From Candidatus Saccharimonadota bacterium (lineage in GTDB: Bacteria > Patescibacteriota > Saccharimonadia > Saccharimonadales > Saccharimonadaceae): a DNA stretch of 64,000 nucleotides. Positions 1-64,000 of this stretch are shown here, piece by piece (the stretch's first letter is position 1; the number at the start of each line of letters is the position of its first letter). The notes beneath the pieces were generated by a model. It saw only the letters and a list, made by a program, of their open reading frames with translations, did no database searches and was not told the origin of the DNA. Made by a program: the position numbers and the translations under genes. The DNA lies in NCBI GenBank assembly GCA_017511205.1, contig JAFWLE010000002.1:124001-188000 (forward strand). The letters are read 5' to 3'.

Positions 1-1269
1 TTCTGCAACTTGCGGTAAATAACCTGAATTAACTGTTACTAAACTAATTTCTGGTTTCGATTCCGGAAAGAGTTCAGCAATTTTATTTTCAGCCGCTTCT
101 ACATTGCGCTCTGGTAATTCTGGATACCTTGACAGCGTAATTTGAGATTTGAGCAGTGGAAAGTCAAGTGGCAAAGTATCTGGTGCTGCTGCTCGAATTT
201 TGTCTAGATTAATTCCCTCTCTAATTGCGGCACGAAATTCTAAATTCTTGGCTAGTTCGCTTTTAGTATTGAAAAAGACAAACGTCCCATAGTTCAGGCT
301 TGAATTCTTCGAAATAAAATTACTATTCTTAATTTGCTCAGTTTCTTTACCGGAAAGCTCGGCGGTAGCTGTTACTGATCCGCTATTCACTGCATTAATG
401 ATCTCATCTTTTGTAGCATAGGTGTGAACCGCAAAACTATTTAGAAGCACCTTGCCTTTATAATAATCTGGATTAGCCGACAGATAAAACACTTTTTCTT
501 CACTATTTCCACTCGTCTGAATAGCGTTAAAAGAAAAAGCCCCAGATGTTACCGGTGCATTTGAAAAATTGTTTTCAATTAAATTCTGTGGGTCAGTATC
601 TTCTAGAACGTGTTTCGGTATAATTGGGAAATTTAAAGCCGTAATAAAATCAGCATATGCTGAAGGTAAATTGAAAATTATTTCTTCATTCTCACCTTTT
701 TCAACTTTTACCTTGGAAAGATTCGAATCGTAAATTGTATTCACCAATGGATTTTTAATTATCTCCGCTGTGAAAATCACGTCGTCAGCCGTAATTGGCT
801 CACCATCTGACCACTTTAAATCCTTACGTAATTTAACTGTCCAAACGGTACCATCATCGTTAGGTCGAATCGATTTAGCTAGACCAATACCAGAGTGTCC
901 AGAATAATCAATAGTGGAAAGTGTGGCGAACATCAATTTGCTTAGTACTTTTTCGCTGCTAGTAGTTGCAAATAATGGATTCATAGATTTGACATTGCCG
1001 AGCGTTGCTTCCGTGTACGTTCCACCCTCACTAAATACGTTTTCAGCATAAGAACTCCCGAACCAAAACGCCTGTGTAATAGCAAATAAAACCAACGCGC
1101 CCACCAAGAGCCCCCACTCTACGACTAAAAGTTTTACATTAGCAATATGAGAAACTCGCATCAACAAGTTTTCCTTAAGATGCTCCTTGCCCTCCTCGCC
1201 TGCTTTTACCGAGGCACGCGAAAACTTTCTTAAAAACCTTTGCCCACGCTTTTTGAATGTATTTTTCAT
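1..1269 (-). CDS. Peptide ABC transporter substrate-binding protein, partial
   Basis: Solute-binding protein of family 5 (oligopeptide/nickel type), which would capture peptides for an ABC importer. The frame is open from an ATG at 1269 to the left edge (423 codons), so the C-terminus lies outside the window. The N-terminus has a basic cytoplasmic stretch, then one hydrophobic segment near residues 56-78, so it looks membrane-anchored rather than a lipoprotein. Family-typical blocks follow: a TLGNVKSMNPLF-like start of the mature domain, a WTVKLRKDLKWSDGEP motif and the TADDVIFT motif. It starts 3 nt after the secG stop, so the two are probably co-transcribed. The family is clear; the transported ligand is inferred. 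Confidence 0.85.
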   Translation of the reverse strand, partial: MKNTFKKRGQRFLRKFSRASVKAGEEGKEHLKENLLMRVSHIANVKLLVVEWGLLVGALVLFAITQAFWFGSSYAENVFSEGGTYTEATLGNVKSMNPLFATTSSEKVLSKLMFATLSTIDYSGHSGIGLAKSIRPNDDGTVWTVKLRKDLKWSDGEPITADDVIFTAEIIKNPLVNTIYDSNLSKVKVEKGENEEIIFNLPSAYADFITALNFPIIPKHVLEDTDPQNLIENNFSNAPVTSGAFSFNAIQTSGNSEEKVFYLSANPDYYKGKVLLNSFAVHTYATKDEIINAVNSGSVTATAELSGKETEQIKNSNFISKNSSLNYGTFVFFNTKSELAKNLEFRAAIREGINLDKIRAAAPDTLPLDFPLLKSQITLSRYPELPERNVEAAENKIAELFPESKPEISLVTVNSGYLPQVAE

Positions 1270-1272
1270 AAT

Positions 1273-1500
1273 TTATGCTGGAATTAATAGTAAACCTAAA
1301 ATCGATGAAACAAATATTACGGCCATCACAATCGTGGTTACAAAAAGAGACTTCTCTAGCCCACGACGAGTAGTATATAATTCACCAGAACTACCGAACC
1401 CCGCACCTAGCGAAGCACCACGACGTTGTAACAAAATTAATACAATCGTTAAAAAGGCTGATATAAATACGACTACTTCTAAAAAACTTCCGATTTGCAT
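1273..1500 (-). CDS. secG: Preprotein translocase subunit SecG
   Basis: 75-residue SecG, the small accessory subunit of the SecYEG channel in the cytoplasmic membrane. Two hydrophobic segments (about residues 7-24 and 52-72) flank the conserved loop with LLQRRGASLGAGFG, followed by the TRRGLEK block before the second helix. The length matches the family. AAGGAG lies about 8 nt before the ATG, with a TAAAAT box at 1522-1527 overlapping the uvrC stop. It is followed by the peptide-binding protein gene on the same strand. Confidence 0.9.
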   Translation of the reverse strand: MQIGSFLEVVVFISAFLTIVLILLQRRGASLGAGFGSSGELYTTRRGLEKSLFVTTIVMAVIFVSSILGLLLIPA

Positions 1501-1519
1501 AAAATAACTCCTTGTGAAA

Positions 1520-2788
1520 TCATTTTAGCATACTTTTTCGTTTGAGTAAAGAATGGTACGTGATTGCGAAACGGTGAGCTTCTTCGTCTATTCGCGCAAT
1601 TAATCTCGCAATATGCGAGCTATCCGGCAAATTCAAAAACGACATTTTGCCTTGAGATTCCGGGATTACCAGTTTCACTGGCGCATTATGTGAATGATCA
1701 CCAGATTTATCACGCCCAATCACTGGAATGCCAAACGGTTCCACAATTGGTAAAATTGCGTTAACCTGTGTGATGCCACCATCAAGAATGATCAAATCCG
1801 GAAAATCCCATTCCTGATGCTTCAAACGCCTGGTAATCACTTCTTTCATACTTTTTAAATCGTCACTCTTAGAAGTTCGCACTTTAAATTTTCGATACTC
1901 ATTGCGTGCTGACGCGCCATTGATGAATACCACCATGCTACCCACCGTATTTTCACCAGATTGGTGCGAAATGTCATAGCCTTCAATTCGCCGTGGCGGC
2001 TTATCGAGCTTCAAAAGTTCCTGCAATTGTTTCAAAGCCTGATCCGAAGAAATATCCAGAAACTCTTTATCCGAAAACACAATTTTCTTTTTGAGTTCCT
2101 CTAAACCCATTAACTGATCGCGTGCTTTGGCGGCTTTCTCATAATTCCCCGCCGCCGCCTCGGTTTTCATAGTTTTTTTCAAATCGATTAGTAACTTTTC
2201 GCGGTCACCTTCTAGATAGCGAATCAAGTTTTTTAGATTATGCTTATACTCTTTGGGCGTGGTTTTACCAACTTCAATGCCAGGTGTGAGGTTAAGATCA
2301 GTGTCCAGAGTCTTATGTCCAGTATAGGGCTTATTATAATATGGGAAGATTCGCCTTAGCAACCTTACTGCCTTATCCACCGCCAGTTTTCCATAAAATG
2401 GCCCGATGTAAGTGGCCTTATCGTCTACTGGCGTGCGTGTAAAACTAAGGTATGGCACTTCTTCATTCATGGTGATTTTTACATAGGATACGGTTTTATC
2501 ATCACGAAGTAGTATGTTCCATTTTGGCATGTAGCGCTTGATCATTTCAGATTCCAGAAACAACGCATCCATCTCGGTATCTACCACAATCCAATCGGTG
2601 TCGGCAATCTCACGCACCAAAGCTTCGGTCTTGGCATCCTTTTTGGATTTTTGAAAATACTGCCTTACGCGGTTTTTTAGTACTGCTGCCTTTCCTACGT
2701 AAATAACCTCACCTGCTGCATTTTTATGAAAATAAACCCCCGGACTAGCCGGGAGTTTACTGAGTTTTTGTTTTAAAGCCATGTCCAT
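1520..2788 (-). CDS. uvrC: UvrC-like excinuclease subunit, shortened, without Fe-S cysteines
   Basis: Nuclease subunit of UvrABC nucleotide excision repair. Visible domains are an N-terminal GIY-YIG nuclease (SPGVYFHK, then VIYVGKA, residues about 14-90), a UVR helical motif near 200-235 and the UvrC RNase H-like domain (EGYDISHQSG; LIILDGG; EEAHRFAI). The protein is 422 residues against about 600 for typical UvrC. It stops just after HRFAITYHSLLKRKSMLK, where the helix-hairpin-helix tail normally begins. The region that normally carries the four-cysteine Fe-S motif has no cysteines. The start is ATG 2788 or 2782; a TATAAAT box sits just upstream, suggesting a leaderless message. Confidence 0.88.
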   Translation of the reverse strand: MDMALKQKLSKLPASPGVYFHKNAAGEVIYVGKAAVLKNRVRQYFQKSKKDAKTEALVREIADTDWIVVDTEMDALFLESEMIKRYMPKWNILLRDDKTVSYVKITMNEEVPYLSFTRTPVDDKATYIGPFYGKLAVDKAVRLLRRIFPYYNKPYTGHKTLDTDLNLTPGIEVGKTTPKEYKHNLKNLIRYLEGDREKLLIDLKKTMKTEAAAGNYEKAAKARDQLMGLEELKKKIVFSDKEFLDISSDQALKQLQELLKLDKPPRRIEGYDISHQSGENTVGSMVVFINGASARNEYRKFKVRTSKSDDLKSMKEVITRRLKHQEWDFPDLIILDGGITQVNAILPIVEPFGIPVIGRDKSGDHSHNAPVKLVIPESQGKMSFLNLPDSSHIARLIARIDEEAHRFAITYHSLLKRKSMLK

Positions 2789-2842
2789 CTTTTATTTATA
2801 CCATGAGTTCTTTAAACTGTCAAGTAAATCTAGTTTAGAATC

Positions 2843-4102
2843 CTACTCATCATAAGTAGTATAAAGTGAACTAAAGATTTTTTCGATTACTTCCATCAAA
2901 TCTTCTGCTTCACTTGGCTCTTCGATGCTTAAGCTACTAGGATAAGAGAAACCAAAATCGATTACCATCTTAGTGGAAGTGTCAGAGCAATCTACGTAGC
3001 AGTCGACTCCATCTGGACAGCAGTCATTAACGATGGTTTTTTCGGTATAGATTCTCGTAAAGTTATTGTCGTTATCTAATTCTACATAGAGGTCTGGTAA
3101 CTCGCCGATTTCAACATCTTCAACTTCTGTTACGTTACCAGTACTTTGCAAGCATGATTTAGCCTTTTTTACGAAATCGGACTCTTTTACATTGTCAGCA
3201 AAAGTCTTAGCAGCATCTTTGTCAATCAAGACCTTATAAACTGGGCCACTACCTTTACTAGCAACGTTTACTCCTTCAGTAGTAGAAGAAATAAATGGAC
3301 TCTTACGATAGGCTTCCATTAAACCAGTGCCACCATTTTTAGCTGATTCAGCTAGATCAAGCATACAGGTCGATTGGTTGCCTGTGCCCATACTTTCCAT
3401 AATGGTTTTTAGATCTTCAGCCGAGACCTTAAGCCACTCACCTTCCAATTCTTCAACTATATCGCCGATCATGCTCAAGTAATAGGAAGCGATTGCACTA
3501 TCATCCGTAGTGGTGGCACCACCAAGCATTTTAATGTATTGTGTAAGGATGTCGGAAACACCATCAATCTTGAAGTAGAGATCACCACTTTCTGTGCTAA
3601 CACCCTCTAGTTCGAACGAAAGCGGTTTGCCACTACTTAATTCTACGGATAACTCCGCTTTTACCGAATTAGTGGTGTTTTTTGTATTTAAATCAGAATC
3701 GATTTTGAGTGCCATGTTTTTGATGGCTGCAGTACCATCACTTGACGAAACCTCAAATGAACCGTTCATTTTGACATATTGCGGCATGTCACCATTAGCA
3801 ACTTTTTCAATCGCTTTTACTACTGGATCATTACCACCACCAGCAAGAAGTATGGCTGCCGCTACACCTGCACCGGCTAATGCCAAAACCGCCACAATGA
3901 TGCCGACGATTAGGCCAGTTTTCTTCTTTTTGACTGGCTCTGCCACTGCGGCAGTAGTTGTTTCAACTGGCGCCGCTACAGGACTTGTCGTAGCAGCTTG
4001 TACTGGTTCGGCTGGATTCGCATCTAATGTGCCAGTCCCAGCAGCCGCCTGGGTTTTTGCATCTTGCAAGGGATTTGGCGTTTCCCCGGGTTTTTCACTC
4101 AT
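2843..4102 (-). CDS. Membrane-anchored protein of unknown function
   Basis: 419 residues, function not recognised. Residues 1-60 are Pro/Ala/Thr-rich and probably disordered and cytoplasmic. A KKKK stretch precedes one strong hydrophobic helix (about 62-88, rich in Ala, Val and Gly). The rest is a large, probably extracytoplasmic domain with several cysteines, including a late cluster (NDCCPDGVDCYVDC) that could form disulfides. The ATG at 4102 has AGGAG 6 nt upstream and a TTGAAT/TATAAT promoter. Such tail-anchored secreted domains are common in Patescibacteria, but no family can be named from sequence alone. Confidence 0.8.
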   Translation of the reverse strand: MSEKPGETPNPLQDAKTQAAAGTGTLDANPAEPVQAATTSPVAAPVETTTAAVAEPVKKKKTGLIVGIIVAVLALAGAGVAAAILLAGGGNDPVVKAIEKVANGDMPQYVKMNGSFEVSSSDGTAAIKNMALKIDSDLNTKNTTNSVKAELSVELSSGKPLSFELEGVSTESGDLYFKIDGVSDILTQYIKMLGGATTTDDSAIASYYLSMIGDIVEELEGEWLKVSAEDLKTIMESMGTGNQSTCMLDLAESAKNGGTGLMEAYRKSPFISSTTEGVNVASKGSGPVYKVLIDKDAAKTFADNVKESDFVKKAKSCLQSTGNVTEVEDVEIGELPDLYVELDNDNNFTRIYTEKTIVNDCCPDGVDCYVDCSDTSTKMVIDFGFSYPSSLSIEEPSEAEDLMEVIEKIFSSLYTTYDE

Positions 4103-4133
4103 AAAAACTCCTCATTTATTATTAATTAAAATC

Positions 4134-4161
4134 ATTATAGCATAAGCTATTTTTAATTCAA
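4134..4161 (-). promoter_or_regulatory. Promoter of the 2843-4102 gene
   Basis: On the minus strand a TTGAAT -35 (4156-4161) and a TATAAT -10 (4134-4139) are separated by 16 nt. The transcript would have a short leader carrying the AGGAG of the gene. Confidence 0.65.
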
Positions 4162-4178
4162 TATAAAAAAATTACCCA

Positions 4179-4379
4179 TTGCATAATTCATCCATATTGA
4201 AGGATATAAAGGCAAAATCTCTGACCGCTAGGAGGAGAGAAATAGGAAAGCTTGCTTTCCTATTTCATGACGACGCAGCGGTCAGCCGAAGACAGATTTT
4301 GCCGTCGCAAGGGCGGAGCAATGTGGTAAAATTTTTTTACCACATTGCGGAGATCCTGAAATATGGATGAATTATGCAA
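4179..4379. repeat. Intergenic cloverleaf repeat, copy 1 (with nested hairpin)
   Basis: 201-nt member of a four-copy intergenic family (others at 11279, 44216 and 45643). The ends are inverted: TTGCATAATTCATCCATATT on the left pairs with its complement on the right. Inside are a GGCAAAATCT/AGATTTTGCC stem, a GC-rich segment (gtcgcaagggcgg) that forms a clean stem in other copies, and a CAATGTGGTAA/TTACCACATTG stem. Only this copy carries about 70 extra nt in the first inner loop. The insert itself folds as CTGACCGCT/AGCGGTCAG capped by AATAGGAAAGC/GCTTTCCTATT. It lies between divergent genes, and its right arm abuts the enolase promoter. Confidence 0.85.
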
Positions 4380-4389
4380 CGATGCATGT

Positions 4390-4395
4390 TATAAT
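4390..4395 (+). promoter_or_regulatory. -10 box of eno (leaderless start)
   Basis: TATAAT ends 6 nt before the ATG at 4402, so transcription would begin at or within 2 nt of the start codon. This favours 4402 over upstream ATGs that lie inside the repeat arm or the promoter. Confidence 0.7.
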
Positions 4396-4401
4396 ATGCT
4401 T

Positions 4402-5691
4402 ATGGATAATTTTATAATTGATGACATTAAAGCAAGACAAGTTTTGGATTCGCGAGGCAATCCCACGGTAGAAGCCGAAGTTTATTTAAAAAATGGCGGT
4501 TTTGGCCGCGCTATCGTGCCTTCGGGTGCTTCTACTGGGGCAGGTGAAGCTTTGGAACTACGCGATGGCGACAAAACTCGTTTTGGCGGCAAAAGTGTTT
4601 TAAAAGCTGTTTGGAACGTGAATTCCAAAATTCGAGATATTTTAGTTGATAATACAGCCGACCCACGCATGGTCGATCAAATTATGTTGGACCTCGATGG
4701 CACGCCTAACAAATCTGGCCTCGGTGCAAACGCAATTTTGGCGGTTTCTCTTGCTAACGCCAAAGCTAATGCCAGGGCTCACCAAATTCCGTTTTATAAA
4801 TACGTGGCAGAATTAGCTGGTACGACGAATGAAATGTCGATCCCGATGCCAATGATGAATGTAATGAATGGTGGAGCGCACGCCTCTTGGTCTACGGATT
4901 TTCAAGAATACATGATTATTCCCCGCTCAGCTGGCAATATCGCCGAAGCTGTGCAAATGGGCGCCGAAGTTTTTCACGCTCTCAAAGACGTTTTGAAAGA
5001 ACGCGGTTATCCTACTACCGTGGGTGACGAAGGTGGCTATGCTCCATCTGTACGTGATGGCGATAATGAGCCGCTCGAATGTATCAAGCTTGCAATCGAA
5101 AAAACTGGCTATCAAGTGGGCACAGACATCGCTATCGCGATGGATATTGCCGCTTCAGAATTTTACGATCAAGACCACTATGTTTTGAAAACTAATGGCG
5201 ACTGGAAATCTGCCGACGACCTCATGAACTGGTACGACTGGATTATTAATAATTATCCAGTAGTTTCAATAGAAGATGGTCTAGCCGAAAACGACTGGGC
5301 TAATTGGGCCAAAATGACCGAACGTTTTGGCTCCAAAATACAATTAGTGGGCGATGATTTATTTGTCACCAATGTGAAGTTGCTCGAAAAAGGCATCAAC
5401 GAAAAATGCGCCAACGCAATTCTGATTAAACCAAACCAAATCGGCACCTTGACCGAAACGATTGACGCCGTGATGCTCGCTAAGCATTCTGGTTACAAAA
5501 CCGTAATGTCACACCGTTCCGGTGAAACTGAAGATGTTTCAATTGCTCATCTCGCCGTCGGCCTCGGCACCGGCCAAATCAAAACCGGTTCCCTCTCCCG
5601 CACCGACCGCATCGCCAAGTACAATGAACTTATGCGTATCGCCGACACCAATTCCCATCTCGGCCTCACTCAACCATTTGAAGACAAGTAA
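4402..5691 (+). CDS. eno: Enolase
   Basis: Cytosolic enolase converting 2-phosphoglycerate to phosphoenolpyruvate. It is 429 residues, the usual length. Conserved blocks run in order: ARQVLDSRGNPTVE near the N-terminus, VPSGASTG, the GDEGGYAP region, SIEDGLAENDW, QLVGDDLFVTN, ILIKPNQIGT and SHRSGETED. The start MDNFIIDD at 4402 is chosen because it fits the family N-terminus and lies 6 nt after TATAAT. The longer frame from 4363 would begin inside the repeat arm. It is a single gene, convergent to nothing nearby, and is followed by the FISUMP gene on its own promoter. Confidence 0.97.
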   Translation: MDNFIIDDIKARQVLDSRGNPTVEAEVYLKNGGFGRAIVPSGASTGAGEALELRDGDKTRFGGKSVLKAVWNVNSKIRDILVDNTADPRMVDQIMLDLDGTPNKSGLGANAILAVSLANAKANARAHQIPFYKYVAELAGTTNEMSIPMPMMNVMNGGAHASWSTDFQEYMIIPRSAGNIAEAVQMGAEVFHALKDVLKERGYPTTVGDEGGYAPSVRDGDNEPLECIKLAIEKTGYQVGTDIAIAMDIAASEFYDQDHYVLKTNGDWKSADDLMNWYDWIINNYPVVSIEDGLAENDWANWAKMTERFGSKIQLVGDDLFVTNVKLLEKGINEKCANAILIKPNQIGTLTETIDAVMLAKHSGYKTVMSHRSGETEDVSIAHLAVGLGTGQIKTGSLSRTDRIAKYNELMRIADTNSHLGLTQPFEDK

Positions 5692-5696
5692 TAGTC

Positions 5697-5724
5697 TTGA
5701 CTTCTGCGCCTATTAATATATAAT
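5697..5724 (+). promoter_or_regulatory. Promoter of FISUMP gene 1
   Basis: TTGACT (5697-5702) and TATAAT (5719-5724) with a 16-nt spacer, just after the eno stop. They leave a leader of about 20 nt before the ATG at 5752. Confidence 0.7.
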
Positions 5725-5751
5725 GGTTATAGTTAATCAAAGGTTATACAT

Positions 5752-7278
5752 ATGACACATACAAATAAATATATTATTACTTCAATAGGACTAGTAGGCC
5801 TAACTATTCTAACTGGTCTTTCTCTTTCTTCTAATATTGTATCAGCAGAAGACGTAGTAGACAATGTATCTATTACCGTCCCCATTTCCTGTACTATGAG
5901 TGGACAAGGTATGAATTCTCATACAGAAGAAGTAGTAAATGGTACTTATGAATCGGAAATAGGTACCACTACCATTAAAGTCATATGCAATGATAACTCA
6001 GGCTTTGATATTTATGCTACAGGCTTTACTGGAGACGTGATAGCAGGAACTAATAGTAATAAACTAGTAGGAACATCTGCTAGTGAAAGCTCTACTATTG
6101 ATACTGGTACTGCAACTACTGCAGGAAATCCTGACACATCTAACTGGGCTATGAAACTAACAGCAACAAGTGGAGCAAATGTAAACTACCCATTAACTAT
6201 TGAAAGTGATACAGAAGGATCATTCTCATCTTATCATACAGTACCTAATACTTGGACTAGAGTAGCAACTAGAACTGCTGGTACTGATACAGGTACTAAT
6301 GCCGAAGGTTCTACTATGACTACTACCTATGCAGCTTATATCAGTAAGACTCAACCAGCTGATACATACACGGGCAAAGTAAAGTACACTCTAGTTCATC
6401 CGCATGATGGAGCGGCTCCGATTGTTCCAGTTTCTTTTAATGATGCTTATGCTACTGCAGGTAAACAAAAACTAAATGGTTATTACAAAATGCAAGACAT
6501 GTCTAGTAGTATATGTAGTGCTGTGACACTGGAGGATGATGAGTCGGAAACAGTATTGATAGACTCAAGAGATAACAAGACCTACTTAGTTTCAAAATTA
6601 AAAGATGGTAATTGCTGGATGACACAGAACTTAGATCATGATATTGTTACGGACGGTTCAGTAGTTTATAACTCTACTACAACAGATCTTCCTAATAATA
6701 CGAGTTGGGATCCAATGTGGAAAACTTATACAGCCGATGATAATGCATGGAAGTCTACTTTTACAGAACCACAATCTTATGATCCTGGAGATTTGTACTG
6801 GAGTGGTATAGTTGGAGACAACACATTGGTCACAAATGGCGATCCTCATTATCATATAGGAAATTATTATAACTGGGTCGCAGCAGTCGCATCGAATAAT
6901 GGCGGAGATTATTGCGGATATAACCAGGATGCAAATCAATCAATTTGTCCAGTAAACTGGACCTTGCCAAAGAGCGGCAACGTTACATCTAGTGGCTCAT
7001 TTTCTTATTTGATAGAACAATATGGATGGGATAGTAACACTGGAAAAATGGAGAACCCAAGTATATGGGAATCTGACATCAAAACGCCACTCAATGGAAT
7101 ATTCCAGGGTTCATTCTATGTTGTTGGTTCTGAAGGAGCATTTTGGTCGTCAATGGTCGAGGATGATGATTACGGGCATATATATAGCCTTTATACAAAT
7201 AAAAATACAGGAGTTATTCCGAACAGCACATATGATAATCGCGCTTCTGGCTACTCAGTGCGATGTCTTGCGAGATAG
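5752..7278 (+). CDS. Secreted FISUMP-domain surface protein 1
   Basis: 508 residues. A Sec signal peptide (hydrophobic core about 9-30, likely cleavage after IVSA) is followed by a Ser/Thr-rich beta-type domain to about residue 225. The C-terminal half (about 240-508) resembles the Fibrobacter succinogenes major paralogous (FISUMP) domain: DSRDNKTYLVSKLKDGNCWMTQNL near the start, CPVNWTLP in the middle, and the end motif GYSVRCLAR. These domains have a C-type-lectin-like fold. No LPXTG motif or C-terminal membrane anchor is seen. A second member is at 56421 and a fragment at 58009. A binding role at the cell surface is an inference. Confidence 0.85.
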   Translation: MTHTNKYIITSIGLVGLTILTGLSLSSNIVSAEDVVDNVSITVPISCTMSGQGMNSHTEEVVNGTYESEIGTTTIKVICNDNSGFDIYATGFTGDVIAGTNSNKLVGTSASESSTIDTGTATTAGNPDTSNWAMKLTATSGANVNYPLTIESDTEGSFSSYHTVPNTWTRVATRTAGTDTGTNAEGSTMTTTYAAYISKTQPADTYTGKVKYTLVHPHDGAAPIVPVSFNDAYATAGKQKLNGYYKMQDMSSSICSAVTLEDDESETVLIDSRDNKTYLVSKLKDGNCWMTQNLDHDIVTDGSVVYNSTTTDLPNNTSWDPMWKTYTADDNAWKSTFTEPQSYDPGDLYWSGIVGDNTLVTNGDPHYHIGNYYNWVAAVASNNGGDYCGYNQDANQSICPVNWTLPKSGNVTSSGSFSYLIEQYGWDSNTGKMENPSIWESDIKTPLNGIFQGSFYVVGSEGAFWSSMVEDDDYGHIYSLYTNKNTGVIPNSTYDNRASGYSVRCLAR

Positions 7279-7354
7279 CATTTTAAAAATGCAATGTATA
7301 AGTGTTAATACTTACAAAACTAAATTTGAATTCGAAAGTAGGATTAGACACACA

Positions 7355-7427
7355 TATAATATATAGTAGCCCACATACACCATATCTAGCGTCAAAAACT
7401 AACTAAAAACGCTATATCTAGCGTTTT
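7355..7427. repeat. Paired-palindrome module, copy 1
   Basis: TATAATATATAGT is followed 18 nt later by TCTAGCGTC and, 32 nt after that, by a second TCTAGCG within the palindrome CGCTATATCTAGCG. The same order and spacing recur at 58666-58738. Both copies lie downstream of a FISUMP coding end. Function unknown. Confidence 0.65.
7406..7427. terminator. Bidirectional terminator between FISUMP 1 and the LOG gene
   Basis: AAAACGCTA, a TATC loop and TAGCGTTTT form a 9-bp stem with A/T runs on both sides. It overlaps the last codon of the minus-strand gene and can serve both strands. It is also the second palindrome of the repeated module. Confidence 0.6.
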
Positions 7428-8143
7428 AGACTACTTTCGTGAGCTAGTTCCGCCGCTTCGCGGAACCCATCATAGAAGTTTTCTGAAACCTTCGGATGTC
7501 CGATTTTGTTAGCGGCTTTCACTACTTCCGTAATGTCATTCGTGATAGTAAAAATCCGCGTATCATCTACATTAATTAATCCTAGATGCAACATTTTGCC
7601 AATGATGCGATCAAAGGAGCGCCAGTAGTTTTTACCAATCAGAAATACTGGCATTTTTGGCATCTTACCCTCTTGCATTAGGCACAGAATCTCGGATATT
7701 TCGTCCATAGTACCAAATCCACCCGGGAAGAAAACAAACACCTTCGAAGCCATCGCGAGCGAAACTTTCCTGGCAAAGAAGTATTCAAAATTCATACAAT
7801 CAGTGAGGTAAGGATTAGGAAACTGTTCGTGCATTAGGACGATATTTAAGCCAATCGTGCGGCCACCAATCTCATAAGCACCGTGCGAGGCGGCTTCCAT
7901 AATGCCAGGCCCACCACCAGTTACGACGGTATGTCCATTTTTGGCTAGGAGCTGACCTAATTTGTAGGCGACTTTGCAGTAGATATTGTCTTGCGATAGT
8001 CTGGCAGAGCCAAAAATTGTCACGCCTTGAGGAAAGGACCTAACCAGTTGCAAACCACGCCCGAGGTCTTTGGCATAGGCATCGGCGCGTTCAAGATCAG
8101 CGATCGACAACTTTTTTAGTAATTCTTCTTCTTCCTTTAGCAT
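7418..8143 (-). CDS. LOG-family Rossmann-fold protein (TIGR00730 type)
   Basis: 241-residue lysine-decarboxylase-like/LOG protein. Characterised family members hydrolyse nucleoside 5'-monophosphates to base plus ribose 5-phosphate. The two hallmark motifs are present: GGGPGIMEA (residues 76-84) and PGGFGTMDE (140-148), with the conserved Arg/Lys region between them. The start has a strong AAGGAGGA. It is the last gene of the gap-rpiB-rpe-pfkB unit, consistent with ribose phosphate salvage; the actual substrate is inferred. The stop codon lies inside the terminator hairpin. Confidence 0.88.
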   Translation of the reverse strand: MLKEEEELLKKLSIADLERADAYAKDLGRGLQLVRSFPQGVTIFGSARLSQDNIYCKVAYKLGQLLAKNGHTVVTGGGPGIMEAASHGAYEIGGRTIGLNIVLMHEQFPNPYLTDCMNFEYFFARKVSLAMASKVFVFFPGGFGTMDEISEILCLMQEGKMPKMPVFLIGKNYWRSFDRIIGKMLHLGLINVDDTRIFTITNDITEVVKAANKIGHPKVSENFYDGFREAAELAHESSLKR

Positions 8144-8152
8144 AAATCCTCC

Positions 8153-9115
8153 TTATAATTTCTGTATCGGCATTAAATGTAGCTTTTCTTTGCCAGTTAA
8201 AATCCCTGCATTAGCACCGAGCCTTCCTACCACGGCTGTAGAGTTCGCAGAGGCAAAAACTAACGATTCCTTGAAGGATTTCCCGGCAGTGAAATGAGCT
8301 AGAAACCCAGAGCCAAACGCATCCCCAGCCCCAGTGGCATCCTTAATTTTGGCATCTTCGTAAATACCAAAACGGTAAGTTTCTTTGCTATCGCTAGCAA
8401 TACCACCCATTGGTCCGTCTGTAATCATTGCAATCTCGACATAGTTACTCAGATGGTATAATAGCTCAGTCAGAAGCACACCAGGTACGATTTTACCAGC
8501 CTCTAATTTATTAACATTCAAAACGTCCACATATTTCAGCAGATTCATTAGCTGCTTCGGGTTTTCGAGCTCTTTAACGCCAGGGTTAAACATGATTCTA
8601 ATGCCCGATTTTTTGGCGTGTTTGAAGAATCGCTCTAGAGTATCCATATCGCCACGCAGAGTAGTAGCATAGAGCCAATCTGGCTGAATCAAATCTAAAT
8701 CTTTTTCCGAAAAATTGCCAAATTGCTCAGAAGCTCCCCGGCAAGTCAGAATCGTACGTTCGCCGCTTTTACTATCTAGTAAAATCACGGAAGTGCCTGT
8801 AGTTTTACGCTCCAAGAAATTAATATAACTACTATCGATCCCTTCACGATCCAAAATTTTGATCACGGCTGCACCAGCTGGGTCGTGCGCAATATTACCT
8901 AGAAACACCGCTTCATGCCCATGCCTAGCGAAAGAAATTGCCGAATTAATGCCACCGCCTCCAACCTCGTAAGAAATTCTGTCGATATCAACTTTTGAAC
9001 CAACCAAAATATCACTAAAGATTGCCGAATCGCCAATTTGCACCGCCGTCAAATCATCGCGGTCGATCAGATAAACGTCTTGCAAAGCACTACCGAGCGA
9101 AACGATTCTAGCCAT
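8153..9115 (-). CDS. PfkB-family carbohydrate kinase
   Basis: 320-residue sugar kinase of the ribokinase/PfkB superfamily. The glycine-rich N-terminal signature GGGGINSAI (about 52-60) and the C-terminal signature DATGAGDAFGSGF with its catalytic Asp (about 259-271) are intact. It directly abuts rpe (stop and start 1 nt apart) and precedes the LOG gene. The neighbourhood of ribose 5-phosphate and ribulose 5-phosphate enzymes makes ribokinase or a pentose/nucleoside kinase more likely than phosphofructokinase. The substrate cannot be read from sequence. Confidence 0.85.
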   Translation of the reverse strand: MARIVSLGSALQDVYLIDRDDLTAVQIGDSAIFSDILVGSKVDIDRISYEVGGGGINSAISFARHGHEAVFLGNIAHDPAGAAVIKILDREGIDSSYINFLERKTTGTSVILLDSKSGERTILTCRGASEQFGNFSEKDLDLIQPDWLYATTLRGDMDTLERFFKHAKKSGIRIMFNPGVKELENPKQLMNLLKYVDVLNVNKLEAGKIVPGVLLTELLYHLSNYVEIAMITDGPMGGIASDSKETYRFGIYEDAKIKDATGAGDAFGSGFLAHFTAGKSFKESLVFASANSTAVVGRLGANAGILTGKEKLHLMPIQKL

Positions 9116-9772
9116 CTAAAGTACCACTCCATTTTTATCGATTTCTGCCACTAGTTCTTGGAAGGTTTGAGCTGGATTTTCGGATTGAGAAATTGCCGAA
9201 CCTACGTTAATCACATCAAGATCGGCATGCGCTAAAGCTCGAATATTCGTTATATTGGCACCGCCATCCCAACCAATTTCTAGCTCTGGCTTCATATTGC
9301 GTACCAAAGGGATTTTTTCCATCTGCATTAAATCGGCTGGTACGCCCTGTACGCCAGGCTGTCCAGCAAAAATCAAAACATGATCTACTGCTTCAATATA
9401 TTGTTTTACGCTCCCTGGAAAAGTTGTAGGAAGCAGCGCCAAGCCAGTTTTAATGCCAGCTTCTTTTAATGTTGCAAAAGTTGGCAGCAAATCTTCATTG
9501 GCTTCGGCGTGTAAGATACAAAGTGAGGGATTCAGTTTAAGAATCGTATCGATATGCTCAGAAGGATTAGTCGCCATTAGATGTAAATCTGTCTCCCAAT
9601 TTCGTGGCCACCAGACATTAGTGATATCCAGCGTTTCAACTGGCGCAAACACACCGTCCGTTACGTCGATTTGTACCCTACGCGTAAAAACGTTGATACG
9701 TTCAACTTGGGCTCGAAAATCCTGCTTATTGTCGGTCAAAATTGCCGGTACGATTGATACAGTTCTAATCAT
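9116..9772 (-). CDS. rpe: Ribulose-phosphate 3-epimerase
   Basis: 218-residue TIM-barrel enzyme interconverting ribulose 5-phosphate and xylulose 5-phosphate. Family blocks are the N-terminal SIVPAIL segment, the VQIDVTDGVF metal-binding region, the DLHLMATNP block and the late GWDGGANITNI phosphate-binding stretch. It overlaps the rpiB end by 8 nt and abuts the pfkB kinase, so it belongs to one operon. The metal-binding His is present in LHLM. It is slightly diverged (VLIFAGQPGVQG in place of the usual MTVNPGFGGQ). Confidence 0.85.
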   Translation of the reverse strand: MIRTVSIVPAILTDNKQDFRAQVERINVFTRRVQIDVTDGVFAPVETLDITNVWWPRNWETDLHLMATNPSEHIDTILKLNPSLCILHAEANEDLLPTFATLKEAGIKTGLALLPTTFPGSVKQYIEAVDHVLIFAGQPGVQGVPADLMQMEKIPLVRNMKPELEIGWDGGANITNIRALAHADLDVINVGSAISQSENPAQTFQELVAEIDKNGVVL

Positions 9773-10214
9773 AGTCTTCCCTTTCGTCTAAACGATTAAT
9801 TCGCCTTACGCGGCGCTCGATATTTTGAAATTTCGTATTCAAAAACGCTAAAGTAATTTCTTCCATCGTTTTTTCGTCCAAAAAGTGTGCAGAAAGGCAC
9901 AGAATATTGGCATCCTCATGCTCTCTAGCCAGCACTGCAGATTCAGCATTATCACAGTGAGCCGCTCGGACGCCTTTGAAACGATTTGCTTGGATTGTCA
10001 TGCCATGTGCCGAATCACAAATCAAAATTCCGGAGCTACCAACATCTTCCCGCACATTTTTAGCTACTGCAATTGCCGGGTCATTAAAGTCATCTCCTTC
10101 AACATATTCAAAAGCCCCCAAATCCTCTGCTTCAAAACCTTGACTCAGCAAAAACTCAGTCAATTGATTCTTTTTTTCTAATCCTCGATAGTCCGCACCC
10201 AGATATACCTTCAT
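9765..10214 (-). CDS. rpiB: Ribose-5-phosphate isomerase B
   Basis: 149-residue RpiB/LacAB-family isomerase interconverting ribose 5-phosphate and ribulose 5-phosphate. Visible are the N-terminal VYLGADYRG block, the central GILICDSAHGMTIQANRFKG region (family: CGTGxGMxIxANK; the catalytic Cys position lies in LICDSAHG) and the late NILCLSAHFL block. The ATG at 10214 is chosen over an upstream TTG: it has GGAAAGGA 6 nt before it and gives the family N-terminus. It is linked to gap by a TAAGATG junction and overlaps rpe. Confidence 0.85.
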   Translation of the reverse strand: MKVYLGADYRGLEKKNQLTEFLLSQGFEAEDLGAFEYVEGDDFNDPAIAVAKNVREDVGSSGILICDSAHGMTIQANRFKGVRAAHCDNAESAVLAREHEDANILCLSAHFLDEKTMEEITLAFLNTKFQNIERRVRRINRLDEREDYD

Positions 10215-10215
10215 C

Positions 10216-11217
10216 TTATTCCTTTCCAAATCCTATAGCAAGTTCTGCTAAACGATTTGAATAGCCCCATTCGTTATCATACCAGGCAACGATTTTAATC
10301 AAATTACCACCCACTACATCGATGAGCGGCAAATCAACAGTACAAGAATGCGGGTCACCAATGTAATCAGACGAAACCAGTTCTTCATCCGCTACTTGCA
10401 AAATCCCCTGGTAATATGGTTCCTTTGCAGCTTTTTTAAACAAATACGCTAACTCTTCCTTGGTAGTATCAGTTTTTAGAACGGCAGTGATATCAGATAA
10501 AGAAACTACCGGAGTTGGTACCCGGATTGAAAGGCCAGTAAATTTGTCCTTGAGGCTTGGTATAGTTAGAGCAGCAGCTTTAGAAGCTCCGGTGGTAGTC
10601 GGGATGATATTTTGTGCTGCTGTTCTGGCTTCACGCAAATCCTTAGCTGGTGCATCTAACACTCTCTGCGAAGCGGTATAAGAATGTACTGTAGTCATCA
10701 TAGCTTTTTCGATACCGAATTTGTCTTCCAATATTTTCATAATTGGCGCAATGCAATTCGTAGTGCAGGAGGCGTTAGAAAGTATTTCGTCATTATCCTC
10801 TACCACTTCTTCGTTTACGCCCAGGACCACAGTCTTTGCCCCTTCACCTTTAGCGGGAGCAGAAATTACGACTTTTCTGGCCCCGGCTTTGATGTGAGCT
10901 CTAGCATCTTCTGGCTTAGTAAATAGGCCTGTGCATTCTATCACTACGTCTACACCCAATTTTTTCCATGGCAGAGCCGCTGGATCTTTTTCTGCAAAAA
11001 CTGGGATTTCACGCGTATTGATGATAATTGAATTATCCGTGGCAGTAACTTTTTTGTCATAAGTTCCATAAGTTGAATCATATTTCAAAAGATGAGCCAA
11101 AGTTTTAGCATCTGTAATATCATTAATTGCTACTATTTGCGCATCATGCCGTTCCAGCAAAATCTTTAGGGCATTCCTCCCGATTCTACCGAAACCATTG
11201 ATTGCGATTTTTACCAT
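10216..11217 (-). CDS. gap: Glyceraldehyde-3-phosphate dehydrogenase, type I
   Basis: Cytosolic NAD(P)-dependent GAPDH of glycolysis, 333 residues. The Rossmann start VKIAINGFGRIGRNALK, the catalytic Cys in SNASCTTNCIAPI and the late WYDNEWGYSNRL block are all intact. ATG 11217 is chosen because a perfect AGGAGG lies 5 nt before it; upstream in-frame codons would run through the promoter. It heads the gap-rpiB-rpe-pfkB-LOG operon. Confidence 0.97.
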   Translation of the reverse strand: MVKIAINGFGRIGRNALKILLERHDAQIVAINDITDAKTLAHLLKYDSTYGTYDKKVTATDNSIIINTREIPVFAEKDPAALPWKKLGVDVVIECTGLFTKPEDARAHIKAGARKVVISAPAKGEGAKTVVLGVNEEVVEDNDEILSNASCTTNCIAPIMKILEDKFGIEKAMMTTVHSYTASQRVLDAPAKDLREARTAAQNIIPTTTGASKAAALTIPSLKDKFTGLSIRVPTPVVSLSDITAVLKTDTTKEELAYLFKKAAKEPYYQGILQVADEELVSSDYIGDPHSCTVDLPLIDVVGGNLIKIVAWYDNEWGYSNRLAELAIGFGKE

Positions 11218-11242
11218 TTTGCCTCCTAATATACTTATGTCT

Positions 11243-11248
11243 ATTATA
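11243..11248 (-). promoter_or_regulatory. -10 box of the gap operon
   Basis: TATAAT on the minus strand, leaving a leader of about 20 nt that carries AGGAGG. No convincing -35 is visible. Confidence 0.6.
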
Positions 11249-11278
11249 CCACAAGTTCGTGCAAAAATAATAAAAAAC

Positions 11279-11425
11279 GGCGTTGTTCCATAATTCATTC
11301 ATATCGAAGGATATAAAGGCAAAATCTATGATTTTGCCGCCGCAAGGGCGGAGCGACGTGGTAAAATCTCTAGATTACCACGTTGCGGAGTTCCTGAGAT
11401 ATGATATGAATTATGAAACAACGCC
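11279..11425. repeat. Intergenic cloverleaf repeat, copy 2
   Basis: 147-nt element between the rpsG end and the gap promoter. Inverted ends: GGCGTTGTTCCATAATTCAT pairs with ATGAATTATGAAACAACGCC. Inner stems: GGCAAAATC/GATTTTGCC, CCGC/GCGG with an AAGG loop, and ACGTGGTAA/TTACCACGT. An AGGA/TCCT pair lies inside the outer stem. It could terminate or process the rpsL-rpsG transcript, but no T-run supports a classical terminator. Confidence 0.85.
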
Positions 11426-11435
11426 TAAATATAGA

Positions 11436-11912
11436 TTATCTCGCAAAATGTGCAAAAGCACGGTTGGCCTCGGCCATGCGGTGACAATCTTCCTTCTTCT
11501 TGAAGGCTGCACCAGTTTCGTTGTAAGCATCTACAATTTCTGCTTCAAGGCGCTTGGCATAAGGCATACCTTTGCGTGCGCGAGCAGACTGTACTAACCA
11601 TGAAAAGGCGAAGTGCAATTGTCGGTGCCCAGCAATTGGAAACGGAATTTGATAGTTAGCCCCACCAACCCGGCGAGATTTCACTTCAAAATCAGGCGAG
11701 ACATTAGCAATAGCCTTCTCCAAAACTTCCACTGGATTCTCGGATTTTAATTTCTTAGCGGCACCTTCAATGGCGGAATAGACCGCTCGTTCTGCTACCT
11801 GGCGTTTACCATTAAGCATAGATTTGTTTATCAATCTTTGTACCAGAATCGACTGGTATTTGCGATCTGGGTTAACTTTACGAATCAAAGATTTAGTAGT
11901 TTTACGTGGCAT
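11436..11912 (-). CDS. rpsG: 30S ribosomal protein S7
   Basis: 158-residue S7, a primary binder of the 16S rRNA 3' domain. The N-terminus [19 protein letters not shown] and the SMLNGKRQVAERAVYSA, RRVGGANYQIPFPI and ARARKGMPYAKRL blocks match the family. It follows rpsL with a 1-nt overlap in the conserved str-operon order. fusA is not downstream; a cloverleaf repeat is. Confidence 0.96.
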   Translation of the reverse strand: MPRKTTKSLIRKVNPDRKYQSILVQRLINKSMLNGKRQVAERAVYSAIEGAAKKLKSENPVEVLEKAIANVSPDFEVKSRRVGGANYQIPFPIAGHRQLHFAFSWLVQSARARKGMPYAKRLEAEIVDAYNETGAAFKKKEDCHRMAEANRAFAHFAR

Positions 11913-12325
11913 TACTTATCCTCCTTTTTGGCACCGTATTTAGAACGGCCCTGCTTACGACCTTGTACGCCCTGGAGATCCAGTGTACCACGCACAATGT
12001 GATAACGCACACCAGGAAGATCTGGCACACGACCACCACGCACTAACACTACAGCGTGCTCCTGCAAATTATGGCCTTCGCCACCAATATAGGCCCAAAC
12101 TTCCTGACCATTAGTTAAGCGTACACGCGCAACTTTACGCATCGCGGAGTTTGGCTTCTTTGGCGTCTTAGTTGTTACCTTGATACATACACCACGCTTT
12201 AAGGGTGCAGCTGTCTCAATCCGCTTGGTCTTCAAAGTATTCACAATAGAACCAAGGGCTGGAGATTTTGATTTTTTGATAGCCTTTTTCCTCGGCTTTC
12301 TAATCAACTGATTAATAGTTGGCAT
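11912..12325 (-). CDS. rpsL: 30S ribosomal protein S12, with Pro at the Lys-88 site
   Basis: 137-residue S12 of the decoding centre. It carries [11 protein letters not shown] at the N-terminus, a short insertion after residue 18 seen in many bacterial S12 proteins, [20 protein letters not shown], and the 96-105 loop [10 protein letters not shown]. In E. coli this loop reads RGGRVKDLPG, and its Lys is a well-known streptomycin-contact and resistance position; here it is Pro101. The other streptomycin-site lysine, in TPKKPN, is kept. AGAGGA lies upstream of the ATG. Confidence 0.96.
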
Positions 12326-12409
12326 TAAAATATCCTCTTATTATATTATATATGGTGCCCGGTTTCTTACAGCAATCAAAACCAAGCTGAAACTCTTTAA
12401 ATTATTATA
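12326..12409 (-). promoter_or_regulatory. Promoter and leader of rpsL-rpsG
   Basis: A minus-strand TATAAT at 12404-12409 would give a leader of about 70 nt. The leader contains a GTTTCAGC...GCTG....AAAC hairpin and a second TATAAT at 12345-12350. A structured leader could support autoregulation by S7, as in other str operons; this is inference. Confidence 0.45.
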
Positions 12410-12429
12410 TCACACTTAAACTAAAATGT

Positions 12430-13710
12430 CTATTTTTTATTAGTCTTCACTAGATAATCCAAAGTTGCTTCAATAATCATGCGATTTTTGATGTCCATTT
12501 TGACGTTTGGATCTTTCAATTGCTTTAGGGCGTCTGGCGATTTTTTGTAGACATCCTTCAGCTCAGCAATTTTAGCTGCCACTAGGTCATCTGAAACGGT
12601 AATCTTTTCTTTGATTGCTAAATTCTGTAATACTAGCGATGCCTTAACACGTGCTTCGGCAATCTTACGAGCCTCCTTTTCCCAAGATTCCTTGGTTTCG
12701 CCGTTCTTTTCCAAAAACTCATCGAATTCCATCCCCTGCGAAGCGGCGTTTCTAGAAATATCATCACGAATCGCTCGCATTTGGTCGTCGATGAGAATTT
12801 CTGGTGCTGGCACCGTAGATTTCTTGACTAAAGCATTCACCAAATCGTCTTTGTACTTATCTCCCAATTTATGCTCATTTTGGGCTTTCAAATTCTTAGT
12901 GATATCTTTTTTCAATTCGTCTAGCGTCTTAAATGGACCACATTTTTTCGCCATTTCGTCATCAATTTTCGGCTTTTTGACTTCGTTGACCTGTTTCAAA
13001 AGTACTTCAAAAACGGTTTTTGCTCCTGCTAGATCTTTCACGCCATAGTCTTTAGGAAAGGTGATTTTTAGATCGAACTTATCGCCTGGTTCGTGTCCCA
13101 CAATTCCCTCTTCGAATCCTGGGATGAAAGTTTTAGAGCCGAGCGTCAGATGATAATCCTTAGCGGTACCTCCCTTAAATGGCTCACCGTTTTTCTTACC
13201 CACAAAATCGATGATTACCTCGTCACCCATTGCAGCAGCTTTTTTAACTGCTTTTTTCTCGGCAAAAGATGATGCAATGTTATTAAGAACGTCTTTTATC
13301 TCGGCCTCAGTGACCTTGACGTCTGGATATTTTACCCCCAGCTTCTTATAATCGCCTAGCTTAACTTCCGGAATTATATCAGCAACCGCAGTATATTCTA
13401 CGATTTCATTTGGCACGTATTTCGTTACAGTCACATTTGGCAAAACCAGCGGCGATTTCTCTATCTGTTTAAAGGCCTCAATCACTGTAGCTCGTACAGC
13501 AAAATCTACGGTCTCGGCATTCAGATCATTCTCAGGAATAAACTTCTGAGCCACGTCTACTGGCACCTTGCCCTTCCTAAATCCTTCTACACTTAATTCC
13601 TTGGCTAGTTTTTCTAAAGCCTGCGCCTTAGCCGGCTTTAAATCTGCTGCGTCTAGCGTCACAGTCAACTCAATCCTAGAGTCAGAAACCTTTTTTGACT
13701 TTACTTTCAT
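12430..13710 (-). CDS. tig: Trigger factor
   Basis: 426-residue ribosome-associated chaperone and peptidyl-prolyl isomerase. The N-terminal ribosome-binding signature GFRKGKVP is at about residues 41-48. The FKBP-type domain spans about 155-245 (GDEVIIDFVGKKNGEPF, FIPGFEEGIVGHEPGD, FPKDYG). A helical C-terminal chaperone domain follows. AGGAG precedes the ATG, and a TATAAT box lies at 13730-13735. It is a single-gene unit in front of rpsL. Confidence 0.95.
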   Translation of the reverse strand: MKVKSKKVSDSRIELTVTLDAADLKPAKAQALEKLAKELSVEGFRKGKVPVDVAQKFIPENDLNAETVDFAVRATVIEAFKQIEKSPLVLPNVTVTKYVPNEIVEYTAVADIIPEVKLGDYKKLGVKYPDVKVTEAEIKDVLNNIASSFAEKKAVKKAAAMGDEVIIDFVGKKNGEPFKGGTAKDYHLTLGSKTFIPGFEEGIVGHEPGDKFDLKITFPKDYGVKDLAGAKTVFEVLLKQVNEVKKPKIDDEMAKKCGPFKTLDELKKDITKNLKAQNEHKLGDKYKDDLVNALVKKSTVPAPEILIDDQMRAIRDDISRNAASQGMEFDEFLEKNGETKESWEKEARKIAEARVKASLVLQNLAIKEKITVSDDLVAAKIAELKDVYKKSPDALKQLKDPNVKMDIKNRMIIEATLDYLVKTNKK

Positions 13711-13729
13711 ATAAACTCCTATTTTTTAT

Positions 13730-13735
13730 ATTATA
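13730..13735 (-). promoter_or_regulatory. -10 box of tig
   Basis: TATAAT on the minus strand about 20 nt before the tig ATG. It overlaps the stop codon of the upstream FAD oxidase gene. Confidence 0.6.
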
Positions 13736-15317
13736 CCATAATTTTCGGTAAAATACTCGTCCGAAAATGTGTTAAAGTAAATTTGGAATTCGCTCCGAGC
13801 TTGACGTCTGGATTCAGAATATTATTATGGTCAAATAGTTTCTTGACGTCGGTGTAAAGCTTTTTCTCTGGCTCTAACATCGTAGTATTAGTAATCACAG
13901 CCTTGAGACGCCCTTCTGGTGTGCCGCCAGCTAGCTTTCCGCCTTCGCGATTAATAATAAAGGCGCCAGCCCTCAGGAAGGTCGTAGCCTTTTTATTGAA
14001 ATCTTTATCGGTCAAATCAAACCTTGGCCTCAAGCTAAAGATGCAGTTACTAAGAGAACCAAAGATTTCCATTTTGAGGTTCAGTTTTTCTTCAATTACT
14101 TTGATGTCTTTCAAGAAGATATCAAGGTTATGCCTCGGCAAGTAAAAATCCGTGAGAATCGGTATTCGCTCACCATTTTTAACGTAGCTCAGGTAATTAA
14201 TTAAAGAATTCTCGAACTCATTGAGAGTCGGCTGGTCATTTTGTGATTCAAACACAAACTTTGCCGTGCGTGGCATTTCTTCCTGCAGATTCATAATTTT
14301 TTTCATAATCCACTTGGGCTTTTCATCAAAATTGGCAAACACTACAAACCCGTCATCGAGTTTCTTGATGACACCATCTAAGTTCTTGCCGGTTTCACGT
14401 GCCTCCATGATAATCTTTAAATCGTAAAGGTTTAGTTGCCGAGGCTTCAGTTCACTAATCGTATCAGCATATTTAATGGCCTGGTCAATTTCTTTAAAGG
14501 TGGCAACTACCCGCTCTGGTTTAGCTCGCAAAGGCACTGCTCTTAGAATAACTTCTGAGATAATGCCTAAAGTTCCCTGTGCCCCAAAGAATAACGGCAT
14601 TAAATCCAGAGTTTCTTTCACTGGCACGCGGCAAATAGAGGAATACCCAGCCTGGCTGTGATTTTCCCTACCAATTTTTTCGATTAAGTCGATATTTTCC
14701 TTGGAAATCTTTGCCATTTTACGGTGGAGTTCTCCTTCAAAAGATTTCTCCACGGCTTTTTTCGCGAGGGCGTATTTCCGGTAGCGCTCGGTTTGCAAGC
14801 ATTCGCCGTTGGCTAGTACCACTTCGATTTTCTCAACATAGTTTTGAATGCCACCGTATTTGCCAGAACAATTATCCGATGAATTATTTGAAATTAACCC
14901 GCCGATAGTTTCTTCATCACGCCCGTCAATCGGGATAGTGAGACCCGAAACCGAAAGTGCAGTGTTTAATTCTCTTAGGGTAATACCAGACTGTACACGC
15001 ACGAGTTTCTCCCGCGTGTCAATTTCTAGCAAGTGGTTGAGCTTCTCGGTTGAAATTACCACGCCATTCGTGAGATCAGCGCCCGTTGTATCAAGACCAG
15101 AACCGCGCGCTGTCACGGCTACGTTAATGTCTTTTAAAGCTAACTGGTTAAAAAAACGCATCAATTTCCGAATATCGTCTGTAGATTCTGGCAAAGCCAC
15201 GAAACGAGGTTTAATCATCAAAGCAGACTGGTCACTGGCATACGCTTCCAAGATTTCGGGGCTATCAAAAACATTGCCAACAATCAACTGATTCAGATAT
15301 TTGGTTATTTTCCCCAT
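13731..15317 (-). CDS. FAD-linked oxidase (GlcD/PCMH type)
   Basis: 528-residue FAD/FMN-containing dehydrogenase. The N-terminal PCMH-type FAD-binding domain shows FVALPESTDDIRKLMRFF, the flavin-binding ARGSGLDTTGADLTNGVVIS (about 68-87) and TIGGLISNNSSDNCSGKYGG. A FAD-linked oxidase C-terminal domain follows, and the terminal ILNPDVKLG resembles the family end motif. Relatives oxidise 2-hydroxyacids such as glycolate or lactate; the substrate here is unknown. There is no linked Fe-S subunit. TATAAT lies 10 nt before the ATG. Confidence 0.85.
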   Translation of the reverse strand: MGKITKYLNQLIVGNVFDSPEILEAYASDQSALMIKPRFVALPESTDDIRKLMRFFNQLALKDINVAVTARGSGLDTTGADLTNGVVISTEKLNHLLEIDTREKLVRVQSGITLRELNTALSVSGLTIPIDGRDEETIGGLISNNSSDNCSGKYGGIQNYVEKIEVVLANGECLQTERYRKYALAKKAVEKSFEGELHRKMAKISKENIDLIEKIGRENHSQAGYSSICRVPVKETLDLMPLFFGAQGTLGIISEVILRAVPLRAKPERVVATFKEIDQAIKYADTISELKPRQLNLYDLKIIMEARETGKNLDGVIKKLDDGFVVFANFDEKPKWIMKKIMNLQEEMPRTAKFVFESQNDQPTLNEFENSLINYLSYVKNGERIPILTDFYLPRHNLDIFLKDIKVIEEKLNLKMEIFGSLSNCIFSLRPRFDLTDKDFNKKATTFLRAGAFIINREGGKLAGGTPEGRLKAVITNTTMLEPEKKLYTDVKKLFDHNNILNPDVKLGANSKFTLTHFRTSILPKIMV

Positions 15318-15327
15318 ACCGTTTATG

Positions 15328-15333
15328 ATTATA
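15328..15333 (-). promoter_or_regulatory. -10 box of the FAD oxidase gene
   Basis: TATAAT 10 nt upstream of the ATG at 15317, leaving almost no 5' leader and no Shine-Dalgarno sequence. Confidence 0.6.
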
Positions 15334-15341
15334 TCACAATT

Positions 15342-15527
15342 TTAATCTTTTTTTCGGAAGATTAAATCGATTTCCAAAGTCTTGCCGCTTGGCCCAAAAA
15401 GCACTGGTACAAAACCAAGGTATTCCATATGCTTCTTCTCGATGTATTCTTCGAGAATCTCACGATGCTCTTTCAAATTGGCATTGATGAGTTTATTGTT
15501 GGCATACTTCAGCCTCACAAATTCCAT
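15342..15527 (-). CDS. Small conserved-looking protein, unknown function
   Basis: 61 residues, no family recognised. It is a highly charged alpha/beta-looking protein (LKEHREILEEYIEKKHMEYLGFVPVLF region), with no signal peptide or membrane helix. It is judged real because AGGAGA lies 4 nt before the ATG and TATAAT is at 15554-15559. It sits just upstream of the FAD oxidase gene, though that gene has its own -10. Confidence 0.7.
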   Translation of the reverse strand: MEFVRLKYANNKLINANLKEHREILEEYIEKKHMEYLGFVPVLFGPSGKTLEIDLIFRKKD

Positions 15528-15553
15528 AAGTCTCCTTTAGTTATGTTATTTTT

Positions 15554-15559
15554 ATTATA
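15554..15559 (-). promoter_or_regulatory. -10 box of the 61-residue gene
   Basis: TATAAT on the minus strand about 26 nt before the ATG at 15527. The leader carries AGGAGA. Confidence 0.6.
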
Positions 15560-15650
15560 CTACTTTTAATGAAAAGCTGAAACACGCTGACGGTTTTTAA
15601 AAACGGTTAAGGATTAAATGGATTTAAAGCTTGCGAATACTAAAAAAAAT

Positions 15651-15667
15651 TGACTCCAAAAGAGTCA
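15651..15667 (-). terminator. Terminator after tRNA-Leu
   Basis: Read on the minus strand, TGACTC, a TTTTG loop and GAGTCA are followed by a run of eight T. It lies 12 nt past the tRNA CCA end. Confidence 0.75.
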
Positions 15668-15678
15668 TTTTTCGAGCC

Positions 15679-15763
15679 TGGTGCCCGAGACAGGACTTGA
15701 ACCTGCACACCTTGCGGCATATGCTCCTAAGGCATACGTGTATACCAATTTCACCACTCGGGC
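15679..15763 (-). tRNA. tRNA-Leu (anticodon TAG)
   Basis: 85-nt class II tRNA on the minus strand. The acceptor stem GCCCGAG pairs with CTCGGGC. The anticodon loop reads CTTAGGA (anticodon TAG, reading CUN codons). There is a variable arm, and the T arm contains GGTTCAAGTCC. The 3' CCA is encoded. TATAAT sits 8 nt before the mature 5' end (15772-15777), and a T-run terminator follows. Confidence 0.95.
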
Positions 15764-15790
15764 TTGAGTAGATTATAACATTTTTTGCAC

Positions 15791-15820
15791 AAAAAAGTAA
15801 CTATCTCTAGTTACTTTTTT
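15791..15820. terminator. Bidirectional terminator
   Basis: AAAAAAGTAACTA and TAGTTACTTTTTT form a 13-bp stem around TCTC. It lies just past the stop of the minus-strand 15824-16249 gene and before the tRNA promoter. Confidence 0.8.
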
Positions 15821-15823
15821 GAT

Positions 15824-16249
15824 TTAGGCTTCTCTTTTGATTAACCTTTTAGACAAAAGATAAGTAGTCAGAATCCCAGCCATCAAAGCCACTGGCAACA
15901 TTTCTTCTGGGCCAGTTGTTGGCATATTATTACTTCCTTCTGTATTTTGAGTAGTGGTAACTGGGCTGTCAGACTTCTTCTCAGACTTTTTGCTATCAGT
16001 TTTCTCTTTCTTAGAATCATTTGATTCTTTTTTATTAGTGTTAGCTGATTTGCCGTTATCATCGGTTTTAGCGTCTTTTTCGGTATTTTCAGCTACCGTG
16101 TTATCAGTATTAGAAACATTATTAGTAGACTTCTTGGTGGCCACTACAATGATTGACGCAATCAAAATCAAAATAATTGCGACTGCAATCGTGGCTACGG
16201 CTATAATTTTACGGCGTTCCTTTTTCTCCGCTTCTTCCTGCATATACAT
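15824..16249 (-). CDS. Small surface protein with LPXTG-like sorting signal
   Basis: 141 residues. A charged N-terminus (MYMQEEAEKKERRK) precedes one membrane helix (about 15-37). A 70-residue Ser/Asn/Lys/Asp-rich, probably disordered spacer follows. The C-terminus has MPTTG, a hydrophobic helix (LPVALMAGILTTYLLS) and the basic tail KRLIKREA, the layout of a sortase substrate. Whether it is cut by a sortase or simply spans the membrane twice is unclear, and no sortase is in the window. GGAG lies upstream of the start. Confidence 0.75.
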   Translation of the reverse strand: MYMQEEAEKKERRKIIAVATIAVAIILILIASIIVVATKKSTNNVSNTDNTVAENTEKDAKTDDNGKSANTNKKESNDSKKEKTDSKKSEKKSDSPVTTTQNTEGSNNMPTTGPEEMLPVALMAGILTTYLLSKRLIKREA

Positions 16250-16302
16250 AATAAAACTCCTTATCTTTTAATTATACCACAGATTTTAAAAAAATGCAAG
16301 AT

Positions 16303-16848
16303 TTACCTCTTAATATAGATCGAAAGATTGGCATTAGCGTACTTCCTAGCTTTCAGAAGCTGCATTTCAGAGAAATCTGGTGCTGCACCGGGGTGAGATA
16401 GCACTAAAGTACCACCTTGTTTTACTAATTTAGGCAAGTTTTCTACCATCTCTGGTGTATATGTATCATACGGAGGATCGGCTAGAACTAAATCATACTG
16501 GTTTTTAGAGGCCATAGCGAAACTATTTGCGTCCAAGACCACGGTTTTCCATTTTTCAGAGTTAATTTCTAAATCTAAGCAGTTTTTTTTCACTACTGCC
16601 ATCACTTTACCACTGTTATCGACAAACGTAACACTTTTTGCTCCTCTCGATAAAGCCTCAATACCCAGCGTTCCACCGCCACAAAAAAGGTCTAGCACCT
16701 GGCTATCATTGACGCAATCAAAAATCATATTAAAGAGTGCCAGTCTTTCCCTTTCGCCCATCGGATGAGTATTCCCACCAGGAGTCTGTATTGAACGGCC
16801 CCTATAAGTTCCACCAGTAATTTTAACATAACCGCCAATTTGCTTCAT
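16303..16848 (-). CDS. rsmD: 16S rRNA (guanine966-N2)-methyltransferase RsmD
   Basis: 181-residue SAM-dependent methyltransferase. The N-terminal KITGGTYRGRSIQTP and the GERERLALFNMI block are typical of RsmD. The SAM-binding motif VLDLFCGGGTLGIEALSRGA and the catalytic ADPPY (DLVLADPPYDTY) are intact. It follows recG by 8 nt on the same strand, a common pairing. It acts on h31 of 16S rRNA during 30S assembly. Confidence 0.92.
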   Translation of the reverse strand: MKQIGGYVKITGGTYRGRSIQTPGGNTHPMGERERLALFNMIFDCVNDSQVLDLFCGGGTLGIEALSRGAKSVTFVDNSGKVMAVVKKNCLDLEINSEKWKTVVLDANSFAMASKNQYDLVLADPPYDTYTPEMVENLPKLVKQGGTLVLSHPGAAPDFSEMQLLKARKYANANLSIYIKR

Positions 16849-16856
16849 TTGTTTCC

Positions 16857-18917
16857 TTAGTTTAGAGTTGTAATTTGCTGATATTTTGAAATTCCAGCCA
16901 TGAGCTCTTTATATTTTAACATATTCTCTGGATTTTGCAAGAAAATTTTCACGTCTTGCTGAGCCTTGGCGATTAACTTAGTGTCTGACAAAGAGGCAAT
17001 TCTAAGGTCTAAAGCTCCGTGCTGCAGAGCGCCATAGATTTCGCCCGGACCACGCATTTTTAAATCAACTTCTGCTAGATAAAACCCGTCACTAGACTTC
17101 TCTAGCTCTTTTAATCTTCTAGTAGGAGCCAGATCGCCAGAGGTGAGAAGATAACAATAAGCTGTACTAGAGCCTCTTCCGACGCGACCCCTTAGCTGAT
17201 GGAGCTGCGCCAGGCCGTAGCTTTCGGCGTTTTCGATTACCATCAAAGTCGCATTTGGCACATCTACGCCCACCTCCACCACTGTAGTGGATACCAGAAT
17301 GTCAATTTCGCCGTTCGCAAATCTCTCCATCACGGCATCTTTTTCGGCCGGTTTCATTTTGCCGTGCAAAAATTCGATTTTTTTGTCTGGAAAAACCTCA
17401 GCTAGTCTCCTGGCACGCGATTTAACAGATGTAATTTCTGAACCAGGATTACCGTTCCCATCTTCTATAGCTTTACAAATCCAATAAATCTGTTGCCCGT
17501 GAGCATTCTGGTTTTGAGCTTTCTCATCTGGTTTTAAATTCATAACTAAGCGCATTTTTTGATACAGTTTCTCACGCATTTCTACCTCAGTGAGTATAGA
17601 GGTGACTATGGACTGCCTACCCTTCGGCATTTCGTTTAAAATCGAAACGTCGAGATCGCCAAATACTGTCAATTGCAAAGAACGCGGAATTGGCGTAGCG
17701 GTCATTGTGAGAAGGTGCGGGGCCAAACCTTTGGGCGATTTCAGAGCCAGCTTCTGACGTTGTTCTACTCCAAAACGATGTTGCTCGTCAATAATTACCA
17801 GTGCCAGATCTTTAAATTCCGTATCGTCAGTTAGTAGCGCATGCGTGCCAATTACTAAATTGATTTTACCGCTTTTAATCTCGGTCTTTAATTCCGGTTT
17901 TTTCTTAGTCGCACCAGTTAGAAGTGCCACTTCTATGCCGAGAGGCGATAACAGTTGTGACAAACTGGCAAAATGCTGTGTAGCTAAGATTGCCGTAGGG
18001 GCCAGAATTGCCACTTGCTGCCCCGCTAGGATCGCCTCATATGCTGCCAGTGCCGCCACCATAGTTTTACCTGAGCCCACATCACCCTGAAGTAATCGAT
18101 TCATCGGCGTGGGTTTTTCCATATCTTGAAAAATTTCCCAGGCGGCTTTTTTCTGTGCCCCAGTCAGTTGAAAAGGCAGAAGTTTCAAAAAATCCCGGAT
18201 TTTCTCTGCATCAAAAGGAATCGAAACGGCTTTTAGCTTTTCATTCTCTTGCCGATTAAGTTTGGCCGCTAAAATCAACTCAAATAGTTCCTCATACGCT
18301 AGATAATCTCGCGCGTTCTTAATGGATTTTTCAGAATTTGGAAAATGCGCATAGAAAAGTGCTCTTTTACGAGTTTCAGGTTTCACCGAAGGTAGCATAT
18401 CTGGTATATCATTAAAAATTGGCTTCGAAGCTCGCATCAAACGTCGGAAATCATTTGATTTTAGAGCACCATGTGCCACATAAATAGGACTAAGCCCACC
18501 GTTAGGATCAATATCGGATATTTCTGCACTTGATGGTGAAATTAAACTGTACCGACCATTTTTAAATTCATAATCTCCCGCAAAGTAATAGTCTTTCTCT
18601 GGTGCAAACTGTTTCAAACGATAGCTTTGGTTGAACCATACAACCTTTACAGCCCCTGTTTCATCTCTCACAATCCCTTCAGTAACAGACAAGTTTCGCC
18701 TCCTAGCTCTTCTGGAAGTGAGAGAATCAATTTTTCCCTTGATTACTACCTTCCCAGGACGAATTTCGGCAATCGAAGTCGGTGCTGCATAATTTTCGTA
18801 ATCACGCGGCAAATTATACAAAAAATCCCGCACCGTGCGAATTCCGTGTTTTTTTAGCACCTCCGCCGTTTTTGGCCCCACCCTTTTTAGATTTTCAACA
18901 TCCTCCGTTAAAATCAT
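16857..18917 (-). CDS. recG: ATP-dependent DNA helicase RecG
   Basis: 686-residue replication-fork reversal helicase of usual length. An N-terminal HhH-like start (LKRVGPKTAEVLKKHGI) and OB-fold wedge region precede SF2 motifs: Walker A GDVGSGKTMVAA (about residue 280), DEQHRFGVEQR, TATPIPRSLQL, and motif VI region LHQLRGRVGRGSSTAYCYLL. TATAAT lies 8 nt before the ATG, so the message is probably leaderless. rsmD follows in the same unit. Confidence 0.96.
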   Translation of the reverse strand: MILTEDVENLKRVGPKTAEVLKKHGIRTVRDFLYNLPRDYENYAAPTSIAEIRPGKVVIKGKIDSLTSRRARRRNLSVTEGIVRDETGAVKVVWFNQSYRLKQFAPEKDYYFAGDYEFKNGRYSLISPSSAEISDIDPNGGLSPIYVAHGALKSNDFRRLMRASKPIFNDIPDMLPSVKPETRKRALFYAHFPNSEKSIKNARDYLAYEELFELILAAKLNRQENEKLKAVSIPFDAEKIRDFLKLLPFQLTGAQKKAAWEIFQDMEKPTPMNRLLQGDVGSGKTMVAALAAYEAILAGQQVAILAPTAILATQHFASLSQLLSPLGIEVALLTGATKKKPELKTEIKSGKINLVIGTHALLTDDTEFKDLALVIIDEQHRFGVEQRQKLALKSPKGLAPHLLTMTATPIPRSLQLTVFGDLDVSILNEMPKGRQSIVTSILTEVEMREKLYQKMRLVMNLKPDEKAQNQNAHGQQIYWICKAIEDGNGNPGSEITSVKSRARRLAEVFPDKKIEFLHGKMKPAEKDAVMERFANGEIDILVSTTVVEVGVDVPNATLMVIENAESYGLAQLHQLRGRVGRGSSTAYCYLLTSGDLAPTRRLKELEKSSDGFYLAEVDLKMRGPGEIYGALQHGALDLRIASLSDTKLIAKAQQDVKIFLQNPENMLKYKELMAGISKYQQITTLN

Positions 18918-18925
18918 ATGTATAA

Positions 18926-18931
18926 ATTATA
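18926..18931 (-). promoter_or_regulatory. -10 box of recG
   Basis: TATAAT 8 nt before the recG ATG. It overlaps the last codons of trmD. Confidence 0.6.
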
Positions 18932-19703
18932 ACACATGCCCAGAGTGTTCTTCGCGCCACTTATCTACTTCACCATGGTTGCCAGAAAGTAAAACATCTG
19001 GCACCTTCATCCCGCGAAAGTCATATGGTTTTGTATATTGCGGATATTCAATATTGTCTCCATCCGAAAAAGACTCAATCTCAGCTGAGGTTTCCCCACC
19101 TAGTACTCCAGGAATTAAGCGCACTACAGAATCAATAATGATTAGAGCCGGTAGTTCCCCACCAGTTAGCACATATTTTCCTAGCGAGATCTTGTAATCC
19201 ACGATCGACAAAATTCTCTCATCGTACCCCTCGTAATGTGGGCAAAGAATAATATAGTGCATATCGCAAGGCAATTGGGAATGCTCTTCTCGAGGGCTTC
19301 CGGAGGTTACGACCGAGGTATGAGGGGCGCTCCGCCCGTGACGACGGGCCGGAGCGACCCCGTCCCGAGAGAAGAGCGTTCCTAATTGCCCCCGTGACAT
19401 TGCTCTGGCCATTTCTTGATTCCAGATTTCACCTGCAGGGGTAGGTAGAATCACTTTGGCGGTCGGATCTTTTGCTTTGACTGATTCGATAGCGTTAAAT
19501 ACTGGCTCGCATCTAAGTAGCATCCCATCTCCGCCTCCATAAGGTGTATCGTCCACCGATTTATGCGGCCCTAGCCCAAAATCCCGTAAGTTCACAAAAT
19601 TAAACTCTGCTAGACCTTTTTCGGTAGCTTTCCACATCATCGAAGTCTTTAAATATGGTTCCAAAGCCTCTTGAAATAGAGTAATTATCGTAAACTTGAT
19701 CAT
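18927..19703 (-). CDS. trmD: tRNA (guanine37-N1)-methyltransferase with in-frame palindromic insert
   Basis: SPOUT methyltransferase making m1G37 in tRNA. Conserved parts are MIKFTIITLF at the N-terminus, DDTPYGGGDGMLL, HYEGYDERI and GKYVLTGGELPALIIID. The usual Gly before HYEG is Pro here. Between WNQEMARAMSRGQLG and MHYIILCPHYEG, where relatives have only a short loop, sit about 36 extra residues encoded by a 121-nt hairpin (19270-19390). The insert is Arg/Ser/Pro-rich and probably exposed or disordered. Total 258 residues. Whether the enzyme tolerates it by looping it out is inference. Confidence 0.92.
   Translation of the reverse strand: MIKFTIITLFQEALEPYLKTSMMWKATEKGLAEFNFVNLRDFGLGPHKSVDDTPYGGGDGMLLRCEPVFNAIESVKAKDPTAKVILPTPAGEIWNQEMARAMSRGQLGTLFSRDGVAPARRHGRSAPHTSVVTSGSPREEHSQLPCDMHYIILCPHYEGYDERILSIVDYKISLGKYVLTGGELPALIIIDSVVRLIPGVLGGETSAEIESFSDGDNIEYPQYTKPYDFRGMKVPDVLLSGNHGEVDKWREEHSGHVL
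19270..19390. repeat. In-gene palindromic element, family A, in trmD
   Basis: Outer arms GGCAATTGGGAATGCTCTTC and the complement of GGCAATTAGGAACGCTCTTC close a long stem. The core read on the plus strand has GGAGGTTACGACCGAGGT, then GGGGCGCTCCG, CCCGTGACGACGGG and CGGAGCGACCCC. The core is nearly identical to the one in alaS, with a paired T/A to G/C change in the GCTCCG/CGGAGC stem. The arms are unlike those in alaS. Confidence 0.88.
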
Positions 19704-19712
19704 ATTTCACAT

Positions 19713-19718
19713 ATTATA
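19713..19718 (-). promoter_or_regulatory. -10 box of trmD
   Basis: TATAAT 9 nt before the trmD ATG at 19703. Confidence 0.55.
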
Positions 19719-19744
19719 CCATATTTTTTAAATAAAAAAAGTGC

Positions 19745-19773
19745 TTGACAGAATTATTTTTATGCTTTATTAT
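19745..19773 (+). promoter_or_regulatory. Consensus promoter of the 19780 RNA
   Basis: TTGACA (19745-19750), a 17-nt spacer and TATTAT (19768-19773): one of the best -35/-10 pairs in the window. No open frame with a ribosome binding site follows. Confidence 0.75.
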
Positions 19774-19779
19774 TGGTCT

Positions 19780-19926
19780 AAGCTGGTACGCTTCACAGGG
19801 GTTCCACTGATTAAATTAGTGGAGTGTGGAGACTCATTAAAACAAACAGCGGATCAAAACAAAACAATGTGCCCCAGGGTGGGCGCGCATCAGCGCAAGA
19901 GGATGGCCGTCAAGGCCATCTCTTTT
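19780..19926 (+). ncRNA. Putative stand-alone structured RNA
   Basis: About 147 nt between a consensus promoter and an intrinsic terminator. Predicted structure: GTCT/AGAC enclosing an AAGC/GCTT hairpin, a CAC/GTG pair and a TCCACTGAT/ATTAGTGGA stem. An A-rich single-stranded linker with CAAAACAAAACAA follows, then a GTGCCC/GGGCGC hairpin, GCGC/GCGC, and the terminator. It does not match tmRNA, RNase P, SRP or 6S motifs that I can recognise. obgE downstream has its own -10, so this is unlikely to be just its leader. Confidence 0.55.
19897..19924 (+). terminator. Terminator of the 19780 RNA
   Basis: AAGAGGATGGCC and GGCCATCTCTT pair around GTCAA with one bulged G. The stem runs into TCTTTTAT. 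Confidence 0.7.
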
Positions 19927-19945
19927 ATAATGCTGATGATTATGG

Positions 19946-19951
19946 TATAAT
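19946..19951 (+). promoter_or_regulatory. -10 box of obgE
   Basis: TATAAT 6 nt before the ATG at 19958, implying a leaderless obgE message. Confidence 0.65.
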
Positions 19952-19954
19952 TAG

Positions 19955-21358
<1,404 letters not shown>

Positions 21359-21363
21359 AAAAC

Positions 21364-21384
21364 AGCCCGGGCATCAGCCCGGGC
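21364..21384. terminator. Bidirectional terminator after obgE
   Basis: AGCCCGGGC, an ATCA/TGAT loop and GCCCGGGCT. On the minus strand it is followed by GTTTTTTA. It serves obgE and the convergent small gene. Confidence 0.85.
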
Positions 21385-21398
21385 TCATAAAAAGGAGG

Positions 21399-21843
21399 TT
21401 AACCTGAAAAGGAAATGTTACCCTTCCTTTTCTCTGCGTCATAGAACATTGAAAACGTGTACTTTTTCAAAAGTTCTTTTCCATCGTATTCCTTATCACT
21501 ACTACAGTGCGAATGATTGAACGCCCTGACATCATAGTCCATGTAGTCTAATCTGTCATAGATATCACGTCCATCGTTAAGATCCGCACTACAATACCCA
21601 TTAAGGATCAATCTGTTTCCGGAGCCGTCCTCATATTCTATGGACGTAATCTTGAAATCTGAAGCATACATTTTGAATGCCTCACGATCCGGATCATTGA
21701 TAGACCCATCATAGCTAAGCGCTATGCTGAACCTTAGTTTGATCCAATCTTTATCATATACGTACTTGCACGCATCGAAGATTCGATCTTTACTTGGCCC
21801 ATCATAGATATCGTAGTAGCTTTTCCATTGGTGTTCATCCGAA
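21399..21843 (-). CDS. Small protein of unknown function, possibly frameshifted at the start
   Basis: The safe reading is 90 residues from ATG 21671, but the same frame is open upstream to about 21855 and looks coding (DEHQWKSYYDIYDGPSK...DREAFKM). That gives about 150 residues rich in Asp and Tyr. The upstream AAAGGGGG site and GTG do not lead into this frame. Removing one G from the GG at 21839-21840 would let GTG start it. So there is either a sequencing or assembly slip, a real frameshift, or translation from 21671 only. A strong promoter (21923-21951) and a terminator frame it. No family recognised. Confidence 0.55.
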
Positions 21844-21922
21844 CACCCCCTTTCTCAAAGAACTCTCAGTGCATCCGCAAAGAGAACAAAGAAAATTAGT
21901 CCCCAACTAGACTAACGATTTA

Positions 21923-21951
21923 ATTATATCATACAAAATCTATTTTGTCAA
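21923..21951 (-). promoter_or_regulatory. Consensus promoter of the 21399 gene
   Basis: Minus strand TTGACA (21946-21951), 17-nt spacer, TATAAT (21923-21928): a perfect consensus. The leader of about 75 nt holds a TTAGTC/GACTAA hairpin followed by TTTTC, which could act as an attenuator. Confidence 0.8.
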
Positions 21952-21960
21952 GAATTATGG

Positions 21961-23040
21961 CTAATGTATATAATTGAACCTTCCAGCTGCGCTAGCAGGC
22001 ACGGTTGAGAATAATACACCACCACGACAGCCAGCGTAATTTCGCTCAGATATGTTAATTGAGCCATCGCTATTAACGGACTCCACGTAGCCCACGTGTC
22101 CGTACCAACCAGCATCAGTTTGGAAAATCGCTCCTGCTGCTGGTGTATGGTTAACAGTTAGCCCAGCCGCCCTTGCAATATCGTCCCAACGGTTAGCATT
22201 CGCCTTGATAAAACCGAGGTCTGGTCGCTTCAACCAACCCCAGGTAGTACATTGCCCACCGCCTAATCTAGCATTACAAGTCAAGTTGGTTCTAGTTGCC
22301 GAGTCACCGAGGTAGGTATAAGTGTAACTGCTACTACTGCTGCCACTACGGTAAGAGCGCCTCACTGGTGCCACATATTCAGGACGTTCAGTTTCTGGAA
22401 GAGATCCGTTTCTAATTACTAGATTCATACCTTCAGAAATACCAGAAACCTCTAGGTCATTCAGAGCTATTACCTCTTCTGCGTTAGATCCATAGGTCTG
22501 AGTAATCGTTTCCATGGTGTCACCAGGTTTTACTGTATACACTATCCCAGCCACACTCGGAATTTTAATAATCGTACCAGGAGCAACATCTACGGTTTTA
22601 AGACCATTCGACCACCGAATCTGGTCGGCTGTAGCATCATATCTAGCTGCAATGGTGTCGATATTTTCACCTTCTTGTACTTCATATTCAATCACCCCAC
22701 GCGAAGCATTTACATCCGTTACGCTAGGTTTCTCTAACTTGCCTAAAGTCGTGAGACCGTGATTATGAATAGAGGTAGCTGAAACGTAATTTGAGGCTAC
22801 ATCAGGAGCACTGGCTAGCCCCAAGGCATCAGATAAGTCTGCCACCACATAGAGCTCGGACATTTGGTCTACTGAAACTTCGGTATCGTTACTAGTAAAA
22901 GCATCTAAACTTAAAGTAGTATCCTGATCCTTTTTGTCTAGCGAACCGCAAAAAACTAAGGTCAGCGTAATTGCGCCCACCAAAACATAAGGTAAAACCT
23001 TACCTAACCATTCTGGGATTTTCTTCTTCTTCTTTGTCAT
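21961..23040 (-). CDS. LysM-CHAP peptidoglycan hydrolase
   Basis: 359 residues. A KKKKK start and one membrane anchor (about 13-30) are followed by two LysM domains (EVQEGENIDTIAARYDATADQIRWSN, about 118-165; YTVKPGDTMETITQTYG, about 168-212). After a Ser/Tyr linker comes a C-terminal CHAP domain with catalytic Cys in GGQCTTWGW, His in YGHVGYVESV and the ISERNY acidic/Asn position. It should cut peptidoglycan stem or cross-bridge peptides outside the membrane. Its ATG overlaps the stop of the mltG fusion gene (ATGA), so the two are coupled with another wall enzyme. Confidence 0.9.
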   Translation of the reverse strand: MTKKKKKIPEWLGKVLPYVLVGAITLTLVFCGSLDKKDQDTTLSLDAFTSNDTEVSVDQMSELYVVADLSDALGLASAPDVASNYVSATSIHNHGLTTLGKLEKPSVTDVNASRGVIEYEVQEGENIDTIAARYDATADQIRWSNGLKTVDVAPGTIIKIPSVAGIVYTVKPGDTMETITQTYGSNAEEVIALNDLEVSGISEGMNLVIRNGSLPETERPEYVAPVRRSYRSGSSSSSYTYTYLGDSATRTNLTCNARLGGGQCTTWGWLKRPDLGFIKANANRWDDIARAAGLTVNHTPAAGAIFQTDAGWYGHVGYVESVNSDGSINISERNYAGCRGGVLFSTVPASAAGRFNYIH

Positions 23041-24467
23041 AATGATACGTTACAGAGGTTTTGGCAATGACTGTAGATATTCTGGTTATGCTCTGCCTCC
23101 GTATAACTATAATACATCAAACCATCGTCTCCTGTCAAGAAGTAAAGATAAGCCGAATCTGATGGCTCTGCTACCGCCTTCAGGGCAGAAAGGCCAGGGT
23201 TAGAAATCGGTCCACATGGTAACCCCTGGTGATTGCGTGTGTTATAACAAGAGTCAATTGTAAGCGCCGCTTGATTATCTTGATAAACTTCTCTGTTCGG
23301 ATCCAAAACATCTAACGCATATGAAACGGTTACGTCACTCCCCAGCGGAATGCCATAAGAAAGCCGTGATAAAAACACCTGAGCCACCGTAGGTTGCTCA
23401 TTCGACGGGGCTTCTTTCTGCACGACTGAGGCTAATGTGATGCCTTCAAATAAAGATAACCCCTGTTTTTCGTAAGCCTCTTTCAAATGATTTTCCTTAA
23501 TTACCTTATCCATACCATCTAAATATTTCTTTAGAATATCCTTTACTGGTGTTTCTTCGTAAAACTCGTGCGTTTCACCAAATAAATATCCTTCTAAAGT
23601 AGCGCCCTCTGGCCGGTCTTTCAAAAATTGGTAATCGTACTTGGCATTAAAAGCCTCTTCCACTTCTTCACTAGAATATCCTAGCGCAATTAGATTGTTT
23701 TTAATGTCAAAAATCGTTTCACCAGGTAAGATCGTAAAATTAAATCTTGCTTCTTCCTTTTTTCTTTCCAGCTCAGCATAGTATTCTTCGCGTTCCTTAC
23801 GGCGCATTTCTCTAATTATGAAAAGTGATACCCCAGCTGTCACTAGGCCCACAATGATTAAGACTATAATAAATGAGGTCCATTTAGTGGCTTTTTTCAT
23901 TTTATGCTTGGCTTTTTTGGTATTTAATCTCACTTTGTCTGCTTCTTTCTTGGTTAAATTTGTCACGGTCTCGCTAGCCCCTGCCACGGCAGCTTTTACA
24001 TTCTCGGCTGCACTTAAATTTCCAGCCGGTTCAGAAGATGCCTCGACCTCTTTTTGTGCCATCGACACGGTGAAGTTTTCCAAAAAATCCTGTAGAATAA
24101 TCGTAGCTGCTTCGGTATCAATATCGCCTTTGACGTAATTTTTCTTGCTTTTCTTTAATCTTTCCTCTGCTACTACCGAAGTTAGAGACTCATCTTGGAA
24201 TTTAATGTGGGCTCCTGGGATCATTTCAGTGAGTTTTTTGGCAAAGTTTCGTACATACACTGATTGCTTAGTCTCGTTCCCTTCGTTGCTACGAGGAAGG
24301 CCTAGCACAAAGAAATTTGTGTTATTTAGCTTGGCAATTTTTGCTAGCTCTTGCCACTCAGTGCCATTTACTTCAACAAAAGTTACCGGCACGGCGATTC
24401 TAGTGCCAGAATCTGCCTTAGCTACTCCAATTCTTTTTTCACCAACGTCTAATCCAATTACCCGCAT
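23037..24467 (-). CDS. RuvX(YqgF)-MltG fusion protein
   Basis: 476 residues combining two enzymes. Residues 1-135 are a YqgF/RuvX RNase H-fold nuclease with GLDVGEKRIGVA, VLGLPRSNEG, QDESLTS and the final DTEAATIILQDFL Asp, so the acidic residues are kept. A Lys/Ala-rich linker and one membrane helix (about 195-216) follow. The rest is an endolytic murein transglycosylase MltG domain: LPGETIFDIKNNL, EGYLFGETHEF, ASVVQKEAPSNE (catalytic Glu), VAQVFLSRL, GLPCGPISNPG. The nuclease would sit in the cytoplasm and MltG outside. The two genes are adjacent in many bacteria; here they are one frame. Confidence 0.9.
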   Translation of the reverse strand: MRVIGLDVGEKRIGVAKADSGTRIAVPVTFVEVNGTEWQELAKIAKLNNTNFFVLGLPRSNEGNETKQSVYVRNFAKKLTEMIPGAHIKFQDESLTSVVAEERLKKSKKNYVKGDIDTEAATIILQDFLENFTVSMAQKEVEASSEPAGNLSAAENVKAAVAGASETVTNLTKKEADKVRLNTKKAKHKMKKATKWTSFIIVLIIVGLVTAGVSLFIIREMRRKEREEYYAELERKKEEARFNFTILPGETIFDIKNNLIALGYSSEEVEEAFNAKYDYQFLKDRPEGATLEGYLFGETHEFYEETPVKDILKKYLDGMDKVIKENHLKEAYEKQGLSLFEGITLASVVQKEAPSNEQPTVAQVFLSRLSYGIPLGSDVTVSYALDVLDPNREVYQDNQAALTIDSCYNTRNHQGLPCGPISNPGLSALKAVAEPSDSAYLYFLTGDDGLMYYSYTEAEHNQNIYSHCQNLCNVSL

Positions 24468-24478
24468 GACTATTCTAA

Positions 24479-26242
24479 CTAATCCTTTTTCTTTTCAATA
24501 TTTTCGTCAGAATTTTCTTCTTGGTCTTGCTTTATTTCTTTGCCGTTCTGATCCTTCACTTCAAACTCAATAGAAATTTTGTTTGGATCACTCGGTATCG
24601 CCATTACCCAAGGATAAGACGGTGTAATTTTTACATCAGAGACGCCATAAATGTTGCGAATTTCGTGCTGTGCTTCACCTAAGCCTTTACCTTTAATCTT
24701 GTCAATTAACTCGCCTTCCGTTATTTTAGGGCCTACAAAGTATTGAGCTTTCAACTTATTAGTTGAGCCATTTTTAATTTGAGTTGCATTTTCAATATAA
24801 ACATCTTCTATAGTGTGGACTTTTTGATCATCGTCCAAATCGTTCTTGGCTTTTGCCTCAATAAACTCTTTTAGCTTAATTTTATCAATCACATAGACCG
24901 AAGCTGTAGTAGAGACTTTCAGTGTCGGTTTTACTCCTTCCTTTACCTCCTCATCAGCTGCCGGCGTAGCAACTACGTTAGAAGTGGTTTGTTCAAAAGT
25001 ATTATCGATAATGTAATAATTATCGCCAATCGTATTGTACAGTTTTTCCTTGTTTTCATCTTCTTTAGCATTGGTGATTTCCGATTTAGCATTTTCAATA
25101 TCCGATTGTTGTACCACTGTAACTACATCGTCGGTCCCTCCTGTAATTGGCGTTCCAGAATAAACATTCACTTTTGCTACTGTGCTCCAACCTGTGCTGG
25201 CAGGCTCAATATTGTACTTTGTGCCTCCCTCTACAGCCGTGACCGGCACCTTCGCTGAGACACGACAACCTAAATCAACCAGTTCTTGCGCATTGTCTTT
25301 GTTGTCGCAACTCTTTTTGCCATCACCATCGTAAGAGATTGCTACGTTGCTGTCAGCAGCATAAGATAAACTATTAATGGTGAATAAACTTCCAGAATTA
25401 ATGGCGACAGAGCCTCTAATATTCATCGGGAAATAGGTGAATACTACTACTTCGCCTTTAGCTTTTTCACCACGGTTTTTCTTGCCAGTTGCCTCAAATT
25501 GAACCTCTTGAGGCATGTCAATTGTCTTTTGCTCTAGGTAGAATTTCCCTTCACTAGCATTCTCTTTGTTAATATCATCTGTAAAGGTAATAGTATCCGA
25601 AAATGCTTTCTGCTCTGTCTTAATAGCAACCGCAATATCCACAGCGGGAGCAATCGCAAAGGCCCAAATGAGAAATACTATCAAAATCACACAGCCAATT
25701 CCGGCCGCAATAGACAGTTTCTTATGCTCCTTGATCCAATTAATGAATTTGTTACCACTTTTAGCGGATTTTTTCTTAGGTTTTTCTTTAGGCTTTTCCT
25801 CTTCCTCATCCTCTTCATCTTCCTCAGCTTCTTCTTCCTTCTCTTTCTCCTCTTCCTTCTTTTCTAAATCTTCTTTCTTATCCTTGTCCTTATCAATAGC
25901 TTTGCTGTCCGAATCGTCAAGTAGATCTTCTTTTTCAGGTTTTTCTGGCTCATCTTCAGCGCTTAATTCTGGGATTACCGGTGCCGATTGTAAATTCTTA
26001 GCTACCGGGATTTTAGCAGCAGCAGCTAATCTTATAATGGACGGGTCTACTGTGACTAGAACCACAGTTTTCTCGGCAGTGGCGCCGGTTTTTTCTATCA
26101 ATTTAATATTAACCACACTTCGAAAAACCCCCGCTTTTTTAGGCGGAACAATAGCCACGATTTTTTCTTTTGAGTTTTCTATTTTTAGAATGATGTCAGT
26201 AATATCATCCTCAGGCTCAATATAAATCACATCTTTGTTCAT
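24479..26242 (-). CDS. Large membrane protein with acidic linker and baseplate-J-like region
   Basis: 587 residues. The N-terminus (IYIEPEDDITDIILKIENSK, about 1-100) is a compact domain that may be cytoplasmic. A very acidic/basic low-complexity stretch (about 105-190, Glu/Asp/Lys) and one membrane helix (about 208-232) follow. The C-terminal part has sequence reminiscent of baseplate J/gp47 domains (GEVVVFTYFPMNIRGSVAINSG and a later VEGGTKYNIEP). Start ATG 26242 is preferred: TAAAAT lies 7 nt before it, and upstream in-frame codons run through the promoter. Its position upstream of ruvX-mltG suggests an envelope role; the function is unknown. Confidence 0.75.
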   Translation of the reverse strand: MNKDVIYIEPEDDITDIILKIENSKEKIVAIVPPKKAGVFRSVVNIKLIEKTGATAEKTVVLVTVDPSIIRLAAAAKIPVAKNLQSAPVIPELSAEDEPEKPEKEDLLDDSDSKAIDKDKDKKEDLEKKEEEKEKEEEAEEDEEDEEEEKPKEKPKKKSAKSGNKFINWIKEHKKLSIAAGIGCVILIVFLIWAFAIAPAVDIAVAIKTEQKAFSDTITFTDDINKENASEGKFYLEQKTIDMPQEVQFEATGKKNRGEKAKGEVVVFTYFPMNIRGSVAINSGSLFTINSLSYAADSNVAISYDGDGKKSCDNKDNAQELVDLGCRVSAKVPVTAVEGGTKYNIEPASTGWSTVAKVNVYSGTPITGGTDDVVTVVQQSDIENAKSEITNAKEDENKEKLYNTIGDNYYIIDNTFEQTTSNVVATPAADEEVKEGVKPTLKVSTTASVYVIDKIKLKEFIEAKAKNDLDDDQKVHTIEDVYIENATQIKNGSTNKLKAQYFVGPKITEGELIDKIKGKGLGEAQHEIRNIYGVSDVKITPSYPWVMAIPSDPNKISIEFEVKDQNGKEIKQDQEENSDENIEKKKD

Positions 26243-26249
26243 ATATAGA

Positions 26250-26255
26250 ATTTTA
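26250..26255 (-). promoter_or_regulatory. -10 box of the 24479-26242 gene
   Basis: TAAAAT 7 nt before the ATG at 26242; divergent from the histidine kinase promoter region. Confidence 0.5.
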
Positions 26256-26293
26256 CCACATTTTTTAAAGCTTGTGTTAAAATAATAATATAA

Positions 26294-27697
26294 ATGAACA
26301 TATTTAATTCCAAAAAGTCGAAAACTCCCACGTCCAACCAAACGGCGTTGCCTGAGATTGTCCTAAAATACATTCACGATGGCGTGATCACTACCGATAA
26401 AAATGGCGTGATTCAATTTATTAATCCTGCGGCAGTTAATATGACCGAATGTGGTTCGGCAGACAAAGCTGTTGGTTTTGATTGCAGTTTAGTAGTTAAA
26501 ATTGAATCCAAGGAAGGCCGGGCTCTAGACGAAAGCGAAAATCCTTTAATTCAGGCTATGCGAGCTAATCAGCCAATTGAATCCATGCAGGTAGCCTTAA
26601 TTGCCCTTCAATCTGAAAAACGCATTCCAATTGCTCTGTCGATATTACCAGTCGAAAACGCCTCACAGAATCGCATTGTAACTTTTAGAGATATTACTAA
26701 AGAGCTAGAAGAAGAGGGAGAGCAAACCGAGTTTATCTCCACTGCATCACACGAAATGCGTACTCCTGTAGCTACAATTGATGGATATTTATCGCTTTGT
26801 CTGAATCCTCAAACAGCTACACTTGACGAACGCGCACGTGGTTATCTCACAGCCGCACAGGCCGCTTCTAAGCATTTGGGTAAATTATTTCAAGACCTTC
26901 TTGATGTGACTAAACTCGATGATGGCAAAATTCGTCCGCATTTTGAACCAGCTGAAATGGTAGGCTTGATAAAATCTATTTCTGATGGCTACATAGAACA
27001 GGCGACTGAAGCCAAAATCACTTTTAATTTTGGCTCCAACGATTTGTCTAGTTCTGAGCATCGCATGAATCAAGTAGTTTACAGTTTTATCGATGTCAAT
27101 TTTATGCGCGAAATTATGGATAATTTAGTCGAAAACGCTATTAAATATACTCCAGAAGGTGGCTCAATTTATGTCAATGTGCGTGGCGATGGTGACCGAG
27201 TTTTAATCAACGTGACTGACACAGGAATTGGCATTTCTTCAGATGATCTCAGTCACATCTTCCAGAAATTTTACCGAGCTGACAACTCCGACACACGTGA
27301 AATCGGTGGCACCGGTTTAGGTCTTTATCTAGTCAAACAACGTGTAGAAGCTATGGGCGGTAGAGTTTGGGCTGAATCCGCCTTCGGCGAAGGCTCCACT
27401 TTCTTCGTTTCTCTTCCACGTATCTCTAGCGATGAATATGAAAAACGTATGATTGTAGTCCGGCAATTACAAAATCAAGAGCGAATGATGGCTGCTTCCA
27501 GGCCACAAACTAAACCCGCAGCTTCCCAGCCCGCACCAGCTCAAATCGCAACTCCTCAACCTGTTGTGGCTCAAGGAGCTCAGGTTAAATCACCGCCTGT
27601 CCAATCGGCAGTGTCCCCTTCCCCACCTACTACAAATAATCCACCAGTTGTAAAACAAAATAATATTAATAATAACTTAAACGGAGAAAAAAGATGA
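26294..27697 (+). CDS. Cytoplasmic PAS sensor histidine kinase
   Basis: 467 residues with no membrane helix, so it should sense an internal cue. A PAS domain (about 20-140, ILKYIHDGVITTDKNGVIQFINPAA) leads to the HisKA phospho-acceptor in STASHEMRTPVATI. The HATPase domain has the N box EIMDNLVENAIKYTPEGG, DTGIGIS and GGTGLGLYLVKQ. The tail after about 385 is Pro/Gln/Ala-rich and ends in Asn repeats. Its TGA overlaps the ATG of the response regulator gene. A TAAAAT box about 10 nt upstream hints at a leaderless message. Confidence 0.92.
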   Translation: MNIFNSKKSKTPTSNQTALPEIVLKYIHDGVITTDKNGVIQFINPAAVNMTECGSADKAVGFDCSLVVKIESKEGRALDESENPLIQAMRANQPIESMQVALIALQSEKRIPIALSILPVENASQNRIVTFRDITKELEEEGEQTEFISTASHEMRTPVATIDGYLSLCLNPQTATLDERARGYLTAAQAASKHLGKLFQDLLDVTKLDDGKIRPHFEPAEMVGLIKSISDGYIEQATEAKITFNFGSNDLSSSEHRMNQVVYSFIDVNFMREIMDNLVENAIKYTPEGGSIYVNVRGDGDRVLINVTDTGIGISSDDLSHIFQKFYRADNSDTREIGGTGLGLYLVKQRVEAMGGRVWAESAFGEGSTFFVSLPRISSDEYEKRMIVVRQLQNQERMMAASRPQTKPAASQPAPAQIATPQPVVAQGAQVKSPPVQSAVSPSPPTTNNPPVVKQNNINNNLNGEKR

Positions 27698-28509
27698 GTA
27701 AAATAATGATAGTTGAAGACGATGCGTCCCTACGTGAAATATACAGTGTCCGCATTACCTCCGAAGGTTACGACGTAGTTTCTGCGGGTGATGGTGAGGA
27801 AGCCTTAGCTGTTGCAGTGCGTGAAAAGCCAGATTTAATTTTGTCAGATGTAATGATGCCGAAAATTTCTGGTTTTGATATGCTAGATATCTTACGTTCC
27901 ACGCCAGAAACTGCCAATATCAAAGTAATTATGATGACGGCCCTTTCGGCTGAAGACCAAAAAGATCGGGGTGAACGCTTAGGCGCTGATCGATATTTAG
28001 TCAAATCACAGGTCGGCATTGATGATGTTGTCAAAGTTATCCACGAAGTAATGGGCGATGCTGTATCATCAGAAGCGGCTACACCATCCACGCCAGAAGC
28101 AACAGCAGCGCCAGCGACGCCAGACGCAACAGATGCTCCAGAAGTGGCTCCGTTCACACCAGTTACCATTACCCCACCTTCAGCAGATGCCGAATCTCTC
28201 GTCTCTCCAAGTGCAACCGTTTCGGCATCGCCTGAATCCGCTCCAGTTGCCCCAGCTGAGACACCTGCTATGGCCGAGGCGCCAGCTACGTCTGAAACTA
28301 CACCAACGCCAACTGCGCCAGAAACTACGACAGCGCCAGCCGAACCAGAAACTTCACCAGCCGCACCGGTACCAGAACCAGCCTCGGCCGCACCGGCTCC
28401 GGAACCTACTCCAGTTGCACCTGTTGAGCCAGCTCCAGCCGCCGCACCTGCTGAACCAGCTCCAACCACTCCACCACAGGTAGATAATGGACCAGATCAG
28501 GCTCAATAA
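27694..28509 (+). CDS. Receiver-only response regulator with Pro/Ala/Thr-rich tail
   Basis: 271 residues. Residues 1-122 are a complete CheY-like receiver: acidic pair in MIVEDDASLR, phospho-acceptor Asp in LILSDVMMPKISG, Thr/Ser in VIMMTALS, and the Lys in RYLVKSQ. No DNA-binding or enzymatic output domain follows, only about 145 residues of Pro, Ala, Thr and Glu repeats. Partner of the upstream kinase by 4-nt overlap. Signalling by protein-protein contact, or tail anchoring to a partner, is inference. Confidence 0.9.
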   Translation: MSKIMIVEDDASLREIYSVRITSEGYDVVSAGDGEEALAVAVREKPDLILSDVMMPKISGFDMLDILRSTPETANIKVIMMTALSAEDQKDRGERLGADRYLVKSQVGIDDVVKVIHEVMGDAVSSEAATPSTPEATAAPATPDATDAPEVAPFTPVTITPPSADAESLVSPSATVSASPESAPVAPAETPAMAEAPATSETTPTPTAPETTTAPAEPETSPAAPVPEPASAAPAPEPTPVAPVEPAPAAAPAEPAPTTPPQVDNGPDQAQ

Positions 28510-29245
28510 ATTTTTAGCTGAACGTTTAGGTGTTTCGCGTCGTGAAGCCGACGATTTAATTGTTGATGGCCAGATTACTGTCGATGGAAAAACTGCAAAA
28601 TTAGGCGAAAAAATTGACAAAAGCAGCAAAGTATGCTATAATAAAAAGATAGTTCCGTTTGACACGGAATTTTCTTATCTCGCCTTCAATAAACCAGTTG
28701 GTTATGTCTGCTCGCGCAAGGCTCAAGGCTCTACTCCTACTCTTTACGAGCTACTGCCTAAGAAATATCATCATCTTAAAACAGTTGGGCGTCTCGATAA
28801 AGATACTTCCGGTCTAATATTATTAACTAATGATGGCGATTTTGCTTTTCAAATGACGCATCCAAAGTTTCATAAGGAAAAGACTTATGAAGTTGAGCTA
28901 GATAGAGCGTTACAACCGCTCCACCAGCAGATGATTTCCGATTTCGGCGTATTACTCGATGATGGACCAAGTAAGTTCACCGTAATGAGGTCTTTATCGA
29001 CGGGTGACGCCGCACGGGAGATCCCCAAAATGTTTGACGATGGTCAAAAGTTTGGGGAAAATACGGCGACAGGACCCGTCGAACAGACTCATTATACGGT
29101 AATTCTTGCTGAAGGTCGTAATCGCCAGATTCGTCGCACTTTTGCCGCCCTCGGCTACAAAGTCGTCAAACTCCACCGCACCAAATTCGGGAAATATGAA
29201 TTAAGTGGCCTAGCTCCAGGCAAGTGTGTTATAATTAAACCATGA
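28487..29245 (+). CDS. RsuA/RluB-family pseudouridine synthase with in-frame palindromic insert
   Basis: 252 residues. The N-terminal S4 RNA-binding domain (IRLNKFLAERLGVSRREADDLI) overlaps the response regulator tail by 23 nt. The catalytic motif GRLDKDTSGLILLTNDG carries the nucleophilic Asp, and the C-terminal EGRNRQIRRTF block is intact. Between KFTVMRSL and HYTVILAEGRNRQ lie about 30 extra residues (STGDAAREIPKMF...GPVEQT) encoded by a 122-nt hairpin. The site is likely in 23S or 16S rRNA; the exact uridine is not predictable. Confidence 0.9.
   Translation: MDQIRLNKFLAERLGVSRREADDLIVDGQITVDGKTAKLGEKIDKSSKVCYNKKIVPFDTEFSYLAFNKPVGYVCSRKAQGSTPTLYELLPKKYHHLKTVGRLDKDTSGLILLTNDGDFAFQMTHPKFHKEKTYEVELDRALQPLHQQMISDFGVLLDDGPSKFTVMRSLSTGDAAREIPKMFDDGQKFGENTATGPVEQTHYTVILAEGRNRQIRRTFAALGYKVVKLHRTKFGKYELSGLAPGKCVIIKP
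28979..29100. repeat. In-gene palindromic element, family B, in the pseudouridine synthase gene
   Basis: Arms ACCGTAATGAG...CGACGGGT pair with ACCCGTCG...CTCATTATACGGT. The core shares GGGTGACGC, CCCCAAAATGTTTG, CAAAA-TTTGGGG and CAGGACCC with the tgt element. The arms are specific to this locus. Confidence 0.86.
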
Positions 29246-30465
29246 GTTCTATTTTAGCGCTTGATATTGGTACTGAATTCGTTAAAGCAATCCTAGCTAA
29301 GCCTACCAAAAAAGGCGATTTGCAAATTCTGGGCATTGGTAAAGCACGTCAGACCGAAGGTAATATGCACGCCGGCGCGGTAGCGGATATTCCAGCTGTG
29401 GTCAACGTTTGCGAAGAGGCTTTGGTACAAGTTGAAGACCAAGCCGGCGAACGCGCTGAGCTTGCGGTAGTCGGTATCGCTGGTGAACTCATCAAGGGTA
29501 ATACTACGACTGTTAATTATAGCCGCAAGAATCCTAACAAGCCCATTACCGAAACCGAGATGAGTGAAATTATCACCAAGGTTCAGCAAAAATCTGGCGA
29601 AATTGCTAAAAAAACCGTCGCGCTCGAAACTGGTAATGACAATGTGGAGGTTCGTTTAATTAATTCCGCGATCGTATCGCTCACAATTGATGGTTATAAA
29701 ATTAGCAACCCTATTGGTTTTAAAGGCTCTGATGTAGTAATTCAGTTTTATACTGCTTTTGCTCCTCTTATTCACGTAGCTGCTATCGAGAAAGTCTGTG
29801 CAGAATTAAATCTCGACCTTTTGACTGTGGCGGTAGAACCTTTTGCGGTTTGTCGAGCTTGTCTCGGTGACGATTTAGACTCCAACTTTTCTGGCATCGT
29901 TATGGATATCGGTGGTGGCACTACCGACATCGCCGTAGTAGAAGACGGTGGTGTCGAAGGTACCAAAATGTTTTCAATTGGTGGCCGGAGCTTCACCCAT
30001 CAGATTGCCGAGTCGCTAGGCGTTGACTTTGAAACAGCTGAGCAGTATAAACTCGATTACGATACGACCAAGCTTGACGATCGTGTTAAGGCCAAGGTCG
30101 AAACTGCTATTTCCAAAAACCTCAGCGTTTGGCTTACTGGTGTAGAAGTAGCCATTGAAGAATTTGAAAGTGTAGGCAGTTTACCACGCAATGTCTTACT
30201 CTGTGGCGGTGGTGCCAGCCTCTCTTTACTTCAGGAAAAACTAGCTCTATCTGACTGGTATGAAAACTTACCATTCTCTCGTCGTCCCGTGATTCATCTA
30301 ATTGACGTTAGGGATTTACCAAATCTGATTTTGGATAGTGATACTAAGCTTGATCATTCCTTCGCTACGGCTCTTGGTCTTCTCCGTGTTGGGGTAGATA
30401 CTCTTGCCGGTGCTCCTGAAGAGAATAAATTAAAGGCCAAAATTAGTAAGCTTTTGCAAAAATAA
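29242..30465 (+). CDS. FtsA-like actin-fold ATPase
   Basis: 407 residues. Phosphate-1 motif ILALDIGTEFVKA at the N-terminus, phosphate-2 motif VMDIGGGTTDIAVVEDGG near 215-230 and an adenosine motif LLCGGGASLSLL near 315 define the actin/Hsp70 fold. The insertion after the first strands fits an SHS2-type 1C domain of FtsA/PilM proteins. It is likely a membrane-associated divisome or pilus-assembly ATPase. The C-terminal Lys/Leu-rich end (KLKAKISKLLQK) could be an amphipathic membrane-targeting helix as in FtsA. The start overlaps the previous stop (ATGA). Confidence 0.82.
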   Translation: MSSILALDIGTEFVKAILAKPTKKGDLQILGIGKARQTEGNMHAGAVADIPAVVNVCEEALVQVEDQAGERAELAVVGIAGELIKGNTTTVNYSRKNPNKPITETEMSEIITKVQQKSGEIAKKTVALETGNDNVEVRLINSAIVSLTIDGYKISNPIGFKGSDVVIQFYTAFAPLIHVAAIEKVCAELNLDLLTVAVEPFAVCRACLGDDLDSNFSGIVMDIGGGTTDIAVVEDGGVEGTKMFSIGGRSFTHQIAESLGVDFETAEQYKLDYDTTKLDDRVKAKVETAISKNLSVWLTGVEVAIEEFESVGSLPRNVLLCGGGASLSLLQEKLALSDWYENLPFSRRPVIHLIDVRDLPNLILDSDTKLDHSFATALGLLRVGVDTLAGAPEENKLKAKISKLLQK

Positions 30466-30476
30466 CAAAAGTCATT

Positions 30477-30501
30477 AATTGTTGTAATTTTTACAACAAT
30501 T
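30477..30501. terminator. Bidirectional terminator between the FtsA-like gene and alaS
   Basis: AATTGTTGTAA and TTACAACAATT, an 11-bp stem around TTT. It overlaps the alaS stop codon. Confidence 0.7.
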
Positions 30502-32482
30502 ATTCTAATACGGCTTTGATGCGTCGCACCCCAGCCGAAGAGGACTCTTCCTTTTTGATTTTGAAATGACCAATCACACCAGTATGCTCCACGTGTGGAC
30601 CGCCACAGACTTCGCGCGAAACCGGATTGTTGAAATCACCTATTGTATAGACTTTTAATTTATCTGGATACTTATCCCAGAATTGGCCATGCGCGTGAAG
30701 TTCATTCCGCGCGTATTCTTTATCGTATTCGTCAAAGACTACGGGAAGATCTGCCTCAATCCACTCATTCACCTGGTCTTCGACCTTTTTCTTTTCGTCA
30801 TCTGTCATTTTATGATCGAGATTAAAATCAAACCGTAGCCTCTCAGCCGTGGTGTTTGAACCTCTCTGAGCGATATCTGGTGAAACTAATTTTTGTAAAG
30901 CAGCGAGCAGCAAATGCGTGGCAGTATGATATTTAATCGTCTGCTCACCATGATCTTCTAGACCACCCTTAAACATACCCTTAGAAGCAGTTTGGCTGCG
31001 CTCGCGTTGTTCCTTAAGAGCGGCGTCAAATTCTTCATGATAGTTCTCAGTAAGCTTAATTCCCTCGCGGTAGCATTCTTCTACAGAAAGCTCCATAGGA
31101 AAACCATAAGTATCTTGAAGTTTGAATAGATCTTGTCCAGACAATCGAAATGACGCTTTCTGGGGCGCTCCGGAGGTTACGACCGAGGTAGCGAGGGGCG
31201 CGCCGCCCGTGACGACGGGCCGGCGCGACCCCGTCCCCAGAAAGCCGTCTTTCGATTGTTTAGCCATTTTATGCAACTCTTTCAAACCCTTATTCAGAGT
31301 TTTCCGAAACGCGCTTTCTTCATGGAGCATCACCTCGAGCGCTTTTTCACGTTGAGTCAAAATCGAATCTGGCAAATCGGCGTAAATTTTGGATACTACT
31401 GGCACAATTTCCGCTAAGAAATTCGTCGCAATTCCAAGGTCCAAAGCGCGTAGTATTGCCCGTCGCAGTAACCTCCTCATTGCATAGCCTTGTGTTTTGT
31501 TTGACGGTACTAAGCCTTGCGCCGCGAGTAAGTATGCTCCACGGATATGGTCAGCAATCACCCGCATTTCATCGGTATTATTCTCGTAAGATTTACCAGA
31601 AACCTCTTCTAATTTTTCAATGATTGGCCTCAGAAGTGAAATTCTAAAAATATCAAACGAACCCATCGAAGCTGCCGCAATTCGTTCTAGTCCTCCGCCA
31701 AAGTCTACGTTTTTTTGTGCTAATTCCGAAAATGTCCCATCCTTTTCACGCTTATATTGCATAAATACTGAATTACCGATTTCCATAAACCTCGCTCCGT
31801 CCGAAGCTGGATGTGAAAGACCGTATTTTTCTATATCCTGCTTATCCTCACCAAAATCATAAAAAACTTCCGAATCTGGCCCACAAGGATCGCCGATTGG
31901 TGTAGATTCACAACCACCTCCACGACTCCACCAGTTTTCATGGTCATCGTAAAAGAAAATACGTTCACCTGGTTTAATGCCTCGTTTGTCACCGGCGTCC
32001 GCTGAACCGATTTCGGCAATTTTAGCCTCAATCCCTACCTCCTTAAAGACTTTTTGCCAAATCTGGGCAGTTTCTTCGTCCTTCGAAATACCATATTTTT
32101 CACTACCAATGAAGCAAGTTACGTAGATCTTATGAGGATCGAGCCCTACGATCTGAGTTAAAAATTCAAAAAAGTGACGGATTTGTTCCTCTTTAAAATA
32201 ATCCCCTAGCGACCAGTTACCAAGCATTTCGAACACCGTGGTGTGTCTCGGGTCGCCCACATCATCAATATCCTGTAACCTGAGTGATGGTTGCACATCA
32301 GCGAGCCTCTTGCCCTCAGGATGGGTTTTGCCCAGTAGATATGGTAGAAGCGGTTGCATGCCAGAGCTAGTAAAAAGCGTTGTCGGATCACCTTCTAGAA
32401 CCAACGGTGCCGGTTGAATCACCTTGTGGCCATTTTTTACTTGAAACTCCAAAAATTTTTTTCTAATCTCATTTGCGTCCAT
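30500..32482 (-). CDS. alaS: Alanyl-tRNA synthetase, no C-Ala domain, with in-frame palindromic insert
   Basis: Class II synthetase charging tRNA-Ala, 660 residues. The catalytic core (FLEFQVKNGHKVIQPAPLV, TLFTSSGMQPLLPYL, FEMLGNWSLGDYFKEE) and the editing domain with HTATH and CGGPHVEHT zinc ligands are present. It ends at the editing domain (SSAGVRRIKAVLE), lacking the C-terminal C-Ala/DHHA1 region of about 200 residues. Between GLKELHKMAKQ and LSGQDLFKLQDTYGFP, about 35 extra residues derive from a 120-nt hairpin. ATG 32482 is the real start: TATAAT lies 7 nt before it and it gives the family N-terminus MDANEIRKKFLEFQ. Confidence 0.95.
   Translation of the reverse strand: MDANEIRKKFLEFQVKNGHKVIQPAPLVLEGDPTTLFTSSGMQPLLPYLLGKTHPEGKRLADVQPSLRLQDIDDVGDPRHTTVFEMLGNWSLGDYFKEEQIRHFFEFLTQIVGLDPHKIYVTCFIGSEKYGISKDEETAQIWQKVFKEVGIEAKIAEIGSADAGDKRGIKPGERIFFYDDHENWWSRGGGCESTPIGDPCGPDSEVFYDFGEDKQDIEKYGLSHPASDGARFMEIGNSVFMQYKREKDGTFSELAQKNVDFGGGLERIAAASMGSFDIFRISLLRPIIEKLEEVSGKSYENNTDEMRVIADHIRGAYLLAAQGLVPSNKTQGYAMRRLLRRAILRALDLGIATNFLAEIVPVVSKIYADLPDSILTQREKALEVMLHEESAFRKTLNKGLKELHKMAKQSKDGFLGTGSRRPVVTGGAPLATSVVTSGAPQKASFRLSGQDLFKLQDTYGFPMELSVEECYREGIKLTENYHEEFDAALKEQRERSQTASKGMFKGGLEDHGEQTIKYHTATHLLLAALQKLVSPDIAQRGSNTTAERLRFDFNLDHKMTDDEKKKVEDQVNEWIEADLPVVFDEYDKEYARNELHAHGQFWDKYPDKLKVYTIGDFNNPVSREVCGGPHVEHTGVIGHFKIKKEESSSAGVRRIKAVLE
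31141..31260. repeat. In-gene palindromic element, family A, in alaS
   Basis: Arms ACAATCGAAATGACGCTTTC and the complement of ACAATCGAAAGACGGCTTTC close on a core nearly identical to the trmD copy: CTCCGGAGGTTACGACCG, GGGGCGCGCCG, CCCGTGACGACGGG, CGGCGCGACCCC. The core is read in a different frame than in trmD through its middle. The two then converge on the shared peptide TSVVTSG(A/S)P. Confidence 0.88.
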
Positions 32483-32489
32483 ATCAATA

Positions 32490-32495
32490 ATTATA
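32490..32495 (-). promoter_or_regulatory. -10 box of alaS
   Basis: TATAAT 7 nt before the ATG at 32482, which sets the start and implies a leaderless message. Confidence 0.65.
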
Positions 32496-32503
32496 ACATA
32501 TTC

Positions 32504-32532
32504 TTGACAATACTTTATCACCGTGCTAATAT
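32504..32532 (+). promoter_or_regulatory. Promoter of the 32562 unit
   Basis: TTGACA (32504-32509), 17-nt spacer, TAATAT (32527-32532). The leader of about 25 nt carries AAAAAGGA. Confidence 0.75.
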
Positions 32533-32561
32533 AGCCATAAGTAATAAAAAAGGATAAAAAA

Positions 32562-32762
32562 ATGACACAAGCAAAGAAAAAAACTGCAACCAAAACCACT
32601 AAAAAAGCCACGGCGAATAGATGTCGCAAAGCGGCTTGCACTCGTACAAATAGAGGCAAGAAAGCTAATGACCAAGACCGTATGCATATCTATATTATTA
32701 CCGTAATGGGTATGATTGCCGGCCTTCTTCTCTGCGCTAACGCCGCGATGTTGATGGTTTAA
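32562..32762 (+). CDS. Small basic single-pass membrane protein
   Basis: 66 residues, unknown family. The first 40 are very basic (Lys/Thr/Arg with three Cys). One membrane helix (about 43-64, IYIITVMGMIAGLLLCANAAM) ends the protein, so the basic part should be cytoplasmic and could bind nucleic acid or acidic partners. It has a consensus promoter and AAGGA upstream, and starts an apparent operon with two orphan proteins. Confidence 0.72.
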   Translation: MTQAKKKTATKTTKKATANRCRKAACTRTNRGKKANDQDRMHIYIITVMGMIAGLLLCANAAMLMV

Positions 32763-32776
32763 AAGAAAGGATTTAA

Positions 32777-34219
32777 ATGGACCCCAAAAAAATAGATGGC
32801 GGTGGGAATTCCAACGAAGATGAAACCACTGTCGATGGTGGATTAGGCCCTGATTTAGAAGAGGCCAAGAATGCCATTGTGGGCGTAACGCCGGAGGAAG
32901 AACCAAGCGCTATTGAAGTAAGACAAAACAAAGCGGTCGAAGTCTTCGAACCAGCTGTAAATGCTGTGGAAAAATACTTTGGTCAAGAGTCGGCGGAACG
33001 TGTGAATAACGATCTTAGAAGAATTGATGATATCGAAGAAAAGACGATTAAAGCACTAGAAAACACTGATGCTATGACCGATCATGCTAAAGGCCTGGTC
33101 CACGATTTGAGGGCCATTGGTATAGAAGCCGGTAATTTAACAATTGCCGAAGCCCAGTCAGTCGATGATTTTGCTAATAATGCCACTCCTGAAGTGATGG
33201 ATAAAAAAGCCGATATCATCAGCGAAGCCATCAGCGGTAGCATCACCAGTACGCATAGTCGACGCCATCCATTTAATCCAGCTCTCGTTGGTGAAGACTA
33301 TCTAAAAGAGATTAATATGCTTCAAGATAAGTGTGAAGCTTGGGATGATCGCAAAGTCAACACGGAGAGGGGCTTTGACGTCGAAAATGTTTACGCTAGG
33401 TTAGTGGAAGAAGGCGAAATTGAGCCCTCCGACTATGCTAAGCAAGAGCTCGAAGACTCTGTTATTGAAGATCTTATTGAACGCTATGATTTAGACGAAA
33501 GAGATTTCTACGTTTATGGGCCATTTACGGGTAGAGATTTGAACAGAGCGAAAGACTTTTTGGAGCAAAATTATACTCAAATTGTCAACCGTCGCTTTAA
33601 TGGCGGCATGAAACGTGTCAATACGCACCATAAACAAGGATATAAAACTGACGAAGAATATGCAGAAGTTGTCGCGAAAGACAGAGCAACCAGACCAGAA
33701 ATTGAACATTCTGGAGCCTCTCTGGCTTCACTTTTGAATGAGACGATTCGAAACAACAGTCAAGATATCGAAGGAGATTTGGTACGCAACTATGTTGCTA
33801 GCGAGATTCTTCAAACTCGCCGTCTTGACATGAAGAACCTAGTCATAACCTCCTCTGCAGTATCGCTAGAAGTTTTAAACCAAGAGAAGCCTAGTCCAGA
33901 TGACAAAAGGACATTAGAGGAATATCATCTTGCACGGCAATCGGTGAAAATGCTCGCCTATTATTCTGGCCGAGCCTTAGATTACGATCAGAAAGAAATG
34001 AAGAAACGCTTCGGCAGCACTAGGCCACTTAGTAAAGAGTTTTTTGAAGAAGTAGCTAGCGCCACAGAACAATTGTCGGATGCACGTTCAGAATATCTTG
34101 ACGATGAGAAAAAACAATACTTAGTAAAGATGGATGAGCATCTTCATGAAGCACTCATACACTTAGGTGCACTTTCCGCTGAAAATAGAAATGCTCTCTT
34201 CTCGGAAGATCTTGACTAA
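32777..34219 (+). CDS. Orphan acidic helical protein, 480 residues
   Basis: Not recognised. The N-terminal 50 residues are acidic and Gly-rich, likely disordered. The remainder is charged and predicted helical (VEKYFGQESAERVNNDLRRIDDIEEKTI; later EQLSDARSEYLDDEKKQYLVKMDEHLHEAL). No signal peptide, membrane helix or catalytic signature is seen. AAAGGA lies before the ATG, 14 nt after the small membrane protein. Its stop overlaps the next start, so the three genes form one unit. Confidence 0.75.
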   Translation: MDPKKIDGGGNSNEDETTVDGGLGPDLEEAKNAIVGVTPEEEPSAIEVRQNKAVEVFEPAVNAVEKYFGQESAERVNNDLRRIDDIEEKTIKALENTDAMTDHAKGLVHDLRAIGIEAGNLTIAEAQSVDDFANNATPEVMDKKADIISEAISGSITSTHSRRHPFNPALVGEDYLKEINMLQDKCEAWDDRKVNTERGFDVENVYARLVEEGEIEPSDYAKQELEDSVIEDLIERYDLDERDFYVYGPFTGRDLNRAKDFLEQNYTQIVNRRFNGGMKRVNTHHKQGYKTDEEYAEVVAKDRATRPEIEHSGASLASLLNETIRNNSQDIEGDLVRNYVASEILQTRRLDMKNLVITSSAVSLEVLNQEKPSPDDKRTLEEYHLARQSVKMLAYYSGRALDYDQKEMKKRFGSTRPLSKEFFEEVASATEQLSDARSEYLDDEKKQYLVKMDEHLHEALIHLGALSAENRNALFSEDLD

Positions 34220-36300
34220 TGAATGAAAAGTTCAAATCCTCAAAGGAAGCAGAATTTGAAGCAGTAGAAGCCACGAAGGGTGAAGAATTCCTTCGTGGTT
34301 TTGGAGAATTTCCAGAGGATTACCACTTTTCGGCTGAGCAAAAGCTGCTTTTTTCAACCGTCACAAAAGACGAAGATAAAACTGATGCTGAAATTACAAA
34401 ATCTAAAACTGCGACATTTACTGCTCTTGGTCTGGAGTATGCTGGCAGAAGGTATCCTTATAACGATAACGCTAAAGCCATTGCTCACAAAGGCATTATA
34501 TACCACTTTTTAGAAGGTTTATCCAGCCCAGAAGCAGCTAGAAACAAATTCGAAAAAGTTAATGAATTCTGGGAACAACCACTTTATGAACATTATCTAG
34601 AAAAGATAAGAGGGGATATTCACAAAAGCATAACAGAAGAACTAGATCGAAAAAAATACGAAAAAGATAGAGCCTACGCCAAGATACCAAAAGAATGCCG
34701 GTTAGTCACAAATGATGATGCTATCCAATATGAGATAGAGCACGGCTTTTTGTCGGCAGAAGTTGGGCAAGAAATGTTGGACTACAATAGTAATTTAGAA
34801 AAACTATTGAAACGTTTAGACGAAAGAGTAATAAACGAAACGTTGCCATCTCACGTTAAAGATTATCAAAGACAACTTTCTAACAGCCCAATGAGAGAGC
34901 CAAAAACTACACCAGAGGAAAGAGCAAAAGGAAATGCTAACTCTGTGCGAAAGACGTTAAAAGATTGCCTATTAAGACTTGGTGTTAATGAAATTGAAAA
35001 ACAGCCCGTTAAAGAGGACACAATGATCAATGATTTGGGTTTGAAGAGCACGCAAACTAGCGTTCATGAATATAGGAGAACTTATGAAAAGACCAAGAAT
35101 GAGCTGTCAAAAAAACTAGAGAAAATTAATCTTGCAAACGATCCGGAAATTGAAGCTATTGTTAAAAAAGCGGAAAGCTTAGCTAGAAACTATTACGGCA
35201 AAGCGTATCCAGAACACTTTAAGGCGAGAAATGAGATAAGAGCACCATATCATGAAGCCGCCAAGGAATATGAAAAAGCTAAATCAAGTCAAAATGACGA
35301 TTTGGAAAAAGCAAATCAAGAGGCCCTAAAACTTGCCGAATCCAAAATTACCGAATTCAAAAAACGAGCTCTCGAAATGATTTTTCATCGTTCCTCAGAA
35401 GAGCCATTAGATATTTCAAAAGAAGATATTTATTTCTTCCCTACTGGTGCGGTGTGTCGAACTACAGAAGGTAGATTTCAGGCAAGCACGTTTTCTTCTC
35501 CTTTATCTGAAGATATTCTCTCGTTATTTGACGAAGATTATGCCAAAAGAATTTGGCGAGTCGAGTGGAAGAAAAATATGCGCCTTTTCAATGAACCTGC
35601 CCTTCAAGCAATTGCTACGAATTGTAAAGACGAAGCAGCCAGTTGTCGAGATGATTTTGACGAACGCATAGCCGCATTCGCAAAGAATCATCAAGTGATT
35701 TTGCCAAAAACTTTTGATCCCACTACTGGTAAGGTTTTTGAAACACTTCAAGAAAGAGATTTTGAACTTTTAGATTACACGATGTCGAAAGTTGGTGATT
35801 TTATTGATGGAGTAAACTTGTCTCAGCCATCAACAGAGATTAGCTTAAAATCGGTCCGACTTGAAATTATTGACTTTCTCTCGGGCAGAAAGGAACTAAA
35901 AAATTCAAGTTTATTCCAGGGTGATAGAAGCTTAAAAATTCGAGCATTAGAATCACTCATCGATAACTCGGAGCCAGAAAAAGCCGACAAAGTGGGCGCA
36001 CGCCTGGTACCGGAGCTAGGCATAGCTGTATATAATAGCTTAAAAGAGCAACAACAAGAAGCATTTAGCAAAATCATTGGCGCTCGTGCTAACGTCTCCC
36101 AGTCTAGTTTTTATAATGTTTATCGCACACGTATCTTTAATGACGCAGAACGTCGTACCTTGTCTGAGCGCACCTTCTTTTTACTGGAATTTTCGCATTA
36201 TCTAGAAGGAAAAACCTCTCCAGAGCTGACAGCTTTCTTTGACAGTCTCAAAAAACAAACCGTTTTAGATAGCGATTCAGGCGATAATTCCACCGCCTAG
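34219..36300 (+). CDS. Orphan helical protein, 693 residues
   Basis: Not recognised. Cytosolic-looking, Lys/Glu-rich, helical and coiled-coil-like in the middle (about 280-390). No signal peptide or membrane segment. A few aromatic-rich stretches (DIYFFPTGAVCRTTEGRF) suggest a folded core. It overlaps the upstream orphan by one base and the convergent mnmA by 24 nt. Codon use looks more A-rich than in its neighbours. Together with the 480-residue protein it may form a lineage-specific complex; this is inference only. Confidence 0.75.
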   Translation: MNEKFKSSKEAEFEAVEATKGEEFLRGFGEFPEDYHFSAEQKLLFSTVTKDEDKTDAEITKSKTATFTALGLEYAGRRYPYNDNAKAIAHKGIIYHFLEGLSSPEAARNKFEKVNEFWEQPLYEHYLEKIRGDIHKSITEELDRKKYEKDRAYAKIPKECRLVTNDDAIQYEIEHGFLSAEVGQEMLDYNSNLEKLLKRLDERVINETLPSHVKDYQRQLSNSPMREPKTTPEERAKGNANSVRKTLKDCLLRLGVNEIEKQPVKEDTMINDLGLKSTQTSVHEYRRTYEKTKNELSKKLEKINLANDPEIEAIVKKAESLARNYYGKAYPEHFKARNEIRAPYHEAAKEYEKAKSSQNDDLEKANQEALKLAESKITEFKKRALEMIFHRSSEEPLDISKEDIYFFPTGAVCRTTEGRFQASTFSSPLSEDILSLFDEDYAKRIWRVEWKKNMRLFNEPALQAIATNCKDEAASCRDDFDERIAAFAKNHQVILPKTFDPTTGKVFETLQERDFELLDYTMSKVGDFIDGVNLSQPSTEISLKSVRLEIIDFLSGRKELKNSSLFQGDRSLKIRALESLIDNSEPEKADKVGARLVPELGIAVYNSLKEQQQEAFSKIIGARANVSQSSFYNVYRTRIFNDAERRTLSERTFFLLEFSHYLEGKTSPELTAFFDSLKKQTVLDSDSGDNSTA

Positions 36301-37338
36301 ACAAATCTCACCATCATATAAAACTGCCGATTGCCCCGCCGCTGGGCGTTTTATTTCGCTCTCGAAATGCAGCGTCCTTCCATCAAACGTAGCCGACACC
36401 AAAGGTGCTCGATGCCGAAGCCGAACTAAAACTTGGCCCTTTTCAGCTGAAGAAAAACAAGTTTTAACCCGGAGGAAAACGTCTTTCAACCTTAGTTTCT
36501 TGGTCCAGATAGTTTCATGATTGAGATTTTTCGAAACATATACAATATTGTTTTTGATATCTTTTTTCACCACGTAATATGGCATTCCGTCGTTTACTAC
36601 ACCTTTTTCGCCATCTAGATAGAGTCCATGTCTTTGGCCAATCGTGTAAAAAACTGCACCTTCGTGGTATCCCAAAACCTTCCCAGACTCAATTTCGCGA
36701 ATTTCACCCGACTTCACGTCGATATACTCTTTCAGAAAGTCTTTCATCCCTACTTCCCCCACGAAACACACGCCCATGGATTCCTTTTTGTAAGCATTAT
36801 GCAGACCATGCTTCTCGGCAAGTTTTTTCACATCGGGTTTCAGCATCTCGCCAATCGGGAAAATCGTATGCGAAAGAGCTTCCTCTGAAATTCGGTATAA
36901 GAAATAAGTCTGATCCTTGTTCCCATCTACCGCTCGTGCTAGTTTACCGTCAACAATTCTTGCATAGTGCCCAGTGGCGATATAATCAGCACCTTTTTCT
37001 ATAGCTTTTTCTAGGAAGAGCCTGAATTTGATCTCTTGATTACACATAATGTCCGGATTAGGCGTATTGCCCTTTTTGAACTCATCAAGCATATAATCTA
37101 CCACTTTTTTGCGATATTCTTCTTCAAAATCCCAAACTTCAAAATCAATTCCGAGCTTCACGGCTACCCGCTTAGCATCAGCCAAGTCCTCCGCCCAGGG
37201 ACATTTCATACCTGGTAGATCTTTCGACCAGTTTTTCATATAAACACCAATCACATTAAAGCCTTGCTCTTTCAAAAGCAAAGCCGATACGCTCGAATCG
37301 ACTCCCCCACTCATGCCTACGTACACAGTTTTACTCAT
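36277..37338 (-). CDS. mnmA: tRNA-specific 2-thiouridylase MnmA
   Basis: 353-residue enzyme that thiolates U34 of tRNA Lys/Glu/Gln. The PP-loop GMSGGVDSSVSALLL near the N-terminus binds ATP. Catalytic Cys residues lie in NPDIMCNQEIKF and MGVCFVGEVG. The GHYAR and FYTIGQRHGL blocks are conserved. ATG 37338 is preferred: it gives the family start MSKTVYVGMSGG and overlaps the end of the desulfurase gene, its sulfur donor partner. Confidence 0.95.
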   Translation of the reverse strand: MSKTVYVGMSGGVDSSVSALLLKEQGFNVIGVYMKNWSKDLPGMKCPWAEDLADAKRVAVKLGIDFEVWDFEEEYRKKVVDYMLDEFKKGNTPNPDIMCNQEIKFRLFLEKAIEKGADYIATGHYARIVDGKLARAVDGNKDQTYFLYRISEEALSHTIFPIGEMLKPDVKKLAEKHGLHNAYKKESMGVCFVGEVGMKDFLKEYIDVKSGEIREIESGKVLGYHEGAVFYTIGQRHGLYLDGEKGVVNDGMPYYVVKKDIKNNIVYVSKNLNHETIWTKKLRLKDVFLRVKTCFSSAEKGQVLVRLRHRAPLVSATFDGRTLHFESEIKRPAAGQSAVLYDGEICLGGGIIA

Positions 37339-38488
37339 GACCAATTCTCTTCCGTTCAGCTTGAACCACTTCGTTGATAATTTTAGCGGCTTCGTGAATC
37401 TGTCTCTCATCGTTTGTTTCGCCCAAAGAAACACGTAACGACCCAGTAATTTGTGAATCACTAAGCCCAATCGCCTTTAGAACGTGTGATTTTACGCCTT
37501 TAGAGGCTGCGCAGGCTGCGCCTGTCGCTACATAGACACCTTTATCTTCTAGTAAGAATACTAATCTTTCTGCATCTATGCCATCAAAACATAAAACTAT
37601 AAAGTTATCAAGCACATGTTTTTTATTGATCAGCTCAAAATCTTTCAGCTCTGATAAAAACATCTTTCGGAAGCTCGCGTACTTTTTGCGATTTCCGTTC
37701 AAATGTTCATTAGCAATTTCTACGGCTTTAGCAAAACCAATTACTCCAGGTACATTTTCTGTGCCAGATCGGAGGCCATTTTCCTGACCACCGCCTACAG
37801 TTAAAGGTTGCAATTTGGCATCGTGTGAAACATATAGAGCCCCCACGCCCTTAGGCCCATATATTTTGGCGGAATTTAAAGTCAAAAGATCTACGCCTAG
37901 CCGCGCCACATTAATATCTAGGAGATTCAGTGCCTGTGAAGCATCGGAATGTAATAATAGCTGTTTCTTAATTCCCCGCTTCAATCGATCTAGTTTAATC
38001 TCGCGTATTATACCGGAAATCTCTGCTAGTGGTTGCACTGTTCCTAGTTCATTATTGGCAAGTGCCACCGAAATTAATTCTGTTTCATCTGTGATTTTAG
38101 TCTTCAAATCGTTTAAATCAATCAGTCCATTCGGTAAAACTTTTATGGGCTTTCCGCCAGATTTTTTTGCTACCGCCCGAATCGAATCGTGCTCCATTTC
38201 TAGATAAAGTACTCGGAAACTAGTAGGTACTTTTCGGGGCGCTCCGGAGACTGCTGTAAAAGCCAGATTATTCGCTTCGGTCGCACCGGCGGTGATGACT
38301 ATGTCAGATGCTTTAGCGCCAATTGCATGAGCGATCGTTGCTTTGGCAGCTTCATAATCAGCTGAGACTTTTTTGGCCGGTAAATATGCTGCCGAAGGAT
38401 TAAAAAAATGCTCCGAAAAGTATGGCTTCATCGCTTCAAGCGCTTTCTCATCAACCGGCGTGGCCGCCGCATGGTCCAGATAAATCAT
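37331..38488 (-). CDS. Cysteine desulfurase (IscS/NifS) with remnant palindromic insert
   Basis: 385-residue PLP enzyme releasing sulfur from cysteine, here paired with MnmA. MIYLDHAAATPVDEKAL, TAGATEANNLA, HSDASQALN and the PLP lysine in NSAKIYGPKGVGALY are visible. The His usually two residues before that Lys is replaced (SAK rather than GHK). The persulfide Cys is in ATGAACAASKG. After TAV, the short stretch SGAPRKVPTS matches the peptide ends of the alaS and trmD inserts. TATAAT lies 6 nt before the ATG. Confidence 0.93.
   Translation of the reverse strand: MIYLDHAAATPVDEKALEAMKPYFSEHFFNPSAAYLPAKKVSADYEAAKATIAHAIGAKASDIVITAGATEANNLAFTAVSGAPRKVPTSFRVLYLEMEHDSIRAVAKKSGGKPIKVLPNGLIDLNDLKTKITDETELISVALANNELGTVQPLAEISGIIREIKLDRLKRGIKKQLLLHSDASQALNLLDINVARLGVDLLTLNSAKIYGPKGVGALYVSHDAKLQPLTVGGGQENGLRSGTENVPGVIGFAKAVEIANEHLNGNRKKYASFRKMFLSELKDFELINKKHVLDNFIVLCFDGIDAERLVFLLEDKGVYVATGAACAASKGVKSHVLKAIGLSDSQITGSLRVSLGETNDERQIHEAAKIINEVVQAERKRIGHE
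38206..38249. repeat. Probable decayed family A element in the desulfurase gene
   Basis: GGGGCGCTCCGGAG (38236-38249) is the same 14-mer that begins the alaS core, in the same orientation. Just before it AAAGTACT and AGGTACTTT form a small hairpin. The rest of the core and the second arm are missing. Confidence 0.55.
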
Positions 38489-38494
38489 AAAAAT

Positions 38495-38500
38495 ATTATA
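38495..38500 (-). promoter_or_regulatory. -10 box of the desulfurase-mnmA unit
   Basis: TATAAT 6 nt before the ATG at 38488. Confidence 0.6.
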
Positions 38501-38506
38501 ACATAT

Positions 38507-38896
38507 TTATTGGTTTGCTACAAACTTGTGCTCTTTGTCATCAGCCTTCAATATAAGCACACCCTCAGATTGATCGAGTGAGTATTCGTACTCGTTTTCT
38601 AATTCGTATAACCAATCAGTTTCAATTTTTAGTTTACCATCCTCAATTGCCCACTTAAATTCATAATCATTCTTGTGCCCGTTAGTAGTGAGAGTTCCTT
38701 TACCAATCTCAGTGAAATCCCAAACCACCTTATCCTCGTTTTCGAGAGTCCAGTTTTCTTGTTCTACCAAGTATTCACCATCGTTTACCGCTGGACCTTT
38801 ATTTAATCCTAAAACTAACAATACAATGCCGACAATTAATACTATTATTCCCGCCACAAAAGAAGAAATTGCAATTACAGTTTTCTTATTTTTCAT
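38507..38896 (-). CDS. Small membrane-anchored beta-rich protein
   Basis: 129 residues. A KNKK start and one long hydrophobic helix (about 7-31) anchor an extracytoplasmic domain of about 95 residues with alternating charged/aromatic strands (DGEYLVEQENWTLENEDKVVWDF). It resembles small lipocalin- or DUF5640-like domains, but this is weak. TAAAAT lies 6 nt before the ATG. Confidence 0.72.
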   Translation of the reverse strand: MKNKKTVIAISSFVAGIIVLIVGIVLLVLGLNKGPAVNDGEYLVEQENWTLENEDKVVWDFTEIGKGTLTTNGHKNDYEFKWAIEDGKLKIETDWLYELENEYEYSLDQSEGVLILKADDKEHKFVANQ

Positions 38897-38902
38897 AATT
38901 CC

Positions 38903-38908
38903 ATTTTA
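38903..38908 (-). promoter_or_regulatory. -10 box of the 38507 gene
   Basis: TAAAAT 6 nt before the ATG at 38896. Confidence 0.45.
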
Positions 38909-38935
38909 TCATAAGAATAAAAAAAATACCAAAAA

Positions 38936-39805
38936 TTAGATTTTAAAAAGTTTCTCAGTGTTTTTGGCAGTTGCTTTTTCGATAGTTTCAAAATCAAGAT
39001 CTAATGCGCCGGCTAGCCACTCAGCAATTTCAAAAATATGGCTCGGTTCATTAGTCTCACCACGTACTGGCGTAGGTGCGAGAAATGGCGCATCGGTTTC
39101 GAGTAGAATGCGTTCTAGTGGCGGCATCGGTAAGGTAGAATAAGTTGCGAGCCCATTCACGCCAATATAAAAATCAGTCTGCTCCAAGATTCGTTTCAAT
39201 ACACGCTTGCTTCCAGTGAAAGAATGCACCACTCCCCGAGCTTTCGGAAAGTTCTCGATTATATCAAAGAAATCCGGAAAAGCATCGCGTATATGAAACG
39301 ACAGCGGCAAATCTAAATCTTTTGCCAGTTGCAGCATTTGTTCAAATAGTTTAATTTGTGCCTTACGGTCATAATCATCGTAATGGTAATCTAGCCCCAC
39401 TTCTCCAATCGCCACTGGGTGAGAGGCTGAACTTATTTTTTTCGGATGCATAAAATGATTTGAATTTTTAACACGTATATTCCTGACGTGCCCGACAGGT
39501 TCGTCCCGTAGGGACGGTTCTGCCGGCGCACCAGTGTATGACGTGCTTAAAAATTCAAGTCCAGCATCCGAAAAAATAGGTTCAGGCTCTTTTGAAGTAG
39601 CGTATTCAGGATGTATGCCATAGGTCCAATATACATTTTCATGCTCCTTCGCAAATTCAGCTGCTTTTAAAGAATCTTCGTGCGATGTCCCGATGCAAAT
39701 AATCTTCTCCACGCCCTTCTCATGTGCGCGTTTTAAACATTCCTCCGCCTTTTTCGCGCTATAAAACTCTTTATCATGCAAGTGGCAATGTGAATCAATT
39801 AACAC
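38936..39805 (-). CDS. tatD: TatD-family metal-dependent nuclease with in-frame palindromic insert
   Basis: 289-residue TIM-barrel hydrolase; TatD proteins are DNA 3' exonucleases or deaminase-fold nucleases. [10 protein letters not shown] metal ligands, GIHPEYA, VAIGEVGLDYHYD, LSFHIRDAFPDF, VVHSFTGS and LLETDAPFLAP are intact. Between GIHPEYA and VAIGEVGLDYHY there are about 55 residues where relatives have 20-25. They are encoded by the largest hairpin of the window. Start is GTG 39805 within the typA 3' end (overlap 11 nt), giving the family N-terminus. Confidence 0.92.
   Translation of the reverse strand: MLIDSHCHLHDKEFYSAKKAEECLKRAHEKGVEKIICIGTSHEDSLKAAEFAKEHENVYWTYGIHPEYATSKEPEPIFSDAGLEFLSTSYTGAPAEPSLRDEPVGHVRNIRVKNSNHFMHPKKISSASHPVAIGEVGLDYHYDDYDRKAQIKLFEQMLQLAKDLDLPLSFHIRDAFPDFFDIIENFPKARGVVHSFTGSKRVLKRILEQTDFYIGVNGLATYSTLPMPPLERILLETDAPFLAPTPVRGETNEPSHIFEIAEWLAGALDLDFETIEKATAKNTEKLFKI
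39427..39585. repeat. In-gene palindromic element in tatD, about 159 nt
   Basis: Successive paired blocks from outside in: CTGAAC/GTTCAG, TATTTTTTTCGGATGC/GCATCCGAAAAAATA, TTGAATTTTTAA/TTAAAAATTCAA, ACACGT/ACGTGC, CGTGCCCG/CGGCGCAC, CGTCCC/GGGACG with a GTA loop. It has neither the family A nor the family B core, so it is a third type. The coding frame stays open through it. Confidence 0.85.
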
Positions 39806-41615
39806 GGTTCTCGCGCTTTCTTTTAATTGGATCGAGCTGACGTTTGCGCAGCCTTAAAGATTTTGGTGTGACTTCCAAAAGTTCATCTTCTAGCAGAAAA
39901 TCCAAACATTGCTCCAAAGACAACTGAGTATATGGTGTCAACTGAATCGCTCCATCAGAAGCATGGGTACGCATGTTGGTAAGTTGCTTTTCTCGGCAAA
40001 TATTAATATCGAGATCCGCTTTTTTGTTCGAAAGCCCCACAATCATACCATGATAAACTGGCACTCCAGGCGGAATAAATAAAACACCTCTCGCCTGCGC
40101 ATTATCTAGCGCATAGGCTGTAGAAACCCCATCTTCAAATGAAACTAGAGCCCCGTTTCGTTCTGGTTTATAATGCCCTTCCGCCAAACGATAGCCAGAA
40201 GGAATGCTAGACATAATCGCAGTGCCCTTGGTGGCAGTCAGCAAATTATTTCTTAGACCGATCAACGCTGCAGTGGAAATTTCATAAACAAATCTCACGG
40301 TACCCGTAGTAGTGTTTTCTTGAGATTTCAACTCTGCACGACGTAAACCTAATTCCTGACTCACTGCACCAGTAAATTCCGGGTCCACTTCTATAGTCAA
40401 TTCTTCCATCGGTTCATATTTTTTGCCATCGATCTCACGACAAACTACTTCCGGGCGCCCGGCTTCTAGTTCGTAACCTTCACGACGCATAGTTTCAATT
40501 AATACTGAAAGATGCAGTTCTCCACGACCAGACACTTTGTAGCCTAGTCCATCCGGCTGAATTTTGAGAGCAATGTTAGTTTCGAGTTCTCTTTCTAGCC
40601 TTTCCGCGATTTGTCTAGAAGTCGTAAACTCACCTTCGCGACCTTTTAATGGTGATGTATTAGGCCCGATATAGATAGAAAGCGTCGGCGCTTCTAGCTC
40701 GATGCCAGGCAAAGCTTCTGGATTGTCACCAGTCGCAATAGTATCACCAATACTTGCCTCAGCTACACCAGTAATTGCTACAATATCCCCAGCAATTGCT
40801 TCTGATACTTCCTCTTTAGAGAGTCCACGATAAGAATAAAGCCGATCGATCTTACCGTGTTTCACAACGTCTCCAGCTTGAAGTATTGATACGCTCTGGC
40901 CTTTCTTGAGCTTACCTTTAAAGATTTTACCGATGCAATATTTGCCAAGATAACTATCACCCGCGAGTGCAGCAACCAGAAGCTGTGCATCCTCGCTATC
41001 AGATTCTACGTCTGGCGCCGGGATATCGTTGATGATCGATTCAAAAATCACATGTAAATCATCGTCAAGCTCAGTGGTTTTACCAGCTCGCCCTTCCCTA
41101 GCAATCGCATAGTAAATTGGATAAAAAAGTTGCGATTCATCAGTTGCAAGCTCTAGAAACAAACTTTCAATTTCGCTTTTAACCTCTTCGATTCTTGCAG
41201 CTGGTTTATCAATTTTATTAATTATTACTACTGGACGTAGGTTCAATTCCAAAGCTTTTTGTAAGACAAATTTAGTTTGCGGCATCGGTCCTTCCTGCGC
41301 ATCCACAATCAGAAGTACGCCATCCGCCATATTTAGAGTTCTTTCTACTTCCCCAGAAAAATCTGCGTGTCCTGGCGTATCAATGATATTAATCTTATAG
41401 CCATCATAATAAACACAGGTTTGTTTGGCAGTAATTGTAATTCCCCGCTCATGCTCCTGATCCATTGAATCCATAATGAGAGTCTGAGACATCTCGGCTT
41501 GGTTATCGCGGAAAGTATGTGACTGCTTGAGGAGACCATCCACCAGGGTAGTCTTGCCATGATCAACGTGCGCGATAATCGCCACATTCCGAATTTTGTC
41601 TTTGTTTAAAGTCAT
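39795..41615 (-). CDS. typA: Ribosome-associated GTPase TypA/BipA
   Basis: 606-residue translational GTPase. G1 [18 protein letters not shown]2 [10 protein letters not shown]3 [14 protein letters not shown] and G4 VINKIDKP are intact. EF-G-like domains II, III and V and the BipA-specific C-terminal domain follow ([29 protein letters not shown]). Start ATG 41615 gives [26 protein letters not shown] is 7 nt upstream. tatD follows with overlap. Confidence 0.95.
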
Positions 41616-41622
41616 AAGGGTA

Positions 41623-41628
41623 ATTTTA
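41623..41628 (-). promoter_or_regulatory. -10 box of typA-tatD
   Basis: TAAAAT 7 nt before the ATG at 41615. Confidence 0.5.
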
Positions 41629-41658
41629 GCATGATTTGCAAGAAATTTCAATATATTA

Positions 41659-41664
41659 TATAAT
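41659..41664 (+). promoter_or_regulatory. -10 box of the 41672 gene
   Basis: TATAAT ends 7 nt before the ATG at 41672. A second TATAAT directly touches the ATG. Confidence 0.5.
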
Positions 41665-41671
41665 ATATAAT

Positions 41672-41875
41672 ATGTCGAATCGAAACAAACATCTAAATCC
41701 AGCAAAAGCATACGAACCTAAGCGCTGCTGGGTAGGTGATACCCACAAGATCATCTATGATACGTTAGAAGAAGCTGAGCTGGCTGCCAAGGTTGCTGAG
41801 TATGACCATAGCTCTGGCCCATTAAAAGTATACAAATGTCCCTACGCTGAACATTATCACTTAAGCTCGTCCTAG
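41672..41875 (+). CDS. Small protein with C-terminal CPYAEHYHL motif
   Basis: 67 residues. The N-terminal basic part MSNRNKHLNPAKAY is followed by a short helix (LEEAELAAKVAEYD) and a terminal Cys/His motif (YKCPYAEHYHLSSS). Similar Cys-Pro...Trp/Tyr-His endings occur in small zinc-ribbon-like proteins of phages and actinobacteria. Only two candidate zinc ligand groups are visible, so metal binding is uncertain. It overlaps the convergent cutinase gene by 15 nt. ATG 41672 is chosen from the leaderless -10 spacing. Confidence 0.65.
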   Translation: MSNRNKHLNPAKAYEPKRCWVGDTHKIIYDTLEEAELAAKVAEYDHSSGPLKVYKCPYAEHYHLSSS

Positions 41876-43576
41876 ACCGGTATTTGGAGCTTTCGGTATT
41901 AACGGTAAAGTCTCTTCAAAAGTTTCTAAACTAAGCTTAATATTTACCGCTTCACCACGCACGTCATCGCCGAGTGGTACCAAGGTCAAAACATTCTCAG
42001 TATTTGAATCAAGACCATTGATTGTGACTTCATGCTCATTAGTAATGCCAAGTATCCTATCGTTCAGCGCCACAATCGCTTTAGTCCCAGTATTCTTAAA
42101 TTTAACCGTGGCTACATCACTAGAACTATGTGTCTCCTCAACAGTTAGAACCGGTAAGGTTCTATCAACTTCACTTTCCTCCACGCGGGGCAAGCTATCA
42201 TACCTTTCCATAATATAATCAGTGAGTAGGCTTAATTCGTCAAAATTCGTTACTACTTTACCATCTGTTGCAGCGGCCAATAGCTTATAATCTTCACTAT
42301 GCTCATCATTAGTTATGATATAAAAGTTCACCGGATCGATTTTCTTGCTTAAAGCCACCACTTCGTCAAAAGTCATGCCATCACGGTCTGGTGCCAGGAA
42401 ATTTGCATCAGTTAGAACCACCAAGGATTTTGTCGAACCGTATTTCCATCTCAAATTAGACATTACATGAAAACTTGCCGAAAGCAGCGATTCTGGTGTA
42501 TCTCCGCCACCATCTACTTGAATTTCGCCTAGTTCAGACTGGAATTTTTCTAGTGTGCAAGTATTAAAATCACAACGTTGCACTGGAGTATACGGATCTT
42601 CCAAATCGCGATAATCATAGAGTGCTACGCGACCTCCAGATTCAAACGTTTCTTTGGCTAATCTTAATGCTTCGTTTTTATACTGTTCAATCATGCTAGA
42701 CATAGAGCCGGTCGAATCAATCAAAATCGCCGTATCATGTGGAGACGAAATATTGTTTTTAATACCATAAGCTTTGGTGATCTTATCAAAAATTACTCGC
42801 GAAGCATCTTCATATAGATTGTCACTGATGTAACTCGTATGATCATCGAAATTCAAATGCGAACTACAAAAAGCGTCACGTTTATTGCACCAGGTACCAA
42901 CTTTTCCTTTAAAAGCATTTGGTTCGTATGGAATATAGGCTCCAAGCATGCCTTTATAGGCCTGGCAATCTGGTACATACACACGATAATCGGAAAGATT
43001 TTCGCCACGACAAGCCGCCGGTATTGCGCCTTTCCCTTCCGGTAAATAGATCTTCGGGTCACCAAAAGTCGCAGCGTAAATAATTCTATCAGCGTTCAAA
43101 CTACCCAATGCTTTTGAAACCACCATAGCGCCTTGCGAATATCCGCCTAGCACATATTTAGTATTAGGACACTTGCCCGCATTAACTATTTTTTGCAAGG
43201 CACTTACGCCTTTATTTACGCTATCACCAAATTCGTAAGCATCACCTCTGCCAAAAAATGCTCCGAGTGTTACGTCGAGTTTGTCAAAACCAATCCCCAC
43301 TGCCGGATAGTCTAAATCGACAAATTCATATTTGAGAGAAGTGGTTTGAAGTTTTGTTTCGATAGTTTTCTTAAATTCCAAATAGTTTTTGTCCTTCCAT
43401 CTTTCACCACCCGAGCCTCTTGCAAACACTATTCTTAAGTCTGGACAGCTGGCAGCTGTCACTGTGATTTGTGGTACGCTTACGCTAAAAAGAAGCGCTA
43501 GCGTCATCGCAAAATAGCGAATCCTAATAATGAATTTTTGCCCACCCGAATTATTGATTCGGATTTTTCCTCGCAT
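41861..43576 (-). CDS. Secreted cutinase-like esterase fused to a vWA domain
   Basis: 571 residues. The signal peptide has an Arg-rich start and hydrophobic core (about 20-40, cleavage near VTA-ASC). The cutinase-type hydrolase spans about 42-270: VFARGSGGERW oxyanion region, nucleophile in LGGYSQGAMVV, later Asp and His (DDHTSYIS). A von Willebrand A domain follows (about 280-470) with the MIDAS DSTGSMSSM and a GGDTPESLL block. The C-terminus is a beta domain ending PKAPNTGLGRA. ATG 43576 has AGGAG 8 nt upstream. It probably acts outside the cell; host-surface or lipid-ester targets are inference. Confidence 0.85.
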   Translation of the reverse strand: MRGKIRINNSGGQKFIIRIRYFAMTLALLFSVSVPQITVTAASCPDLRIVFARGSGGERWKDKNYLEFKKTIETKLQTTSLKYEFVDLDYPAVGIGFDKLDVTLGAFFGRGDAYEFGDSVNKGVSALQKIVNAGKCPNTKYVLGGYSQGAMVVSKALGSLNADRIIYAATFGDPKIYLPEGKGAIPAACRGENLSDYRVYVPDCQAYKGMLGAYIPYEPNAFKGKVGTWCNKRDAFCSSHLNFDDHTSYISDNLYEDASRVIFDKITKAYGIKNNISSPHDTAILIDSTGSMSSMIEQYKNEALRLAKETFESGGRVALYDYRDLEDPYTPVQRCDFNTCTLEKFQSELGEIQVDGGGDTPESLLSASFHVMSNLRWKYGSTKSLVVLTDANFLAPDRDGMTFDEVVALSKKIDPVNFYIITNDEHSEDYKLLAAATDGKVVTNFDELSLLTDYIMERYDSLPRVEESEVDRTLPVLTVEETHSSSDVATVKFKNTGTKAIVALNDRILGITNEHEVTINGLDSNTENVLTLVPLGDDVRGEAVNIKLSLETFEETLPLIPKAPNTGLGRA

Positions 43577-43603
43577 TTTTTCTCCTATTTTTATTAACGC
43601 GAG

Positions 43604-43633
43604 ATTATAGGTATACTTTGCTACAATATTCAA
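43604..43633 (-). promoter_or_regulatory. Promoter of the cutinase-vWA gene
   Basis: Minus strand TTGAAT (43628-43633), 18-nt spacer, TATAAT (43604-43609); the leader carries AGGAG. Confidence 0.6.
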
Positions 43634-43653
43634 CCCCCCGCGTTTGCTTATGG

Positions 43654-43659
43654 TATAAT
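43654..43659 (+). promoter_or_regulatory. -10 box of the dCMP deaminase gene
   Basis: TATAAT 6 nt before the ATG at 43666; leaderless. Confidence 0.65.
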
Positions 43660-43665
43660 AGCTGC

Positions 43666-44211
43666 ATGAGTACACAAAAAGACTGGGATGAATACTTTAT
43701 GAGCATCGCTGAGGCGGTAGCCGAAAAATCAAAAGACCCATCATCCAAAATGGGTTGCGTAATTGTAGATAATAATAAACGTATTATTGCGACCGGCTAT
43801 AACGGTTTATTACAAGGCGCCGATGAGTCCAAAATGACTCTTAGCGAGCGCCCGATGAAATACTATTTTGCCATTCACTCCGAGATGAATGCCGTGCTCT
43901 TCGCGCATCAAGATTTGACTGGTTGCACTATTTATAATAGAGTAGCAACTTGTGAAAACTGTCTCAAATACTGCCTACAGGCTGGTATCAAAAGGTTTGT
44001 CTATAAAGAATTACGCGTGCATTCACATTCTACTGATCCGAAGAAATCGATGACCAATATCGATACAGATGAAGCCGTAGTAAGACTTCTTGCTTCCATG
44101 CCAGAGATTAAAACTTTGAATTTATCAAACGGTAAAACCTACACACAAGACATTCTCGATTCATACGAAAAAGATTCTGCCGAGTATGCTAGACTGGCCA
44201 AGTGGGTTTAG
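43666..44211 (+). CDS. dCMP/cytidine deaminase family protein (ComEB-like)
   Basis: 181 residues, zinc-dependent deaminase probably converting dCMP to dUMP for dTTP synthesis. Visible are the N-terminal WDEYFMSIAEAVAEKSKDPSSKMGCVIVD, the metal/catalytic HSEMNAVLFA (His and Glu) and ATCENCLKYC with two Cys ligands (the family usually has PCxxC). tmk is 0.8 kb away, fitting pyrimidine nucleotide supply. The start is set by TATAAT 6 nt upstream. It is followed by cloverleaf repeat copy 3. Confidence 0.9.
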   Translation: MSTQKDWDEYFMSIAEAVAEKSKDPSSKMGCVIVDNNKRIIATGYNGLLQGADESKMTLSERPMKYYFAIHSEMNAVLFAHQDLTGCTIYNRVATCENCLKYCLQAGIKRFVYKELRVHSHSTDPKKSMTNIDTDEAVVRLLASMPEIKTLNLSNGKTYTQDILDSYEKDSAEYARLAKWV

Positions 44212-44215
44212 TAAT

Positions 44216-44352
44216 ACTGAATAATTTATTCATATCGAAGGATATAAAGGCAAAATCTATGATTTTGCCGCCGCAAGGGCGGAGCGACGTGGTATAATCG
44301 TCAGATTACCACGTCGCGGAGCTCCTGAGATATGAATGAATTATTCAACAGT
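44216..44352. repeat. Intergenic cloverleaf repeat, copy 3
   Basis: 137 nt between convergent genes. Ends TGAATAATT...ATTCATATC pair with GATATGAATGAATTATTCA. Inner stems GGCAAAATC/GATTTTGCC, CCGC/GCGG and CGACGTGGTA/TTACCACGTCG, then GGAGCTCC. Nearly identical internally to copy 2, while the outer arms differ. Confidence 0.85.
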
Positions 44353-44353
44353 T

Positions 44354-45001
44354 TTACCACTCGATTGGTCTCATGTCATGTTCAACCAAGAATTTGTTGC
44401 ATTTTGAAAAAGGCTTGCTACCAAAAAATCCATTATAGGCCGAAAGCGGTGATGGATGTGCAGACTCCAGCACTAAATGTTTAGAAGTGTCAATCAAAGC
44501 TTTTTTATTCCGGGCGTCTCTGCCCCATAGGATAAAAACTAAATGCGGGCGAGTCTGGTTCAGATACTCAATCGTTGCGGTAGTAAAAGTCTCCCAACCC
44601 TTGCCGCTATGTGATTTTGGTCTGTGCGCCTCAACAGTTAAAACAGTATTTAAAAGCAACACGCCTTGCTTCTGCCAATTCGCTAAACTCCCGTGCGGAT
44701 TCGCGTGCTTGCCGATATCGTCATCGATTTCCTTATAGATATTTATTAATGAAGGCGGAATCGGTTGTGAATTCGGCACCGAAAAAGCCAAACCTTCTGC
44801 CGCACCTGGTGTGTGATACGGGTCTTGGCCTAAGATTACGACCTTTACGTCATTTAAATCTGTTGCAAAAGCTCGGAACACTAACCCTTTGGGCGGGAAA
44901 ATCGTTTTATGTTCATATTCTTCATGCAAAAATGCCGACAACTCTTTGAAGTACGGTTTTTCAAACTCAGCTTTTAAAAACGGCTTCCAACTCTCATGCA
45001 T
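44354..45001 (-). CDS. ung: Uracil-DNA glycosylase
   Basis: 215-residue family 1 UDG removing uracil from DNA. The water-activating motif VVILGQDPYHTPG and the C-terminal leucine-loop motif HPSPLSAYNGFFG are intact, with FILWGRDAR between. ATG 45001 is chosen: TATAAT lies 6 nt before it, and the upstream codons would run through the divergent tmk promoter. It neighbours dCMP deaminase and thymidylate kinase. Confidence 0.96.
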   Translation of the reverse strand: MHESWKPFLKAEFEKPYFKELSAFLHEEYEHKTIFPPKGLVFRAFATDLNDVKVVILGQDPYHTPGAAEGLAFSVPNSQPIPPSLINIYKEIDDDIGKHANPHGSLANWQKQGVLLLNTVLTVEAHRPKSHSGKGWETFTTATIEYLNQTRPHLVFILWGRDARNKKALIDTSKHLVLESAHPSPLSAYNGFFGSKPFSKCNKFLVEHDMRPIEW

Positions 45002-45007
45002 AAATCT

Positions 45008-45013
45008 ATTATA
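45008..45013 (-). promoter_or_regulatory. -10 box of ung
   Basis: TATAAT 6 nt before the ATG at 45001. Confidence 0.65.
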
Positions 45014-45034
45014 GCGCAAACCAGACTTTAGATA

Positions 45035-45040
45035 TATAAT
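45035..45040 (+). promoter_or_regulatory. -10 box of tmk
   Basis: TATAAT 6 nt before the ATG at 45047; divergent to ung. Confidence 0.65.
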
Positions 45041-45046
45041 AAAACT

Positions 45047-45652
45047 ATGTATATTGTAATCGAAGGCCAGGATGGCACTGGTAAATCCACTCAAGCCGAA
45101 CTACTCAAAAAATATTTCGAATCAAAAGGAAAAACCGTCGTGATGCTCGAAGAGCCGGATGGCGATTTGCCACAAGCTCACGACCTGCACGATATGATTC
45201 TGACGCGGGGGTACGATTTAGAGCCATTAACTAATGTATTATTATTCACTGCAGCGCGCGTTGAACTTTGGAAAAAAATTGCCGAGCCGGTTCTAAAAAA
45301 GGGTGGCATAGTAATTTCCTCACGCAATTACTGGTCCACGTTAGCTTACCAAGGCTACGGCGAAGGTATTTCACGTAGTAAAATCATTAGACTTACCAAA
45401 GAATTGCTACCAGACAAATATGTTCATCCAGACTATGGCTTTATTCTAACAGTATCTGACAAAGAGCGTTTGAAGCGCCAAAAAACTCGTGGCAAAGCCA
45501 CCGAAACCTTTGAAAAAAAGCCGAGCGAATTCCAACAAAAGGTCGACGCCGCCTATCCGAAAATTGCCAAAGAGTTTAATTTGAAGCTAGTCGACGCTTC
45601 CGGCACAATCGAAGATATCTTCACTAAAATCAAAAAGGAACTCGTTGCATAA
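45047..45652 (+). CDS. tmk: Thymidylate kinase
   Basis: 201-residue dTMP kinase. P-loop IEGQDGTGKSTQAELL, the DRx-like SSRNYWSTLAYQG block and the LID region KERLKRQKTRGKATETFE are visible. Somewhat diverged from standard Tmk (EEPDGD in place of the usual TREPGG). The last codons and the TAA stop (45650-45652) are supplied by the left arm of cloverleaf repeat copy 4. Confidence 0.92.
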   Translation: MYIVIEGQDGTGKSTQAELLKKYFESKGKTVVMLEEPDGDLPQAHDLHDMILTRGYDLEPLTNVLLFTAARVELWKKIAEPVLKKGGIVISSRNYWSTLAYQGYGEGISRSKIIRLTKELLPDKYVHPDYGFILTVSDKERLKRQKTRGKATETFEKKPSEFQQKVDAAYPKIAKEFNLKLVDASGTIEDIFTKIKKELVA

Positions 45653-45777
45653 TTCATCAATATCGAAGGACATAAAGAAAAAATCTCCGATTTTTTCGCC
45701 GAAGGGGCGGAGCGACGTGGTAAAATCTTTAGATTACCACGTCGCGGAGCTCCTGAGATATGATGAATTATGCAACG
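45643..45777. repeat. Intergenic cloverleaf repeat, copy 4
   Basis: 135 nt. Ends CGTTGCATAATTCATC and GATGAATTATGCAACG are perfect complements. The first inner stem has changed to AAAAATC/GATTTTT on both sides compared with GGCAAAATC/GATTTTGCC in copies 1-3, a compensatory change. The CGACGTGGTAA/TTACCACGTCG stem is kept. It encodes the tmk stop and ends 2 nt before the stop of the convergent ABC gene. Confidence 0.87.
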
Positions 45778-45779
45778 GC

Positions 45780-47543
45780 CTAGTTCTCGGCGAATTGCGA
45801 ATTGTATAGTTCCGCGTAGAAGCCGTTTAGTTTCAGAAGTTCACTATGTGTACCTTGCTCTACGATATTTCCGTCTCGCATTACTAGAATTAAATCCGAA
45901 TTGCGAATCGTAGAAAGTCGGTGCGCAATTACAAATGATGTTCTACCAGAAGTCAGCTTTTCAAATGAATCCTGAATTAATTGCTCGGTTCGTGTATCAA
46001 CGTTTGAAGTCGCCTCGTCTAGAATCATCATTGGCGGATTCGCCACCATCGCCCGCGCGATGGTCAGTAGTTGTTTTTCACCCGCCGAAATATTGTCCGA
46101 GTCTTCCGATATTTCTGAATGGTAAGCTTTTGGCAGGGCTTCAATAATGTGATTAACGTTTGAAGCCACTGCCGCACGCTTAATGTCGTCAAGCGTGGCC
46201 GACAAATTCCCATAGCGCAAATTTTCTTCTACGGTACCACTAAATAGCCAAGTATCCTGCAAGACCATGCCAAACAATCGTCGCACATCTGACCGCTTCA
46301 TCTCACTAGTTGGCACGCCGTCCACCGTGATATAGCCAGACGTCGGTTCGTAAAATCGCATCAAAAGATTAATCATAGTGGTTTTGCCAGCGCCAGTTGG
46401 TCCCACGATTGCTACTTTCATACCAGGCGTAATTTTAGCCGAAAAATGTTTAATCACTGGCCGGCCTTCTATGTAGCTAAAGTTCACGTCGTGAAATTCG
46501 ACTTCACCATGTACTTTAGAAATAGTTTTAGCAGGCTCCTGGTCCGGCGTTTCGTCTTTTTCGTTTAAGAATTCAAATATCCTTTCCGAAGCCGCAAGCA
46601 AAGCCTGTAAAGTGGAAGTAGTGGAAGCAATTTCGGTAATTGGCCGATTAAATTGCGAAACATATTGGATGAAGGCTTGGATATTGCCAATACTAATGCG
46701 GCCTTGTATCACAAAGACTCCACCTAGTGCGCAAACTGCCACGTAACCCAGATTAGTAAATATGTGTGTCACTGGGAAAGATAATGACGAAAAGATTTGC
46801 GCTCGTCTAGCTACTTTAGTGAGTTTATCGTTGATTCTAGTAAATTCATTTAGAGCATCGTCTTCATAAGAATTAGATTTAATCACAATTTCGCCCGAAT
46901 AATCTTCTTCAACTTCACTATTTAAAACACCCAAAGTATTCTGTTGTTCACGGAAATACTTTTGCGCGTAACGCATAATTCGTCCTACTACTAGGACCGA
47001 GATTGGTACCACTACAAACGAAATTAAGGAAAGTGGTATGCTTATAGTTAGCATTAGTATCATTACGCCTAGAATAATCGTGATAGACATTGAGACGTCA
47101 GCGATTTCTTGTGACATCGATGTGGTAATTACGTCTACATCGTTTGACATTCTTGACAAGATATCACCATATTGATGTTTGTCAAAATATGAAATCGGCA
47201 GCTTGAAAATCTTATCGAGGATTTTTTCACGCAGTCCTTTAGTATATTTTGCGGAAACCACTGCGAGTATATAAGCCTGCCCATAGTTTAAGGCTGACGA
47301 ACCAAGAAAGAGCGCGATTACCAAAACAGCTTTGCCAGTCAGCTCCCCCCAATCAATATTAGGATAAGTATTTACCGCAATCGTAGTCATATCGCCCAGA
47401 ATTTTTGGAATAAAGATGCCAAGCAGTGCTGAACCGATAGTGAGCAGAATTGCGATGGCAATCGGCAAGCGGTGTCCTTTCAGAGATTTAACAAACACCT
47501 TAAAGGAGGCCCACATAGACTTTCTAATAGTAGCTTTAGGCAT
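45780..47543 (-). CDS. ABC exporter half-transporter, catalytic subunit
   Basis: 587 residues: a six-helix transmembrane domain (about 1-330) and a nucleotide-binding domain. Walker A GPTGAGKTTM, Q loop and Walker B MMILDEATSNVD with the catalytic Glu are intact. The signature is degenerate (NISAGEKQLL rather than LSGGQ). Paired by 8-nt overlap with the next subunit, which has the opposite defects, so one consensus ATP site forms in the dimer. Likely a multidrug or lipid exporter; the substrate is unknown. Confidence 0.9.
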   Translation of the reverse strand: MPKATIRKSMWASFKVFVKSLKGHRLPIAIAILLTIGSALLGIFIPKILGDMTTIAVNTYPNIDWGELTGKAVLVIALFLGSSALNYGQAYILAVVSAKYTKGLREKILDKIFKLPISYFDKHQYGDILSRMSNDVDVITTSMSQEIADVSMSITIILGVMILMLTISIPLSLISFVVVPISVLVVGRIMRYAQKYFREQQNTLGVLNSEVEEDYSGEIVIKSNSYEDDALNEFTRINDKLTKVARRAQIFSSLSFPVTHIFTNLGYVAVCALGGVFVIQGRISIGNIQAFIQYVSQFNRPITEIASTTSTLQALLAASERIFEFLNEKDETPDQEPAKTISKVHGEVEFHDVNFSYIEGRPVIKHFSAKITPGMKVAIVGPTGAGKTTMINLLMRFYEPTSGYITVDGVPTSEMKRSDVRRLFGMVLQDTWLFSGTVEENLRYGNLSATLDDIKRAAVASNVNHIIEALPKAYHSEISEDSDNISAGEKQLLTIARAMVANPPMMILDEATSNVDTRTEQLIQDSFEKLTSGRTSFVIAHRLSTIRNSDLILVMRDGNIVEQGTHSELLKLNGFYAELYNSQFAEN

Positions 47544-49299
47544 GGCTCCCCCCTTCTGCTTGCTTGATTTCTTTAGCGTATTCTTTATCTGAAAGTTGCG
47601 ATTTTACAATCTCTTGATAGACTTTACATTTCTTTAGTAGTTCAAAATGCTTGCCCTTCCCCACTACTTTACCATTATCCAGTACCACAATTTGGTCGGC
47701 ATCTTTAATAGTACTCACTCTCTGCGCTACGATTAAAGTCACCGTGTCTGTAGTAACTTCTTTTAAAGCTGTGCGCAGTCTTGCGTCAGTTCTCATATCT
47801 AGGGCCGAGAAACAATCGTCAAAGATAAAAATGTCTGGATTCTTGCAAATCGCTCTGGCAATCGATAAACGCTGTTTTTGCCCACCTGAAACGTTAGCTC
47901 CACCCTGCGAAATTCGTGCGTTATACTTTTCTGGTAATTTTTCGATAAAACTTTCGGCTTGCGCAATCCGCGCAGCTTTACGCATTTGCTCGTCCGAGGC
48001 ATTAGGCGCACCAAACTTTATATTAGATTTTACCGTACCAGCAAATAGTATTCCACGTTGCGGCACAAAGCCAATTCTTTCAATCAAATCATTCTTAGCA
48101 TAGTTTTTGACGGGTAACCCATTAACTAGAACCTCACCGCCAGTAGCTTCATAAAAACGTGGAATCAGGTTAATCAGCGTAGATTTGCCCGAGCCGGTCG
48201 AGCCGATAAAAGCCGTAGTCTCACCTGCCACAGCCTTGAATGACACATTATCGAGCACTTTCTCTTCGGCTTCCGGGTAGCTAAAATCTACGTTTTTAAA
48301 CTCTACTGAAGCAGATTTTTCTGGCATGCCAGAAGTTTTTTCGCGCCAGCGAATTCGCATCGGCTTTTTTAGTACGTCGTTAATCCGATGCGCCGAAACA
48401 TTGGCTCTTGGTAGCATTACAAAAAGCATCGACATCATCAGAAACGATATCATCACAAAAGTCACATACTGGGCAAAAGCCGTCATATTGCCTAGATACG
48501 CGAAATCTTTAGAAAGAAGCGAAATACCCACCCACGAACAGAGCAGTGTGGTGCCATTAAAAACACTATTAATTATCGGGTTTTGTAGTTCCAATATTTT
48601 ATCTATAAAAATCAAAAGCTTAGTTAATTTATCATTTGTGCGCACGAATTTGTCTTTTTCCAATTTCTCATTATCAAAGGCTCTCACTACTTTAAGGCCA
48701 GTCAAATTTTCGCGCGTAATTAAAGTAATTTTATCAATCAGCTTCTGAAAAACTTTGAACTTCGGCATTACGATTGAAATAATCATTACTGCTGAACCTA
48801 GAATTGCCGCCGCTCCGACTAAAATAATCCAACTCATGTCCGGCGCAGTATGAATCGCCATAATGATGGAAATAATTAGAAATAGTGGTGCCCGGAGGAG
48901 GATCGCGAAAATCATGATCATTACATTTTGAACTTGATTTACGTCGTTAGTAGTACGAGTCAGAAGCGAAGCCGTGCTAAAACTCTTGAGATCGAGCAGA
49001 TTAAAATTGATAACTTTGGTAAAAATCGCCGTACGCACATCGCGGGCAAAATTCGTCCCTACTCTTGCCGCAAAGTAGCTAGAAATGAGAGATCCTGCCG
49101 CCGAGACGATAGTCAGCCCGATCATTCTGAGCCCAGTCAACCAAATATAATTAGTATCTCCTGCCACGATACCATTATTAATAATATCGGCCATCAGGGC
49201 TGGCAATCTCAGCGTAGTATAAACCTGTACTGCGGTCGAAATCAGCAGAATTGCCACCTGCCACCAATATGGTTTTAAAAACCGGAAAAGCTTAAACAT
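47536..49299 (-). CDS. ABC exporter half-transporter, degenerate-site subunit
   Basis: 587 residues with the same domain order. Walker A GSTGSGKSTL and a good signature NVSGGQKQRLSIARA, but Walker B reads IFIFDDCFSALD, with Asp instead of the catalytic Glu. This is the usual arrangement in heterodimeric exporters such as TM287/288 and BmrCD. TATAAT lies 8 nt before the ATG, so it heads the pair. Confidence 0.9.
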   Translation of the reverse strand: MFKLFRFLKPYWWQVAILLISTAVQVYTTLRLPALMADIINNGIVAGDTNYIWLTGLRMIGLTIVSAAGSLISSYFAARVGTNFARDVRTAIFTKVINFNLLDLKSFSTASLLTRTTNDVNQVQNVMIMIFAILLRAPLFLIISIIMAIHTAPDMSWIILVGAAAILGSAVMIISIVMPKFKVFQKLIDKITLITRENLTGLKVVRAFDNEKLEKDKFVRTNDKLTKLLIFIDKILELQNPIINSVFNGTTLLCSWVGISLLSKDFAYLGNMTAFAQYVTFVMISFLMMSMLFVMLPRANVSAHRINDVLKKPMRIRWREKTSGMPEKSASVEFKNVDFSYPEAEEKVLDNVSFKAVAGETTAFIGSTGSGKSTLINLIPRFYEATGGEVLVNGLPVKNYAKNDLIERIGFVPQRGILFAGTVKSNIKFGAPNASDEQMRKAARIAQAESFIEKLPEKYNARISQGGANVSGGQKQRLSIARAICKNPDIFIFDDCFSALDMRTDARLRTALKEVTTDTVTLIVAQRVSTIKDADQIVVLDNGKVVGKGKHFELLKKCKVYQEIVKSQLSDKEYAKEIKQAEGGSHA

Positions 49300-49307
49300 A
49301 CTTTTCT

Positions 49308-49313
49308 ATTATA
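49308..49313 (-). promoter_or_regulatory. -10 box of the ABC exporter operon
   Basis: TATAAT 8 nt before the ATG at 49299. Confidence 0.6.
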
Positions 49314-49316
49314 ACA

Positions 49317-51299
49317 CTAATTGCAGGTTCCGTTTTTGAGATCCTTTACTAGGCCCCTTGCTTTCAAATAATGTTCCAAAGAATCATATTGGCCATTATT
49401 GTATTTGCCAGTAGCAATCTCGGTAGCTGCCGTCACACCCACATAGCGGTAATGCCAAGTTTCAAATAGGCCCGTGCTGCCATTCGCATCAACGTTGATT
49501 GGCTCACTCATCGGCCCGCCCGCCCAGGCTTCTGGGAAACGGTCAATAAAACCGTATTTATAGGAGTTGGCGCGCAGCCACTGCCAATCTACGTGCTGAT
49601 TATAAGTATCGGTATCCAGTGAAGTTCCGTAAGCCGGATCCAAAAGGTCGCAAGTTAGTCCAGTATGATGATCGGAAGTACCAGTTTTTGCACATAACCT
49701 ACCGCAAGTAGTGCCCCTAGCGCGATAACACGAACGAGTTTCGAAAGTATGCCCCGGGTATTCCTTTTTATAAGCATTGACCATTTCGTTTAAATGCTTC
49801 GCCGCTTCCGCGTCTAGTAAATTGTCACCATTATTGCGATTCCCTTCAACAATGCCATATAATGACGAAACACTCACTAACTCGCTACGTCTGGCGTCAA
49901 TAAAACTAGTAGTGACGGGAAAATTAGGATTGATTAGCATTAAATATCCCAGTTTGATGGTACAGTTTTCTGAAGGTACTTTTGTGACGGCTGTCGATTT
50001 TTTTTCGGCGGGCTTTTTGGTCTGCTCTTTTTCTTCAGATTTCTCTTCCTTTTCTTCTACTTTCTCTTCTGGTTCCCCTTCCTCTGCTTCGCCTTTTTCA
50101 ACTTCAAAAGCCCGATCGTTATTCCAGCCAAACACGTGCGCTAGTCTTTCGCCAAAAGTTGGCCCAGACTCAAATTCATCTGACAGTACATTTACGTTGT
50201 ATTCATAATCTCCAATCTGAATTTTTAAAACCCCTCCTAAACCATCCATTTCTAAATCAACGGTTTGCGCGGCTTCCGCTCGGCCAATTACTTCGAGGTC
50301 TGACTCGGCTCTTATTGGTACTTTGCCAGTCCACCAACTATCGTAACTTCCTACTACCTCACCTTTTGAAATCACCTTGGTTTCCGGCATCAAACCTTGA
50401 GTTTTCTGTACAATCGCTAGACTTTCATCAAACGATGCCTCTCTAGTAGGTGCAGCAAGTAGAGCAGTCGTAATAATATGTTCACCTTCATAATAGCCAG
50501 TTATAAGACAGTATCCTGATACATCTCCAATCCATCCAGTTTTGATGCCGGCGATATTGTTTTTACCGAGCAGGAGATTTGTATTATTTAGTTCTCCCGC
50601 TACCGGGACGGTGTGTGACTTCAGACTTACGATTTCTTTTAGAACTGGATTCTCCAGCACTTTTTGGCCGATTTTGGCAAGCTCCGTGGGTGTACTAGTA
50701 GTTTCTGGGCTAAATCCACTGGCATCTGGCCCAATTGTAGTATTAGTCATTCCCCATTCTGCCAACATTTTCTCTGCATAATCATGATAGCTTTCGAGCG
50801 AACCAAACGCCCAAATCGCGAGCGAATCCGCCATATTGTTTGAAGAAGCTAAGAACACTGAAGCAAGTGCATCATATTCATTAATTTCTTCGCCGAAAAG
50901 CACTTTGGTGTTTGATCCGCCTTTGGCAAGATAGTATAAATACCTTTTTAACATATCATTGTTGATTTTAACCGTTTCACCACTTTCGCCTAGATTAAAC
51001 GGTTTTTCATTCATCACTGCGAGGCCCAAAATCATTTTGGCCGTACTAGCTGTCGGTCTCACTTCATCTTGTTTGTTACCGCTTATGACTTCGCCGTCGG
51101 TCGCCACGGCATAGTTATAGCCGCTAATTGTGCTTAACTCTTCAGTGCTAGCAAATTCCGGTAAAGAAAAGGTGGTGTTTAAATCTAGTGAAGTATCAAA
51201 CGTCAAAGCTCGAATTAGCACAAATCCTAAAAAAAATATCAAAAAACTTGCAACTGATAATAATACAATTTTAACTTTTGAGAGCTTTCGCCTTTTCAT
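49317..51299 (-). CDS. Fusion of S11 D-Ala-D-Ala carboxypeptidase and M15 VanY-type carboxypeptidase
   Basis: 660 residues anchored by one N-terminal helix (about 9-28). The penicillin-binding S11 domain (about 55-390) has STAK (SxxK), SSN in FLASSNNMADS and KTGW. A Glu/Lys-rich linker follows (about 400-450). The C-terminal M15B zinc peptidase has the HHTGLTCDL region (His and Asp ligands) and ETWHYRYVG (catalytic Glu, His ligand). Both trim peptidoglycan stem peptides outside the membrane. The gene overlaps the upstream membrane protein gene by 29 nt, so they form one operon with it. Confidence 0.9.
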   Translation of the reverse strand: MKRRKLSKVKIVLLSVASFLIFFLGFVLIRALTFDTSLDLNTTFSLPEFASTEELSTISGYNYAVATDGEVISGNKQDEVRPTASTAKMILGLAVMNEKPFNLGESGETVKINNDMLKRYLYYLAKGGSNTKVLFGEEINEYDALASVFLASSNNMADSLAIWAFGSLESYHDYAEKMLAEWGMTNTTIGPDASGFSPETTSTPTELAKIGQKVLENPVLKEIVSLKSHTVPVAGELNNTNLLLGKNNIAGIKTGWIGDVSGYCLITGYYEGEHIITTALLAAPTREASFDESLAIVQKTQGLMPETKVISKGEVVGSYDSWWTGKVPIRAESDLEVIGRAEAAQTVDLEMDGLGGVLKIQIGDYEYNVNVLSDEFESGPTFGERLAHVFGWNNDRAFEVEKGEAEEGEPEEKVEEKEEKSEEKEQTKKPAEKKSTAVTKVPSENCTIKLGYLMLINPNFPVTTSFIDARRSELVSVSSLYGIVEGNRNNGDNLLDAEAAKHLNEMVNAYKKEYPGHTFETRSCYRARGTTCGRLCAKTGTSDHHTGLTCDLLDPAYGTSLDTDTYNQHVDWQWLRANSYKYGFIDRFPEAWAGGPMSEPINVDANGSTGLFETWHYRYVGVTAATEIATGKYNNGQYDSLEHYLKARGLVKDLKNGTCN

Positions 51300-52371
51300 C
51301 TCGTTTTCGCTCCAAATGCATAAGGAAGTAAACTATTGGCCCCATTATAATATAAATATAATACGAGAAGAATCGCCAGACCAGCATCGCCCAGAAAATA
51401 TAACCAGATGATAGTTGTGAAAATACCACATAAAATGTACCCTCCGCTGCCCCAGCGTTACCTGGAGTCGGGATGAAGTAAACTGCCGAAGTCACCGCCA
51501 CAGTAGTTACAAAGCATGGTAAGAAATCTACGTCACCACCAAAGGCTGTTAAAACGAAAAACGGAATGGTGGAAATTAAAATATGAAACACCACAGACAT
51601 TAAAACGGTCTTTAAAAATAAACCTTTAGTCTTTAGAATCAAACGCACACATTTGGCGTAAGCATTGACTTCATATTCCACTTTTTTGGTAGTTTTTTTC
51701 GGATCCTTTACGATGTGGATTTTGGCTAAGAACCTGACGATTTTATTAATCAACTCGGCGGTAGCTTTTGGCAAAAACGTCGCGATCATTACTGTCACCG
51801 GCCAAAAAGCGTAGAATAAAAGGCCAAAACAAGCCGTACCAATTAGTACCGCATTATTAATTGAAGCACTACCAAATAAGAAACAAATCACCGCGATAAT
51901 GATGAACCCAATTTGCCCCGAAATCATACCAAAAATCGGAATTGCCGTTGATTCACCGGCTGGTAGATTGCTGTTTTTGCGCATGTAGTAAATCTGGAAT
52001 GGTTGACCGCCAATCGCCGCCGGCGTGATGCTATCATAGTACCTGCCGAGTAGCACTGTCCTTCTTGCTACTTTGTGCGCCCGTTTTCGGTCAAACTTCT
52101 CCTTCGTCATGGAGCGCATGATTAAAACATATTTAGATATTTCAATTGTCATAGCTATAACAAAACATATTACCGGTGGCAGTAGAAACCACCAGTTGAT
52201 TTTTACTTCCGAGAGCGTGGCGGCGTTTTCCGAATTACCAAATTCCGAAAAAGCAGTTGCAGCAATTACGATGATATTAATTAGCACAAAAATCACTATC
52301 AGTAGTGGTTTTTTTATCATTTTTTTTGGCAACAGCTTTTTGTCGTCAATGTCTGGTTCGGATTCAGCCAT
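51271..52371 (-). CDS. LPG-synthase-type integral membrane protein (UPF0104/YbhN)
   Basis: 366 residues with about eight hydrophobic segments. The pattern fits the lysylphosphatidylglycerol synthase transmembrane (flippase-like) family: KVARRTVLLGRYYDSITPAAIGGQPFQIYYMRKN early, and FIPTPGNAGAAEGTF late, the family's PTPGxxGxxE motif. No synthase domain is attached. It may move lipid-linked intermediates; the function is inferred from family. Confidence 0.85.
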   Translation of the reverse strand: MAESEPDIDDKKLLPKKMIKKPLLIVIFVLINIIVIAATAFSEFGNSENAATLSEVKINWWFLLPPVICFVIAMTIEISKYVLIMRSMTKEKFDRKRAHKVARRTVLLGRYYDSITPAAIGGQPFQIYYMRKNSNLPAGESTAIPIFGMISGQIGFIIIAVICFLFGSASINNAVLIGTACFGLLFYAFWPVTVMIATFLPKATAELINKIVRFLAKIHIVKDPKKTTKKVEYEVNAYAKCVRLILKTKGLFLKTVLMSVVFHILISTIPFFVLTAFGGDVDFLPCFVTTVAVTSAVYFIPTPGNAGAAEGTFYVVFSQLSSGYIFWAMLVWRFFSYYIYIIMGPIVYFLMHLERKRDEKAKALKS

Positions 52372-52372
52372 T

Positions 52373-53476
52373 TTATTCCTTAATTGCTCTCAGATTCGGC
52401 AATTCCTCTAGTAGAACTCTAATACATCCTGCAATCGGGATGGAAATAATCGCACCAAGTAGCCCAAACATATACATACCAATTATAACGGCACATAAAA
52501 TAATTACTGGCTGAAGTTTCAAGGCATCGCCCTGAATTTTTGGCGCAATGATATTATTCTCGATTTGTGAATAGACCACATATACTACAATAAAGATAAC
52601 GGCTGCGGCCCAGTTCGAGGCTAGCAGGATTAAAGTCACGATCGAGCCACCAATAAACTGTCCGAACATCGGGATCATATAAAACAGCATTGTAATCATT
52701 CCCATCGGAATGGCGAGGTTGGGCGAAAAGCCCATAAATAGCGACAGAAGGAAGACAATAATCATAGTGGCACATCCATCCAAAATTGCAACGAAAAGCT
52801 GTCTAGAAACGTAAGTCGAAACCACATCCGCCATTCGTGAAAACAAACGGCGATATTCTTTGACACCTTTGCGGTCCTCTTTTGCTCCCAAACTATTCCA
52901 AAACATATCTATTAGGCCAGGACCTTCTAGTAGGAAGAGTAGTGTCAAAACTAAAACGAGCGCGGCCTTCATCACCACATCTGCTATCCCGCTTACGCTA
53001 GACATTAAGTTATTACCAAATACCCCCATCAAATTATTCGAAAGATCCATTAGTGCATGGTCAATCTCGCTATGTAAATCTTGGACGCCAAAGTTCTGCC
53101 CAAGCTTATTGATGCCGTCCCAGCCACCAAAGGCACTCTCAAAAGTTTCTGGAAAATTCTGAATAAACCTCGAAGTTTCATTTACGACTACCGGCCCCAC
53201 GATTGCGACAATAGCGATAATCACGAGCATTACGATTAGATACGCAAAAACTGCAGACACCGTTTGGTGTTTTTTGTCTTTACCAAAACATTTTGTAAAC
53301 AGTCCATTCACCTTATTTACTAGTGGGCGGAGTGCTAATGCCATAAAGATTGAAATACCAATTATTACTAGCCCCGTTAGAGCATTAATAATGAAAAAGA
53401 TGATGAGCAAGATAAAAAGCGGCACCATCCAAAACTTCACAAATGTTTTTGAGTCCGTTTCGATTTGTTTAGTCAT
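52373..53476 (-). CDS. AI-2E family transporter-like membrane protein
   Basis: 367 residues with two N-terminal helices, a soluble amphipathic middle and five or six C-terminal helices. The end motif IVYVVYSQIENNIIAPKIQGDALKLQPVIIL matches the family's QIENN(x)I(x)P motif. Members have been linked to quorum-signal export or Na+/H+ antiport; the substrate is unknown. GGAGG lies 5 nt before the ATG. First gene of the operon with the LPG-like protein and the carboxypeptidase fusion. Confidence 0.88.
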   Translation of the reverse strand: MTKQIETDSKTFVKFWMVPLFILLIIFFIINALTGLVIIGISIFMALALRPLVNKVNGLFTKCFGKDKKHQTVSAVFAYLIVMLVIIAIVAIVGPVVVNETSRFIQNFPETFESAFGGWDGINKLGQNFGVQDLHSEIDHALMDLSNNLMGVFGNNLMSSVSGIADVVMKAALVLVLTLLFLLEGPGLIDMFWNSLGAKEDRKGVKEYRRLFSRMADVVSTYVSRQLFVAILDGCATMIIVFLLSLFMGFSPNLAIPMGMITMLFYMIPMFGQFIGGSIVTLILLASNWAAAVIFIVVYVVYSQIENNIIAPKIQGDALKLQPVIILCAVIIGMYMFGLLGAIISIPIAGCIRVLLEELPNLRAIKE

Positions 53477-53511
53477 TAAACCTCCTTATAGAATAATTGT
53501 ACCATAAATGT

Positions 53512-53517
53512 TATAAT
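53512..53517 (+). promoter_or_regulatory. -10 box of queH
   Basis: TATAAT is only 1 nt from the ATG at 53519 but 7 nt from the ATG at 53525, so the second ATG is the likely leaderless start. Confidence 0.6.
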
Positions 53518-53524
53518 TATGACA

Positions 53525-54085
53525 ATGAAATTATTAATGCATACTTGCTGCGCTCCGTGCAGCGTTTACTGTATCGAAAAACTGCGGTCCGAAGGTATCG
53601 AGCCGGTGCTTTTTTGGTATAACTCTAACATTCATCCATACATGGAGTACAAAATGCGCCGTGATTGTCTGAAAGAATATGCCAAAAAAGTTGGTGTAGA
53701 ATTAATTCTGCACGAAGAATATGGCTTAGATGAATTTTGCCAGAATGTCGCTAGCGATATCTCGAACCGTTGCGTTAATTATTGCTATCCCAAACGTCTT
53801 GGCGAAACCGTGCGGTACGCTGCCGAGAACGGCTATGACCACTTCACTACTACTTTGCTAGTCTCGCCTTATCAAAAACACGAAGAGCTCAAAAAAGTTT
53901 GCGAAAAACTGGCGCAGGACTCTGGCGTGGAGTTTCTTTATCGCGATTTTCGCGTTGGCTTCCGTGATGGCCAAACCAAAGCTCGCGAAGCCGGCCTTTA
54001 TATGCAAAAGTATTGTGGTTGCATTTTTTCTGAAGAGGAGCGCTACCAGAAACAGATTGCGCGAGACCAGAAAAATATGTTATAA
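53525..54085 (+). CDS. queH: Epoxyqueuosine reductase QueH
   Basis: 186-residue DUF208/QueH enzyme reducing epoxyqueuosine to queuosine in tRNA. Cys motifs for the Fe-S cluster and metal are visible: LMHTCCAPCSVY at the N-terminus, RCVNYCYPKRL in the middle and KYCGCIFSEEER near the C-terminus. TTTLLVSPYQKHE is a family block. Start 53525 is chosen from the -10 spacing. Next to queA and tgt, so it supplies the last pathway step. Confidence 0.92.
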   Translation: MKLLMHTCCAPCSVYCIEKLRSEGIEPVLFWYNSNIHPYMEYKMRRDCLKEYAKKVGVELILHEEYGLDEFCQNVASDISNRCVNYCYPKRLGETVRYAAENGYDHFTTTLLVSPYQKHEELKKVCEKLAQDSGVEFLYRDFRVGFRDGQTKAREAGLYMQKYCGCIFSEEERYQKQIARDQKNML

Positions 54086-54086
54086 T
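54081..54086 (+). promoter_or_regulatory. -10 box of queA
   Basis: TATAAT 7 nt before the ATG at 54094; it contains the queH stop codon. Confidence 0.6.
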
Positions 54087-54093
54087 ATGTTTT

Positions 54094-56381
<2,288 letters not shown>

Positions 56382-56408
56382 TCTATTTGCAAAACTATTC
56401 CGCTCGTG

Positions 56409-56414
56409 TATAAT
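56409..56414 (+). promoter_or_regulatory. -10 box of FISUMP gene 2
   Basis: TATAAT 6 nt before the ATG at 56421. This rules out the upstream in-frame GTG, which lies within the box. Confidence 0.6.
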
Positions 56415-56420
56415 AAAAGT

Positions 56421-57785
56421 ATGAGAAGTCATATATGTACTGAAAAGATGGCGCTAAGCACCTTTTTGCTAAGCTTAACTATAATTAGCTCTGCACTTCT
56501 AGTAGAAGGCGCCTCCGCCGTTACTTACCAAGATAGTGTCGATGTTTCTTTCACTTTTAATCCCACTATTTCCATCAATCTCTCTTCCGACACACCTACC
56601 ACTGACTTAATCATTGATAACCTTGCCCCTGGTTCTGTCGCAGATAGTAATACTCTCACTGTGAGTGTTACAACAAACGCTGCCTATGGCTATTATCTCA
56701 CTGCCACAGCTGGCACGTCTTCTACTAATACTGATCTAGTAAATACTAGCAATAGTAACTATAAATTTACTAGCTTAGCTCCAAATGCAGACTTATCTAG
56801 TCTCACTACCGACAATACTTGGGGGTATCGTACTTCAGATGATAATGGTTCTACTTGGTCTAACTATTCAGGTTTACCAAAGGATAATGACGACGAAGGT
56901 GCTACTGGAAAGTCCCTTATTGAAACCACCAGCCCGGCAGATAATAGATCTATCAAATTCAAAATCGGCGCAAAGGCTTCAACTGACCAAGCCTCAGGCA
57001 CCTATACCAATATCATTACTTTCTATGCTGTAACTAGCCCAGAGCCAGAACCACCAGTCGGCCCAGATCCTCCAGTTACTTGCAATACTCCAGTACCAAA
57101 CATCACCTATATGCAAGAAATCAATTCATCTAATGTCGCTACTGTCATGAGTAATATGACTGATAATGCACAGTACTATCTACGCGACTCTCGTGACGAA
57201 GAACCTTACTGTGTATCCAAAATTAAAACTAAAAACGCTAGTGAAGAAGATCAGTACGCTATCTGGATGACTCAGAACTTAAGAATCACCGGCACAGTTA
57301 ACTCCACTAACTCTAACTTTAGTACCCACGAAAACGTCAATGTCTGTGAAAGAGATCTCACCGCCGGTGATAGCTACGACGAGGCTAGATGCCACGATTC
57401 AGGAAACACAGAAAACGGCGTCTGGTACAATTACGCCGCAGCCAGTGCTAAGACTATTCTTACAAGTGGTAACTCCACCCTGGATACTGAAAACATTTGC
57501 CCAGCCAACTGGACTTTACCTAGTTACGATACTAGTAAACCAGCGGGCTCCATAAATAGTCTAGCCGGTTCGGATTCGGTTACTGTCACTGCCTTCTCCC
57601 CAGTTACCGGTGGCTACTACGACGGGGGCTCCGTTAACGGTCCTGGCTACGGCTACTGGTGGTCTACGACGGCTAACTATAGCTTCAGTCGTTACGGCCT
57701 CTTCTACAGTGGTAGTAGCCTGGGTACCAGCAACGGCGGTCGCGACTTCGGGAACTATATTCGCTGCGTGAGAGCATCGTTATAG
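56421..57785 (+). CDS. Secreted FISUMP-domain surface protein 2
   Basis: 454 residues. Signal peptide (hydrophobic about 11-32, cleavage near ASA), a Thr/Ser/Asn-rich beta domain to about 210, a Pro-rich hinge (PEPEPPVGPDPP), then a FISUMP domain: DSRDEEPYCVSKIKT, IWMTQNLRI, CPANWTLPSYD and an end GNYIRCVRASL. The last 60 codons (57600-57785) are much richer in NNC codons and GC than the rest, as in variable regions of diversity-generating retroelement targets, which also have this lectin-like fold. Likely a cell-surface binding protein. Confidence 0.85.
   Translation: MRSHICTEKMALSTFLLSLTIISSALLVEGASAVTYQDSVDVSFTFNPTISINLSSDTPTTDLIIDNLAPGSVADSNTLTVSVTTNAAYGYYLTATAGTSSTNTDLVNTSNSNYKFTSLAPNADLSSLTTDNTWGYRTSDDNGSTWSNYSGLPKDNDDEGATGKSLIETTSPADNRSIKFKIGAKASTDQASGTYTNIITFYAVTSPEPEPPVGPDPPVTCNTPVPNITYMQEINSSNVATVMSNMTDNAQYYLRDSRDEEPYCVSKIKTKNASEEDQYAIWMTQNLRITGTVNSTNSNFSTHENVNVCERDLTAGDSYDEARCHDSGNTENGVWYNYAAASAKTILTSGNSTLDTENICPANWTLPSYDTSKPAGSINSLAGSDSVTVTAFSPVTGGYYDGGSVNGPGYGYWWSTTANYSFSRYGLFYSGSSLGTSNGGRDFGNYIRCVRASL
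57600..57785 (+). other. Candidate hypervariable region of FISUMP 2
   Basis: About half of the 62 codons end in C, many of them TAC, GAC, AAC, AGC, GGC, TTC or CGC, the set reached by mutating A in AAC codons. Upstream codons of the gene are AT-richer. It ends at the conserved RCVR-type motif. No reverse transcriptase or template repeat is in the window. Confidence 0.4.
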
Positions 57786-57799
57786 GTGCTTTTCCCCCT

Positions 57800-57924
57800 A
57801 GTCCTCCATCGGACGAGTGAGCGAGTAAAAATCGGAAACTTGTTTACGATTTTTCGAGCCACGAGGAACGAAAGACACTGGAAGTGTCTACTAGAACGTG
57901 TGCCCTCGCCCGGGGCGAGGGCAC
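57800..57924. repeat. Three consecutive hairpins after FISUMP 2
   Basis: AAAAATCG/CGATTTTT (57827-57834 with 57847-57854, extended by flanking GCTCG-like pairing), AGACACT/AGTGTCT with a GGA loop (57873-57889), and GTGCCCTCGCCC/GGGCGAGGGCAC with a 1-nt loop (57900-57924). The last is a near-perfect 25-nt palindrome without a T-run, so not a standard terminator. Confidence 0.75.
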
Positions 57925-58008
57925 GGTGAAATAGTAGCGATGGACATCAATAACTCAAAAAGAGATTTAGAAAAAAGATGACACAAATTCTGGTCACAAA
58001 TAAAACAA

Positions 58009-58254
58009 GTGTCACCAACATACTGGATCTGTTTCACTCCAGCTGCTCGTAGTACACCCCCAATTAAGACTGCTCTCGCTGGCCGCTGGTATGGCTCGCT
58101 TGGAGACACTGGCACCAATGGCTACTGGCGGTCACCTGTGGTAAACGGTGACGGCGGCTCGTACCATTTGGACGCCAATTCCGATGGGCGCGTTACCCCT
58201 GACTTCAGCAGCGCTCGCGACGATGGGTTTAGCGTACGTTGTCTTGCTCGGTAG
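58009..58254 (+). pseudogene. Orphan C-terminal fragment of a FISUMP domain
   Basis: From about 58060 the frame encodes KTALAGRWYGSLGDTGTNGYW and ends DDGFSVRCLAR, matching the last 65 residues of the FISUMP protein at 5752 (KTPLNGIFQGS... GYSVRCLAR). There is no signal peptide, N-terminal domain or ribosome binding site. It is GC-rich and NNC-rich like the end of FISUMP 2. It could be a remnant of a deleted gene or a silent cassette for recombination. Confidence 0.65.
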
Positions 58255-58665
58255 TGGTTTAGTTTTCAGGGGTTTCGTTTCTTCCCGCCTTTCCGAAACT
58301 TCCGATAAGTACGATAGCGCAATTTTGATAACATCAGAGATTACAAGTGATAAGTCAGGATGGCTCTGCTTCTAAACTCTGGTGACAGAAATCTAGATAT
58401 ATGACAACGTAAAATAATGATTTAGAAATCACTGCACCAAGAAATCTGGTAACATTGGAGAATCGTGACAATGAACAATTGAGGCTGAATGGAGAACCTA
58501 GTTCATTGTTAGTTCCCTGCCTGTCACAGGTTTAATCTAGTTTTTTTTTGAAAGGCCTGTTTCATTTTTGAAACAATAAAAAATGATTTGTTACGTTGGG
58601 ATTTTGTGAAAATCGCTAACGTAACAAGCCCTGCTTTAGAATGAAGGAGGCTGGACAGAACTATA
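58255..58665. other. Non-coding stretch with possible structured RNA
   Basis: About 410 nt without a supported gene. It holds a run of nine T near 58545-58555 after a CCTG...CAGG pair, and a strong hairpin GTTACGTT...GATTTT/AAAATC...AACGTAAC near 58587-58625. A small RNA is possible; no known family recognised. Confidence 0.35.
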
Positions 58666-58738
58666 TATAATATATAGTGACTATCAACCGCTATGTCTAG
58701 CGTCTAAAATAAGCCAAATTCCGCTATATCTAGCGTCT
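58666..58738. repeat. Paired-palindrome module, copy 2
   Basis: TATAATATATAGT, then CGCTATGTCTAGCG and 33 nt later CGCTATATCTAGCG, each a 5-bp inverted repeat. Order and spacing match 7355-7427. It lies 35 nt upstream of the promoter of the KilA-N gene, where it could be an operator. Confidence 0.65.
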
Positions 58739-58771
58739 CACCGAACAAACCCCGAACACTTACTCATTTTT

Positions 58772-58799
58772 TTGTATTATTACTATGACGTGATATAAT
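58772..58799 (+). promoter_or_regulatory. Promoter of the KilA-N gene
   Basis: TTGTAT (58772-58777), 16-nt spacer, TGATATAAT extended -10 (TATAAT 58794-58799). A leader of about 18 nt carries AAGGAAGGA. Confidence 0.6.
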
Positions 58800-58823
58800 A
58801 CTTTTCAACGAAGGAAGGATAGT

Positions 58824-59684
58824 ATGGCAAATAATAATAACGAAAGGATTCTTATGCCAAAAGAAACTATCCATGCCAAAGGCTTGACCATCGGCATCTA
58901 CACCAACGATTTTAATAACGAGTTTATCTCACTCACGGATATTGCAAAATATAAAAAGATACAAGATACGAAATTCATAATTAGGAACTGGATGCGCAAT
59001 CGAGATACAATAGAATTTCTCGGTATTTGGGAACAATTGCATAACCCACGTTTCAATGGTGCCGGATTTGGCACCATTAAAAATGAAGCAGGAGCAAATT
59101 CCTTCGTAATTTCGCCAGAAAAATGGATAAACGAGACCAACGCAATCGGCATGGTAAACAAACGAGGTAGATACGATGGTGGAACGTACGCCCATGCCGA
59201 TATCGCCATGAGCTTTGCCACTTGGATTTCCCCAGAGTTTCAGCTTTATATCATGAAAGATTACCGTAGACTTAAAACCGATGAGAATTCTCGTTTATCT
59301 CTCAACTGGAATTTAAATCGTGAAGTCAGTAAACTCAACTATCATATTCATACGGATGCCGTTAAAGATAGTCTCCCACCCGACCTCACTCCGCGCCAGA
59401 TTCATTTTACCTATGCTAGTGAAGCGGATTTACTGAATGTTGCTCTTTTCGGCATGACTGCCAAAGAATGGCGAGACGAGAACAAATCCAAGAAAGGTAA
59501 CATCCGCGATTTCGCTAATCTCAACCAACTTCTAGTGCTTGCGAACTTAGAGAGCTATAACGCTATCTTGATCAAACAAGAAAAACCACAAAGCGAACGT
59601 TTGGTTCTGCTTCGTGAAATGGCGATCACTCAATTAAAGACGTTTATAGGTCATGAAATACATTTGCCAAATCAGACTGGTTAA
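58824..59684 (+). CDS. KilA-N domain protein
   Basis: 286 residues. A KilA-N (APSES-like) DNA-binding domain spans about 15-155: ISLTDIAKYKKIQDTKFIIRNWMRNRDTIEFLGIWEQLHNP, then the conserved RGRYDGGTYAHADIAMSFATWISPEFQLYIMKDYRRLK. The C-terminal half is charged and helical. The family is typical of phages and mobile islands (antirepressor-like). AAGGAAGGAT precedes the ATG, giving a strong Shine-Dalgarno unlike the leaderless housekeeping genes. No other phage genes are adjacent. Confidence 0.9.
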   Translation: MANNNNERILMPKETIHAKGLTIGIYTNDFNNEFISLTDIAKYKKIQDTKFIIRNWMRNRDTIEFLGIWEQLHNPRFNGAGFGTIKNEAGANSFVISPEKWINETNAIGMVNKRGRYDGGTYAHADIAMSFATWISPEFQLYIMKDYRRLKTDENSRLSLNWNLNREVSKLNYHIHTDAVKDSLPPDLTPRQIHFTYASEADLLNVALFGMTAKEWRDENKSKKGNIRDFANLNQLLVLANLESYNAILIKQEKPQSERLVLLREMAITQLKTFIGHEIHLPNQTG

Positions 59685-59739
59685 ATAGAGCTGTTTATCC
59701 GCAAGTATCTACAAATCTGAATTTAAGTCTCAAATAATA

Positions 59740-61083
59740 CTACTCCAAGTATTCCCAAACCGTCCCATCGGCCGTATCGCGCACTGCAATGCCTTGCTCC
59801 GCTAAAGAATCTCTAATTTCATCTGACCCAGCAAAGTCTTTTTTCGCTCTCGCCACTTCCCTTTTGCGAATTAGATCATATTGTTCAGGTGAAATATCTG
59901 GCGTCTCATCAAGCAGTTTCAATCCAAAAAGCTGATCCACTTTTTGCCAATCATCTAGAGAAAGTGAGGCGTTGTCGATAATAGCAAAGGCTTCTGGCGA
60001 ATTCAGATTATTATTCACCGCAGCGAGAATTTCATCAAACTTTCCATCAGACGGAACATCTTTCTGATAGCATAGCGCAATGCGGTTTCGCCAATTCAAA
60101 CGTCGCGTCTTGGCTGCCTCTAGAGACTCAAAAGTAAAGTTCCTAGTCCCTTGGAAGTGCCCAGACAGCACCCACATTTTATAATCTAATGGAGAGAACC
60201 CTTTTTCAGATAGTTCAGCAAGGGTGTAAGTATTCCCGAGTGATTTCGAAATCTTCTCCCCATCGATGGTAATAAAATTACAGTGCAACCAATAGCGCGA
60301 CAAAGTTTTCTTTGTCATTGCAAAGGTTTCGGCAATTTCATTAGTATGATGAATCGGAATATGATCTACGCCGCCTGTATGAATATCAATTGGTTCGCCA
60401 AGCTCTTTATGAATAATTGTGGCGCATTCTAGATGCCAACCCGGATATCCTGGACGGCCTAGATAATCCCAACGCATCGCATGCTTTTCGCCCGGGTGAA
60501 TAAATTTCCAAACTGCAAAATCCGAAACATTGTGCTTCTCATCCGAGAATCCTACCCTAGCTCCAGCCTTTAAGCCAGCTAAATCTAGCTGTGCAAAATT
60601 CGCATAATGCTCGAATTTGGCCGTATCATAGTAAACTCCATCACTAGTTTCATAAGTAAAACCATTTTTCGTCATAGCATTTACCGCCACGATGTCATCA
60701 TCAATGTAATTAGTAGCCCGGGCCCAGACGTCCGGTTCAGTTAAATCTAGACTCCTGTAATCCTTTTTAAATGCCGCTATATATTCGTCGGCAATTTCGT
60801 AGACGGTTTTACCTTCCCGCTCGGCACCTTTCTCGAGCTTATCTTCGCCTTCATCTGCGTCCGAAGCAAGATGCCCCACGTCCGTCAAATTTAGCACCCG
60901 TCGTACCTTGTAATTATTCAGACGCAGAGTCCTGACCAAAAGATCCCAATAAATGTAAGCTGTGAGATTACCAATGTGGGCATAGTTATAAACCGTTGGC
61001 CCGCAGGTATAAATTTTTACCACCTCTGATAACGGCTTGAAGTCTTCTAATTTCCGTGAAGCGGTATTATATATCTTTAGCAT
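59740..61083 (-). CDS. cysS: Cysteinyl-tRNA synthetase
   Basis: 447-residue class I synthetase. YTCGPTVYNYAHIGNLTAY contains the first zinc Cys and the HIGH variant. WHLECATIIHKELG and the GGVDHIPIHHTNEIAE stretch carry the other zinc ligands. KISKSLGN is the KMSKS loop. Slightly short of the usual 460 residues at the C-terminus. Its start overlaps the upstream hydrolase gene by 17 nt. Confidence 0.96.
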   Translation of the reverse strand: MLKIYNTASRKLEDFKPLSEVVKIYTCGPTVYNYAHIGNLTAYIYWDLLVRTLRLNNYKVRRVLNLTDVGHLASDADEGEDKLEKGAEREGKTVYEIADEYIAAFKKDYRSLDLTEPDVWARATNYIDDDIVAVNAMTKNGFTYETSDGVYYDTAKFEHYANFAQLDLAGLKAGARVGFSDEKHNVSDFAVWKFIHPGEKHAMRWDYLGRPGYPGWHLECATIIHKELGEPIDIHTGGVDHIPIHHTNEIAETFAMTKKTLSRYWLHCNFITIDGEKISKSLGNTYTLAELSEKGFSPLDYKMWVLSGHFQGTRNFTFESLEAAKTRRLNWRNRIALCYQKDVPSDGKFDEILAAVNNNLNSPEAFAIIDNASLSLDDWQKVDQLFGLKLLDETPDISPEQYDLIRKREVARAKKDFAGSDEIRDSLAEQGIAVRDTADGTVWEYLE

Positions 61084-61813
61084 TCAATATTTCCTCCAAA
61101 ATATTAACAATTTTGACATACTTATCGTGCGTGATGCCGTGCCGGCCTTCAGTCTTAATCGCAGTGAGGTATTTCGGATTGTCTTTTAATAGTTTCGGAT
61201 AATTATAGGAAGCAATAATCTGATCTAAACTACCATAAATCAAAACTGTAGGCACCTTCAAGCTAGCAAGCACCTTATAGTTTTTGCGATCTAGGACGAT
61301 ATGCTCCATCGAATTGTTGAAAGATTTTTCGTCCAGAATCTTGCGATTCTTAAGACTAACGGCGTCTTTAAACATTTTAATACCTTTATCAAAAGCTGGA
61401 TTGTCAAAATCTTTTTCCGTATAAACCGGTGGTGAAATCAGAATTAACTTTTTAACAGTTCCCTTATAAGTAGCAGCATAGCGCGTCACGATAAAAGTCC
61501 CGAGTGAATGGCCTATTAAGACTAATGGCGTATCGCCTAAATGCAATTTTTCAATCGAATTATGGAGCGCCTCAAGCTGATCATTGTAATCATAATTTAA
61601 ACGGTCACTTTTTAAAGATTTGCCAGAACCCAGTAAATCAAAAGTGACAAACCTGACTTCTTTTAACGAGGTGGTACCTTCGAGATATTTCAAAGCATTC
61701 GCAAACGTCCTCGAATCTGAGGCGATGCCATGAATCATTACCACCACGAGCTTCGGATTCTTGACAGCCGAAAAATCGTGAGTTTTCTTAAGAGTGAGTT
61801 TTTTCTTAAACAT
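61067..61813 (-). CDS. Alpha/beta hydrolase
   Basis: 248-residue hydrolase with oxyanion motif VVVMIHGIASDSRTF, nucleophile elbow LIGHSLGTFIVTRY, Asp in YGSLDQII and His in EGRHGITHD. No signal peptide, so cytosolic. Substrate unknown (esterase or lipase-like). Translationally coupled to cysS (17-nt overlap) and to the DHH protein (8-nt overlap). Confidence 0.88.
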   Translation of the reverse strand: MFKKKLTLKKTHDFSAVKNPKLVVVMIHGIASDSRTFANALKYLEGTTSLKEVRFVTFDLLGSGKSLKSDRLNYDYNDQLEALHNSIEKLHLGDTPLVLIGHSLGTFIVTRYAATYKGTVKKLILISPPVYTEKDFDNPAFDKGIKMFKDAVSLKNRKILDEKSFNNSMEHIVLDRKNYKVLASLKVPTVLIYGSLDQIIASYNYPKLLKDNPKYLTAIKTEGRHGITHDKYVKIVNILEEILNAKDI

Positions 61814-62786
61814 CAGCTTCTAACTCCGGGATAATTTTAATTAAATCTCTTAAAACTTCATCATAGGTCGTATCATAAGTACGAAACCCAGCCGCTAGCG
61901 GGTGACCACCACCACCAAAGTAACCGGCGATTTTCTCGGCAATTGGCGCCTCCGTAGCGCAACGAATTTTGCCGGTGAGCTTACCATCGGGGTAAGTCTT
62001 GATAGCTACGGCGACTTTTACGCCCTCGATCAAGCGCATTTCTTCCAGAATCAAAACATTTGGGTTATATTCATCGGAGTATTCCTTTATGTCGTCCCAA
62101 GGGATATGCACTGTAGCCAGCTTTCCGTCTAAAGAATATTCAATCCGCTTAATCAGATCTGCCTTGTAATCCAGAATCCGAGGTGATTTTTTCATAAACT
62201 CGCGACGCTGATCCTCTAGTAATGAAACATCTGCGCCTAACCTAGTTAAATCTGCGGCCGTGTCAAAAGTTTCTGCTGTCACTGAAGCACTAGTGAGTCC
62301 TAATGTGTCAGATAAAAGCCCTTGAAAAATGGCTTCCGCCGCCTCTTTTGAGATTTCGATTTTTTGATCTTTTGCAATTTTATAGATTAAATTTGTACAA
62401 GAAGGTAAAACTTCGATTATTTTTTCATGCGAAAAGTTAATATCGTCTTCAGTTTCGTGATGGTCCAGCACGAATATCGGCGCACTTTCTAGTCGATTTT
62501 TAATCGCGGCGTCTTCTAAGAGTTTCGAAAGCAAAATCTCCGCCGCTGTATCTACAATAATGTAGCCATCAGCTTTAAAATCAAAATCACTAGTCACCCT
62601 AGACCAATCTTTAAAATAATGCAAATATTTCGGTATATCTATCGGGCAGTAAAGCGACACATCTTTTCCTGACAACAAATAGTCTAGCGCAATTGCACTA
62701 CCAAGCGAATCGCCATCCGGATTTTCTGCTTGAATAATACAGATTTTCTGCTTATCAGCCAAAAACTCACTGAATTTATTATACAT
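61806..62786 (-). CDS. DHH-family phosphoesterase (NrnA-like)
   Basis: 326 residues. Motifs NPDGDSLGSAIAL, IIVDTA, VLDHHETEDD and the DHHA1 domain GGGGHPLAAGF are present. Such proteins degrade nano-RNA, pAp or cyclic dinucleotide products; which applies here is not readable. TATAAT lies 6 nt before the ATG. It heads the unit with the hydrolase and cysS. Confidence 0.9.
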   Translation of the reverse strand: MYNKFSEFLADKQKICIIQAENPDGDSLGSAIALDYLLSGKDVSLYCPIDIPKYLHYFKDWSRVTSDFDFKADGYIIVDTAAEILLSKLLEDAAIKNRLESAPIFVLDHHETEDDINFSHEKIIEVLPSCTNLIYKIAKDQKIEISKEAAEAIFQGLLSDTLGLTSASVTAETFDTAADLTRLGADVSLLEDQRREFMKKSPRILDYKADLIKRIEYSLDGKLATVHIPWDDIKEYSDEYNPNVLILEEMRLIEGVKVAVAIKTYPDGKLTGKIRCATEAPIAEKIAGYFGGGGHPLAAGFRTYDTTYDEVLRDLIKIIPELEADV

Positions 62787-62792
62787 ATTAGT

Positions 62793-62798
62793 ATTATA
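62793..62798 (-). promoter_or_regulatory. -10 box of the DHH-hydrolase-cysS unit
   Basis: TATAAT 6 nt before the ATG at 62786. Confidence 0.6.
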
Positions 62799-62804
62799 AC
62801 ATGG

Positions 62805-62810
62805 TAAAAT
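62805..62810 (+). promoter_or_regulatory. -10 box of the YqeG-pgsA unit
   Basis: TAAAAT 6 nt before the ATG at 62817; divergent from the DHH unit. Confidence 0.5.
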
Positions 62811-62816
62811 ATAGAT

Positions 62817-63248
62817 ATGAATATTTTTCGTGCCGACAAAAAATTTGAGCGCTTCGAAGACGTGACTCCAGCCATCTTAGAAAAGGAGAACGTGAAGCTC
62901 CTTCTCTGCGATCTAGATAATACTCTTCGCCTCCATTCCGAAAAAGAACCTGCGGATGAGCTAGCTGAGTGGGTTGGAAAGTGTAAAAAAGCTGGCGTCA
63001 AAATTGTGATTATCTCTAACAATGGCCGCAAAAAAATGATGCAGAAGTTTTGCGAGCCAATTGGTGTGGACTGCGTCTGGTGGGCTAAAAAGCCAATGAG
63101 TACCAAATTAACAGAAGCTATGGCGGAATATAAATTCAAACCCTCAGAAACCGTGATGTTAGGCGATAAGCTGTCGACTGATGTTTTGGCCGCACGTTTT
63201 GCTAAAATCCGTGCTTGGAAAGTTGAGCACCGAAGGAATATTATATGA
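62817..63248 (+). CDS. YqeG-family HAD phosphatase
   Basis: 143 residues, HAD subfamily IIIA. Motif I LLLCDLDNTLRLH, motif II IVIISNNGRKK, Lys in WAKKPMSTKL and motif IV VMLGDKLSTDVLAA. Homologs include phosphatidylglycerophosphate phosphatases (GEP4-like). The 4-nt overlap with pgsA suggests it dephosphorylates the PgsA product; this is inference but fits well. Confidence 0.9.
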   Translation: MNIFRADKKFERFEDVTPAILEKENVKLLLCDLDNTLRLHSEKEPADELAEWVGKCKKAGVKIVIISNNGRKKMMQKFCEPIGVDCVWWAKKPMSTKLTEAMAEYKFKPSETVMLGDKLSTDVLAARFAKIRAWKVEHRRNII

Positions 63249-63805
63249 GCGAAAAAAAGACTCGTGGCCTAACCGGCCCCACTTATTTGACTATAGCCAG
63301 AATGATTTTATCAATTCTCTTTTTGATCTTTATCCTTATTCCAGCTGATTGGGCTAAAATCGTTGCACTAATTCTATTCATCGTTGCAGCTATCACGGAC
63401 AAAATTGATGGCATTTGGGCCAGAAAGAAAAAACTCGTCACCGACCTCGGTGCCTTTTTGGACCCTCTAGCAGATAAAATGCTAATTAATCTAGCTTTTC
63501 TTGCTTTGGCGTATTATAACATTGTGCCGGTAGCAGTCTTTGCTATCATTTTAATTCGTGATTTTGCGGTCGATGGTATGCGCATGATGGCTGCGAGAAA
63601 AGGCGTAACCATCTCGGCATCTATTTACGGTAAGTTAAAAACCGCTACTCAAATGACAGCTCTGATCATTCTGCTGCTAAATTTTATCGTCAACCTAGAA
63701 TTCTTTACTATTGTCGGCAACATCGCCCTTTATCTTGCTCTCGCCCTTACCATGATTTCGGGCGCAGATTACCTAGTCAAGGGTTATCAAAAGTTTATCA
63801 AATAA
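63245..63805 (+). CDS. pgsA: CDP-diacylglycerol-glycerol-3-phosphate 3-phosphatidyltransferase
   Basis: 186-residue integral membrane CDP-alcohol phosphatidyltransferase with about five helices. The signature D-G-x2-A-R-x8-G-x3-D-x3-D is seen in TDKIDGIWARKKK...GAFLDPLADKM. It makes phosphatidylglycerophosphate. Coupled to the YqeG phosphatase and convergent (8-nt overlap) with cdsA, which supplies CDP-diacylglycerol. Confidence 0.93.
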   Translation: MSEKKTRGLTGPTYLTIARMILSILFLIFILIPADWAKIVALILFIVAAITDKIDGIWARKKKLVTDLGAFLDPLADKMLINLAFLALAYYNIVPVAVFAIILIRDFAVDGMRMMAARKGVTISASIYGKLKTATQMTALIILLLNFIVNLEFFTIVGNIALYLALALTMISGADYLVKGYQKFIK

Positions 63806-64000
63806 ACGTCGAAATAATTAAAAGCATCGAAGCGGCAAACGCTGAAGAATCAATTCTATCAAGGAAACCACCGTGCCCTTCCGAGCCGCCTACTAGTGCC
63901 TCCAGTTTTTCGAATACTTTATTCTTAATTAAAATTTCGTTGGAGTCCTTTACACGGAAGCAACGTTTGAGATAACTTTCAAATAGATCTCCCATCAAAG
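63798..64000 (-). CDS. cdsA: Phosphatidate cytidylyltransferase, C-terminal part
   Basis: The last 67 or so residues of CdsA; the gene runs off the right edge. GDLFESYLKR, KDS and GHGGFLDRIDS match the CdsA signature. Between KDSNEIL and GHGG there are about 17 extra residues (IKNKVFEKLEALVGGSE) where the signature normally has one or two. The added DNA contains GAATA/TATTC and CTCCA/TGGAG pairs, perhaps a decayed palindrome. It makes CDP-diacylglycerol for PgsA. Confidence 0.88.
   Translation of the reverse strand, partial: LMGDLFESYLKRCFRVKDSNEILIKNKVFEKLEALVGGSEGHGGFLDRIDSSAFAASMLLIISTFI

Follow-up and report, generated by a model that had tools for sequence, protein, structure and literature searches.

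Several conserved bacterial non-coding RNAs, such as OLE, raiA, and GOLLD, were brought to light by comparative genomics, and their role was obscure or was found late. L15 of RNase P (GGU) and the T-box bulge (UGGN) both pair with tRNA 3' ends, and Hfq is the usual binder of A-R-N repeats.

The locus discussed here lies in a window of 64,000 nt, which is the whole stretch of DNA that was analysed; all coordinates are positions in this window, and the RNA is on its plus strand. Judged from its sequence, the locus is rather likely to be a stand-alone gene for a structured non-coding RNA, which would represent a new RNA class of the Candidatus Saccharibacteria order and act in trans through single strands that bind a partner. 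The novelty lies in a class of RNA without a relative in Rfam 15, and the claim concerns this class, not its mechanism.

The locus and its putative transcript

Between positions 19745 and 19926, a promoter is followed by a folded core of about 115 nt (19780–19894) and an intrinsic terminator. The locus and the two adjacent genes comprise the following features:

18927–19703, minus strand: trmD, taken from the ORF list and named by inspection
19745–19773, plus strand: sigma-70-type promoter with −35 TTGACA (19745–19750), −10 TATTAT (19768–19773) and a spacer of 17; 11/12 matches
19780–19926, plus strand: putative primary transcript of about 147 nt, starting about 7 nt past the −10 element and ending in the T tail; both ends placed from the sequence and a promoter/terminator scan
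19898–19926, plus strand: intrinsic terminator hairpin and T tail, with a terminator-like stem at 19901–19921, from fold and scan
19958–21358, plus strand: obgE, taken from the ORF list and named by inspection

The start region of the RNA reads AAGCTGG at 19780. A preliminary description had assigned an RNA to 19780–19926, with a consensus promoter and an intrinsic terminator; the coordinates are correct, and both signals are present. Taken alone, the promoter/terminator scan is weak evidence. Four promoter-like sites were returned for the two strands of a 501-base segment, compared with 1.4 ± 1.2 in shuffles, and one terminator in the segment, compared with 0.5 ± 0.6. Conservation of the signals is strong evidence and is treated below. 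The predicted fold of 19776–19930 has an energy of −53.8 kcal/mol (z = −3.9), to which the terminator contributes a part, and none of 200 shuffles was equally stable.

Distribution

Of the 36 genus genomes, the source genome included, a DNA search detected the RNA in 34, with one match being partial. The two genomes without a match are 84% and 86% complete. The genus counts use 29 of 30 loci, as L020 is broken at a contig end and was left out. The 29 aligned copies show a mean column identity of 87%; TrmD and ObgE encoded on the same contigs mostly share about 60–80% amino-acid identity.

At E ≤ 0.1, the covariance model R1, built from the genus, matches 122 of the 246 genomes of the order and, among those listed, 75 of the 76 genomes of the own family. 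From the 122 matches, 60 distant loci were picked by hand and not at random. L191 escaped the core finder, leaving 59 of the 60 in use, and was added to the counts of motifs and to those over 76 copies; alignment A3 comprises 54 of the loci. The wider model R2 matches 187 of the 246 order genomes at E ≤ 0.01, where about 2.5 are expected by chance and up to 54 of the 187 supplied the model itself. The remaining 59 genomes gave no R2 match at this threshold. A single match was found in 186 of the 187 genomes, and three were found in G266.

A phylum-wide draw of 379 genomes yielded 34 with a match at E ≤ 0.1, namely 30 of the 32 within the order and 4 of the 347 outside it. The four out-of-order matches (E 0.03–0.09) lack GGTGGGC on either strand and were taken as false. 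A 22-nt exact match in G055 was taken as chance: the other parts of the RNA are missing nearby, and R2 run without filters gave 5.4 bits. The RNA seems to be confined to one order of the phylum.

A pattern scan of named genomes returned at least 118 stretches, and 52 of the 80 that were listed carry the title Candidatus Saccharibacteria. R1 scored 54 of these 80 at 45 bits or more, with the next best at 19.6. Since 52 of the 54 high-scoring records are Candidatus Saccharibacteria, the RNA family belongs to the Saccharibacteria. The other two are Candidatus Nomurabacteria records (L107:683–798 and L111:1–65), which may reflect mislabelled bins, contamination or transfer.

Conserved signals and coding potential

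All 29 genus copies have a promoter-like site (at least 9/12) upstream, a feature found at 1% of random positions, and 27 of the 29 have a hairpin and T run within 75 nt downstream, compared with 13% of random positions. Across the order, the same 9/12 rule finds a promoter-like site at only 33 of 59 loci (random positions 2.9%), and a terminator-like hairpin with a T run lies within 75 nt of the core in 50 of 59 (random positions 18.6%). The RNA thus has conserved promoter and terminator signals of its own, as an independent transcript would, in the genus as well as across the order.

Two mechanical ORFs, of 69 and 47 aa, overlap the RNA. The core varies between 109 and 123 nt in the 29 genus copies, and these lengths are distributed over the residues modulo 3 as 14, 10 and 5. 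As all three residues are represented, there is no conserved reading frame, and a short coding gene was ruled out. This agrees with the absence of a coding signal noted in the preliminary description.

Architecture of the RNA

The folded core is composed of two helices and the segments between them:

19782–19791, plus strand: P1 5' strand, GCTGGTACGC, pairing with 19885–19894; covariation order-wide, limited in the genus
19792–19830, plus strand: loop hairpin TTCAC/GTGGA plus TTCCACTGA/TTAGTGGAG, enclosing the GGGG bulge; own genus and related genus g32
19798–19801, plus strand: P2 5' strand, GGGG, pairing with CCCC at 19872–19875
19837–19868, plus strand: A-rich loop with AAAACAAACA and AAAACAAAAC segments, carrying the motif A[AC]A[CT]AAA in nearly all copies
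19872–19875, plus strand: P2 3' strand, CCCC; covariation in the genus and order-wide
19877–19884, plus strand: J2/1, the GGGTGGGC element
19885–19894, plus strand: P1 3' strand, GCGCATCAGC, pairing with 19782–19791; covariation

Over 76 copies, the core measures 72–121 nt and consists of P1 with about 10 pairs, a short 5' joint, P2, the A-rich loop, the P2 partner strand, GGUGGGC, and the second strand of P1, after which the terminator-like hairpin follows. P2 comprises 3–10 pairs, mostly 5–8. The loop hairpin is an add-on to the loop in the own and the related genus: it is also present in the g32 loci L059–L061, L232, and L233, and is missing from the short forms.

Among the 60 loci found by model R1, GGUGGGC is present in all 60, GGGUGGGC (GGGTGGGC as DNA) in 55, and the A-rich motif in 59. 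The occurrence of GGTGGGC in 76 of 76 copies is partly a product of construction, because the core finder required the motif, and R1 itself weighs it; both models favour this same motif. The motif A[AC]A[CT]AAA, which was picked post hoc, occurs at least once in 75 of the 76 copies and at least twice in 58, compared with 13.7% and 0.3% of mononucleotide-shuffled loops. In the divergent copies L276 and L277, P1 is wholly different, and GGGUGGGC and the A-rich loop are retained.

Covariation and competing folds

The complementary forms of P2 across the order include GGGG/CCCC, GCGGCG/CGCCGC, GGCTCTTT/AAAGAGCC, GGGAC/GTCCC, GGGTTT/AAACCC, and GGCGCG/CGCGCC. Swapping 3' strands among 57 short-form sequences, with kinship ignored, reached the observed pairing score in none of 300 trials for P1 and in none of 300 for P2. 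Pair 4 of P1 is GC in 46, CG in 27 and AT in one of 74 sequences, without a mismatch; this table leaves out L276 and L277, both of which belong to the set of 76. Pair 5 is non-standard in 37 of the 74, and pairs 1, 2, 3, and 7 are so in 10, 13, 5, and 7, respectively.

Within the genus, the end pair of P2 (xGGG/CCCx') is G-C in 23, A-U in four and C-G in two of the 29 copies, and the P1 pair 9–123 is non-standard in 23 of the 29. For the genus alone, two of five covariation measures are no better than shuffles (228 of 500 shuffles reach them), and RNAalifold reports one compensated pair. Within the genus, whose copies hardly differ, covariation is weak. The compensatory change that characterises structured non-coding RNA is thus found order-wide in P1 and P2 and is weaker in the genus alone. 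The preliminary description had proposed a structured RNA with several stems and an A-rich linker, and had named covariation in related genomes as a check. The stems are borne out by the fold and the order-wide covariation of P1 and P2, the linker is located at about 19837–19868, and the check itself is positive across the order and weak within the genus.

In the minimum free energy folds of 73 sequences, three or more P2 pairs form in only 39, and five or more P1 pairs in 51. Enforcing P2, as opposed to penalising it, changes the energy by a mean of −0.3 ± 3.2 kcal/mol over the 73 sequences. P2 and its rival fold lie within 3 kcal/mol of each other in 49 of the 73; a difference of more than 3 kcal/mol favours P2 in 14 and the rival in 10. 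The competing fold consists of a local 5' hairpin, H5, and a local 3' hairpin, H3. For H5, one of 300 swaps reached the observed score, which is modest support with kinship ignored. For H3 (GUGCCC/GGGCGC), 254 of 300 swaps did so; the swap test is uninformative here because one strand hardly varies, and a separate 3' hairpin was set aside as unsupported. According to these energies, a two-state fold of the RNA is possible.

The pattern of drifting helices and long, constant single strands, together with a terminator carrying a U tail, would also suit an antisense sRNA acting in trans, with the A-rich loop or GGGUGGGC as the stretch that pairs with mRNAs or rRNA. This alternative is unlikely on several grounds. 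Hfq (PF17209) was found in none of 24 genomes, compared with 5 of 14 controls. Furthermore, the A-rich element carries little targeting information, and order-wide constancy of both strands would be unusual for an sRNA that pairs with mRNAs.

Neighbouring genes

The preliminary description had located the RNA between trmD and obgE, which holds for the source genome and fails as a general rule. One of these genes lies within 1.5 kb in 26 of the 29 genus loci, with 14 side and strand patterns over four scored genes. The commonest pattern, in which the RNA follows obgE on the same strand, accounts for 13 of the 29, and the arrangement in the window (trmD upstream on the minus strand, obgE downstream on the plus strand) for two. 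A constant association with one downstream gene set, as expected for a cis-acting leader or riboswitch, was not found among these 29 loci.

Directly upstream of obgE, the window contains a separate promoter-like site (19924–19958) with an extended −10 (TATAAT) and 10/12 matches. It ends 6 nt before the ATG, which suggests that the obgE mRNA would be leaderless. A leader of obgE was ruled out by the varying neighbours and by this site immediately before the start codon.

In the 59 distant loci, tRNA-Ala(GGC) lies near the RNA in 31, and in 27 it is on the same strand no more than 200 nt downstream. The fetched flanks contain any tRNA in 33 loci and no tRNA in 26. The linkage is specific, as 31 of the 33 tRNA-bearing loci have tRNA-Ala(GGC), which in some of them precedes Phe and Gly tRNAs, or a Val tRNA. 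The tRNA-Ala near the RNA ends in CUCCACCA; in L200 and L213 it is convergent to the RNA.

This linkage would also suit a cis-acting attenuator or riboswitch, which would sense a ligand or a tRNA and control the gene past the terminator, ancestrally tRNA-Ala(GGC). The frequent position of this tRNA directly downstream, the terminator-like hairpin after the core in 50 of the 59 loci, and two competing folds of similar energy are what such an element would show. However, the downstream genes vary, with 14 different arrangements over both strands among the genus loci and 26 of the 59 distant loci devoid of a tRNA in their flanks, the tRNA is convergent in two loci, and obgE in the window has the promoter-like site described above. 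Control in cis is thus a rather poor candidate, ranked after antisense pairing.

A further reading places the tRNA in trans. GGUGGG is able to pair with the tRNA-Ala 3' end UCCACC through five Watson-Crick pairs and one G.U; this G.U falls on the base of the alanine G3.U70 pair. The RNA might sense or handle tRNA in this way, and its two near-isoenergetic folds, P1 with P2 or the two local hairpins, might be the states of a trans-acting switch that reports uncharged or damaged tRNA 3' ends; neither Ffh nor Hfq was detected in these bacteria. By estimate, a constant 5-mer would fit the tRNA-Ala end by chance in a few per cent of cases, before other possible targets are considered, so that the complementarity is only a lead. 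The proposal is speculative and stands somewhat below control in cis.

Other repeats in the window

Two families of repeats were observed elsewhere in the window. The first is a palindromic DNA element with the core CCCGTGACGACGGGCCGG at 19335, 20310, 31206, and 54488, inside the ORFs of trmD, obgE, alaS, and queA (named by inspection). The four matches in the window have at most three mismatches, three of them being exact, where 0.00 are expected. At the site of the element, 9 of 16 trmD and 13 of 19 obgE relatives that cover it show at least 15 gap columns, and a similar-looking insert is present in some other relatives (L009, L019, L021). The element resembles the Rickettsia palindromic elements; nothing on such an element in Saccharibacteria was found in the open-access literature.

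The second family occupies 4160–4332, 11267–11405, 44198–44336, and 45626–45764. It comprises three copies of a 137-nt repeat and one further copy that is partial; two of the three share 82% and 85% identity with the first. Where examined, the copies lie between ORFs or at ORF ends.

Known RNA families and protein partners

The preliminary description had called the RNA uncharacterised and had recognised no known family. An Rfam 15 search of the whole window supports this, as the only match over cut-off is a tRNA elsewhere and none lies at the locus. At E ≤ 10, four sub-threshold matches cover the RNA, the best with 19.1 bits against a cut-off of 50. The same search on 20 distant loci gave 20 matches, every one a tRNA. 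The family match that the preliminary description had named as a refutation was thus looked for and not obtained. No description of this RNA was found in the open-access literature, covering for some queries the top-ranked part of the results. Passages of PMC8040213, PMC10633639, and PMC10768705 contain no description of it, and the sought terms do not occur in PMC11665869.

A divergent RNase P RNA or tmRNA was considered and rejected. Both are encoded elsewhere in the genome: a class A RNase P RNA (rnpB) at G000:C3:14515–14853 (E 6.7e-75) and a tmRNA (ssrA) at G000:C3:10499–10852. RNase P RNA is present in 21 of 24 genomes, and tmRNA is over cut-off in 21 of 24. Neither the RF00010 model (E ≤ 10) nor the RF00023 model matches at the RNA locus.

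No 6S RNA over cut-off was found in 24 genomes, which leaves room for a strongly diverged 6S RNA with RNA polymerase as its partner, and the size fits a small RNA. Only 4 of 14 controls were over cut-off in this search. Such an identity is very improbable: RF00013 does not match at E ≤ 10, the core of 72–121 nt compares with a 6S model of 187 positions, and the conserved part is the GGGUGGGC strand and the A-rich loop, not a symmetric promoter-like bubble. In addition, one relative has a separate 6S-like sequence beside rnpB. This sequence (L274:1064–1217, minus strand), some 400 nt away from rnpB, reaches 32.4 bits where the cut-off is 46.4, and is possibly a divergent 6S RNA. For the genome from which the window derives (L275), no such sequence was listed in the 1.2-kb surroundings of rnpB.

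The slot for SRP RNA looks empty (SRP RNA in 0 of 12 genomes, 11 of 14 controls), but this RNA as its replacement or its relic is scarcely credible. RF00169 has no match at the locus at E ≤ 10. A search for the Ffh M domain (PF02978) detected it in all 14 controls but in none of 24 relatives and none of 145 phylum genomes, so that an RNA seemingly limited to one order does not track the loss of SRP and is not a hidden SRP RNA. Independently of this RNA, the whole phylum seems to lack SRP, given these counts for Ffh and for SRP RNA.

In summary of these comparisons, the RNA is not a leader of obgE or trmD and does not belong to the RNase P RNA, tmRNA or SRP RNA families.

Proposed role

The explanation preferred here is a stand-alone RNA gene with a function in trans. 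The RNA would be transcribed from its own promoter, end at the intrinsic terminator, and fold into the P1–P2 structure, and the folded molecule would then act in trans. Since promoter and terminator travel with the RNA while its neighbours vary, an action in trans is probable. The A-rich loop and the GGGUGGGC strand are candidate recognition surfaces, since both single strands remain constant and the helices, by contrast, drift through compensatory changes; their partner would most likely be a protein, in a housekeeping or regulatory RNP, or else a common RNA. On the conservation pattern, the RNA is most likely the RNA component of an RNP or a trans-acting regulator.

Saccharibacteria are genome-poor parasites, and about three out of four order genomes examined keep this RNA, usually as a single copy, in an order where neither SRP nor Hfq was found. 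Thus, the RNA is likely to be important there. With two helices, two constant single strands and one locus, it also presents a defined target. Natural transformation in laboratory Saccharibacteria is described in PMC10633639.

Comparison with known systems

Small, stand-alone form and a closing stem with a large loop are shared with 6S RNA, from which the RNA differs in size and in its conserved parts, in addition to the missing RF00013 match at E ≤ 10. The A-rich repeat and the terminator U tail are reminiscent of Hfq-type sRNAs. In contrast to these, the RNA occurs in genomes in which Hfq was not found (0/24), and its core is more conserved and more structured than is usual for such sRNAs.

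Similar to RNase P RNA and T-box leaders, the constant GGUGG of this RNA could pair with the tRNA 3' end CCACC. However, neither family matches at E ≤ 10, and the RNA is far smaller than RNase P RNA.

OLE, raiA, and GOLLD, which were compared through Rfam only, resemble this RNA in being lineage-wide, strongly structured and apparently transcribed on their own. The RNA of the window differs from this type in having no Rfam 15 match, in its small core of 72–121 nt, and in its occurrence in seemingly one order of ultrasmall bacteria.
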